A stretch of DNA of 36,846 nucleotides. Source: Oscillospiraceae bacterium. Its GTDB lineage: Bacteria > Bacillota > Clostridia > Oscillospirales > Oscillospiraceae. Below, one piece after another: positions 1-36,846 of this stretch. The DNA lies in NCBI GenBank assembly GCA_021205095.1, contig JAJPYE010000057.1, positions 1-36,846 on the forward strand. The letters run 5' to 3'. The notes under the pieces were generated by a model. That model did not search any database, was not told the origin of the DNA, and saw only the letters and a list, made by a program, of their open reading frames with translations. The position numbers were made by a program, and so were the translations under genes. Numbering within the stretch: position 1 is the first letter of the stretch; each line of letters begins with the position of its first letter.

Positions 1-32
1 GATCGGTACTAATAACCCGAGGGCTTGACCAT
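1..32 (+). rRNA. 23S ribosomal RNA, 3' end (partial)
   Basis: The first 32 bases match the conserved 3' end of bacterial 23S rRNA (GATCGGTACTAAT, then the GAGGGCTTGACC end). The gene enters from the left edge, so only its end is here. The exact mature 3' nucleotide is not visible from sequence alone. It lies about 65 nt upstream of the 5S gene, the normal 16S-23S-5S order. Confidence 0.9.
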
Positions 33-95
33 CATCCTTTGCAGACTTGCCTTTTTTACCCCTTTGTTCAGTTTTCAGGGTACATCCCTCAATCA

Positions 96-213
<118 letters not shown>

Positions 214-252
214 AAAGGAAACGTTTTCATTTGAAAGCGTTTCCTTTTTTAT
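214..252 (+). terminator. Intrinsic terminator of the rRNA operon
   Basis: A 10-bp stem (AAAGGAAACG at 214-223 with CGTTTCCTTT at 238-247) runs into a T tract. It ends the rRNA operon just after 5S rRNA. Confidence 0.85.
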
Positions 253-326
253 TTATACATATTAATAATAGCAGCGATGTGATTTCATAGCCACTGGCAA
301 AGCATCGCTCTCCATTCTTACGAAAA

Positions 327-366
327 ACGCCAGAAGCTCCCGTCAACAGAGCCTCCGGCGTTTTTA
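327..366 (+). terminator. Terminator-like hairpin
   Basis: An imperfect stem pairs ACGCC...GCTC with GAGC...GGCGT and is followed by TTTTT. It may be a backup terminator of the rRNA operon. Bases 253-326 hold nothing else recognisable. Confidence 0.55.
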
Positions 367-423
367 TGTTTAAGGTGTGCGGCGTCCGGGTGGAGGATAT
401 TTTTTATTTACAGGAGGAAGAAA

Positions 424-813
424 ATGAACAGCAGAGAAATCAAAAAAGCAAATCGCTGGGCGCTTCCAAAGTTTCTGCTGGTGGTGATGCTGGCTGCTGT
501 GTTCGGCGGCGTGGTGGGATCCTTCTGCGCCCGCTATGGTCTCAATGTGTTTTCGGCCCGGATAAAAACCGCCGGTACCTATTTTGGCCTGTATATCGCC
601 CCCTGGGCGCTGGCGGCCATGGCTGTTTTGAATTCGGTGGTGGCCCTTCCCCTCTACAGGCAGGGGAAAAGGCTGCTCTCCGACTGGGACGGGGAGGACG
701 AGGGGGTGTCCGCTGTGGCGGAGGAAAAGCTCTCCTGCGTCATCTGGCTGGTCAATCAGACCGCCTATTACCGGGAGACCATAAGGCTGTCCAGGGCCGG
801 GAATCAAATATAG
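424..813 (+). CDS. DUF3169-like membrane protein, short form
   Basis: This 129-residue protein resembles the N-terminal part of DUF3169 family proteins of Firmicutes: a basic start (residues 1-17, ending ALPKFLLVV) and two predicted membrane segments at about 16-37 and 50-72. From memory, full DUF3169 proteins are roughly twice this length with further membrane segments. This one stops after a charged segment (DWDGEDEG) and a hydrophobic-to-polar tail, so it may be truncated or a short variant. An AGGAGG ribosome binding site at 412-417 fixes the ATG. The stop lies 5 nt before a bidirectional terminator, which shows that the gene as it stands is a closed transcription unit. No function is known for the family. 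Confidence 0.6.
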   Translation: MNSREIKKANRWALPKFLLVVMLAAVFGGVVGSFCARYGLNVFSARIKTAGTYFGLYIAPWALAAMAVLNSVVALPLYRQGKRLLSDWDGEDEGVSAVAEEKLSCVIWLVNQTAYYRETIRLSRAGNQI

Positions 814-817
814 ACAC

Positions 818-858
818 AAAAGCCGGGACTGTATCGCCGTCTGATACAGTCCCGGTTT
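818..858. terminator. Bidirectional terminator between convergent genes
   Basis: A 13-bp perfect stem (CCGGGACTGTATC at 823-835 with its complement at 843-855) is flanked by AAAA on the left and TTTT on the right. It serves both the plus-strand gene ending at 813 and the minus-strand gene ending at 859. Confidence 0.85.
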
Positions 859-2016
859 TCATTGTATAAAGGGGATGTCCGCGTCCGTACACAGGTTGTC
901 TATCCCGTACACGATCAGGATTTCGTCCGCGCCCTCCGCCTGGGCCAGCTCGGAGATGGGGCGCTTGTAGTAGCGGGGATCTACGATGATGATTTTTTCG
1001 TAGTGGGCGGCCAGGAAGGGGGTCAGACAGTGGGCGAAGGAGTCCTGCACCAGCAGGAGGGTGCCGCCGGAGGCACTGTCGTTGTATACATATTGGAGGC
1101 TGTGGTTCCCGTCCAGAAAGAGGGTGTATTTGTCGTTTCCCTGAGCATTTTCCTCGATGTAAAGGGAATCGTAGGTCTCGCAGTCCTCTCCTTCCCATAT
1201 CTCCAGGGTGATGTGGCCCTCCAGGGCCGGATTGCGCCAGATGTGAATGTCATCCGCCGCTGTGAGATAAAAGCCAGAGGCGGCGCTGGTGGTTCCCTTA
1301 AAGCCGGAGACGGTCTCGACGGTGAAGGAATCCTGCTCCAGCGCGTCCAGACCCAGATGAGAACACAGGGCCTGATAGGCCAGATAGGCCGCATCCGTCG
1401 TCCAGTGGTGGTCGGTGCGGTAATAGAGCCGGGTCTCATCTTTTTGAGATAAAAAGGTCTCCCGCAGGTCGATGAGGGAAAGCCCTGTCCCGTCAATGGC
1501 GTCGTAAATCTGGGAGAAATACAGGTCGTCCTGGTATTCCCCGTGAAGGGCGGGCAGCTTGTCGCCGTATATATACCCGGTGGAGGGGACGGCGATCAGA
1601 GTCGTAGGCAGGCCGGTGTTCTCCGCCAGGGTGGTCAGGGCGGACAGGTTTCGCATCAGGATGCTGTCCTCCGGGGACACCGGCTCGTTTATCAGGTACC
1701 CGTCCTGGCCGTAATAGACCCCGTTTGCCCCGTTGTTCCCCAGAAGCAGGGAATAATAGCTGTAGCAGCCCACGAAAAAGCTGCGCCCGGCGAAATGATC
1801 GGAAAGATATTCCTCAAAATCGTCTCCAAAGGAGCCGTCAAATAAGGTCTTTGCCGTCAGCGCCGGGGCGTCGGCCAGATAGCGCTTTTCCAGGGGGGAA
1901 TAGTCGTTTTTCGGCGCAAATATAAGCCCCAGCAGCCCGGCAGCCAGGGCGGCGCAAAACACCCCGGCTGCCAAGGGGGGCCTGCGCCTTTTTTCCGGGA
2001 TAGGTTTTCTGTCCAT
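859..2016 (-). CDS. DHHW family protein (AlgJ/AlgX-like O-acetylation partner)
   Basis: The 385-residue protein has one N-terminal membrane segment (about 14-34) and an extracellular domain. The family's signature DHHW is at residues 202-205, in YYRTDHHWTTDAAY. A later QDSFAH motif supplies a candidate nucleophilic serine. In AlgJ and AlgX, related proteins of the SGNH superfamily, a D-x-H pair plus a Ser forms the active site that passes acetyl groups to an exported polysaccharide, so D202, H204 and that Ser are the likely equivalents. It lies 12 nt after the MBOAT gene on the same strand, the usual partnership: MBOAT moves the acyl group across the membrane and this protein places it on the glycan. 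The target polymer cannot be read from the sequence. Confidence 0.85.
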   Translation of the reverse strand: MDRKPIPEKRRRPPLAAGVFCAALAAGLLGLIFAPKNDYSPLEKRYLADAPALTAKTLFDGSFGDDFEEYLSDHFAGRSFFVGCYSYYSLLLGNNGANGVYYGQDGYLINEPVSPEDSILMRNLSALTTLAENTGLPTTLIAVPSTGYIYGDKLPALHGEYQDDLYFSQIYDAIDGTGLSLIDLRETFLSQKDETRLYYRTDHHWTTDAAYLAYQALCSHLGLDALEQDSFTVETVSGFKGTTSAASGFYLTAADDIHIWRNPALEGHITLEIWEGEDCETYDSLYIEENAQGNDKYTLFLDGNHSLQYVYNDSASGGTLLLVQDSFAHCLTPFLAAHYEKIIIVDPRYYKRPISELAQAEGADEILIVYGIDNLCTDADIPFIQ

Positions 2017-2028
2017 AACCGGCCTCCC

Positions 2029-3423
2029 TCAAAAACGGAAATACAAAAACGGGTTGTAGCTCTGATCCACCAGAGCGCAGGTGCATAGAAACAGGCTGGC
2101 AAGACACAGGGCCGCGGTGATAACGCCTCCGGCCCGGCTTGTCCGCACACGGGCCATGAGCCGCGCCCCCAAGGGCGTGGAGGCGACAGCGGCAATCAGC
2201 AGCAGCGGAAGATACCGCAGAAGCAGCACAATCGTATCCCAGCTTGAGGCCAGGCCCTGGCCGCCGAACAGGGCCGCCAGATAGCTCCCTAGCTGGCCAA
2301 AGTCCTCAAAATAGAAAATGACCCAGCCCACCACGATGAAAAACAGGGCGTATATATGCCGCAGCCAGCGGGGCAGCCGTTCCAGCAGCCGATGGAAGAC
2401 GAATTTTTCCAAAATCAGCAGTATGCCGTAGTACAGGCCCCAGAGGATGAAATTATAGCTGGCCCCGTGCCACAGGCCGGTGAGAAACCAGACGATGAGC
2501 AGATTTAAAATCTGCCGCCCCCGGCCCCGGCGGTTGCCCCCCAGGGGGATATACACATAGTCCCGGAACCAGGTGGACAGGGAGATGTGCCACCGCCGCC
2601 AGAAATCCGTCAGGCTGTCGGCAAGATAGGGGTAGTTGAAGTTTTGCAAAAACTCAAAGCCCAGCATTTTTCCCAGGCCCAGGGCCATGTCGCTGTAGCC
2701 GGAGAAATCGAAGTAAATTTGAAAGGTAAAGGCAATGCCTCCCGCCCAGCTTCCCAAAACCCCGATTCCGGAAAGGGCCTGGAGGCTGTCAAACAGCAGC
2801 CCCATCTGGTTTGCCAGCAGCACCTTTTTCGCCAGCCCTACGCAGAACAGGCATACCCCGTTCTGAAATTGGGCCATGCTCTCCCGCCGCCCGTCAAGCT
2901 GGGCCGCCACGTCCTTATAGCGGACGATGGGCCCGGCGATGAGCTGCGGAAACAAAAACACATAGGTTCCGAACCGAATCAGGCTCCGCTGCGTCTCCGC
3001 CTGGCCCCGGTACAGGTCGATGGTGTAGGACATGATCTGGAAGGTGTAAAAGGATATGCCGATGGGCAGGGGGATGGACAGCTCCGGCAAATGCAAAAAG
3101 GGCAGCAGGTTCAGCGTGTCCTCTAAAAATCCTGCATATTTGAAAAAGGCCAGCAGCCCCAGATCCAGCACAATGGAGGCGATTAGAAGCCGCCTGGCCT
3201 TCCGGGGGGCGCTGTCCCGGTGCTTCCCAATGCCCAGGCCGAAAAGGTAGTTGGCCGCTGTGGTGAACAGCATCAGGAACACAAACTTCGGTCCCCCCCA
3301 GCCGTAAAACACCAGGTTCACCACAAACAGCCAGCCGTTTCGCAGCCTGCGGGGACACAGATAATACACCAGCAGCACCACTGGCAGATATACAAATAGA
3401 AAAACTAAGCTGGAAAAAACCAT
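2029..3423 (-). CDS. MBOAT family O-acyltransferase (AlgI/DltB-like)
   Basis: This 464-residue polytopic membrane protein belongs to the membrane-bound O-acyltransferase family. Key signs are the N-terminal MVFSSLVFLFVYLP, the cytoplasmic-loop motif DFWRRWHISLSTWFRDY (residues 273-289, with His279) and LTGLWHGASYNFILWG, where His319 corresponds to the conserved MBOAT histidine. Length and layout match AlgI-type proteins of about 460-500 residues. It is expected to take an acyl group, usually acetyl, from a cytoplasmic donor and hand it to an extracytoplasmic partner, here the DHHW protein encoded 12 nt downstream. A terminator at 3459-3499 separates it from the lipoprotein gene, so its promoter should lie in the short 3424-3508 gap or it relies on read-through. 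Confidence 0.92.
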   Translation of the reverse strand: MVFSSLVFLFVYLPVVLLVYYLCPRRLRNGWLFVVNLVFYGWGGPKFVFLMLFTTAANYLFGLGIGKHRDSAPRKARRLLIASIVLDLGLLAFFKYAGFLEDTLNLLPFLHLPELSIPLPIGISFYTFQIMSYTIDLYRGQAETQRSLIRFGTYVFLFPQLIAGPIVRYKDVAAQLDGRRESMAQFQNGVCLFCVGLAKKVLLANQMGLLFDSLQALSGIGVLGSWAGGIAFTFQIYFDFSGYSDMALGLGKMLGFEFLQNFNYPYLADSLTDFWRRWHISLSTWFRDYVYIPLGGNRRGRGRQILNLLIVWFLTGLWHGASYNFILWGLYYGILLILEKFVFHRLLERLPRWLRHIYALFFIVVGWVIFYFEDFGQLGSYLAALFGGQGLASSWDTIVLLLRYLPLLLIAAVASTPLGARLMARVRTSRAGGVITAALCLASLFLCTCALVDQSYNPFLYFRF

Positions 3424-3458
3424 GGCAAGGGCCTTCTGTCTTTGTCGTTCGGAGATGT

Positions 3459-3499
3459 AAAAAAGAAGGCTTTCCTAAAAAAGCCCTTCTTTTTATCCC
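3459..3499 (-). terminator. Intrinsic terminator after the DUF4358 lipoprotein gene
   Basis: Read on the minus strand, AAAGAAGGGCTTT pairs with AAAGCCTTCTTT with one bulged base, followed by TTTTTT. It sits just downstream of the stop at 3509 and upstream of the MBOAT gene, so it may attenuate transcription between the two halves of the O-acylation cluster. Confidence 0.75.
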
Positions 3500-3508
3500 C
3501 GATGATTT

Positions 3509-3994
3509 TTAAAAATGGTTGTGATATAGTTCCGTCATGCCCTCTGCATCCGGGGAGATGATCATGCTGACATAGGTGCCGCGGGTCTCCACGGCGCAGG
3601 CGGCGATGACCTCGTACTGCTCCGGGAGGTAGTTTTGCATCTGATTCAGCTTGGACTGATACCGGGTCTCCAGCTTCTCCGCGATACGGGCGGCGGCCTC
3701 CTGATCCACGGCCCGAATCAGGACGATCTCGTCCGCGTCAATGCCGGTGGAGCAGATCTGAATGGCGAAGGAATCCACGTCTGCCGGGTCAATGCCGTAA
3801 AAGCTGGTCAGGCTGTCTGTGGAGCTGACGGTCATCATCTCCGGCATATCGTAGGTGCTGGTAAGCTCCTCCATGACGGCGGTCAGATCTATGTCCGCCT
3901 CTTCCTCGCTGCCGCCGCAGGCGGACAGGGCCAGGATCATTCCCACTGCCAAAACCAGGGCGCAGATGCGTCGGATATTGGTTGTCTTTATCAT
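3509..3994 (-). CDS. DUF4358 domain lipoprotein
   Basis: The 161-residue protein has a lipoprotein signal peptide ending in LALSAC with lipidated Cys26, then an acidic linker and a compact domain of the DUF4358 type. I recognise it from the MAVDQEAA-like segment with repeated Ala/Glu helix, the YLPEQYEVI turn and a C-terminal strand VSMIISPD. The ATG at 3994 was chosen over an upstream in-frame start because AAAGGAGA lies at proper spacing before it and the signal peptide begins there. DUF4358 proteins are often found beside MBOAT, DHHW and SGNH genes in Clostridia, which matches this place. The domain's biochemical role is unknown. It should be anchored on the outer face of the cell membrane. 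Confidence 0.8.
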   Translation of the reverse strand: MIKTTNIRRICALVLAVGMILALSACGGSEEEADIDLTAVMEELTSTYDMPEMMTVSSTDSLTSFYGIDPADVDSFAIQICSTGIDADEIVLIRAVDQEAAARIAEKLETRYQSKLNQMQNYLPEQYEVIAACAVETRGTYVSMIISPDAEGMTELYHNHF

Positions 3995-4059
3995 TTTCTT
4001 TCTCTCCTTTGTGCAGGGACGCTGTGCGCCCCGTAAATGCTTTCGCTTTCCGATACGGC

Positions 4060-4983
4060 TCACACGCCGTAGGGATGCTGCTCCAGGTATTCGATCCAGG
4101 CGGCGCAGCCCTCCCCGGAGAAGTGAATCCCCATGGCCTCCGGGTCGCCGCAGTATTCCGAAATTAATGCGCCGCTTTCATCCTTCATGACGGAGGCTAC
4201 GTCCAGATAAGTAAAGCCCTGCTCGTCGCAAAAGCTCTTCAGCGCCTGGTTGAGGCTGTCGATTTTTTCGTTATTCAGGGTGGAGGTCTCCTTAGAAGCC
4301 AGCACAGGGGTGACGCTCTGAATGAAAATCTCCACATCGGGACATTTTTCCAGTATGCGCCGACAGTTTTCGGCAGCGTCAGCTAAAATATCTTCGTTGT
4401 CCATGCCGTTCATGCCCAGCATGATATAGACCTTCTTGGCCCCGCTGGCCTCCACCGCATCCTCCAGATACATCTTCTCGCCCTGGAAGGTGGGGTGGAC
4501 GGAATAGGCATAGTCCAAATCCCATAAAAGGTTCGACCAGCTTAGGCTCCCCGCCGTGTAGAACTGGGCCTCATCCAGACATTCCTCGCCGTTTTCCCGC
4601 TGCTGGGTGACGTACAGCTCCAGCCGATAGCTGACGCTGTCCCCAACGAAAAGGGCGTCGTCAAAAAAGCCGTCCTCCGCCGGTTGGGCGCGGGCGGCGG
4701 CCTCGTCCAGAAGCTCCTGGGCCTCCGCAACCACGGCCTGGGCCTCGGTCAGCTCCTGGGTGAGCTGACGGTTTTCCTCCTCCAACTGGGCGGTGGAATC
4801 CTTCAGCGAGGAAATGGTTTTGGTTGTCACCAGCAGACAGACGGCGAAAGCTATCACAAATACCAGCGCAAGGAAGGACATAACGGAGAGCATTCTCTTC
4901 TCCCGCCGTCGCTGCCGGAGGCGGTCGGCCCGCACACGATCCGCCGCAGACAGTTGGGGATTAGAGGGCGATGACATGGACAT
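4060..4983 (-). CDS. Membrane-anchored SGNH/GDSL-type protein
   Basis: The 307-residue protein has a basic cytoplasmic N terminus, one membrane segment (about 33-53), a coiled coil (about 57-98) and an SGNH-like domain. The block I motif FVGDSVS places the candidate nucleophile at Ser116. MLGMNGMDN stands where block III (GxND) is expected, and GIHFS gives His287. The Asp of the usual D-G-x-H pair is Met284 here. Loss of that Asp may mean a changed mechanism, or Asp280 may substitute. The gene leads the minus-strand cluster with a DUF4358 lipoprotein, MBOAT and DHHW genes, so a role in adding or removing acyl groups on a surface glycan is the best inference. Confidence 0.82.
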   Translation of the reverse strand: MSMSSPSNPQLSAADRVRADRLRQRRREKRMLSVMSFLALVFVIAFAVCLLVTTKTISSLKDSTAQLEEENRQLTQELTEAQAVVAEAQELLDEAAARAQPAEDGFFDDALFVGDSVSYRLELYVTQQRENGEECLDEAQFYTAGSLSWSNLLWDLDYAYSVHPTFQGEKMYLEDAVEASGAKKVYIMLGMNGMDNEDILADAAENCRRILEKCPDVEIFIQSVTPVLASKETSTLNNEKIDSLNQALKSFCDEQGFTYLDVASVMKDESGALISEYCGDPEAMGIHFSGEGCAAWIEYLEQHPYGV

Positions 4984-5139
4984 CTCTTCTTTCTTTGCAA
5001 ATCATGAAACCACTGAATACATTCTTTTATTTCTATTAAAGAGTATCAGAAAATGTAAAAAATTGCAAGACCATCCTGTTATTTGCCGAAAAAAGATGGG
5101 GTGGGAAAAATCCAAACGGGAGCGACAGCTTTTAGCGGC

Positions 5140-5168
5140 TTGCAGAGAAGCTGGTTTTGGTATATAAT
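5140..5168 (+). promoter_or_regulatory. Vegetative promoter for the GT39-like gene
   Basis: TTGCAG at 5140-5145, a 17-nt spacer, then TATAAT at 5163-5168. Transcription would start near 5175, giving a leader of about 40 nt to the ATG at 5217. Confidence 0.75.
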
Positions 5169-5216
5169 AAACTGTCATTGTATGAGCTTACCACCTACGC
5201 GAGCAAGGAGCGGACT

Positions 5217-7145
5217 ATGCTTTCCAATATGAAAATCATCATCCCGCTGGCGGCGGCGCTGTTTGTGCTGTTCTGGACGCTGCGGTGGGCGTCGATACAC
5301 CGGCGGGCGGTACCTCGGTTCCGAAAGCTCCCCTTGGGGCCGGAGGGGGAGATCGCTGCTGCCGAGGCCCTGCCGGACGCGGAGCCGGAACCAGCGCCTA
5401 CCCCGGAGCCGAAGCCGGAGGGAGACAAAAGGTTCCGCAAGCCGGATTGGATCGCCCTGGGTTGCCTGACGGCGGTGTACGCCGTAGTGGCGTTCGTCGG
5501 CCTGGGGAGCAACGCGGCCCCGCAGACGTTCCTCCACTATGAGCAGGGGAACACCTATGCCCTGATTGAGCTGGAGGATCCGCAGGAGATCACGGCCATC
5601 CGCTATTATTCCGGCCTCTGCACGGCGGACTATACTTTACAGTTTTCCTATGACGGGGAGACCTGGATAGATCAGGTGCAGGAGGACGGAACCTCCGGCA
5701 TGACCCAGACCTATACCCAGCTCTTCCGCTGGAACGATGCGGTCTTAAACGCCGATAACGGCACGGTGCGTTATATCCGGATCATCTCCGGGGCGGAGCA
5801 GTATCTGGGCGAGGTGGCGATATACGGCGCGGACGGCGAGCTTCTCGACCCGGAGGAGCTGATCATCGCCTCCGGCTGCGAAATGCTGTTCGACGAGCAG
5901 GACACCATCCCGGACAGCTACAGCTATAAAAACGGCACCTATTTTGACGAGATATACTTCCCCCGCACGGCGCTGGAAATGATCGAGGGCATCTGGCCCT
6001 ATGAGATCACCCATCCGCCTCTGGGCAAGGCCATCATATCCCTGGGCATCCGCATTTTCGGCATGACCCCCTTCGGCTGGCGGTTTATGGGGACGCTGTT
6101 CGGCGTGCTTATGCTGCCGGTGCTGTATGTGCTACTGAAAAAAATGTTCGGCTATACGGCGGTGGCCGCCTGCGGCAGCGCCCTGTTTGCCTTTGATTTT
6201 ATGCACTATACCCAAACCCGACTGGCTACCATAGATACCTACGCGGTGTTTTTCATCTTGCTGATGTATCTGTTCATGTATCTGTGGGTGACGGAGCCGC
6301 CGGACAGAGAAAAGCGGCGGAACCTGTGGCTGTTTTTGTGCGGGCTGTCCTTCGGCCTGGGGGCGGCAAGCAAGTGGACGTGCATCTACGCCGGGGCGGG
6401 CCTTGCCGTCATATGGCTGATTTACTGGGTCATGCGCCTGCGTCGGGAGAAAAAGGCCGTCCGGGACGACTTCATCCTGAACATTGGCTGGTGCCTGCTG
6501 TTTTTCATCGTGGTGCCATGCCTTGTGTATTACGTCAGCTACTATTCCTATGGCGTCAGCCAGGGACTAAGCGGCGTGAAGATGTTCTTTTCCAGGGACT
6601 ATTTGCAGATCGTTCTGGATAACCAGAGCTATATGTGGAACTATCACTCCGACCTGGTGGCCACCCATCCTTATTCCTCCAAGTGGTATCAGTGGATACT
6701 GGACATTCGGCCCATTTTGTACTATCTGGAATACTTCGAGGACGGCACCATCTCCTCCTTCGCGGCCTTCTCCAACCCCATCGTCTGCTGGGGCGGCCTG
6801 TGCGCCATGATCGCCATGGGCTGGCTGGCCGTTCGGGACAGAGACAAAAAGGCCCTGTTCATCCTCGTTGGTTATCTTGCAAACCTGCTACCCTGGGTGC
6901 TGGTCAGCCGATTGACCTTTGCCTATCATTATTTCCCCTGCACGGTGTTTCTGGTGCTGGCCCTGGCCCGCATCTTTGAGGATCTCCGCCGCCGGGACAA
7001 AAAATGGCGGGCCGCCATCGGCAGCTTCACCACCGTGAGCGTGGCCATGTTTGTCATGTTCTATCCCGTCCTCTCCGGCGTGAGAAGGAGCGCGACCTAT
7101 AGCAATATGCTTCTAAAATGGTTCACAGATACCTGGCCATTCTGA
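5217..7145 (+). CDS. GT39/PMT-type glycosyltransferase with discoidin-like domain
   Basis: This 642-residue membrane protein resembles protein O-mannosyltransferases (polyprenyl-phosphate sugar-dependent GT-C fold enzymes). The Asp-Glu pair of DEIYFPRTA (about residues 244-245) followed by EITHPPLGK is the family's catalytic loop signature. About nine further membrane segments follow. Between the first two membrane segments is a Pro/Glu-rich linker (about 52-72), and after the second (about 77-97) comes an extracytoplasmic F5/8-type-C-like beta domain (about 107-210: ALIELEDPQEITAIRYYSG, LQFSYDGETW, VRYIRIISG). The start at 5217 has AAGGAG 6 nt upstream. An earlier in-frame ATG at 5157 lies upstream of the predicted transcription start. 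It probably transfers a sugar to exported proteins or glycans; donor and acceptor are unknown. Confidence 0.85.
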   Translation: MLSNMKIIIPLAAALFVLFWTLRWASIHRRAVPRFRKLPLGPEGEIAAAEALPDAEPEPAPTPEPKPEGDKRFRKPDWIALGCLTAVYAVVAFVGLGSNAAPQTFLHYEQGNTYALIELEDPQEITAIRYYSGLCTADYTLQFSYDGETWIDQVQEDGTSGMTQTYTQLFRWNDAVLNADNGTVRYIRIISGAEQYLGEVAIYGADGELLDPEELIIASGCEMLFDEQDTIPDSYSYKNGTYFDEIYFPRTALEMIEGIWPYEITHPPLGKAIISLGIRIFGMTPFGWRFMGTLFGVLMLPVLYVLLKKMFGYTAVAACGSALFAFDFMHYTQTRLATIDTYAVFFILLMYLFMYLWVTEPPDREKRRNLWLFLCGLSFGLGAASKWTCIYAGAGLAVIWLIYWVMRLRREKKAVRDDFILNIGWCLLFFIVVPCLVYYVSYYSYGVSQGLSGVKMFFSRDYLQIVLDNQSYMWNYHSDLVATHPYSSKWYQWILDIRPILYYLEYFEDGTISSFAAFSNPIVCWGGLCAMIAMGWLAVRDRDKKALFILVGYLANLLPWVLVSRLTFAYHYFPCTVFLVLALARIFEDLRRRDKKWRAAIGSFTTVSVAMFVMFYPVLSGVRRSATYSNMLLKWFTDTWPF

Positions 7146-7267
7146 GGGCGGGTCTTTTGTCCCCATGCTTCGTTGCAAAATCTCGACGTACACACGGTAC
7201 GCCTTCGATATTGCGCCTCGCCTGGGAACAAAATCCCTCGCCCTGAGGACAGGGGCGGGGAAATGGG

Positions 7268-7318
7268 TATAATTTCAATACAACGAACAACCTTTATATA
7301 TTCCGCCGCTTTTGCGGC
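7268..7318 (+). promoter_or_regulatory. Possible promoter and RBS-proximal hairpin upstream of rpiB
   Basis: A TATAAT at 7268-7273 lacks a good -35. A small hairpin (GCCGC at 7305-7309, loop TTTT, GCGGC at 7314-7318) ends 3 nt before the AGGAGG of rpiB and could modulate translation. Both are weak calls. Confidence 0.35.
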
Positions 7319-7335
7319 AAAGGAGGCTTTTTATT

Positions 7336-7773
7336 ATGATAGCCATTGCGTGTGACCACGGCGGCTATGCGCTGAAAATGCAGATTCTGGAACACCTGGC
7401 GGAGCTGGGCGTGGCCTATGAGGACTTCGGCTGCGGCGCCGGGGAGCGGGTGGATTATCCCGTTTACGCGGAGAAGGTGGCCCGTGCGGTGGCCGCCGGG
7501 CAGTTTGATCGGGGCATCCTGATTTGCGGCACGGGCATTGGTATGTCCATCGCCGCGAACAAAATCCCCGGCATCCGGGCCGCCCTGTGCGCCGACTGCT
7601 ATTCTGCGGAGATGACACGTTTGCATAACGACGCCAACATCCTGTGCCTTGGGGGCCGAACCCTGGGCAGCGAGCTTGCCAAACGCATTGTAGATACCTA
7701 TTTGGCCGCCTCCTTCTCCGAGGCAGAGCATCACGCCCGGCGGCTGGAAATGATAAGAGAGCTGGAAAAATAA
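7336..7773 (+). CDS. rpiB: Ribose-5-phosphate isomerase B
   Basis: The 145-residue cytoplasmic enzyme interconverts ribulose 5-phosphate and ribose 5-phosphate in the pentose phosphate pathway. It shows the RpiB/LacAB family hallmarks: N-terminal MIAIACDHGGYALK, the catalytic Cys in LICGTGIGMSIAANK, and HNDANILCLGGRTLG with its phosphate-binding residues. Length is typical (about 145-150). The ATG at 7336 follows AGGAGG at 7321-7326; an alternative start 24 nt upstream would place the RBS inside the coding region. The stop codon is immediately followed by the ATG of the next gene, so the two are translationally coupled. It shares its product ribose 5-phosphate with prs further along the window, though they are separate operons. 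Confidence 0.95.
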   Translation: MIAIACDHGGYALKMQILEHLAELGVAYEDFGCGAGERVDYPVYAEKVARAVAAGQFDRGILICGTGIGMSIAANKIPGIRAALCADCYSAEMTRLHNDANILCLGGRTLGSELAKRIVDTYLAASFSEAEHHARRLEMIRELEK

Positions 7774-8889
7774 ATGCCTTATCGTCCCAAGGATATATAC
7801 AGAGGCCGCCGGAAGTTCCGGGTGCCCCTGACCATAATCCTGTCCGTGCTGGGCGTGCTTCTCGTCGGAAGTGTGGTGCTGTTCAGCGTCCTGCAGCGGT
7901 TTGTGGTATATGACGCCTCCGGCGTCACGCTGCAGCTTCCCTCTTCCGCCGATACTGCCGCCGAGGAGGAGACGATACTGGCCACGCCCGACCCTACCTT
8001 TGAGCCAGTGGAGGTGGAGGTCATCTACGAGACCCAGGATTTTGCCGACACCGACCTGGGGGGCTGGGAGGAGCTGGAGAGCGTGCAGGCCCTGTTTATT
8101 GCCAGGGAGGACGTTTCCAGCGCCACTCTTCTGGCTGCCGCCGTGACCCGCGCCCAGGAGGGGGACTATTCCGGCGTGGTACTGGAGATGAAGGACGAAA
8201 CCGGCCAGCTTGCCTGGGCCTCCCAGACGGAAACGGCGGTGAACTATGGCACTTACGGTACGGCGGACGTGACGGAAACCATTGCCGCTCTTCACGAACA
8301 GGGCATGACCGTGGCCGCCCAGATTAGCTGCTGCGCCGACACGCTGCTGGGAACCCGCAACTGGACTGTCACCCTTCAGACCGCCTCCGGCGAGGCGTAT
8401 ACGGACGACGACGGCGTTCTCTGGCTCGACCCCTATAACGGCACAGTGCGGGCCTATCTGGAGGATATTGTGGCGGAGCTTGCCGCTATGGGCTTTGACG
8501 AGATCATTCTGGCCGACCTGTATCACCCTATCGCCGGGGAGGGGGAGAGCTTTACATATTCCGTCTCTCTCCAGACAGACCCCGACCCGGTCGCGGCCAT
8601 CTGCCTGCTGGGCCAGCGTTTGGTGACGGCGGCGGAGGATACGGATACCGCCGTATCCGTCCTGCTGGACACCGACTCTCTGCGAAACGGCAATGGCAGC
8701 AAGACAGGTCAGGATATTGAGATTTTCTGGCGGCTGTTCGCAAGGCTCTACTGTCCCACCAGTGCAGATATGGTGACAAGCGACAAGGAGCTGACCGTGG
8801 CGGAAATCAATGCCGGTAGCGCGGACATCCGTTTTGTCCCTGTCTGCGCCTCCGTCCCGGAGGGCTGCGCGTCTTATGTCATAAAATAA
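7774..8889 (+). CDS. Membrane-anchored DUF4015-like putative glycoside hydrolase
   Basis: The 371-residue protein has an N-terminal membrane anchor (about 17-40), a linker rich in Glu/Thr/Pro (about 55-90) and a domain resembling the putative glycosyl hydrolase family DUF4015. Matching blocks are GVVLEMKDETGQLAWAS (family: a V-D-K-D-x-G strand), LHEQGMTVAAQISC, WLDPYNGTVRAYLEDI and GFDEIILADLYHP. In usual members the last block reads like FDYIRFP. Here the Asp is shifted one place and the Arg-Phe is lost, so the substrate or activity may have changed. The ATG directly abuts the rpiB stop codon, so expression should depend on rpiB translation. Residues after about 270 are divergent. Confidence 0.6.
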   Translation: MPYRPKDIYRGRRKFRVPLTIILSVLGVLLVGSVVLFSVLQRFVVYDASGVTLQLPSSADTAAEEETILATPDPTFEPVEVEVIYETQDFADTDLGGWEELESVQALFIAREDVSSATLLAAAVTRAQEGDYSGVVLEMKDETGQLAWASQTETAVNYGTYGTADVTETIAALHEQGMTVAAQISCCADTLLGTRNWTVTLQTASGEAYTDDDGVLWLDPYNGTVRAYLEDIVAELAAMGFDEIILADLYHPIAGEGESFTYSVSLQTDPDPVAAICLLGQRLVTAAEDTDTAVSVLLDTDSLRNGNGSKTGQDIEIFWRLFARLYCPTSADMVTSDKELTVAEINAGSADIRFVPVCASVPEGCASYVIK

Positions 8890-8942
8890 CGGCAAAATCA
8901 GAATAATATGGTTCAGGAAACTGACAAAATTGAAAAAAACAC

Positions 8943-8971
8943 TTGCAATTTGGCGTCTGTTCTGGTATTAT
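8943..8971 (+). promoter_or_regulatory. Promoter of rpmB
   Basis: TTGCAA at 8943-8948, a 17-nt spacer and TATTAT at 8966-8971. The transcript would start near 8978, about 34 nt before the rpmB ATG. Confidence 0.75.
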
Positions 8972-9011
8972 ATTATGGCTGTCCTTTGACGGCAGGAAGG
9001 AGCTGATTACG

Positions 9012-9200
9012 ATGGCTAAATGTGAGGTATGCGGAAAAGGCGTGACTTTCGGCATCAAGGTCAGCCACTCCCATCGGCGCACCAATCGGATGTGGAAGCC
9101 AAACGTAAAGCGCGTGAAGGCGGTCGTGGACGGCAAGCCCCAGCACATTTATGTTTGCACCCGCTGTCTGCGCAGCGGTAAGGTTCAGCGCGCAGTGTGA
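9012..9200 (+). CDS. rpmB: 50S ribosomal protein L28
   Basis: The 62-residue basic protein matches L28: MAKCEVCGKG at the start, SHSHRRTNRMWKPN in the middle and YVCTRCLRSGKV at the end. Cys4, Cys7, Cys49 and Cys52 form the zinc-binding set of the C+ form of L28, which many Firmicutes carry or have lost in zinc-independent paralogues. The ATG follows a GGAAGGAG ribosome binding site. It has its own promoter and terminator and is monocistronic. Confidence 0.97.
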   Translation: MAKCEVCGKGVTFGIKVSHSHRRTNRMWKPNVKRVKAVVDGKPQHIYVCTRCLRSGKVQRAV

Positions 9201-9230
9201 GTTTATTACGATTTTATACGATGCAGATAT

Positions 9231-9265
9231 AGCCCGAAGCCCTTTGGCTTCGGGCTTTTCTTTTA
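9231..9265 (+). terminator. Intrinsic terminator of rpmB
   Basis: Perfect 11-bp stem (AGCCCGAAGCC at 9231-9241 with its complement at 9246-9256) followed by a T-rich run. Confidence 0.9.
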
Positions 9266-9287
9266 GCTCGCTCCGTTCCGTTTTCTG

Positions 9288-9316
9288 TGGACTTCCGGGG
9301 GCGGGTAGATTATAAT
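9288..9316 (+). promoter_or_regulatory. Promoter of the UDP-GlcNAc 2-epimerase gene
   Basis: TGGACT at 9288-9293, a 17-nt spacer and TATAAT at 9311-9316. The predicted start near 9323 gives a short leader of about 29 nt. Confidence 0.6.
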
Positions 9317-9351
9317 ATTATCAGCAAAAGATTTTTCCGGGAGGCGTGGGG

Positions 9352-10446
9352 ATGAAAAAGGTTCTGCTGGTATTTGGTACCAGGCCGGAGGCGGTGAAGA
9401 TGTGTCCGCTGGTGCTGGAGCTTCGGCGGCGGGGGACGGTGCAGCCTGTGGTATGCGTGACGGGGCAGCACCGGCGGCTTCTTCGGGATGTGCTGGAAAT
9501 CTTTCAGGTGACGCCGGACTACGACCTGGCCCTGATGGAGCGGGAGCAGTCCCTGGATGGTCTGACCGCCGCCTGCCTCACGGCCCTGGGGCCGGTGATG
9601 GAGCGGGAGGCCCCCGACCTGGTGCTGGTGCATGGGGACACCACCACTGCCCTGGCGGCGGCCATGGCCGCCTTTTACCGCCATATCCCGGTGGGCCATG
9701 TGGAGGCGGGCCTCCGCACCGGGGATCTGGCCGCCCCCTTCCCGGAGGAGTTTAACCGCCGCGCGGTAGATATGGTGAGCCGGTACGCCTTCGCCCCTAC
9801 GGCGGAGGCCAGGGAGAATCTGCTGGGGGAGGGCTTCGACAGCAGCCGGATATGGGTCACGGGGAACACCGGCATAGACGCCCTGCAATACACCCTCCGG
9901 CAGGACTGCGCCGACCCGGCGCTGGATTTTCTGGCGGGGGGCGTTCCCGTGGTGCTGACGCTCCACCGGCGGGAGAGCCTGGGCCGTCCCATGGAGGAGA
10001 CCCTGGCCGCCGTCCGGGCCCTGGCGGCGGATATGCCGGGGCTGCGGATCCTCTGCCCTGTCCACCTCAATCCTCAGGTGCAGCGGACGGTATACGCGGC
10101 TCTGGCCGGGCAGGAGAACATCCGCCTGACGGAGCCGATGGATACGGTGACGTTCCATCACGCCCTGGCCGGGGCGCGGCTGATTTTGACCGACTCCGGC
10201 GGGGTGCAGGAGGAGGCGGCGGCGCTGGGTGTCCCGGCCCTGGTGCTGCGGGAGAAGACCGAGAGGCCGGAGGGCGTACAGGCCGGGGGCCTGCTGCTGG
10301 CCGGTCGGGGCCGGGATGCGGTGTATACACAGTGCCGCCGTCTGCTGGAGGATGAGACGGCCTGGCAGGCCATGCGAAACCGCCCCAACCCCTACGGCGA
10401 CGGTCATGCCTCCCAGCGGATTGCGGAGGCTTTAGAACGTCTTTAA
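9352..10446 (+). CDS. wecB: Non-hydrolyzing UDP-N-acetylglucosamine 2-epimerase
   Basis: The 364-residue cytoplasmic enzyme interconverts UDP-GlcNAc and UDP-ManNAc, the precursor of wall polymers such as teichoic-acid linkage units and capsules. Family motifs are present in order: GTRPEAVKM near the N terminus, HGDTTTALA, HVEAGLRTGD, FPEEFNRR, VTGNTGIDAL, CPVHLNPQV and LTDSGGVQEEA. Length fits the family (about 360-380). ATG at 9352 with GGGAGG 7 nt upstream is preferred over a GTG two codons earlier. It has its own promoter and terminator and no surface-polymer genes right beside it. Confidence 0.95.
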   Translation: MKKVLLVFGTRPEAVKMCPLVLELRRRGTVQPVVCVTGQHRRLLRDVLEIFQVTPDYDLALMEREQSLDGLTAACLTALGPVMEREAPDLVLVHGDTTTALAAAMAAFYRHIPVGHVEAGLRTGDLAAPFPEEFNRRAVDMVSRYAFAPTAEARENLLGEGFDSSRIWVTGNTGIDALQYTLRQDCADPALDFLAGGVPVVLTLHRRESLGRPMEETLAAVRALAADMPGLRILCPVHLNPQVQRTVYAALAGQENIRLTEPMDTVTFHHALAGARLILTDSGGVQEEAAALGVPALVLREKTERPEGVQAGGLLLAGRGRDAVYTQCRRLLEDETAWQAMRNRPNPYGDGHASQRIAEALERL

Positions 10447-10467
10447 CAGTTTTGGCTTGAAATCAAC

Positions 10468-10501
10468 AAAACCCGTCACGGTTGTGACGGGTTTGTAATT
10501 T
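10468..10501 (+). terminator. Terminator after wecB
   Basis: Stem AAACCCGTCAC (10469-10479) with GTGACGGGTTT (10484-10494), followed by an interrupted T run. Confidence 0.75.
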
Positions 10502-10504
10502 TCG

Positions 10505-10559
10505 TAAGAAAATCTTAAATATTATTAGGTTTACAACTACGGCGGGCCAGTGCTATCAT
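10505..10559 (+). promoter_or_regulatory. Promoter and possible operator of the efflux operon
   Basis: TTTACA at 10530-10535, an 18-nt spacer and extended -10 TGC-TATCAT (10551-10559). Just upstream of the -35 is a palindrome TAAGA-AAA-TCTTA (10505-10517), a possible regulator site. The leader to the first ATG is about 74 nt. Confidence 0.6.
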
Positions 10560-10639
10560 GGAAAACAGGAACCCATCTGTCGGGGTGGGGTAAGCACTAT
10601 ATCCAGGGGCCGTAAACGACCCTGAGAAGGAGGAACCCT

Positions 10640-11836
10640 ATGAAAAGGATTGTTGCGGCTCTGTGCCTGTGCGCACTGACGCTGGGCCTGCTGGGGGGCT
10701 GCTCCGGCAGCACGGGAGAGACCGCCTATGTGGAGTCCGTCTCCCTGATCACAGGCACCGGCTCCGTGGGCCTGGCGGATCGCTATGCCGGAAAGGTGGT
10801 GGCCGGACAGACCGCGGAGGTGGAGCGGGACACAGAAAAGACCATCCTGGAGACCTATGTGGAGGAAGGGGACACGGTGCAGGCGGGGGATTTACTGTTT
10901 TCTTACGACATGGAGGCCATGCAGCTATCCCTGGACAAACTCTATTTGGAAAAGGAGAGCTACGAAAACACCATTACCGCCGCAGAGAGCGAGATTTCCG
11001 AGCTGGAGACCCAAAAGGCCAAGGCCAGCTCCAGCGATCAGCTCAGCTACACCCTGCAAATCAGCTCCAAGGAGGCGGACATCCGGGAGGCGGAATATAA
11101 CATTGCCCTGAAGGAGCGGGAGATCGCCGCCATGGAGGCGGATATGGAGAACACAGAAATCACCGCCCCCATCGCTGGCCGGGTGATGAGCATTGCGGAG
11201 GAGGGCAGCTCCGACGGCTATTACTATGACAGCTCCTCCGCCGGAACCACCTATATCACCATCATGGACGTCACCACCCTGCGGGTGGAGGGAAACATCA
11301 ACGAGATGAACGCCTACGCCCTGACAGAGGGCATGGCCGTCACCATCCGCTCCCGGGTGGACGAGAGCCAGACCTGGTCGGGAACCATCACCTCCATCGA
11401 CTGGGAAAACCCCGTCACCAACGATAACGACAGCTATTATTATATCTACTCAGACGACATGACCACATCCAGCAAGTACCCCTTCTATATCGAGCTGGCG
11501 GACACAGAGGGCCTGCTGCTGGGCCAGCACGTCTACATTGAACCATCTACAGGGGACGGCGGGAGCGGCTCCGGCCTGATGCTCCCCTCCTATTACATCA
11601 CCGGCGGGGCGGAAAACGCCTATGTCTGGGCAGCCAATGATAAAGACAAGCTGGAAAAGCGCTCCGTCACCCTGGGCGCTTATGACGCAGACACGGACTG
11701 CTATGAGATCCTCTCCGGCCTGGACGGGTCGGATTATATCGCCTTCCCGGACGACAGCCTTTCCGAGGGCATGGCGGTGGAGAAATACGACGAGGACAGC
11801 TTCTCTGACGACGAGGTCGTCGTTTCCGTGGGATGA
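10640..11836 (+). CDS. MacA/HlyD-like efflux adaptor, lipoprotein form
   Basis: The 398-residue protein carries a lipoprotein signal (LLGGC, Cys21), then the parts of a membrane-fusion adaptor: a first barrel/lipoyl half (ETYVEEGDTVQAGDLLFSYD), an alpha-helical hairpin (about 92-170, rich in Glu/Lys/Leu), the second lipoyl half (ITAPIAGRVMSIAEEG) and beta-barrel domains. In Gram-positive bacteria such adaptors bind MacB-type ABC exporters and extend through the wall. An AAGGAGG site lies before the ATG. It is the first of four tightly spaced genes (next ATG 10 nt after its stop), and a second, unlike adaptor is encoded two genes on. The cargo, perhaps a peptide or small toxic compound, is unknown. 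Confidence 0.88.
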   Translation: MKRIVAALCLCALTLGLLGGCSGSTGETAYVESVSLITGTGSVGLADRYAGKVVAGQTAEVERDTEKTILETYVEEGDTVQAGDLLFSYDMEAMQLSLDKLYLEKESYENTITAAESEISELETQKAKASSSDQLSYTLQISSKEADIREAEYNIALKEREIAAMEADMENTEITAPIAGRVMSIAEEGSSDGYYYDSSSAGTTYITIMDVTTLRVEGNINEMNAYALTEGMAVTIRSRVDESQTWSGTITSIDWENPVTNDNDSYYYIYSDDMTTSSKYPFYIELADTEGLLLGQHVYIEPSTGDGGSGSGLMLPSYYITGGAENAYVWAANDKDKLEKRSVTLGAYDADTDCYEILSGLDGSDYIAFPDDSLSEGMAVEKYDEDSFSDDEVVVSVG

Positions 11837-11846
11837 GGTGGCCGCC

Positions 11847-12536
11847 ATGCTGCTTGAAATGAAAAACATCTGCAAGGATTTCCCCCAGGGGGGTGAGACG
11901 GTACACGTCCTGAAGCGGGTGAATCTCTCCATCGAGCAGGGGGATTACCTGGCCATTATGGGGCCGTCCGGCTCCGGCAAGACCACCCTCATGAACATCA
12001 TCGGCTGTCTGGATGTTCCCACCAGCGGGACATATCGCCTGAACGGAGAGAACCTGGCCCAGGCCACGGACAACCGGCTGGCGGACGTGCGAAACTCCAC
12101 CCTGGGCTTTGTGTTCCAGAGCTTTTACCTGCTGCCCAGCCTGACGGCCAGGGACAACGTGGCCCTGCCCCTGCTGTACGCCGGGGTCAGCAAGCGCACC
12201 CGCTCCCGCCGGGCGGCGGAGGCGCTGCGGATGGTGGGCCTTTCTGACCGCATAGACTTTCTGCCCACCCAGCTCTCCGGCGGCCAGCAGCAGCGGGTGG
12301 CCATCGCCAGAGCCATGATAAACCGGCCCAAGCTGCTCCTGGCGGACGAACCCACCGGCGCCCTGGATTCCGCTTCCGGCCAGCAGGTCATGGATATTTT
12401 CGACGAGCTGCACGACCAGGGTACCACCATCGTGCTGATCACCCACGCCCCGGAGATCGGCCAGCGGGCCAGCCATATGCGGCGGATACTGGACGGGGTG
12501 CTTCTGCCGGAGGAGGGAGGCGAGCCGGATGCATAG
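11847..12536 (+). CDS. MacB/LolD-type ABC transporter ATP-binding protein
   Basis: The 229-residue ATPase has Walker [10 protein letters not shown] (39-47), Q-loop [10 protein letters not shown], signature [12 protein letters not shown], Walker [13 protein letters not shown] and the switch His in LITHAP. Sequence and length fit the MacB/LolD/FtsE group that powers FtsX-fold permeases. The ATG at 11847 has only a weak GAGGTGG upstream, so translation may be coupled to the preceding adaptor gene. Its last 8 nt overlap the start of the second adaptor. It should energise the permease encoded at 14683. Confidence 0.95.
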
Positions 12537-14664
12537 AGCGAAGAAAAAATCCCACAAGAAGCTGATCATCAGCGTTATCGCCGTGATCCTGGCTGTGGCC
12601 CTGCTGATTGGTATCTTGTTCATCGTCCGCAATCGCACCGGCGGGGCGGTGAACGTCTACCCGGTCAGCCAGGTCTCCACCAGCGGCGACTATGCCTACG
12701 AGACAGAGACGGAGGGAGCCGTCACGGCGGACAAGATCCAGTCTGTGTATATCTCCTCCACCCAGCAGGTGACGAAGATCTATGTCACCGAGGGCCAGAC
12801 CGTGGCCGTGGGCGACCCCATCCTGGCCTATGACACCACCCTCAGCCAGGTGGAGCTGGACAGGAAGGCCATTTCCGTCCAGCAGCTTGAGCTGGAGCTG
12901 GAAAGCGAGGAGAAAAACCTGGAAGAAATTGGCAATTACGCCATCGGCTCCGGCGGGGGGTACAGTATTTCCACCGACACCTCGACCAGCAGCGCAACAT
13001 CGGTCAGCGTTCCCTATTTCAAGGGGGGCAGCGGCACCGCCAGCGACCCATACGTTTGGCTGTGGAGCGACAGCATTGAGTACACCGACGCAGTGATACA
13101 AATGCTGGTAAATCCCCCCGTCCAGGAGGAGCCGGAGCCGACCCCCACCCCGGTTCCTACGGAAGAACCCCAGGAGACGGCGGAGCCGGAGCCCACCGGG
13201 GAACCCCAGGAAACGGACGCGCCGACAGAGACAGACGTTCCTGTGGAGACGGACACCCCGGCGGAGACGGACACCCCCGTGGAGACCGACGTCCCGGAAG
13301 AGACAGACGTTCCTGTGGAGACAGACACCCCCGTGGAAACGGACACCCCGGCAGAGACGGATACCCCGACAGAGACTGACGCCCCGGCGGAAACGGACAC
13401 CCCCGTGGAAACGGATGCTCCTGAGGAAACGGACACCCCGGCGGAAACAGATACTCCGGCAGAGACCGAGGCCCCGGAGCCGGAGGAGACCGGGGACGGG
13501 CGGGTCTATGTGGTGTTTGAGATTCGGGATTCCAACGCCCCCAAGGGAACTCTGACCCGCTGCTGGGAGATGGCCTTCCGGGAGGTGACAAGCATCACTG
13601 CCACCACCGGCACCGATGCCGATACCGACACCGACACCGATCCCTCCGGCGCGGACGATACCGCCGCCCCGGAGGAGACGGGAGAGGCAGAGGATATAAC
13701 GCCTGACACCGGGGAGGATACCGATCCCGGCGGGGACGGGGAAAACGTGAGCGGAGACGAAGAGGATAGCGCCGACGGCGATTCCGGCGACACTACCACC
13801 ACGACCACCGTCACCGTTTCCAGCCAGTGGGTGTTCTCCATCATCGAGCCAAATTATGTCCCGGACGAAAAGGAGACCGACGAAGGGGAGGTGTACATCG
13901 ACACCACGGTGTATTATACCGCCTCGGAGGTGGCCCAGCTCAAGCGGGAGAGCCAGCAGCGGATCGCCGACCTGACCATTCAGCTCAAGGTGGCCCAGCT
14001 TGAATATGAGCAGCTTGCGTACGAGCTTTCAAACGGGGAAGTTTATGCCACCGTGGCCGGGACAGTGAAAACCGTCCGGGACCCGGACACCGCCCTGGCG
14101 GAAGGCTCCCCTGTGGTACTGGTCTCCGGCGGAGGCGGCTACTACGTCACCGGCGTGCTGGGAGAGTTCGACCTAGACACCATGGCCGTGGGCGACACGG
14201 TGACGGTCTATAGCTGGCAGTCCGGGGAGCAGATTGAGGGAACCATCACGGAAATCTCTGAGTACCCCACAGAGAGCGACGAGTATTATTATTACACCGA
14301 CGGCAACACCAATATTTCCAAGTACCCCTTTACTGTTATGGTCAGCGAGGACGCCAATCTCCGGGAGGGGGAGTATGTGTACATCTATCTTGCCAATTCC
14401 GGCTGGAACGATGACGGCTCCGTGTATCTCTATAACCCCTTTATCCGCACGGAGGGGGGCAAGAGCTATATCTGGGCGGCGACAGAGAACGGTACCCTGG
14501 AAAAGCGCTACATCACCACAGGCATATCTCTTTGGGGCAGCTATACCCAGATCACCGGCGGCCTGACGGAGGAGGATTATGTGGCCTTCCCCTATGGCAG
14601 GAGCCTGCGGGACGGGGCCAAGGTCAAGTACAACGAGGACACCGACTCGCTGTACGGCTACTGA
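12529..14664 (+). CDS. HlyD-like efflux adaptor with large repeat insert
   Basis: The 711-residue protein is nearly twice the size of its neighbour adaptor. It has an N-terminal membrane anchor (about 11-33), a first barrel/lipoyl half ([20 protein letters not shown]), one arm of the helical hairpin (about 105-137), then about 327 inserted residues before the second arm (about 465-507), the second lipoyl half ([12 protein letters not shown]) and barrel domains ending in DYVAFPYG. The insert holds a small domain ([10 protein letters not shown]...; [22 protein letters not shown]) split by 15 hexapeptides of type ETDxPx (residues 228-317) and a second Asp/Thr/Gly-rich tract. The start overlaps the ATPase gene by 8 nt. 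The core insert may be shared by related clostridial adaptors; the long repeat is the unusual part. Confidence 0.87.
13210..13479 (+). repeat. 18-bp coding tandem repeat (15 ETDxPx hexapeptides)
   Basis: Fifteen consecutive 18-bp units encode the hexapeptides ETD-(T/V/A)-P-(V/A/E/T), the last as ETEAPE. Synonymous differences between units (gag/gaa, acg/aca/acc) show the array is not freshly expanded, but unit number could still vary between strains. The peptide should be extended, acidic and disordered. Confidence 0.95.
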
Positions 14665-14682
14665 GAGGGGAGGCGTTTGTAA

Positions 14683-15939
14683 ATGGCTGAAAATCTGGCC
14701 CTGGCCTTCCAGGGGATCTGGGCCCACAAGCTGCGGTCGTTTCTGACCATGCTGGGCATTATTATCGGCATTGCCTCCATCATCACCATCGTGTCTACCA
14801 TTAAGGGTACCAACGAGCAGATCAAGGAAAACCTGATCGGCGCCGGAAACAACGCGGTGGTGCTGGAACTGTATCAGGACGGGTACACCTATTACGTGGA
14901 TTACAATGGCACCCCGGAGGGGGTCATCCCCATCACGGAGGAGACCCGGCAGGAGCTGCTGGCCATCGACCATGTGGTCTCCGCCAGCCTCTACTACACC
15001 AGAGAGTATTATTACGCCGGGGTGTATTATCAGAACACTCAGTACACCGGGGGCTTCTACGGCGTGGATGAGTATTACCTGGACATCTATGGCTATCAGC
15101 TCTGCTATGGCCGGGGCTTTTTACAGGAGGATTTCGACCAGTGCCGGAAGGTGGTCATTTTAGACACCCAGGCCGCCGCCTCCCTGTTCGGCGGGGCATA
15201 CCCCATCGGCAAGACCCTGGAAATCCAGGGGGAGCCGTTCACCGTTATCGGCGTGGTGGGGCAGTCCGGCGCCACGGAGCTGACCATCGAGACCCTCAGC
15301 GACTATTATACCTACGCTGACACCTCCGGCGGCAGTATGTTCATACCCGGCACCGACTGGGGCATTACCTTCCGCTTCGACGAGCCGCAGAAGGCGGTGC
15401 TTCAGGCCGCCAGCACCGACGATATGACCGCCATCGGCCAGGAGGCGGCGGAGCTTTTAACCAATTCCCAGACCGCCGGCGCGGACAGCTCCTTTTCCTA
15501 TGAGAGCAACGACCTGATGGAGCAGGCCGAGGATCTCCAGGATCTTTCCAACGCCACCAACAAGCAGCTATTGTGGATCGCGGCCATCTCCCTGCTGGTG
15601 GGCGGCATCGGGGTGATGAACATCATGCTGGTGACGGTCACGGAGCGCACCCGTGAGATTGGCCTGAAAAAGGCCATCGGCGCCCGGAAAAAGCGGATCC
15701 TCTGGCAGTTTCTCACGGAGGCCGCCGCCCTGACAAGCATCGGCGGCATCGTGGGCGTGGCCGCCGGGGTCATTCTCAGCCGCCTGATCTCCACCATCAT
15801 GGGAACCCCCACCGCCATCAGCCCCCCGGCGATTGTCATCGCCGTGCTGTTCTCCATGGTCATCGGCATCGTCTTCGGCATGATCCCCGCCGTAAAAGCG
15901 GCCAATTTGAACCCCATAGACGCCCTGAGACGGGAATAA
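14683..15939 (+). CDS. MacB-like ABC transporter permease (FtsX fold)
   Basis: The 418-residue permease has the MacB layout: a first membrane segment (about 18-38) with HKLRSFLTMLGIIIGIASII, a large extracytoplasmic domain (about 45-285, Tyr-rich in its first third), then three C-terminal membrane segments with GGIGVMNIMLVTVTERTREIGLKKA-type sequence, the family's coupling region, and the closing AANLNPIDALRRE. It lacks a fused ATPase domain, so it pairs with the separate ATPase at 11847. It ends the operon before a strong terminator. Two adaptors precede it, which suggests a mixed adaptor assembly. Confidence 0.93.
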   Translation: MAENLALAFQGIWAHKLRSFLTMLGIIIGIASIITIVSTIKGTNEQIKENLIGAGNNAVVLELYQDGYTYYVDYNGTPEGVIPITEETRQELLAIDHVVSASLYYTREYYYAGVYYQNTQYTGGFYGVDEYYLDIYGYQLCYGRGFLQEDFDQCRKVVILDTQAAASLFGGAYPIGKTLEIQGEPFTVIGVVGQSGATELTIETLSDYYTYADTSGGSMFIPGTDWGITFRFDEPQKAVLQAASTDDMTAIGQEAAELLTNSQTAGADSSFSYESNDLMEQAEDLQDLSNATNKQLLWIAAISLLVGGIGVMNIMLVTVTERTREIGLKKAIGARKKRILWQFLTEAAALTSIGGIVGVAAGVILSRLISTIMGTPTAISPPAIVIAVLFSMVIGIVFGMIPAVKAANLNPIDALRRE

Positions 15940-15944
15940 AAAGC

Positions 15945-15985
15945 GGGCCTATACCAAAACCGAAGTTTTGGTATAGGCCCTTTTG
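15945..15985 (+). terminator. Strong intrinsic terminator of the efflux operon
   Basis: Perfect 16-bp stem (15945-15960 with 15965-15980) closed by a CGAA tetraloop and followed by TTTT. Confidence 0.92.
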
Positions 15986-16012
15986 TGTATCCTGATCATG
16001 TGTGCGGGTTTA

Positions 16013-16486
16013 TTATCCCATTTTCTTTGATACATAATATGTCCCTGCCGCAGTGGCGGCGGGGGATTTTTTGCCCTCCACCCAGGCGGAGCCGGTGGCG
16101 TGGCAGATGGTGAAGCCAGGGTGGGTGATCTGGGCCTGAACCAGCAGGATGTCGTTCAGGGGGATGGGGGTGAGATAGCTGACCTCCATGCTGATGGTGG
16201 GCGTCATATGACCGCCGGTGCAGTATCGGGCCAGCAGACCCATGGTCAGATCCAGCACCGAGGCGGTGACGCCTCCGTGAAGGATGTCGCTGGGGTTTGC
16301 CATCCAGGGCTTGGTCGCCATCCGCAGCGTCACCTGGCGCTCTGCGTAATTACAGTCCACAAAGGACATTCCCAGCATGGCGTTGAAGGTGCCGTCACAT
16401 TCCTTTGCCACGTCTTCAAAATAGCCCCGAAAGGCCCGCTCCATCCCTGCCTGATCGTGAAGATCCTCTTTTTTCAGAATAATCAA
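16013..16486 (-). CDS. PaaI-family hotdog thioesterase
   Basis: The 157-residue protein fits the 4HBT/PaaI hotdog fold. The signature ILHGGVTASVLDLTMG (residues 68-83) contains the HGG turn and the helix that carries the usual active-site acid (Asp79). Strands such as TISMEVSYLTPIP and HATGSAWVEG follow. Such enzymes hydrolyse acyl-CoA thioesters in the cytoplasm; the substrate is unknown. Its start codon overlaps the stop of the upstream GH25 lysozyme gene by 4 nt (ATGA), so it is translated by coupling from that gene even though the products work in different compartments. Confidence 0.87.
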   Translation of the reverse strand: MIILKKEDLHDQAGMERAFRGYFEDVAKECDGTFNAMLGMSFVDCNYAERQVTLRMATKPWMANPSDILHGGVTASVLDLTMGLLARYCTGGHMTPTISMEVSYLTPIPLNDILLVQAQITHPGFTICHATGSAWVEGKKSPAATAAGTYYVSKKMG

Positions 16487-17496
16487 TTTTCTGCCTCCTG
16501 GGCCGCCACTGCCTCCCCGGCGGTGTCCGACTCGTCCTCGTCCGGCGAAGGGGCGGTCTCTGTGACCGCCGTTGTCTCCGCTGCGTCCTCTGTGTTATCG
16601 TATGTGGCATCGGTGGGAACAAACATCACGTCCATGTCTACATCCCCCTCGATGCCGTCTACGCTGCCGGTGAAGGAATACTGCCAAAAGGTGTGGTCGT
16701 AGTAAAACTCCGGCCAGGAGCCGGGATTGCCCATCCAAATGGTCAGATCCTCAAACTGGTTCAGGTCGTATGTAAAATAGGCCAGATTCAAATAGGCGTA
16801 GACCCCGGCCTCATATCCCTCCGATTCAATGAGCTGGCAAAATTCCAGACAGGCCTCGGTAATGGTGTTCCCGTTTGCGTTGTCTGTGCGGGCGGCCTCC
16901 CCGGTGCCGATTTGTTCCCAGTCGAAGAACACCGGCAGGGTGATGTCGTACCCGTCGATCAGCTCCAGGGTCAGAAGCGCCTCCTCGGCGGCCTCCGCAA
17001 TGCTGATGGCCTGCGAGAAGAAATAGACGCCCACCTCCAGCCCGGCAGCCAGAGCGCCCTCTACATTTTCCTGGAACAGCGTGTCCGCGTTCAGACTGCC
17101 TCCGCTGTATCCCCGCCATCCGCAGCGAATGATGGCAAACTCGATCCCGGCGTCCGCCACAGCCTGCCAGTCGATGGTTCCCTGATGCTCGGACACGTCT
17201 ATGCCCAGCACCAGCTCCGCATCGTCTCCGCTGTAGGAGGCGATTCCGTCCGTCACGGAAAAGGCGGCGACATCCAGGGAAAAGGGGGTGAGATCCTCCG
17301 CCTCGGCTACCCACATAGTGCCGCCGGCCCCGTCGGATACCTCCACCAGCCCCTCATAGGGGTCTGCGGTGGGCGTCGGCTCTGCGGCCTCCGTCTCTGT
17401 CTGCCGAATATTTCGCACCACCAGCACCACCAATATGGCGGTCAGGGATGCCAGCAACAGGATGATCGCTATCAATGACAAAATTCGTTTTTTCAT
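16483..17496 (-). CDS. GH25 family lysozyme, membrane-anchored
   Basis: The 337-residue protein has an N-terminal membrane segment (about 5-28), a linker, and a glycoside hydrolase family 25 muramidase domain (about 96-300). The active-site strands are GIDVSEHQGTIDW (Asp100) and PVFFDWEQ (Asp192, Glu194), with IIRCGWRGY and GVYFFSQA between them. GH25 enzymes cleave the MurNAc-GlcNAc bond of peptidoglycan. After the domain comes a Thr/Glu/Asp-rich disordered tail of about 40 residues. ATG at 17496 fits the signal sequence, but it has only a short GAGG 2 nt upstream. A TTG seven codons earlier is possible. A consensus-like promoter places the transcript start almost at the ATG. Confidence 0.9.
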   Translation of the reverse strand: MKKRILSLIAIILLLASLTAILVVLVVRNIRQTETEAAEPTPTADPYEGLVEVSDGAGGTMWVAEAEDLTPFSLDVAAFSVTDGIASYSGDDAELVLGIDVSEHQGTIDWQAVADAGIEFAIIRCGWRGYSGGSLNADTLFQENVEGALAAGLEVGVYFFSQAISIAEAAEEALLTLELIDGYDITLPVFFDWEQIGTGEAARTDNANGNTITEACLEFCQLIESEGYEAGVYAYLNLAYFTYDLNQFEDLTIWMGNPGSWPEFYYDHTFWQYSFTGSVDGIEGDVDMDVMFVPTDATYDNTEDAAETTAVTETAPSPDEDESDTAGEAVAAQEAEN

Positions 17497-17505
17497 AACC
17501 TCATA

Positions 17506-17534
17506 ACAATACCACAAATGCCCCCCTGTGTCAA
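17506..17534 (-). promoter_or_regulatory. Promoter of the lysozyme-thioesterase operon
   Basis: On the minus strand, TTGACA (17534-17529), a 17-nt spacer and TATTGT (17511-17506). The predicted start near 17499 is only 3-4 nt before the ATG at 17496, so the message may be nearly leaderless. Confidence 0.6.
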
Positions 17535-17652
17535 AGCGCGAAGATATTTCTCCTGCAAATTGACAGGATAACCTTGATTTCCGGGGCGTTTCAAGCTAAA
17601 ATGTGTTATATAAGGGAACAATATGAAATTCTATTCTACGGAGGTAGCGGTT

Positions 17653-18531
17653 ATGACCCCTGATGTTGAAAAACTTCTGACGCTGGCTGACCGGGATTTG
17701 GCGGCTGGCCGGTACGCAGACGCGGAAAAGGAATATGCCAAGGCCCTGGAGCTTGACCCGGACTGCTATGTGGCCGTTCATGGCCGGGGCGTGGCCCGCA
17801 CCTGGCAGAGTACCCTTCTGTCCGGCGACCCCACCGCCCTGATTTACAGCACGCAGGACGCTTTTGCCATGGCGGAGCGGGCTGGGGCGGACACAGGAGA
17901 CTTCCTGGCAAGGGTGGCGGTTGACCTGATAAACCTGACCAGCAACAAATATAACGAGCTGACTCGTATCTACACCAGCATCGCCCGAAAGGAAAACACC
18001 AAGGCTCCCTCGCCGCTGTTTTTCTATACCTGGGATTTGTCTCACCCCCAGGGCCTGACTCTGCCGGATGTGTATATCCCCATGATTAACTACCTGGCCG
18101 CACTGATACAGGTCAGCGAGTATCTGGACGGTGTCCTGGAGGGGAATGAAGCGCTGAAGCGCCGCCGCCAGCATAACATCGGAAATCTGAACATCTTCTA
18201 TGACTGGCTTATCGCCTTCAACGCGACGGGCCGTGTGGCGGAGGGGTATTATAACCAGATTTTGGAGAAAAAGCAGCAGCTTCTCACTGTCCGCAGCCGG
18301 CTTGACAAGGAGCTTTCGGAGCCGGAATACCGCAACGTACCCAGCGCCAGGCCGGAGGGCCGTCCCCTGCCCGGTGTCAGCTCCGACGTGGACCGCGAGG
18401 AAAAGGTTGCCCACTTCGGCGAGCGCCCCCCGATAGAGATTATCTGCCCCATCTGCGGCACCATTCAGAAATCCAACCGCTCTGTCTGCTTCCAATGCTC
18501 CTGCCAGTTCATCTTTGACGATGAGCAGTAA
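17653..18531 (+). CDS. TPR protein with C-terminal zinc ribbon
   Basis: The 292-residue protein starts with a tetratricopeptide-like helical pair (LAAGRYADAEKEYAKALELDPDCYVA, about residues 14-40) followed by a long helical region without a name I can give. It ends in a zinc-ribbon-like motif with Cys265-x2-Cys268 and Cys279-x2-Cys282. No signal peptide is seen, so it is probably cytoplasmic. ATG at 17653 was chosen because GGAGG lies 8 nt upstream; an ATG 30 nt earlier has none. Its end overlaps the next gene, and the pair is followed by a GIY-YIG gene, so the three are likely one operon. Function unknown; TPR plus zinc ribbon suggests protein-protein contacts. Confidence 0.75.
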   Translation: MTPDVEKLLTLADRDLAAGRYADAEKEYAKALELDPDCYVAVHGRGVARTWQSTLLSGDPTALIYSTQDAFAMAERAGADTGDFLARVAVDLINLTSNKYNELTRIYTSIARKENTKAPSPLFFYTWDLSHPQGLTLPDVYIPMINYLAALIQVSEYLDGVLEGNEALKRRRQHNIGNLNIFYDWLIAFNATGRVAEGYYNQILEKKQQLLTVRSRLDKELSEPEYRNVPSARPEGRPLPGVSSDVDREEKVAHFGERPPIEIICPICGTIQKSNRSVCFQCSCQFIFDDEQ

Positions 18532-19102
18532 TACGACCGCAACGCGACCGCGCGTCGGCTATTATATCGAGCCGAAGGGCATGGTGTGGGTCGCTGTGGG
18601 CTTCATGGCCCTGTCCTTCGGGCTGCGCCTGGCCTGGTGGCTCGTCTGGCCGGAGGATACGGCCAGCGCCGGAGTGTATGTTCACGGCGTGCTGCCGCTG
18701 GGGGCCTGCGTGCTGTTTTGCTTGTGCCTGCTGTACCCCGGCAGGATGTCCCTGCGGGCCAGCTTCTTTCCGGCGCTGCTGGGTGTGCTGTTTTTCATCC
18801 TGAAGGCGCAAACCTTCGTCTGGTGGCATCAGACGCTTTGCACCTTGCTGTATCTTCTGGTGGCCGTGCTGTACGGTCTGACAGCGTTTAGCATCCTGCC
18901 CCTGCGGAAGCTGCTGTTTCCCCTGTTCGGCCTGCCGCTGACCTTCCATGCGTTTGTGCTGGATCTGATTGTCCACCGCACGGTGTTTACCTTGCCTGAG
19001 TGGTTCCAGGAAGGGTCGGTGCTGTGCATCATGGCTGGGCTTCTCTGCGTGTCCCTGGCCATCCGGGAGAAGTACCCTGCCGTTCGGGAGGAGACCCCAT
19101 GA
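18521..19102 (+). CDS. Polytopic membrane protein of unknown function
   Basis: The 193-residue protein has about six hydrophobic segments (roughly 22-42, 50-70, 75-90, 100-122, 125-148, 163-180) rich in Leu, Phe and Trp, with few polar residues in the membrane. I do not recognise the family. The ATG at 18521 overlaps the end of the TPR gene by 11 nt and no clear RBS precedes it, so it depends on coupling. Its stop overlaps the start of the GIY-YIG gene by 4 nt. Gene order suggests that it works with the TPR/zinc-ribbon protein, perhaps as its membrane partner, but nothing in the sequence proves this. Confidence 0.72.
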   Translation: MSSNTTATRPRVGYYIEPKGMVWVAVGFMALSFGLRLAWWLVWPEDTASAGVYVHGVLPLGACVLFCLCLLYPGRMSLRASFFPALLGVLFFILKAQTFVWWHQTLCTLLYLLVAVLYGLTAFSILPLRKLLFPLFGLPLTFHAFVLDLIVHRTVFTLPEWFQEGSVLCIMAGLLCVSLAIREKYPAVREETP

Positions 19103-19359
19103 CGGACAGGCCCTATTGGGTCTATATCCTCCGCTGCGCCGACGGAAGCCTTTATACCGGCATCACTACGGACGTAGAGCGCCGGGTGGGGCAGCACAAC
19201 GCCGGAACGGGGGCCAAATATACCCGCAGCCACCGGCCCGTCGAGCCGGTATACCGGGAGCTTTGTCCCGACAAGTCCGCCGCCCTGCGCCGGGAACGGG
19301 CCATAAAAGCCCTGACCCATGGGGAGAAGCTGGCCCTCATCGGAGAGAAAACAAAATAA
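19099..19359 (+). CDS. GIY-YIG nuclease-like protein (UPF0213/YhbQ type)
   Basis: The 86-residue protein is a single GIY-YIG domain. WVYILRCADGSLYTGITTD carries the paired tyrosines (Tyr9, Tyr19), followed by the conserved Arg (VERRVGQHNAG) and a helix ending in the conserved Glu region (ALRRERAIKAL). The size matches stand-alone UPF0213 proteins, whose role in DNA metabolism is poorly defined. The ATG overlaps the preceding stop as ATGA and GGGAGGAG lies just before it. A strong terminator follows. Confidence 0.9.
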   Translation: MTDRPYWVYILRCADGSLYTGITTDVERRVGQHNAGTGAKYTRSHRPVEPVYRELCPDKSAALRRERAIKALTHGEKLALIGEKTK

Positions 19360-19418
19360 CCCGCGAGACCGCCTCCTATACCCTGCCCCCGGCGGCCTGA
19401 GCGCCGCAGCACATCGAG

Positions 19419-19457
19419 AGCCGCGTCAAAACCAGCCGGTTTGACGCGGCTTTTTCT
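19419..19457 (+). terminator. Terminator after the TPR/membrane/GIY-YIG operon
   Basis: Stem AGCCGCGTCAAA with TTTGACGCGGCT followed by TTTTTCT. Confidence 0.88.
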
Positions 19458-19548
19458 ATGCGCGGCGCTGTCAGACTTGACCGAAAAAGTCCATCATCGG
19501 AAAAAAATCAAAAAAATATCCGCAGGAAAATTCACAAAGGTCTTTCTT

Positions 19549-19577
19549 TTGATTTGACGGTTTGTTATAATTATAAT
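19549..19577 (+). promoter_or_regulatory. Promoter of prs
   Basis: TTGATT at 19549-19554, a 17-nt spacer and TATAAT at 19572-19577. A second TATAAT at 19566-19571 overlaps in the spacer but has no good -35. Confidence 0.7.
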
Positions 19578-19643
19578 AAGGATGGAAGAATATCCGAAAC
19601 ACATAAAAATAGATTGCCTTTAGGGTAGGGGGTACATGAAAAA

Positions 19644-20606
19644 ATGATTTCACACGGAAAAGAGGTCAAGGTCTTTACCGGCAACGCCAATCCCAAGCTG
19701 GCCCAGGATATATGCGACTGTCTGAATATATCCCTGGGCAATATACACTGCTCGCACTTCGCGGACGGGGAGTGTTCCATTTCAGTATATGAGCCGGTGC
19801 GTGGGGCGGACGTGTTTTTGGTGCAGTCCACCTGCGGCCCGGTAAACGATAACCTGATGGAGCTGCTGGTAATGATCGACGCCATGCGCCGGGCTTCCGC
19901 GGGCCGCATTACGGCTGTAATGCCTTATTTCGGCTATGCCCGGCAGGACAGAAAGGCCAAGAGCCGCGATCCCATCTCCGCGAAGCTTGTGGCGAATCTG
20001 CTTACAGAAGCCGGGGCTGACCGGGTGCTGACCATGGATCTGCACGCCTCCCAGATACAGGGATTTTTCGACATTCCAGTGGATAATCTGGTGGGGGGCA
20101 ACATCTTTTCCGCCCATTATCTGAAGCGCTTCGGCGCAAATAACGAAAATCTCGTCGTGGTCTCCCCGGATGTAGGCAGCGTGTCCAGAGCCAGAACCTT
20201 CGCCATGAAGCTGGGAACGGGGCTGGCCATTGTGGACAAACGCCGGGAGCAGGCTAACCAGTCCGAGGTCATGAACCTGATCGGCCATGTGGAGGGCAAG
20301 GACGTTATTATCCTGGACGACATGGTGGATACCGCCGGTTCCCTGGTCGGCGCGGCGAAGGCGCTACGGGAGATTGGCGGCGCGAACAGAATTTATGCCT
20401 GCGCCAGCCACGGCGTTCTCTCCGGCCCGGCGCTGGAGCGGATCGAGGAAAGCTGCCTGGAGGAGCTTCTTCTGCTGGATACCATCCCCTACCCCAAGGA
20501 CAAGCCCAGGGTGGACAAGATCCGCTATCTGTCCGTGGCTCCTCTGTTCGCTACCTCCATCCACCGTATTTATGAGGACGAGTCCCTGTCCTCCCTGTTC
20601 GACTGA
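19644..20606 (+). CDS. prs: Ribose-phosphate pyrophosphokinase (PRPP synthase)
   Basis: The 320-residue cytoplasmic enzyme makes PRPP from ribose 5-phosphate and ATP for nucleotide, histidine and NAD synthesis. Class I hallmarks are FADGECSISV, PYFGYARQDRK (ATP site), DLHASQIQGFFDIPVDNL, the catalytic-flap region SPDVGSVSRAR and the PRPP-binding loop ILDDMVDTAGS. Length is typical (about 310-320). The purine-rich RBS (AGGGTAGGGGG, 19622-19632) lies unusually far, 11 nt, from this ATG, because a three-codon ORF (ATG AAA AAA TGA, 19636-19647) sits between and overlaps the start. The stop overlaps the pth ATG by one base. Confidence 0.96.
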   Translation: MISHGKEVKVFTGNANPKLAQDICDCLNISLGNIHCSHFADGECSISVYEPVRGADVFLVQSTCGPVNDNLMELLVMIDAMRRASAGRITAVMPYFGYARQDRKAKSRDPISAKLVANLLTEAGADRVLTMDLHASQIQGFFDIPVDNLVGGNIFSAHYLKRFGANNENLVVVSPDVGSVSRARTFAMKLGTGLAIVDKRREQANQSEVMNLIGHVEGKDVIILDDMVDTAGSLVGAAKALREIGGANRIYACASHGVLSGPALERIEESCLEELLLLDTIPYPKDKPRVDKIRYLSVAPLFATSIHRIYEDESLSSLFD

Positions 20607-21193
20607 TGTTTGGCAGAGGAGGAGGCGTTCAGTGGCTGGCGGTGTTTTTGGGAAATCCCGGCCCCCGATACGCCTCCACCCGCCACAATGCGGGATTTAT
20701 GGCGGCGGACGCCCTGGCAAAGGAAAAGGGCGTGACCATCACCCGGCTGCGGTTCCGGGCCCTGACGGCCCAGTGTCCCATGGGCGAGGAGCAGGTGCTT
20801 CTTATGAAGCCTCAGACCTACATGAACGAGTCCGGCCAGGCCGTGGGTCAGGCCGCCCGGTTTTATAAAATTCCCCCGGAGCGGGTGCTGGTGGTCAGCG
20901 ACGACATTCATCTCCCCTGCGGCCAGCTTCGGATTCGGACAAAAGGCTCCGCCGGAGGCCACAACGGGCTGAAAAGCGTTATCGCCCACCTGGGGAGCCA
21001 GGAGTTCCCCCGCATCCGCATAGGCGTGGGCGCGCCGTCCTCCGGCGGCCAGGAGCAGATAGACTGGGTGCTGGAGGTTCCCCGAAACCAGGACTGGGAG
21101 CTGTTTTCCGAGGCCTGTGTTCGCGCGGCCAGGGCGGCGGAGGACTATATCCGCTATGGCCCGGATAAGACCATGAATACCTATAACAGGTAA
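20606..21193 (+). CDS. pth: Peptidyl-tRNA hydrolase
   Basis: The 195-residue enzyme releases tRNA from peptidyl-tRNA that has dropped off ribosomes. Active-site residues of bacterial Pth are all in place: Asn17 (LGNPGPRY), His27 (STRHNAGF), Asn74 (PQTYMNESG), Asp99 (VSDDIHLP) and the GGHNGLKS loop. The family normally begins 4-5 residues before the GNPG strand, so the first nine residues here (MFGRGGGVQ) are extra and are encoded by a purine-rich GAGGAGGAGG run that looks like a ribosome binding site. The ATG overlaps the prs stop (TGATG). If the RBS is used, a non-ATG start such as CTG at 20636 or GTG at 20642 is possible. It forms an operon with prs. Confidence 0.94.
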   Translation: MFGRGGGVQWLAVFLGNPGPRYASTRHNAGFMAADALAKEKGVTITRLRFRALTAQCPMGEEQVLLMKPQTYMNESGQAVGQAARFYKIPPERVLVVSDDIHLPCGQLRIRTKGSAGGHNGLKSVIAHLGSQEFPRIRIGVGAPSSGGQEQIDWVLEVPRNQDWELFSEACVRAARAAEDYIRYGPDKTMNTYNR

Positions 21194-21269
21194 TAAAAAT
21201 ATCCTTATCATTTTATCATGTCTTACGCTTCTGCCCGAAGAGCAGGAGCAAGACGGTTGAAATCGAAAT

Positions 21270-21293
21270 ATAATAACGTCCTGGCGTTATTAT
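21270..21293. promoter_or_regulatory. Palindrome upstream of the glycogen operon
   Basis: ATAATAACG (21270-21278) and CGTTATTAT (21285-21293) form a perfect 9-bp inverted repeat with a 6-nt centre. It overlaps a TATAAT (21269-21274) and lies about 100 nt before glgC. No T tract follows, so an operator is more likely than a terminator. The 197-nt gap holds no clear complete promoter. Confidence 0.5.
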
Positions 21294-21390
21294 AAAATAT
21301 AAACAACAGGCGCGTTTCCGATCGTTCAGCGAATACCGGCCTGCCTGGGCGACGCCGCCCACACAGACCCAACAGAAAAGGGAGGCTTCC

Positions 21391-22590
21391 ATGAAAAAGG
21401 AATGTATCGCCATGCTGCTGGCGGGGGGCCAGGGGTCGCGGTTGTATGCGCTGACCGCGAATATGGCAAAGCCTGGCATCCCCTTCGGCGGGAAGTACCG
21501 CATCATCGACTTCCCTCTGTCCAACTGCGCCAACTCCGGCATAGACACGGTGGGGGTGCTGACCCAGTACCGGCCCATGTCCCTGAACGCCTATGTAGGC
21601 ACGGGGCGACCCTGGGATTTGGACATGGAGGATGGAGGCGTGTTCATCCTGCCGCCTTATATGACGGAGGGGGAGAAGGGGAACTGGTTCTCCGGCACCG
21701 CCAACGCCATCTATCAGAACATAGACTTCATCGACATCCGTGACCCGGAATATGTTCTGATTCTCTCCGGCGACCATATTTATAAGATGGACTATGCCAA
21801 AATGCTCCAGGAGCATAAGGAGCATAACGCCGCCTGCACCATCGCGGTGATACAGGTCAGTATGTCGGAGGCCAGCCGCTTCGGCATTATGAACATCGGG
21901 CCGGACGGATACATAAACGAGTTTGAGGAAAAGCCGCCTCAGCCCAAGAGCGATATGGCCTCCATGGGCATCTATATCTTCAACTGGAAGCTGCTGCGTC
22001 AGGCCCTGATCGACGACGAAAACGACCCGGACAGCCACCGGGATTTCGGCAAGGACATTATCCCCAAGCTTCTGGCGGCGGGGGAGAAGCTGTGGCCCTA
22101 TCGCTTTGACGGCTACTGGCGGGACGTGGGTACCATTACCAGCCTCTGGGACGCCAACATGGATCTTTTAAGCCCCGGCACGCTGGACATCTACGACCCC
22201 TCCTGGCCCATTCTGAGCTGGAACCCCATCCGCCCGCCCCATGTGGCGGGGCCGGAGGCGGACATCCGCCACTCCATCGTGACGGAGGGCTGCGTGGTGG
22301 AGGGGACGGTGTTTAACAGCGTTCTTTCCAGTCAGGTGCGGATAGATCCGGGCGCACGGGTGGAATACAGCGTGCTGATGCCCGGAGCCGTGGTGGAGCG
22401 GGGCGTGGAGGTGCGCTTCGCCATTTTGGGAGAGAATGTCCGGGTTTGCTCTGGCGCTCATGTGGGCACCGCGCCGGACGGTTCGGATCGCTGGGGCGTT
22501 GCCACCTGCGGGCCGGACATCACCGTTGGCCCCGGCGCTTTGGTGGCGCCAGGTGCCATGCTCTATGATGATTTGGTGGCGAAACTATGA
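21391..22590 (+). CDS. glgC: Glucose-1-phosphate adenylyltransferase, catalytic subunit
   Basis: The 399-residue enzyme makes ADP-glucose, the first committed step of glycogen synthesis. The nucleotidyltransferase domain shows [36 protein letters not shown] with the metal-binding Asp, and [11 protein letters not shown]. The C-terminal third is a left-handed beta-helix (hexapeptide pattern around [20 protein letters not shown]). AAGGGAGG precedes the ATG. The stop overlaps the glgD start by 4 nt (ATGA), so the two subunits are coupled and probably form a mixed tetramer, as in Bacillus and Clostridia. Confidence 0.96.
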
Positions 22591-23705
22591 GAAACGATCT
22601 GCATGGTATTCTCTATACCCTTGGCTCCGAGCCTGCCCTGGGCGAGCTGGTGGCCAACCGAAACAGCGCCTCTATCCCCTATGGGGCACGATACAGGCTG
22701 ATAGACTTCGCCCTCTCCGCCATGGTGAACGCCGGGGTGCGGGATGTGGGCGTCATTATGGAGCGGGATTACCAGAGCCTTTTGGATCACCTCTCCAGCG
22801 GGAAGGACTGGGATCTCTCCCGCCGCCGGGGCGGCCTGCGGCTGCTGCCGCCCTTCGGCCTGCCGGAATCCCACTCCGGCCACTTCGGCGGCTGCATGGA
22901 GGCGCTGCGTTCTGTCAGCTCCTATATCCGGGACATCCAGCAGGAGGACATCGTTATGGCCGCCGGGGACTGGATTGCAAACGTTGACCTGGCCGCCGCG
23001 CTGGAGGTTCACGCCGCCGCCGGGGCCGGGATCACCGCTGTCTGCACCAGGGAGAATCCCCCCTTCACCCATCACCGGCTGGTGCCGGGGGAGGACGGCT
23101 TCGCCAAAACGCTGCTGTTTTCCCATGGCGGCGCGGGAGAGGGCCTTGCCTCTACGGAAATTTATATTCTGAAAAAGGAGCTGCTGCTGGAGCTGATGGA
23201 TTTCTGCTCCGACGGTCGGCGTACCCATTTCCACCGGGACGCTCTGGCCCACTTCCTGTCCGAGGGGGGCAAAATGGCCGTCTATGTCCACGAGGGCTAT
23301 TTCAGCCGTATCACCTGTGTGGGCGACTACTACCGGGCCAGCATGGATCTGCTTCGGTCAGAGGTGTACGCTGATCTGTTCCCCTGGGGAACACGTCCCA
23401 TCCGCACCAAGGAGCGGGCGGAGTCCAGCACCTATTATGGCGACAACGCCAGGGTGAAAAGCAGCCTGGTGGCGGACGGCTGCTATGTGGAGGGGGAGAT
23501 TCAAAACTGCATCCTGTTCCGCGGCGTGCGCGTTGCCGCCGGGGCGAAGCTTGAAAACTGCGTTATCATGCAGGACACGGTGGTGCAGGAAAACGCTCAT
23601 CTGAAAAGCGTCATCGCGGATAAGGACTGCACCGTCACGGAAGGCTGCTTCCTGGCGGGCAGCGACCGTTTGCCAAGCGTGATCCCCAAGGGTCACACGG
23701 TATAA
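22587..23705 (+). CDS. glgD: Glucose-1-phosphate adenylyltransferase, GlgD subunit
   Basis: The 372-residue paralogue of GlgC keeps the fold ([32 protein letters not shown]-terminal beta-helix [15 protein letters not shown]) but lacks the glycine-rich GGxGxRL pyrophosphorylase motif near its start, where it reads [11 protein letters not shown]. The Asp of the DH motif region is replaced in the run AAGDWIAN. This is typical of GlgD, which modulates GlgC rather than catalysing by itself. It overlaps glgC by 4 nt and is followed 32 nt later by glgP. Confidence 0.93.
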
Positions 23706-23737
23706 AGCACTGAATTTTCAAAGCAAGGAGAAATTGT

Positions 23738-26128
23738 ATGGCAGAAATCACAGGCAGCGAGCTGCACGCTGCGATTGAGGATAAGCTGTGCGCCCATTTT
23801 GGCGTTACGGGCCAACAGGCCACGGACGGCCAGGTGTTTCAGGCGGCGGCCATGGTCATTCGGGAAATCATGAGCCGCACCCTGGCCGCCCAGCCGGGGC
23901 AGGAGCAGCGGCAGGTGCATTATCTGTCTCTGGAATTTCTGCTGGGCCGGAGCCTGATGAAAAACGCCTATAACCTGGGGCTGGGGGAGGCCCTGACCCA
24001 GGCGCTGGAGGAGATGGGCCGAAACGCCGCCGATATTTTTGAGATAGAACCCGACGCGGGCCTTGGAAACGGCGGCCTGGGCCGCCTGGCCGCCTGCTAT
24101 ATGGACAGCATGGCTACCCTGAACATTCCGGCTACAGGATATTCCCTGTGCTATGAGCTGGGCCTTTTCCGTCAGGTGATGGAAAACGGCTGCCAGACAG
24201 AGGAGGCGGACGATTGGCGTCTGGGCGCCCAGGGCTGGCTTATCCCCAGGGAGGAGGACACCTGCGAGGTGCGCTTCGGCGGCCATGTGGAGGAGGAATG
24301 GGACTATACCGGCACCTGCCATACCCGGCAGACCGGGTATACCAGCGTGCTGGCCGTGCCTCGTGATATGCTGATCGCCGGATACGGCGGGAACCGTGTG
24401 AACACCCTGCGCCTCTGGGAGGCCAGAAGCCCCCAGAAGCTGGATATGTATCTCTTCTCCGGCGGGCAGTATATGCAGGCCATGGAGGAGCGCACCATGA
24501 CGGAGGTTATCACCAAGGTGCTGTACCCCGCGGACGACCATCTCCAGGGCAAGGAGCTGCGCCTGAAGCAGCAGTATTTCTTCGTCTCCGCCACGGCCCA
24601 GGACATCGTGAAAAAGCACCGGGCTACCTGGGGGGACGTGCGCTCCTTCCCGGAGCATCATGTTTTGCAGATAAACGACACCCACCCGGCCCTTATCATC
24701 CCGGAGCTAATGCGGATATTCATGGACGAGGACGGTCTGGGCTGGGACGAGGCATTGACTGCCGTGGAGGGCAGCGTGGCCTATACGAACCACACGGTCA
24801 TGTCCGAGGCGCTGGAAAAATGGCCCCAGGGCCTGGTGCAGTCTCTGCTGCCAAGGGTCTGGCAGGTGATACGGGAGCTGAACCTGCGCTGGAGCGCCTA
24901 TCTCCGGGAGAAATTCTCCGGGGACGAGGCCCGCGTGGAGCGGTGCCTGATCCTCTCCGGCGGCCAGGTGCATATGGCGAACCTCTGCCAGGCCGTATGC
25001 TTCAAGATAAACGGCGTGTCCACTCTGCATGGACAGATTCTGACCAGCCGCCTGTTTGCAGATGTATGCAGCCTTAGGCCGGAGCGGTACACCTTTGTCA
25101 CCAATGGCATCGACCACCGGCGCTGGCTGGATCAGATAAATCCGGCCCTGTCTGGCCTGGTGCGGGAGCTGATCGGCCCCGGCTTTATCACGAATCCTGA
25201 AGAGCTGCGTATGCTCCACAAGTATGAAAACGACACCGCTGTCCTGGATCGGTTAAATGAAATAAAATATCAAAACAAGCAGTCCTTCTCCCAGTGGCTG
25301 GAAAAGCAGCAGGGGGCCAGCCCCAATCCGGCTGCGGTGCTGGACGTGCAGGTCAAGCGCCTGCATGAATACAAGCGGCAGCTTCTGGCCGCTATGCTCA
25401 TTACAAGCCTCCAGCAGCGGCTCCACGATAACCCCAACATGGAGTTCCTGCCCCGCACCTTCGTCTTTGGGGCCAAGGCCGCCGGGAGCTATGTGACCGC
25501 GAAGCGTATCATAGAGCTGATAAACTCCCTGTCCGCAGACGTGAACGCCGACCCGGTGTGCCAGGGGAAGCTTCAGGTGTTCTTCGCTGCCAACTACCGG
25601 GTCTCCATGGCGGAAAAGCTGATGCCTGCCGCCCAGGTGTCGGAGCAGATCTCCACCGCAGGGAAGGAGGCCAGCGGCACCGGCAACATGAAGCTCATGA
25701 TGAACGGGGCCATTACCATCGGCACCCTGGACGGGGCCAATGTGGAAATGCACCGGCTTCTGGGAGACGAGAATATGTTCCTGTTCGGCCTGCAGGCGGA
25801 GGAGGTAGAGGCCCTGCGCCCCACCTACCAGCCCCACGATTATTATGACAGCGACCCGGTGACAAAGGCGGTGCTTGACCGCTTCAGCACCGGCTTCCGG
25901 GATGGCAAGAGCTATTCCGATCTGGTCGCCGGTCTGCTTTACGGCGGCGACCCCTATATGCTCCTGGCGGATTTCCCCAGCTACCGCCAGGCCCACGACA
26001 GGCTTTACAGTCTGCTGGCTGACCCGCGGGCTGCGGCCAGAGTATCCCTTGTGAATATCGCGGAATCCGGCGCCTTTGCCGCCGACCGCGCGATTCAAGA
26101 ATATGCCGGAAATATCTGGCAAATATGA
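23738..26128 (+). CDS. glgP: Glycogen/maltodextrin phosphorylase
   Basis: The 796-residue enzyme of family GT35 releases glucose 1-phosphate from the ends of glycogen or maltodextrin. The sequence shows LEFLLGRSLMKNAYNLG, GLGNGGLGRLAACYMDS, NDTHPALIIPELMRI, QVKRLHEYKRQLL and the PLP-binding site EASGTGNMKLMMNGA, with Lys652 as the cofactor lysine. Length is normal for the family. AAGGAG precedes the ATG. It sits with glgC and glgD, so synthesis and breakdown are in one operon; glgA and glgB are not in this window. Confidence 0.96.
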   Translation: MAEITGSELHAAIEDKLCAHFGVTGQQATDGQVFQAAAMVIREIMSRTLAAQPGQEQRQVHYLSLEFLLGRSLMKNAYNLGLGEALTQALEEMGRNAADIFEIEPDAGLGNGGLGRLAACYMDSMATLNIPATGYSLCYELGLFRQVMENGCQTEEADDWRLGAQGWLIPREEDTCEVRFGGHVEEEWDYTGTCHTRQTGYTSVLAVPRDMLIAGYGGNRVNTLRLWEARSPQKLDMYLFSGGQYMQAMEERTMTEVITKVLYPADDHLQGKELRLKQQYFFVSATAQDIVKKHRATWGDVRSFPEHHVLQINDTHPALIIPELMRIFMDEDGLGWDEALTAVEGSVAYTNHTVMSEALEKWPQGLVQSLLPRVWQVIRELNLRWSAYLREKFSGDEARVERCLILSGGQVHMANLCQAVCFKINGVSTLHGQILTSRLFADVCSLRPERYTFVTNGIDHRRWLDQINPALSGLVRELIGPGFITNPEELRMLHKYENDTAVLDRLNEIKYQNKQSFSQWLEKQQGASPNPAAVLDVQVKRLHEYKRQLLAAMLITSLQQRLHDNPNMEFLPRTFVFGAKAAGSYVTAKRIIELINSLSADVNADPVCQGKLQVFFAANYRVSMAEKLMPAAQVSEQISTAGKEASGTGNMKLMMNGAITIGTLDGANVEMHRLLGDENMFLFGLQAEEVEALRPTYQPHDYYDSDPVTKAVLDRFSTGFRDGKSYSDLVAGLLYGGDPYMLLADFPSYRQAHDRLYSLLADPRAAARVSLVNIAESGAFAADRAIQEYAGNIWQI

Positions 26129-26139
26129 AAGGAGAACAC

Positions 26140-28146
26140 ATGAAGAAACTGAGCAAGATCCTGGCTCTGGCGCTGGCCCTGTGCCTGCTGCTGGGCGTGG
26201 GAGCCTTCGCCACCGGCGAGGCGTCCGGGGAGGCCTCCGATGAGACCGCCCTGTCCATGAACGCGGACGCGGCTGCCAGCGGCACCGCCTACACCATCAC
26301 CGAGGACGGCGTCACCGCAAATGAGGTGGAGGGCGTCGAAATCACCGGCGAGGTCACGGACGAGGGAGCCGACGGCATTGAAATGACCATCACCTCCTTC
26401 ACCACCAACGGCTTCCAGGTGACTGGCGGCACGTTCACCATCTCCAACTCCACCATCACCAAAGAGGTGACGGAGGATGTGGACGCGGACGCTGCCGGCG
26501 GCTACATCGCCGGTGTCACCAGCGGCACCCTGATCATCGACAACTGCACCTTCGTCAACAACGGCAAGGGCGGACGCAACGGCAACTACACCGTTGACTG
26601 CGAGTCCTCCGGCGTGATGGTGGTCATCAACTCCAACATCATCCAGACCGGCGCCACCGGCGACGAGGAGGGCTACACCGAGGACATCGCCGATCCCCCC
26701 TCCAACCTGGGCCTGCTGATCTCCGGCTACGCCCGCGCCAATATGTCCGTGGGCCAGTCTCAAACCTACTACTACGGCTCCTATGTGGAGACCGAGGGCT
26801 GGGCTGCCATGAGCACCGACTCCGCCCAGAGCGGCTTCACCTTCTACAGCTATGATTCCACCGCTGTGGCTCTGTACGGCGGCTACGGCACCTATGCCGA
26901 TACCTCCTGCGTGGACTGGTTCTATGCTAGCACTCTGTCCAGCGCTGAGGTGGGCGCCATCATCTCCAACAACGGCGAGATCCATATGCGCAACGGCGCG
27001 GCTGCGGACGAGGACGTTCTGGCCTACCTGCCGGAGGACTATGAGGTAACGGAAAACTATGGCGATGGCCGTTCCCTGGTGGAGGCCGGGCGGAACGACT
27101 TCCAGCTTCACTCCCCCGATATGATGGGAAGCGGCGCAAGCTCTGACTACACCGCCATCCTCGATCTGGAGGACACCGACATCATCACCAGCACCGAGCT
27201 TGACGAGAATGCCACCCTCACCGACTGGGACGTGGATTACGGCCCCGCCGTGGCGGAGTATATCCAGCTTGTCAAGGGCGCGAACATCCTGGTGAAGTCC
27301 ACCAGCGCTGACATTGACCTGACCAACGTCACCGCCGAGAGCTACACCGGCGTGCTGCTGCTGACCGTTCTGAACTCCGATTCCATGAGCCGCTATGCCC
27401 TGGCCTCCGATGATATGACCGGCAAGGGCGCCGACCTGACCATCACCGACAGCGAGATTTCCGGCGATGTGGACAGCTTTGACTATCAGCGCAACGCCAC
27501 CGTGAACCTGGTGAACTCCACCTGGTCCGGCGCGTTCGTCACCATCGACAAGGATCAGTGGGACGCCATGTGGTCTGAGGAGGCTATGGCCGACGAGTAC
27601 TGCTACTGGATCCTGGATTCTGAGACCTACTTCGACGGCACCGGCACCATCTCCACCGTCACCGTGGACGAGACCTCCGTCTGGAACGTCACCGGCGAGT
27701 CCAACATCAGCGTCCTGACCGTGGCTGAGGGCGGCGTTGTGAACGGCACCGTCACCGTGGACGGCGAGGAAGTGGACGTGTCCGCCGGCGGCACCTGGGA
27801 GGGCGACATTGTCATCGCACCTGCCGAGACTGCCGAGGCTGAGGCCGAGACCGAGGCCGCTGCTGACGAGGCTGCCGGGGACACCCCCGCCGGGTTCGAC
27901 GAGAGCATGAACGAGGGCCTGGACGAGAGCGTTTACCCCCACTTCGACGAGTATCGCGACTATGTGGCGGAGATCGCCCTGGCTGACAGCTTCATGGCCT
28001 CCCAGAGCGGCATCCCTGACGACATCTATGCCGCCGCCAGCCCCTATATCGCCCCCTTCTCCGACATTAACCCCGTCATCGGAGCCATGGATTACGGCGA
28101 TTGGATGGCCGAGAATTATCCCGGCGAGGATTTTCCCACCGCGTAA
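26140..28146 (+). CDS. Large secreted acidic protein, probable beta-helix
   Basis: The 668-residue protein begins with a clear signal peptide (MKKLSKILALALALCLLLGV, cleavage likely after AFA). The body is rich in Thr, Ser, Gly, Asp and short repeating strands such as GGTFTISNSTIT, SGTLIIDNCTFVNN, TITDSEISGDV and NVTGESNISVLTVAEGGVVNGTV, the pattern of right-handed parallel beta-helix adhesins. A Glu/Ala-rich linker (about 575-595) precedes a C-terminal segment rich in Asp, Tyr and Pro. No LPxTG, S-layer homology or other known anchor is seen. Start 26140 is set by AAAGGAG 6 nt upstream. It follows glgP by 11 nt, so it is probably cotranscribed with the glycogen genes. The coding sequence uses C-ending codons strongly (ACC, GGC, AAC), a sign of high expression. 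Function unknown; adhesin or carbohydrate-binding are possibilities. Confidence 0.8.
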   Translation: MKKLSKILALALALCLLLGVGAFATGEASGEASDETALSMNADAAASGTAYTITEDGVTANEVEGVEITGEVTDEGADGIEMTITSFTTNGFQVTGGTFTISNSTITKEVTEDVDADAAGGYIAGVTSGTLIIDNCTFVNNGKGGRNGNYTVDCESSGVMVVINSNIIQTGATGDEEGYTEDIADPPSNLGLLISGYARANMSVGQSQTYYYGSYVETEGWAAMSTDSAQSGFTFYSYDSTAVALYGGYGTYADTSCVDWFYASTLSSAEVGAIISNNGEIHMRNGAAADEDVLAYLPEDYEVTENYGDGRSLVEAGRNDFQLHSPDMMGSGASSDYTAILDLEDTDIITSTELDENATLTDWDVDYGPAVAEYIQLVKGANILVKSTSADIDLTNVTAESYTGVLLLTVLNSDSMSRYALASDDMTGKGADLTITDSEISGDVDSFDYQRNATVNLVNSTWSGAFVTIDKDQWDAMWSEEAMADEYCYWILDSETYFDGTGTISTVTVDETSVWNVTGESNISVLTVAEGGVVNGTVTVDGEEVDVSAGGTWEGDIVIAPAETAEAEAETEAAADEAAGDTPAGFDESMNEGLDESVYPHFDEYRDYVAEIALADSFMASQSGIPDDIYAAASPYIAPFSDINPVIGAMDYGDWMAENYPGEDFPTA

Positions 28147-28165
28147 TTTTTGACCCATAACCTGC

Positions 28166-28204
28166 AAAACCTCCCCTGCCTTATGGCAGGGGAGGTTTTT
28201 GCGC
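28166..28204 (+). terminator. Terminator of the glycogen/secreted-protein operon
   Basis: Perfect 15-bp stem (28166-28180 with 28185-28199) with a TTAT loop and a T run at 28196-28200. Two smaller hairpins follow (GCGCCG/CGGCGC at 28201-28220 and GCAGAC/GTCTGC at 28244-28261 with TTTT). Confidence 0.92.
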
Positions 28205-28263
28205 CGGTAAAAAACGGCGCTTCTGCTGTTTTCTATTAGGAAGGCAGACGTTTTTGTCTGCTT

Positions 28264-28602
28264 TTATGTTGACAGTCGGTTCTGTTCGCCCCAGTCACAC
28301 ATGGCATTTAAAATCGGCATCAGGGATTTCCCTCTTTCCGTCAGGCTGTATTCCACTTTCGGCGGGATCTGCGGATATTCCTCCCTGTGTACAAGCTGGT
28401 CTGCCTCCAGCTCCTTCAGCGCGGAACTTAACGTCTTGTATGAAATGTCCTCGATATACCGTTTCATTTCATTGAAGCGAACGACCTGAAAAACGGCAAG
28501 GGTATACAGGATCGTCATCTTATATTTTCCGTTTATAAGCGACAGTGTATAACTAAAGCCGGTCGATTTAATACATTCCTCTGATATGCAAAGCTCTTTC
28601 AT
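28264..28602 (-). CDS. HxlR family transcriptional regulator
   Basis: The 112-residue protein is a single winged-helix HxlR domain: GKYKMTILYTL in the first helices, VRFNEMKRYIEDISYKTLSSALKELEADQLVHREEY as recognition helix and wing, and VEYSLTERGKSLMPIL after it. Cys5 and Cys10 near the N terminus resemble the position of the reactive Cys in thiol-sensing members such as YodB and HypR, so redox or electrophile sensing is plausible. The ATG at 28602 has AAAGGAG upstream at 9 nt. It is divergent from a flavin reductase gene, the usual target of such regulators. Its base composition is clearly richer in A and T than the neighbours. Confidence 0.92.
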   Translation of the reverse strand: MKELCISEECIKSTGFSYTLSLINGKYKMTILYTLAVFQVVRFNEMKRYIEDISYKTLSSALKELEADQLVHREEYPQIPPKVEYSLTERGKSLMPILNAMCDWGEQNRLST

Positions 28603-28642
28603 TCCGACACTCTCCTTTGGGTAAGTATTAAACATAAATGTT

Positions 28643-28694
28643 AGTATATAACCAAAATGTGCGTACTTGCAAAAACCTCAACATGCACTATAAT
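28643..28694. promoter_or_regulatory. Divergent promoters sharing one palindromic -35
   Basis: TTGCAA at 28667-28672 is its own reverse complement. On the plus strand it has TATAAT 16 nt away (28689-28694), and on the minus strand TATACT 18 nt away (28648-28643). A regulator bound near it could control both genes. Confidence 0.6.
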
Positions 28695-28748
28695 TATAAT
28701 ATATCAGGCGGGGCAAGTCAATCCCGCCGGAAATGGAGGACATTTGAT

Positions 28749-29324
28749 ATGACAAATAATCTTGGCGTACATCCGTATCTCTTCCCGATGCCGACCTATA
28801 TGATCGGAACCTATAATGAAGATGATTCTGTAGATGTTATGATGATGGCCTGGGGTGGAATCTGTGCGGAGGATATGGTTGCATTGAATCTGGAAGCCGA
28901 ACACAAAACCGTAGCAAACATCGAAGCGAGAAAAGCCTTTACACTTGCCATTCCCGGAACGGATACCCTGAAGGAATCTGATTTTTTTGGAATTGCAACA
29001 GCGAACAAAATGGCTGATAAGTTTGCCCGCACGGGCCTTCACGCAAAAAAGAGCGACAATGTGAACGCACCAGTCATTTTGGAATACCCGGTTACGCTGG
29101 AATGTGAAGTGGTCGAAATGCAGGAACAGCCCTATGGGCTTCGCGTCCTTGGAAAAATCGTGAACGTAATTGCGGATGAGAAGGTGCTGGACGAAAGGGG
29201 AAAAATTGATGTTTCTAAAATCCATGCATTTGTGTTCGACCAGATGAGAAACGGCTACTATGCAATCGGAGAAAAGGTCGGCCAGGCATGGAACAGCGGC
29301 GCGGAATTGATGAAAGCAAAATAG
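28749..29324 (+). CDS. Flavin reductase family protein (FMN-binding split barrel)
   Basis: The 191-residue protein fits the flavin-reductase-like FMN-binding fold: PMPTYMIGTYNEDDSVDVMMMAWGG-type start, KAFTLAIPGTDTLKESDFFG (phosphate-binding turn), LECEVVEMQEQPYGLRVLGKIVNV and a closing YYAIGEKVG. Members reduce FMN with NAD(P)H or bind FMN for redox work in the cytoplasm. ATG at 28749 has GGAGG 9 nt upstream. It is divergent from the HxlR regulator and shares its low GC, so the pair probably arrived together by transfer. It may protect against quinones or other electrophiles. Confidence 0.88.
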   Translation: MTNNLGVHPYLFPMPTYMIGTYNEDDSVDVMMMAWGGICAEDMVALNLEAEHKTVANIEARKAFTLAIPGTDTLKESDFFGIATANKMADKFARTGLHAKKSDNVNAPVILEYPVTLECEVVEMQEQPYGLRVLGKIVNVIADEKVLDERGKIDVSKIHAFVFDQMRNGYYAIGEKVGQAWNSGAELMKAK

Positions 29325-29333
29325 AGGTTTCCT

Positions 29334-29405
29334 ATGGGCAAGAACGGAGAAACAGGCGATATTCCAGGGTGTATCGTGAAAGAGGAAAAAACGATGCCGC
29401 AGTAG
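29334..29405 (+). CDS. Possible 23-residue peptide or gene remnant
   Basis: A short ORF (MGKNGETGDIPGCIVKEEKT and three more residues) begins 10 nt after the flavin reductase stop, with a weak GAGG before it. The stretch 29325-29500 otherwise holds no recognisable gene and could be a decayed end of the acquired segment. Evidence for translation is thin. Confidence 0.2.
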   Translation: MGKNGETGDIPGCIVKEEKTMPQ

Positions 29406-29469
29406 AGCGCCGCGCCCAGCAGACGAACCAACAGGCGGTGGTTTCTTGTCAGAGGGGGACGCATAAAAT

Positions 29470-29486
29470 TCCCGAACCGTTCGGGA
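29470..29486. promoter_or_regulatory. Short perfect palindrome upstream of a promoter
   Basis: TCCCGAA and TTCGGGA flank a 3-nt centre (CCG). It lies about 18 nt before the -35 of the lipoprotein promoter, a suitable place for an activator or repressor site. Confidence 0.4.
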
Positions 29487-29503
29487 CACAGACGGAGAGA
29501 ACC

Positions 29504-29532
29504 TTGCTATAATAATATCATTATGCTATAAT
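29504..29532 (+). promoter_or_regulatory. Promoter of the duplicated-domain lipoprotein
   Basis: TTGCTA at 29504-29509, a 17-nt spacer ending in TGC, and TATAAT at 29527-29532 (extended -10). Another TATAAT at 29508-29513 lacks a good -35. Confidence 0.7.
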
Positions 29533-29567
29533 ACCTTCATATCAAAGAAATAGGAGAGATTGTTGCC

Positions 29568-30572
29568 ATGAAAAGACCATTGCTTGTTTTTCTCGCGTTA
29601 TGCCTGATGCTGTCTGTTTTGGCCGGATGCGGCGGCACGTCTGACGCGGTGACGGAGGCTGTTTCTGCCATGTCGGAGGCCTATGACGAGGTGGCGGAGA
29701 CCGAGGTCGAAACCGAGCCGGAGACCGAAGCGGAAGCAGAGCCAGAGGCCGATGCCGAAACCGAAACAGAGCCGGAAGCCGAAGCTGCGCCGGAGGAGGA
29801 GACCGAGGCCGCGTCGGAGACATCCTTTGAGGAAATCACCGTAATAGACAACGACCAGTGCAGTCTTGTCATCACGGCGCTTGACCCGGACAATCTGTGG
29901 GGCTACACCCTGAAGGTGGCGCTGGAGAACAAGTCGGAGGACACGACCTATATGTTTTCCGTCCTGACTGCCTCCGTGGACGGGGTGGAAAGCGACCCCT
30001 ACTGGGCCTCTGAGGTGGCCGCCGGGAAGAAGGCCAACGAGGAGATAACCTTTTATGACGACATCCTGGACGAGATTGGCGTGGGCTATACGGACATCGC
30101 CCTGACCTTCCATGTCTACGATTCCGATGACTGGATGGCGGACGATGTGGCGGAGGAGACGGTGCATATCTATCCTTATGGGGAGGAAAACGCCAAAGCG
30201 TATGTCCGAGAGGCTCAGGAGAGCGACGTCGTGCTGGTGGATAACGACCAGATTACCGCCATTGTTATCGGCTGCGAGGACGACCCCATCTGGGGCTATA
30301 CGGTCAGCCTGTATCTGGAAAACAAAACGGACGAGGAGCTGATGTTCAGCGCGGAGGATGTTTCTGTAAACGGCTATATGTCCGATCCCTACTGGGCCAC
30401 TACGGTGGACGCCGGAAACTGCAAATTTACCGAAATGACCTGGTATACCGAGGATTTGGAGGCGGACGGCATCGACCAGGTGGAGGAAATAGAGCTGACC
30501 CTCTGGGTCTACAGCTATGACGACTGGACGGCGGACGATATTCTGAACGAGACGTTCACCCTGACGCCGTGA
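29568..30572 (+). CDS. Lipoprotein with two tandem copies of an unknown domain
   Basis: The 334-residue protein has a lipoprotein signal (VLAGC, Cys21), an acidic Glu/Thr/Ala linker (about 42-85), then two copies of a domain of about 110 residues (about 91-204 and 222-334). Shared landmarks in both copies are (V/I)DNDQ, a WGYT strand (LWGYTLKVALENK and IWGYTVSLYLENK), SDPYWA, and a closing YDSDDWMADD or YSYDDWTADD. The repeat pattern (strand, NK turn, SDPYWA turn) suggests an immunoglobulin-like beta sandwich on the outer membrane face. I do not recognise the family. RBS AGGAGA precedes the ATG. It is a single-gene unit with its own promoter and terminator. Confidence 0.82.
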   Translation: MKRPLLVFLALCLMLSVLAGCGGTSDAVTEAVSAMSEAYDEVAETEVETEPETEAEAEPEADAETETEPEAEAAPEEETEAASETSFEEITVIDNDQCSLVITALDPDNLWGYTLKVALENKSEDTTYMFSVLTASVDGVESDPYWASEVAAGKKANEEITFYDDILDEIGVGYTDIALTFHVYDSDDWMADDVAEETVHIYPYGEENAKAYVREAQESDVVLVDNDQITAIVIGCEDDPIWGYTVSLYLENKTDEELMFSAEDVSVNGYMSDPYWATTVDAGNCKFTEMTWYTEDLEADGIDQVEEIELTLWVYSYDDWTADDILNETFTLTP

Positions 30573-30590
30573 GGCATGACGACAACTACT

Positions 30591-30622
30591 CCCGCGCCCC
30601 AAACCGGGCGCGGGATTTTTTT
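30591..30622 (+). terminator. Terminator of the lipoprotein gene
   Basis: Stem CCCGCGCCC (30591-30599) with GGGCGCGGG (30606-30614), followed by ATTTTTTT. Confidence 0.92.
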
Positions 30623-30626
30623 ATCT

Positions 30627-30654
30627 TTGACAGCGCCCGCTAATGTGCTATAAT
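30627..30654 (+). promoter_or_regulatory. Consensus promoter of trmO
   Basis: TTGACA at 30627-30632, a 16-nt spacer ending TGC, and TATAAT at 30649-30654. Both hexamers are perfect and the -10 is extended, so strong expression is expected. Confidence 0.85.
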
Positions 30655-30694
30655 CAATAAGATAATCTTCAATTTTTCACAGGAGGCCGCGCGG

Positions 30695-31387
30695 ATGCTG
30701 GACAGGGAGCGGGTCATTCGGCCCATCGCTACGATACATACCGACCTGCCCACCAAGTTCGGCCTGCCGCGCCAGAGCGGGCTGGTGGAGGGCCTGGAGG
30801 CGAAAATCGTCTTCCTGCCCCCGTATCGCGACCCCGTGGCCTTTCGCGGGCTGGAGGGGTACAGCCACCTCTGGCTCATCTGGGGCTTTTCGGAAAACAG
30901 CCGCGACGACTGGGCCGCCACGGTGAAGCCGCCCCGCCTGGGCGGCAACCGCCGGATGGGCGTGTTCGCGACGCGCTCGCCGTACCGCCCGAACGCCCTG
31001 GGCCTGTCCTCCGTGCGCCTCGCCGCCATCCGCCAGGAAGAAAAGCTTGGCCCGGTGCTGTATGTGGCCGGTGCGGATTTGATGGACGGCACGCCCATCT
31101 ATGATGTGAAGCCCTATCTCCCGTATACGGACAGCCACCCGGAGGCGTCCTCTGGCTTCGCTGGCGAGGTGCTGGACTACCGCCTGGAGGTGGAGTTTCC
31201 CCCGGCCCTGCTGGAAAAAATCCCCGAAGGCAAGCGTCAGCCCCTTATGGAGCTGCTGGCCCAGGATCCCCGCCCCGCCTATCTCCACGACCCTGCCCGC
31301 CGCTACGGCTTCAACTACCTCCGCTTCGACGTCCGCTTCACCGTGGACGGGAATCGCCTGACCGTGGTGGATGTAGTGGATTTGTGA
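30695..31387 (+). CDS. trmO: tRNA (m6t6A37) methyltransferase TrmO (TsaA family)
   Basis: The 230-residue enzyme belongs to the TsaA/TrmO beta-barrel methyltransferases, which methylate N6 of t6A at position 37 of some tRNAs, using SAM. Family motifs are present: LEGYSHLWLIWGF, GVFATRSPYRPNALGLSSV (SAM site) and GADLMDGTPIYDVKPYLPY, plus the C-terminal RYGFNYLRFDV region typical of TrmO. The length fits. AGGAGG lies 8 nt before the ATG. The gene is driven by a consensus promoter and is followed by a 61-nt AT-rich gap before the ACT protein gene. Confidence 0.93.
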   Translation: MLDRERVIRPIATIHTDLPTKFGLPRQSGLVEGLEAKIVFLPPYRDPVAFRGLEGYSHLWLIWGFSENSRDDWAATVKPPRLGGNRRMGVFATRSPYRPNALGLSSVRLAAIRQEEKLGPVLYVAGADLMDGTPIYDVKPYLPYTDSHPEASSGFAGEVLDYRLEVEFPPALLEKIPEGKRQPLMELLAQDPRPAYLHDPARRYGFNYLRFDVRFTVDGNRLTVVDVVDL

Positions 31388-31415
31388 GTGAATATATGCA
31401 AATACGAGAGAATAA

Positions 31416-31437
31416 TATACATAATTTATATACATAA
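31416..31437 (+). repeat. Direct repeat in the AT-rich gap before the ACT gene
   Basis: TATACATAA occurs at 31416-31424 and 31429-31437, 13 nt apart, directly before the AAGGAG of the next gene. It could be a promoter or regulator site. No clear -35/-10 pair is seen. Confidence 0.35.
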
Positions 31438-31448
31438 GGAGCAGACAA

Positions 31449-31718
31449 ATGAGAGCTATTGTATCCGTATTTTCCCAAGACCGCATCGGCATTATCGCGG
31501 ACGTATGCACGCTGCTGGCCTCCATGAAGGTGAACGTGCTGGATTTGAGCCAGACCATCATGGACGGGGTATTCACCATGGTCATGCTGGTGGACACCGC
31601 GACGTCCGACCTGTCCTTCGACGAGGTGCGCGCCACCCTGGTGGACAAGGGCAAGGAGTTGGGGTTAGACATCCGCATCCAAAGAGAAGATATTTTTAAT
31701 GCCATGCACCGCATCTGA
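31449..31718 (+). CDS. ACT domain protein (UPF0237 type)
   Basis: The 89-residue protein is a single ACT domain: AIVSVFSQDRIGIIADVCTLLA, then NVLDLSQTIMDGVFTMVMLVD and a second helix with VDKGKELGLDI. ACT domains bind small ligands, often amino acids. UPF0237 proteins are commonly encoded next to PFL (UPF0210) genes, as here, so a regulatory role on that partner is inferred. AAGGAG lies 7 nt upstream of the ATG. The PFL gene begins 9 nt after the stop. Confidence 0.92.
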   Translation: MRAIVSVFSQDRIGIIADVCTLLASMKVNVLDLSQTIMDGVFTMVMLVDTATSDLSFDEVRATLVDKGKELGLDIRIQREDIFNAMHRI

Positions 31719-31727
31719 GGTATCGCC

Positions 31728-33086
31728 ATGCTGAACACCTATGACATTCTGCAAACCATTGATATGCTGGACAACCAGCATCTTGACATCCGCACCGTCA
31801 CGATGGGAATTAACCTTCTCGACTGCGCCCACCCCCATATCGACACCTGCGCCCGGCGGGTGTATGACAAAATCTGCCGCCAGGCGGAAAATCTTCTGCC
31901 GGTGGCCCAGGGGATAGAGGCGGAGCTTGGCATCCCCATTGTGAACAAGCGAATCTCCGTGACGCCCATTGCCATGGTGGCCCAGGCCAGCGACGGGGAG
32001 GATTATACCCCCATCGCCAAAGCCATGGACAGAGCCGCCGCCACCTGCGGGGTGGACTTTATCGGGGGCTTTTCCGCCCTGGTGCAGAAGGGCCTCACCA
32101 AGGGCGACCGCCGCCTGATCGACAGCATCCCCCAGGCCCTGGCGGAGACAAAGCTGGTGTGCGCCAGCGTAAACGTGGGATCCACCAAGGCGGGCATTAA
32201 CATGGACGCAGTGGCCGCCATGGGGAAAATCGTGAAGCAGACCGCCCAGGCTACCGCTGACCAGGGCAGCATCGGCTGCGCAAAGCTCGTCGTGTTCTGC
32301 AACGCGGTGGAGGATAACCCCTTCATGGCCGGGGCCTTCCACGGCCCAGGGGAGCCGGAGTGCGCCATTAACGTAGGGGTCTCCGGCCCCGGCGTTGTGT
32401 ACCACGCCCTCCAGGAGGCCAAAGGCAAGCCCTTCGATGAGGTGGCGGAGATCGTGAAAAAGACTGCCTTCCGCATCACCAGGATGGGCCAGCTGGTGGC
32501 CCGCCTCGCGGCCAGCCGACTGGACGTGCCCTTCGGCGTTGTGGATCTGTCCCTTGCTCCCACCCCGGCGGTGGGGGATTCCGTGGCCCGGATCTTGGAA
32601 GAGATGGGCCTTTCCGTCTGCGGTACCCACGGTACCACCGCGGCCCTGGCCCTGTTAAACGATGCGGTGAAGAAGGGGGGCCTGATGGCCTCTGGCCGGG
32701 TGGGAGGCCTTTCCGGGGCCTTCATCCCCGTCAGCGAGGACGAGGGCATGATCGCCGCCGCCAGCTCCGGGGTGCTGACCCTGGACAAGCTGGAGGCCAT
32801 GACCTGCGTCTGCTCCGTGGGGCTGGATATGATCGCCGTCCCCGGCGACACCCCGGCAGAGACCATCTCCGCCATCATTGCGGACGAGGCCGCCATCGGC
32901 ATGGTGAACAACAAGACCACCGCCGTCCGGCTCATCCCCGCCGTAGGCTGCCAGGTGGGGGACACCGTGGACTTCGGGGGCCTTTTGGGGGCCGCCCCGG
33001 TCATGCCCGTCCATTCCGAGAGCGCGGCGGACTTTATCGCCCGCGGGGGCCACATTCCCGCACCCCTCCACAGCCTGAAAAACTGA
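31728..33086 (+). CDS. PFL family protein (UPF0210/DUF711)
   Basis: The 452-residue protein matches UPF0210: start [20 protein letters not shown], then [39 protein letters not shown] and [16 protein letters not shown]. Its fold is related to pyruvate-formate-lyase-like proteins, but no activity is established for the family. Length is typical (about 450). It is preceded by its usual ACT partner, and its stop overlaps the ATG of the MATE transporter gene by one base. The three may form one operon. Confidence 0.92.
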
Positions 33087-34405
33087 TGGGACAAACTGAC
33101 TTAACAAAGGGGGGCATATTTCGCCCCCTGGTAAAATACGCCGCCCCCCTGGTGCTTTCCAGCGTTTTGCAGGCCCTGTACGGCCTGGTGGACACTATCG
33201 TGGCCGGGCAGTTCATCGGCGCGGAGGCCCTCTCCGGCCTGACCAACGCCAACACCATCACCAACATGGCCACTCAGATCCTCATCGGCTTGTGCAATGG
33301 CGGAGGCATCCTGATCGGCCAGTATTTCGGGGCCAAACGGCGGGAGGAGACCCACCAGGCCGCCGCCACCCTGTTCATCGGCAGTCTGGCCGCCGGGCTG
33401 ATGGCCACGGCTCTGCTGGTGCTGTTGGGCCGCCCCATGCTGATCGCCCTGGGCGCCCCGGCCTTAGAGGAGGCCGCCGTGTATCTCATCACCTGCGGGG
33501 CGGGCTTTCTGTTCGTGGCCGCCTATAACGGGGCGGCGGCAGCCCTCCGGGCGGTGGGAAATTCTCGTGCCCCCCTGATCTGCGTGGCCTCCACCTCGGC
33601 GGCCAACGTGGTGCTGGATCTGCTGTTTGTGGTGGGGCTTGGGATGGGTGTCTTCGGCGCGGCCCTGGCCACGGTGCTGTCCCAGGCTGTCAGCTTCGCC
33701 GCCGCTATGGTCTTCCTTTGGCGGGATAAGGAGAGCTTCGGCCTCCGGCTGAAGACCCTGCGGGTCAACGGCTCCATGCTGAAAAAGGAGCTGAAGCTGG
33801 GCTTTCCCTGCGCCGTGCAGATGAGCATGGCCGCCCTGAGCTGGCTTTCCGTTACCTTCCTGATTAACGGCTACGGGGTGGCGGTCTCTGCGGGGAACGG
33901 GGTCTCCAACAAAATCAAGGAGTTCTGCCAGCTATTCATCAGCACCATGTCAACCGCCGCCGCCGGGATGATCGCCCAGAACATCGGGGCGGGCCTGTAT
34001 GACCGGGCCAGAGAGACCATGTATTCCGCCATGCGGATCACCGTGGCTCTGGCTCTGGCCATCATCCTGTTTGTGGAGCTGACTGCCCCCTGGCTGGTGG
34101 GCGCCTTCACCTCCGACCCGGAGACCGCCTCCGCCGCCGTGCGGAACCTGCGGATCGAGATCATCGGCCAGCTCTTTTACGCCGTCTTCCTGGTCTACCA
34201 CAGCCTGATGCTGGGGGCCGGGAACACCTGGTACGTGTTCTTCTCCAGCCTTATCAACTGTATTCTGGTGCGCGTCACCCTGAGCCTTCTGTTTAATCAC
34301 CTCTGGGGCCTGGACGGCCTTTATATCGCCTGCATGATCGCCCCCTTCGCCTCCGTCCCCTTCGGCCTCTGGTACGAGCGTTCCAACCGCTGGCGGAAGT
34401 GCTGA
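33086..34405 (+). CDS. MATE family multidrug efflux transporter
   Basis: The 439-residue membrane protein has twelve predicted membrane segments and MATE hallmarks: APLVLSSVLQALYGLVDTIVAGQFIG in the first segment, a conserved loop LIGQYFGAKRREETHQAA and a repeated second half (KLGFPCAVQMSMAAL). Such proteins export drugs or metabolites using a sodium or proton gradient. The ATG overlaps the PFL stop (TGATG) without an RBS of its own, so translation is coupled. Substrate unknown. Confidence 0.93.
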   Translation: MGQTDLTKGGIFRPLVKYAAPLVLSSVLQALYGLVDTIVAGQFIGAEALSGLTNANTITNMATQILIGLCNGGGILIGQYFGAKRREETHQAAATLFIGSLAAGLMATALLVLLGRPMLIALGAPALEEAAVYLITCGAGFLFVAAYNGAAAALRAVGNSRAPLICVASTSAANVVLDLLFVVGLGMGVFGAALATVLSQAVSFAAAMVFLWRDKESFGLRLKTLRVNGSMLKKELKLGFPCAVQMSMAALSWLSVTFLINGYGVAVSAGNGVSNKIKEFCQLFISTMSTAAAGMIAQNIGAGLYDRARETMYSAMRITVALALAIILFVELTAPWLVGAFTSDPETASAAVRNLRIEIIGQLFYAVFLVYHSLMLGAGNTWYVFFSSLINCILVRVTLSLLFNHLWGLDGLYIACMIAPFASVPFGLWYERSNRWRKC

Positions 34406-34426
34406 TATGCCATGAAAGAACCCTCC

Positions 34427-34470
34427 CGCCCCGGTCAGCCCTTTGTCCGGCGGCGGGAAAAATTTTTCCA
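34427..34470 (+). terminator. Terminator-like hairpin after the MATE gene
   Basis: CCCGCC..CGG pairs with CCGG.CGGCGGG across a 12-nt loop, followed by AAAAATTTTTCC. It is a weak intrinsic terminator because the T tract is delayed. Confidence 0.5.
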
Positions 34471-34487
34471 AAAATCAAAAAAAGGTG

Positions 34488-34516
34488 TTGACAGAAGGGG
34501 AAGGGTATGCTATTAT
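34488..34516 (+). promoter_or_regulatory. Strong promoter of the candidate small RNA
   Basis: TTGACA at 34488-34493 (perfect), a 17-nt spacer ending in TGC, and TATTAT at 34511-34516 (extended -10). Transcription should start near 34523. The next credible gene, tRNA-Leu, has its own promoter. Confidence 0.85.
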
Positions 34517-34523
34517 AACATCA

Positions 34524-34539
34524 GTTAGGGAAACCTAAC
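34524..34539. promoter_or_regulatory. Perfect palindrome at the predicted sRNA start
   Basis: GTTAGG-GAAA-CCTAAC. The TTAGG-N4-CCTAA core resembles sites of DtxR/MntR-type metal-responsive repressors. The GAAA centre is also a GNRA tetraloop, so it may instead be a 5' stabilising hairpin of the RNA. Confidence 0.55.
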
Positions 34540-34683
34540 GTATTCTTAGCCAGCAAGTTAGCCAACGCTAATTTTATAGAGCCGACAGCGACCGGGCTGC
34601 CTATCTCCTATTCCTCTATGCGGCGCTGAGCCGCTCCTTTCCGCCACTGGACGCATCACCTCTGGCTTAAGTGGGGCGCTCAC

Positions 34684-34771
34684 CTCCTAAAACCTGCGCT
34701 TGGCAGAAGGCGCAGACGCCATTTTTGCTCCTAAAACCATTGGCATAAAAACAATGCAGACGCTTATGACA
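34684..34771 (+). repeat. Two 44-nt units with conserved flanks around different hairpins
   Basis: CTCCTAAAACC occurs at 34684-34694 and 34728-34738, and GCAGACGC at 34712-34719 and 34756-34763, both exactly 44 nt apart. The 17 nt between them differ yet form a hairpin in each unit (CTGCGC stem, CATTG stem), so structure seems kept while sequence changed. Confidence 0.8.
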
Positions 34772-34812
34772 TTCTCTCTAACCCCTATCCTGACATTTTG
34801 CCGCATAAGGAT

Positions 34813-34842
34813 AAAGCCGCCGGTTGATCCGGCGGCTTTTTT
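34813..34842 (+). terminator. Intrinsic terminator of the candidate small RNA
   Basis: Perfect 11-bp stem AAAGCCGCCGG (34813-34823) with its complement (34829-34839), TTGAT loop, T run at 34837-34842. Confidence 0.93.
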
Positions 34843-34894
34843 CTTGCATAGGTATACAGGCCCGGTTCTGCCCCTGACTCTGTTATAAAAATAT

Positions 34895-34923
34895 TTGACT
34901 TTTTATGCCCGTTGGTGTATTCT
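34895..34923 (+). promoter_or_regulatory. Promoter of tRNA-Leu
   Basis: TTGACT at 34895-34900, a 17-nt spacer and TATTCT at 34918-34923. Start is expected near 34930, a few bases before the mature tRNA. Confidence 0.7.
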
Positions 34924-34935
34924 AAAGTGTAATAT

Positions 34936-35021
34936 GCCGGCGTGGTGGAATGGCAGACACTGGGGACTTAAAATCCCCTGTCCGTAAGGACGTGCGGGTT
35001 CGAGCCCCGCCGCCGGCACCA
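34936..35021 (+). tRNA. tRNA-Leu (UAA anticodon)
   Basis: The 86-nt gene folds as a class II tRNA. Acceptor stem GCCGGCG pairs with CGCCGGC, followed by discriminator A and an encoded CCA. The anticodon stem GGGGA/TCCCC holds loop CTTAAAA with anticodon TAA at 34969-34971. A long variable arm (GTCCGTAAGGAC) and a T arm with GGTTCGAGCCC complete it. It reads UUA and UUG leucine codons. Confidence 0.96.
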
Positions 35022-35025
35022 GCTC

Positions 35026-35089
35026 AGAATGGCCCTGAAGACGGAGGGGCCACGCAGGCGTGTCCCCGTCCGTCGGTCGTGGCCATTCT
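35026..35089 (+). terminator. Long rod-like hairpin downstream of tRNA-Leu
   Basis: AGAATGGCC (35026-35034) pairs with GGCCATTCT (35081-35089). Inside it GACGGAGGGG (35040-35049) pairs with CCCC-g-TCCGTC (35064-35074, one bulge), capped by CACG/CGTG around 35055. About 23 base pairs in total. There is no clean T tract, so it may end or protect the tRNA transcript, or be a separate RNA element. Confidence 0.55.
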
Positions 35090-35196
35090 TCGCTTCCAAA
35101 TCGAATCCGCTGCGCTGGGTGCGCTCTTTTTATAGGGAACAACTGTGGACAAAACGGACAGATTTCGTTTCTTTGTCCCCTTTTTTAACAGTTTTT

Positions 35197-35218
35197 AGCA
35201 TTTGTACAATGCTTTTTA
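35197..35218 (+). terminator. Small hairpin with T tract, or operator
   Basis: AGCATT-TGTAC-AATGCT (35197-35213) followed by TTTTT. It could be a weak terminator of the tRNA unit or a regulator site for the radical SAM gene. The rest of 35090-35283 is AT-rich and shows no clear promoter or gene. Confidence 0.35.
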
Positions 35219-35283
35219 CTCTCTTCTGTGATACGATAAAAGATAAAGAAATTATTTGATTTTATATAAGGTGGTAATCAACA

Positions 35284-36732
35284 ATGGCATCCATAGGATA
35301 CACGATTGAACGACAAACGGTCAAAACCCTCATCAACCATTTATATGATAACGTGGCTGATAAGGAAAAGCGCGCAGACGCGCTTTGTCAGATAGTGGAC
35401 TTCGGATCGAAGTTCTACAAGGGTTCTCCCGAACAGATTGAAAAGCTCAAAAACACCATCCGCACGTCTGACGCGCATTATATGCAGATTCTCAACACCA
35501 TGCTGGACGAGGGCAACCCCCAGTATGTGAAAAAGGTTCTCATGAATCTGGGCTATGAAGCGACCTATCACGGCACCAAAATGATTCGCGCCAACCGCGA
35601 AAAGTACGGCTGCAACATCCCCTGGCTCATCCTGTTTGATCCGACCATGGCCTGCAATATGCACTGTGTCGGCTGCTGGTCCGGCACCTATGGCCACAAG
35701 TCCAGCCTGACCTATGAGGATATGGACAAGATTGTCACCGAGGGCAAGGCCCTGGGCGCTTATCTCTATATGCTCACTGGCGGCGAGCCGATGGTGCGCA
35801 AAAAGGACATCCTCCGCCTCTGCGAAAAGCACAACGACTGCTTCTTTGCCGCCTATACAAACTCCACCCTGATCGACGAAGAGCTGTGCCAGAAGGTGGT
35901 GGAGCTTGGAAACCTGACCTTTATGATTTCCATCGAGGGGACGGAGGAGACCAACGACGCCCGCCGCGGCGAGGGCCACTATGCCGCCGCCGTGAAGGCC
36001 ATGGATCTCCTCAAGCAGTACGGCATCCTCTACGGCATCTCCGTCTGCTACACCCGCAATAATATCGACGCCGTCACCAGCGATGAATTTCTGCGCTTCG
36101 TCTCCTCCAAGGGGGCGCACTTCGGCTTCTATTTCCACTATATGCCCGTGGGCAACAACGCCGTGCCGGAGCTTATGCCCACCCCGGAGCAGCGCCGGGC
36201 CATGATTGACCGCATCCGCTATATCCGCTCCGACGACTGCGACATCCCATTCTTCCCCATGGACTTCCAGAACGACGGCGAGTTTGTGGGCGGTTGCATC
36301 GCCGGAGGCCGGAACTACTTCCACATAAACTCCAACGGCGACGCGGAGCCGTGCGTGTTCATCCACTTCTCCGACGCCAACATCCACGACAAATCCATCC
36401 TGGAAATTCTCCAAAGCCCCTTGTTCATGCAGTATCATGAGGGCCAGCCCTTCAACCGCAACCATCTGCGGCCCTGCCCCATGCTGGAAAACCCGGACGA
36501 GCTGCGCGGCATGATAGAGCGCACCGGCGCGCACCAGACAAACATGGAGTCCCCGGAGGAGGTAGAACACCTCTGTGCCAAGTGCGACGCCTACGCCCAG
36601 GCTTGGGCGCCTGTGGCCCAGGAATATTGGGACACTCACCAGCATCCTCAGCGCAAGTACGAAAACTATGCGCCTGAAAAGGTAGCCCACCCGGAGCTGG
36701 CCGCCTTTGAACACGCTGACGATAAAACCTGA
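35284..36732 (+). CDS. Radical SAM protein with auxiliary cysteine cluster
   Basis: The 482-residue protein has the radical SAM site ACNMHCVGCW (Cys124-x3-Cys128-x2-Cys131) after an N-terminal helical region of about 110 residues. The GGEP motif (MLTGGEPMVRKKD) that binds SAM follows. The C-terminal third carries more cysteines in a SPASM-like pattern: FVGGCIAGG, EPCVFIH, LRPCPMLE and EHLCAKC. The SPASM-like C terminus suggests peptide or enzyme modification, but no precursor peptide gene is seen beside it. GGTGG lies 9 nt before the ATG. A strong terminator follows. Substrate unknown. Confidence 0.88.
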   Translation: MASIGYTIERQTVKTLINHLYDNVADKEKRADALCQIVDFGSKFYKGSPEQIEKLKNTIRTSDAHYMQILNTMLDEGNPQYVKKVLMNLGYEATYHGTKMIRANREKYGCNIPWLILFDPTMACNMHCVGCWSGTYGHKSSLTYEDMDKIVTEGKALGAYLYMLTGGEPMVRKKDILRLCEKHNDCFFAAYTNSTLIDEELCQKVVELGNLTFMISIEGTEETNDARRGEGHYAAAVKAMDLLKQYGILYGISVCYTRNNIDAVTSDEFLRFVSSKGAHFGFYFHYMPVGNNAVPELMPTPEQRRAMIDRIRYIRSDDCDIPFFPMDFQNDGEFVGGCIAGGRNYFHINSNGDAEPCVFIHFSDANIHDKSILEILQSPLFMQYHEGQPFNRNHLRPCPMLENPDELRGMIERTGAHQTNMESPEEVEHLCAKCDAYAQAWAPVAQEYWDTHQHPQRKYENYAPEKVAHPELAAFEHADDKT

Positions 36733-36752
36733 TTTGTCTTAAGAAATAAACA

Positions 36753-36788
36753 GAGGACGCGCTCAAACAGCGCGTCCTCGTTTTTTAT
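36753..36788. terminator. Terminator between convergent genes
   Basis: Perfect 11-bp stem GAGGACGCGCT (36753-36763) with its complement (36769-36779), then a T run on the plus strand. It also lies downstream of the minus-strand gene ending at 36794. Confidence 0.92.
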
Positions 36789-36793
36789 GTGTA

Positions 36794-36846
36794 TCACACA
36801 ATATCCATGGCGGCGAACATTCCGTCCCTGGTGGCCTGCAAAATCC
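36794..36846 (-). CDS. C-terminal end of a minus-strand gene (partial)
   Basis: Reading the minus strand inward from the window edge, the last 16 complete codons are ILQATRDGMFAAMDIV and then a stop (TGA at 36796-36794). The A-x-x-D-G-x-x-A-A pattern is common at the C terminus of FAD/NAD(P)-dependent oxidoreductases, so that is a tentative guess. The convergent terminator next to the stop supports a real gene end. Confidence 0.5.
   Translation of the reverse strand, partial: ILQATRDGMFAAMDIV

Follow-up and report, generated by a model that had tools for sequence, protein, structure and literature searches.

The locus and its boundaries

The window, by which we mean the whole stretch of 36,846 nt that was analysed, is a single contig (G000:C64) of an Oscillospiraceae genome (G000) of 2.34 Mb in 66 contigs. 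Between the gene of a MATE transporter and a tRNA (34936-35018) lies a unit which, to judge by its sequence, very probably makes an undescribed small regulatory RNA (sRNA). Its features are collected in Table 1. Immediately upstream, the gene of a DUF711 protein (31728-33086) touches the MATE gene. By eye, a G+C-rich inverted repeat followed by AAAAATTTTT can be seen past the MATE stop codon (34415-34475), possibly the terminator of that gene.

Table 1. Features of the predicted sRNA gene and its upstream neighbour (window coordinates)
Feature	Position	Strand	Basis or remark
MATE family efflux transporter, upstream neighbour	33086..34405	+	conserved in 5/5
A/T-rich upstream tract, UP-like	34460..34487	+	likeness to stretches of the same genus
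Promoter TTGACA, 17 nt, TG-C-TATTAT	34488..34516	+	kept in 5/5 homologues
Predicted small RNA, ~320 nt	34522..34842	+	ends placed from promoter and terminator; five homologues aligned
5' hairpin GTTAGGgaaaCCTAAC	34524..34539	+	fold
M1, unpaired CU-rich segment CTATCTCCTATTCC	34601..34614	+	possible second korD-like contact; invariant 8 nt, mean unpaired 0.83
Closing helix P3, 5' strand	34616..34625	+	fold
Helix enclosing invariant hairpin GCCACTGGACGCATCACCTCTGGC (34643-34666)	34628..34680	+	hand alignment
M2b TCACCTCCTAAAA, anti-SD string, first repeat copy	34680..34692	+	G000 and G016 only
Hairpin CTGCGC...GCGCAG, invariant loop GGCAGAA	34694..34715	+	alignment, fold
M3 GCCATTTTTGCTCCTAAAAC, reads as complement of SD plus AUG	34718..34737	+	no conserved target found
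M4a CTTATGACATTCTCTCT, main predicted seed	34763..34779	+	invariant in 5/5, mean unpaired 0.81
M4b CCCCTATCCTGACA	34782..34795	+	invariant, unpaired 0.85, no target signal
Closing helix P3, 3' strand	34799..34807	+	fold
Intrinsic terminator, 11-pair stem	34813..34839	+	in 4/4 homologues with uncut contig

The near-consensus extended -10 promoter and the strong terminator described in the first-pass annotation are both present; the promoter matches 11 of 12 consensus positions and carries the extended TG. Scans for such elements are weak evidence when taken alone because their counts are near the chance expectation: over 1 kb we found 2 promoter-like sites where 0.9 would be expected by chance and 3 terminator-like sites where 1.2 would be expected. 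We take both elements as real because they are conserved among the homologues. The -35 box TTGACA is identical in all five, the -10 box is retained as ATGnyAnnAT, and the terminator is found wherever the contig is not cut.

The upstream tract together with TTGACA shows 89-92% identity over 36 bases with stretches of three other genomes of the genus (G001, G003 and G018), and downstream of the similar tract in G018 (L006) we recognised by eye a 16S rRNA-like sequence. Owing to this resemblance the sRNA promoter looks rRNA-like, a judgement based on the G018 stretch and not on the rRNA promoter of G000 itself. Similar strings of A-tract plus TTGACA occur at 4 other places in a 618-kb sample of G000, none of which was seen to be rRNA. 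The type of promoter points to growth, and not iron, as the cue. A similar tract with TTGACA also stands before an apparent ribosomal protein gene in the genome of another family (L010, ~759-830, by eye).

We scanned for Fur, PerR and MntR boxes with consensus strings and used mononucleotide shuffles as control. There was no Fur-like box at the sRNA promoter in any of the five species: the best fits to the 7-1-7 consensus had 6-7 mismatches, and 149-200 of 200 shuffles fitted equally well. No PerR-like box was found at these five promoters either. With the MntR consensus, a string with 4 mismatches in G000 was matched by 7 of 200 shuffles and one with 5 mismatches in G041 by 21 of 200; the two strings lie at differing positions.

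On neither strand do the five species keep a reading frame of similar start, length and sequence, in agreement with the earlier statement that the ~320 nt hold no credible ORF. In the plus-strand frames, indels change the phase from one species to the next and no start is common to all. On the minus strand AGGAG-caaaa-ATG (AGGAGCAAAA-ATG) precedes a short frame starting with MAS in all five species, with lengths of 11, 7, 36, 22 and 19 codons, and no promoter-like site was found for that strand in 34300-35300. These observations indicate that the unit codes for an RNA and not for a protein.

A match to an existing Rfam family had been named as an outcome that would speak against a new RNA. Rfam 15 gave no family above the gathering score at the locus. 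There were 14 sub-threshold matches with E values up to 5, of which 12 overlap the terminator hairpin. For 6S RNA (RF00013) the covariance model did not match here, and canonical 6S RNA was found at another locus in each of the five genomes.

Homologues and distribution

Among 35 genomes of the genus, blastn found the unit in five: G000 and four relatives, all of them MAGs (G016 with 91% identity, G041 with 80%, G040 with 79% and G004 with 76%). Our covariance model of the sRNA (R1) recovered the same five of 35 at full length, with one full-length copy each; besides these it gave two weak matches, one in G010 (17.7 bits) and one at another position of G040 (19.8 bits). In a draw of 300 genomes of the family, searched with stricter filters that distant relatives may escape, R1 matched 3 and none outside the genus. 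A weak extra blastn match among 250 family genomes (G190) looks coding by eye and was rejected. The 19-mer CTGGACGCATCACCTCTGG occurs in 6 records of genome_contigs, of which 4 agree with the known homologues and 2 are unrelated (Marivita and an Acidobacteriota MAG). With regard to a phage origin, the pattern TGACATTCTCTCTN{1,9}CCCTATCCTGACA had no exact match in viral_contigs.

The five species form a tight group since their GlgP sequences are 96-97% identical to that of G000, compared to 74-81% for the other matches (34 of the 35 genomes matched). At E <= 1e-100 the MATE gene is present in exactly the five sRNA-bearing genomes among the 35, and it lies upstream of the sRNA in every one of them. 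The downstream genes vary: G000 has a tRNA and a radical SAM gene, G016 an ABC transporter gene on the opposite strand and G004 a ComM-like gene (the last two by eye). In G040 the genes seen by eye have no assigned identity, and in G041 the contig ends. Given its own promoter and terminator, the constant MATE gene upstream and the differing genes downstream, the unit can be regarded as an RNA gene in its own right that belongs to a single tight clade. The presence of the terminator and the differing downstream genes rule out a cis leader of the downstream gene, and a 3' UTR of the MATE gene is unlikely because the sRNA has its own conserved promoter.

A sixth genome, G005, is 64% complete, and neither GlgP nor the MATE gene was detected in its assembly. 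It carries a korD-like site (see below) which is identical to that of G040 including 30 nt of flank, and we therefore counted it as a member of the clade with a missing contig; a second site in G005 lies away from starts.

Conservation and structure

In the alignment of the five species 182 of the 302 columns before the terminator are invariant. The conservation of the RNA comes in blocks, with invariant runs of 24, 17, 14 and 14 nt that include GCCACTGGACGCATCACCTCTGGC, CTTATGACATTCTCTCT, GCCATTTTTGCTCC and CCCCTATCCTGACA. Pairwise identity is 76-92% over the whole RNA compared to 62-88% at the fourfold sites of the adjoining MATE gene, and the invariant share is 58% among unpaired and 67% among paired positions.

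For G000 the folding z score was -3.5 with the terminator and -2.0 without it. Without the terminator the folding beats that of the shuffles in four of the five species (z from -2.0 to -3.3), the value for G016 being about -0.3 (-0.28). The check for homologues with covariation that had been proposed produced the five homologues. Covariation is slight: it is seen in 4 of 74 predicted pairs and the covariation term is unfavourable. In the hand alignment the strands of the outer helix around the invariant hairpin GCCACTGGACGCATCACCTCTGGC, GAGCCGCTC and GGGGCGCTC, are replaced by GGCCGACCC and GGGACGGCCC in G040 with pairing retained, which is suggestive of covariation at this helix.

The CU-rich strings noted earlier are all there: CTATCTCCTATTCC (34601-34614), CACCTCC (34681-34687), CTCCTAAAACC twice (34684-34694 and 34728-34738) and CTCTCTAACCCC (34774-34785). 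The repetition is true of G000 but is not a conserved property. The motif CTCCTAAAA is doubled only in G000 and G016, that is in two of the five species, and G000 alone has two exact copies of CTCCTAAAACC; the first place reads GACCTCCTGACG in G041 and G040 and CAGCTCCCGATC in G004.

Complementarity to translation starts

We called 517 genes in 618,090 bases of G000 with a simple caller. A GGAG lies within 17 nt upstream of the start in 61% of them, a figure that is inflated by the preference of the caller for Shine-Dalgarno (SD) sequences. M2b, M3 and M4a paired better with start regions than with gene interiors, and their start pairing exceeded that of each of 15 dinucleotide shuffles. In the G000 sample the start pairing of M1, of M4b and of the invariant hairpin was not above that of the shuffles. 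The anti-SD idea is therefore true in part, though any anti-SD string would behave alike. With at least 12 contiguous pairs, the seed region matched 2 start regions of the 517-gene sample and nothing within genes, and the reversed segment matched none. The corresponding 12-nt matches for the reversed and the true segment were 2 and 1 for M1, and 1 and 0 for M2b. The proposal that CU-rich strands face ribosome-binding sites holds as an idea, but its best carrier is the invariant CTTATGACATTCTCTCT and not the doubled string.

For M3 the long antisense target TTTTAGGAGCAAAAATGGCGTC was rejected: within 3 mismatches the five genomes contained it in the RNA gene alone. The 14-mer core of M3 was found with at most 1 mismatch at 11 places, 5 of which are the RNA gene, 5 have one mismatch, and one is a further perfect match. 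This match lies at the start of a 108-aa ORF (L078, ~16,800, minus strand), whose 14-nt complementarity to M3 occurs in G000 and in none of the other four genomes.

With at most 2 mismatches, the 15-mer GAGAGAATGTCATAA, a complement of the seed, occurs 37 times over the five genomes, the RNA gene accounting for 5 of these occurrences, compared to 12 for the reversed 15-mer. Including the RNA gene there are 10 places in G000, 8 in G016, 6 in G040, 7 in G041 and 6 in G004; the reversed string gave 3, 3, 2, 3 and 1, respectively. We inspected 29 of the 32 places outside the RNA gene, and several of these are orthologous gene starts. In G000 the seed complement falls on 4 start regions, those of a korD-like ferredoxin (T1), mntP (T2), a methyltransferase (T3) and an Oxidored_FMN enzyme (T4). 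Control 15-mers taken from the 517 starts, when set against the other starts of the sample, hit on average 0.15-0.24 other genes each, which corresponds to ~0.6-0.9 per whole genome. A further target, the C_GCAxxG_C_C gene, is referred to as T5.

The exact 12-mer GRGAGAATGTCA, including its R, was picked once T1, T2 and T5 were known. It has 17 sites in the five sRNA-bearing genomes, 5 in the RNA gene and 12 elsewhere, and all 12 lie at translation starts: those of the korD-like gene in five of the five species, of mntP in four and of C_GCAxxG_C_C in three. In the 29 genomes of the genus that have no sRNA (G005 set apart) there are 7 sites, of which one is clearly at a start (G023) and 3 have no start nearby. 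The other 3 (L187-L189) are followed 26-43 nt downstream by a codon of a long frame, GTG or TTG, which in our judgement is unlikely to be a true start. The reversed 12-mer was absent from the five sRNA genomes and occurred 10 times in the remaining 30. When the 29 genomes serve as the null, the Poisson P of finding three independent sites at starts within a single lineage is ~7e-6, or of 1e-3 if the upper-bound rate of 0.19 per genome is used; both values are optimistic because the 12-mer was chosen with the first matches in view. As the five species are close relatives within one lineage, the conserved sites are not independent of each other, though the three loci are. The clade is also distant from the rest of the genus and its start regions may differ for other reasons.

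The korD-like site reads GGAAAGGGAGAATGTCATTATG in all five species (in G016 it is locus L175, also L200), and the start is either the ATG that the 12-mer contains or another ATG in frame, 24 nt downstream. The mntP site is AAAGGGAGAATGTCACAATG in four species, with the ATG 2 nt after it, and the C_GCAxxG_C_C site is AGGAGAGAATGTCArctATG in three, with the ATG 3 nt after the element. The spacing from element to start is thus alike for mntP and C_GCAxxG_C_C, and not surely so for the korD-like gene. The T1 product scored above the cut-off for PF12838 and below it for PorD_KorD, and the adjoining alpha subunit scored above its cut-off; we assign T1 from these domains as the ferredoxin of a 2-oxoacid:ferredoxin oxidoreductase operon. 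The T2 product MntP (PF02659) is a manganese exporter and the T5 product (PF09719) a putative redox protein; of the three, the use of iron is seen in the 4Fe-4S ferredoxin. Upstream of mntP, on the opposite strand, there is a match to the molybdenum/tungsten (Moco) riboswitch (L172, 1893-2036, minus strand).

The korD-like site can form 14 contiguous pairs with the seed, one of them G-U, at -24.7 kcal/mol. The next stretch of the same mRNA pairs with M1 at -21.8 kcal/mol, and the two contacts are collinear in sRNA and mRNA. This second contact ranks 4th of 518 start regions when the window is set on ATGAGC and 30th for the alternative start; after correction for 24 window-segment combinations the second-site ranks are borderline. 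The remaining two candidates are weaker, with matches at 2 mismatches: the RlmL/K-like methyltransferase start (T3) in two of the five species and the Oxidored_FMN start (T4) in four. In T4 GAATGTCATAA stands right past a -10-like box and TTTTAGGAGG serves as the SD. In G000 the start region of T4 ranks first of 518 for M2b, a segment not conserved in three species, and 104th for the seed.

Relation to known regulatory RNAs

A comparison with FsrA and RsaE had been drawn before; it holds for the mechanism and not as homology. RsaE/RoxS and LhrC direct a C-rich strand against the SD, and Rfam has models for both; the strand is alike, whereas no Rfam family matches the present sRNA. RoxS is also mentioned in PMC12871923. 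In the accounts of PMC9410917 and PMC12871923, FsrA of Bacillus subtilis pairs a C-rich motif with the SD of mRNAs for iron-containing proteins, is controlled by Fur and is assisted by Fbp. Our sRNA shares a strand predicted to face the SD but has no Fur-like box. For IsrR of Staphylococcus a length of 174 nt is stated, together with Fur boxes and several single-stranded C-rich regions that lower the translation of iron-enzyme mRNAs (PMC9410917); the present RNA is ~320 nt long, with a mixed CU seed and again no Fur-like box. It thus resembles FsrA and IsrR in its presumed mode yet fails the Fur-box test, and we would file it in no known family.

The streptococcal csRNAs have regions complementary to the RBS and AUG according to PMC8186281; they are controlled by CiaR, and five are reported for S. 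pneumoniae (PMC3091779). The complementarity is alike, whereas here there is one full-length copy per genome. For NfeR1 of the alpha-r14 or cuckoo RNAs, PMC10746234 describes three hairpins with identical CCUCCUCCC motifs. Several anti-SD motifs are common to both cases, but here the strings differ mutually and one seed has the conserved sites; CCUCCUCCC is absent from all five aligned sRNA sequences. A literature search on the family and small-RNA terms returned no sRNA study of Oscillospiraceae among the matches listed. The main text of a structured-RNA screen of the human microbiome (PMC8040213) contains no word in Oscillospir-, Ruminococc- or Faecalibacterium-; the sRNA could figure in the candidate list of that study.

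Interpretation and alternatives

We consider it probable that the locus encodes an undescribed trans-acting sRNA of one Oscillospiraceae clade which blocks the translation of metal and redox genes by pairing with their SD regions. Transcription of the RNA would begin at the strong promoter described above and stop at the terminator of the unit, and the long-range closing helix would hold the hairpins and leave the CU-rich strands single. The strand CUUAUGACAUUCUCUCU could then form 13-14 pairs, with at most one G-U, with the start regions of a few mRNAs, namely those of the korD-like ferredoxin, mntP, the C_GCAxxG_C_C redox protein and possibly the Oxidored_FMN enzyme. A second CU-rich strand perhaps helps in some of these targets. 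Pairing of the seed would block binding of the 30S subunit. The predicted targets appear to share a metal and redox theme which resembles that of the iron-sparing RNAs. E. coli is described in PMC4361602 as importing manganese when iron is unavailable, and we infer that blocking a manganese exporter would suit such a theme. If this reading is true, RNAs that block the SD of metal and redox genes have arisen independently once more. With a named seed and named target sites, post-transcriptional control in uncultured gut clostridia becomes testable with reporters, and the relatives that have no sRNA, where we saw none of the sites at the starts in question, give a contrast.

A more specific version, which we put forward as tentative, is a growth-coupled riboregulator born within the clade. 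An rRNA-type promoter would drive an RNA with several different CU-rich strands, which together would close both the SD and the start codon in mRNAs for Fe-S proteins, flavin/redox proteins and manganese export, as a form of metal economy outside Fur control whose origin would be independent of FsrA, IsrR and RyhB. It is unlikely that the unit is instead a structured RNA for protein or RNA binding (6S-like, a sponge or a scaffold) whose start matches are a by-product of an anti-SD-like composition. The invariant hairpin GCCACTGGACGCATCACCTCTGGC, the loop GGCAGAA and M4b, for which there is no target signal, would suit such a role, as would the abundance that the rRNA-like promoter tract suggests. 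Against it stand the canonical 6S RNA elsewhere in all five genomes and the concentration of the seed complement at starts within the sRNA-bearing clade.

That the 12-mer GRGAGAATGTCA of the three genes is the site of an RNA-binding protein or other regulator, with the RNA as a decoy or unrelated, appears very unlikely to us. The element is indeed common to the three genes and precedes the start codon by 2 nt (mntP) and 3 nt (C_GCAxxG_C_C), but a protein decoy would carry the same strand, whereas the sRNA carries the complement, invariant and predicted to be unpaired in all five species. It is highly improbable that the unit is a small mRNA, or an RNA of dual function, that carries a short ORF: short frames do exist, including the minus-strand frame behind AGGAG-caaaa-ATG in all five species, but they run to 7-36 codons on that strand, which has no promoter-like site in 34300-35300, and are indel-shifted on the plus strand. 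Finally, chance promoter and terminator sequences around junk would agree with the near-chance counts of the consensus scans and with an RNA identity close to that of the MATE fourfold sites. The four long invariant runs, the conserved promoter and terminator and the differing downstream neighbours make this reading scarcely credible.

Other features of the window

A 5S rRNA lies at the start of the contig (96-212), and the contig break is probably within an rRNA operon. Further on, 12529-14664 encodes a protein with a long run of low-complexity repeats.
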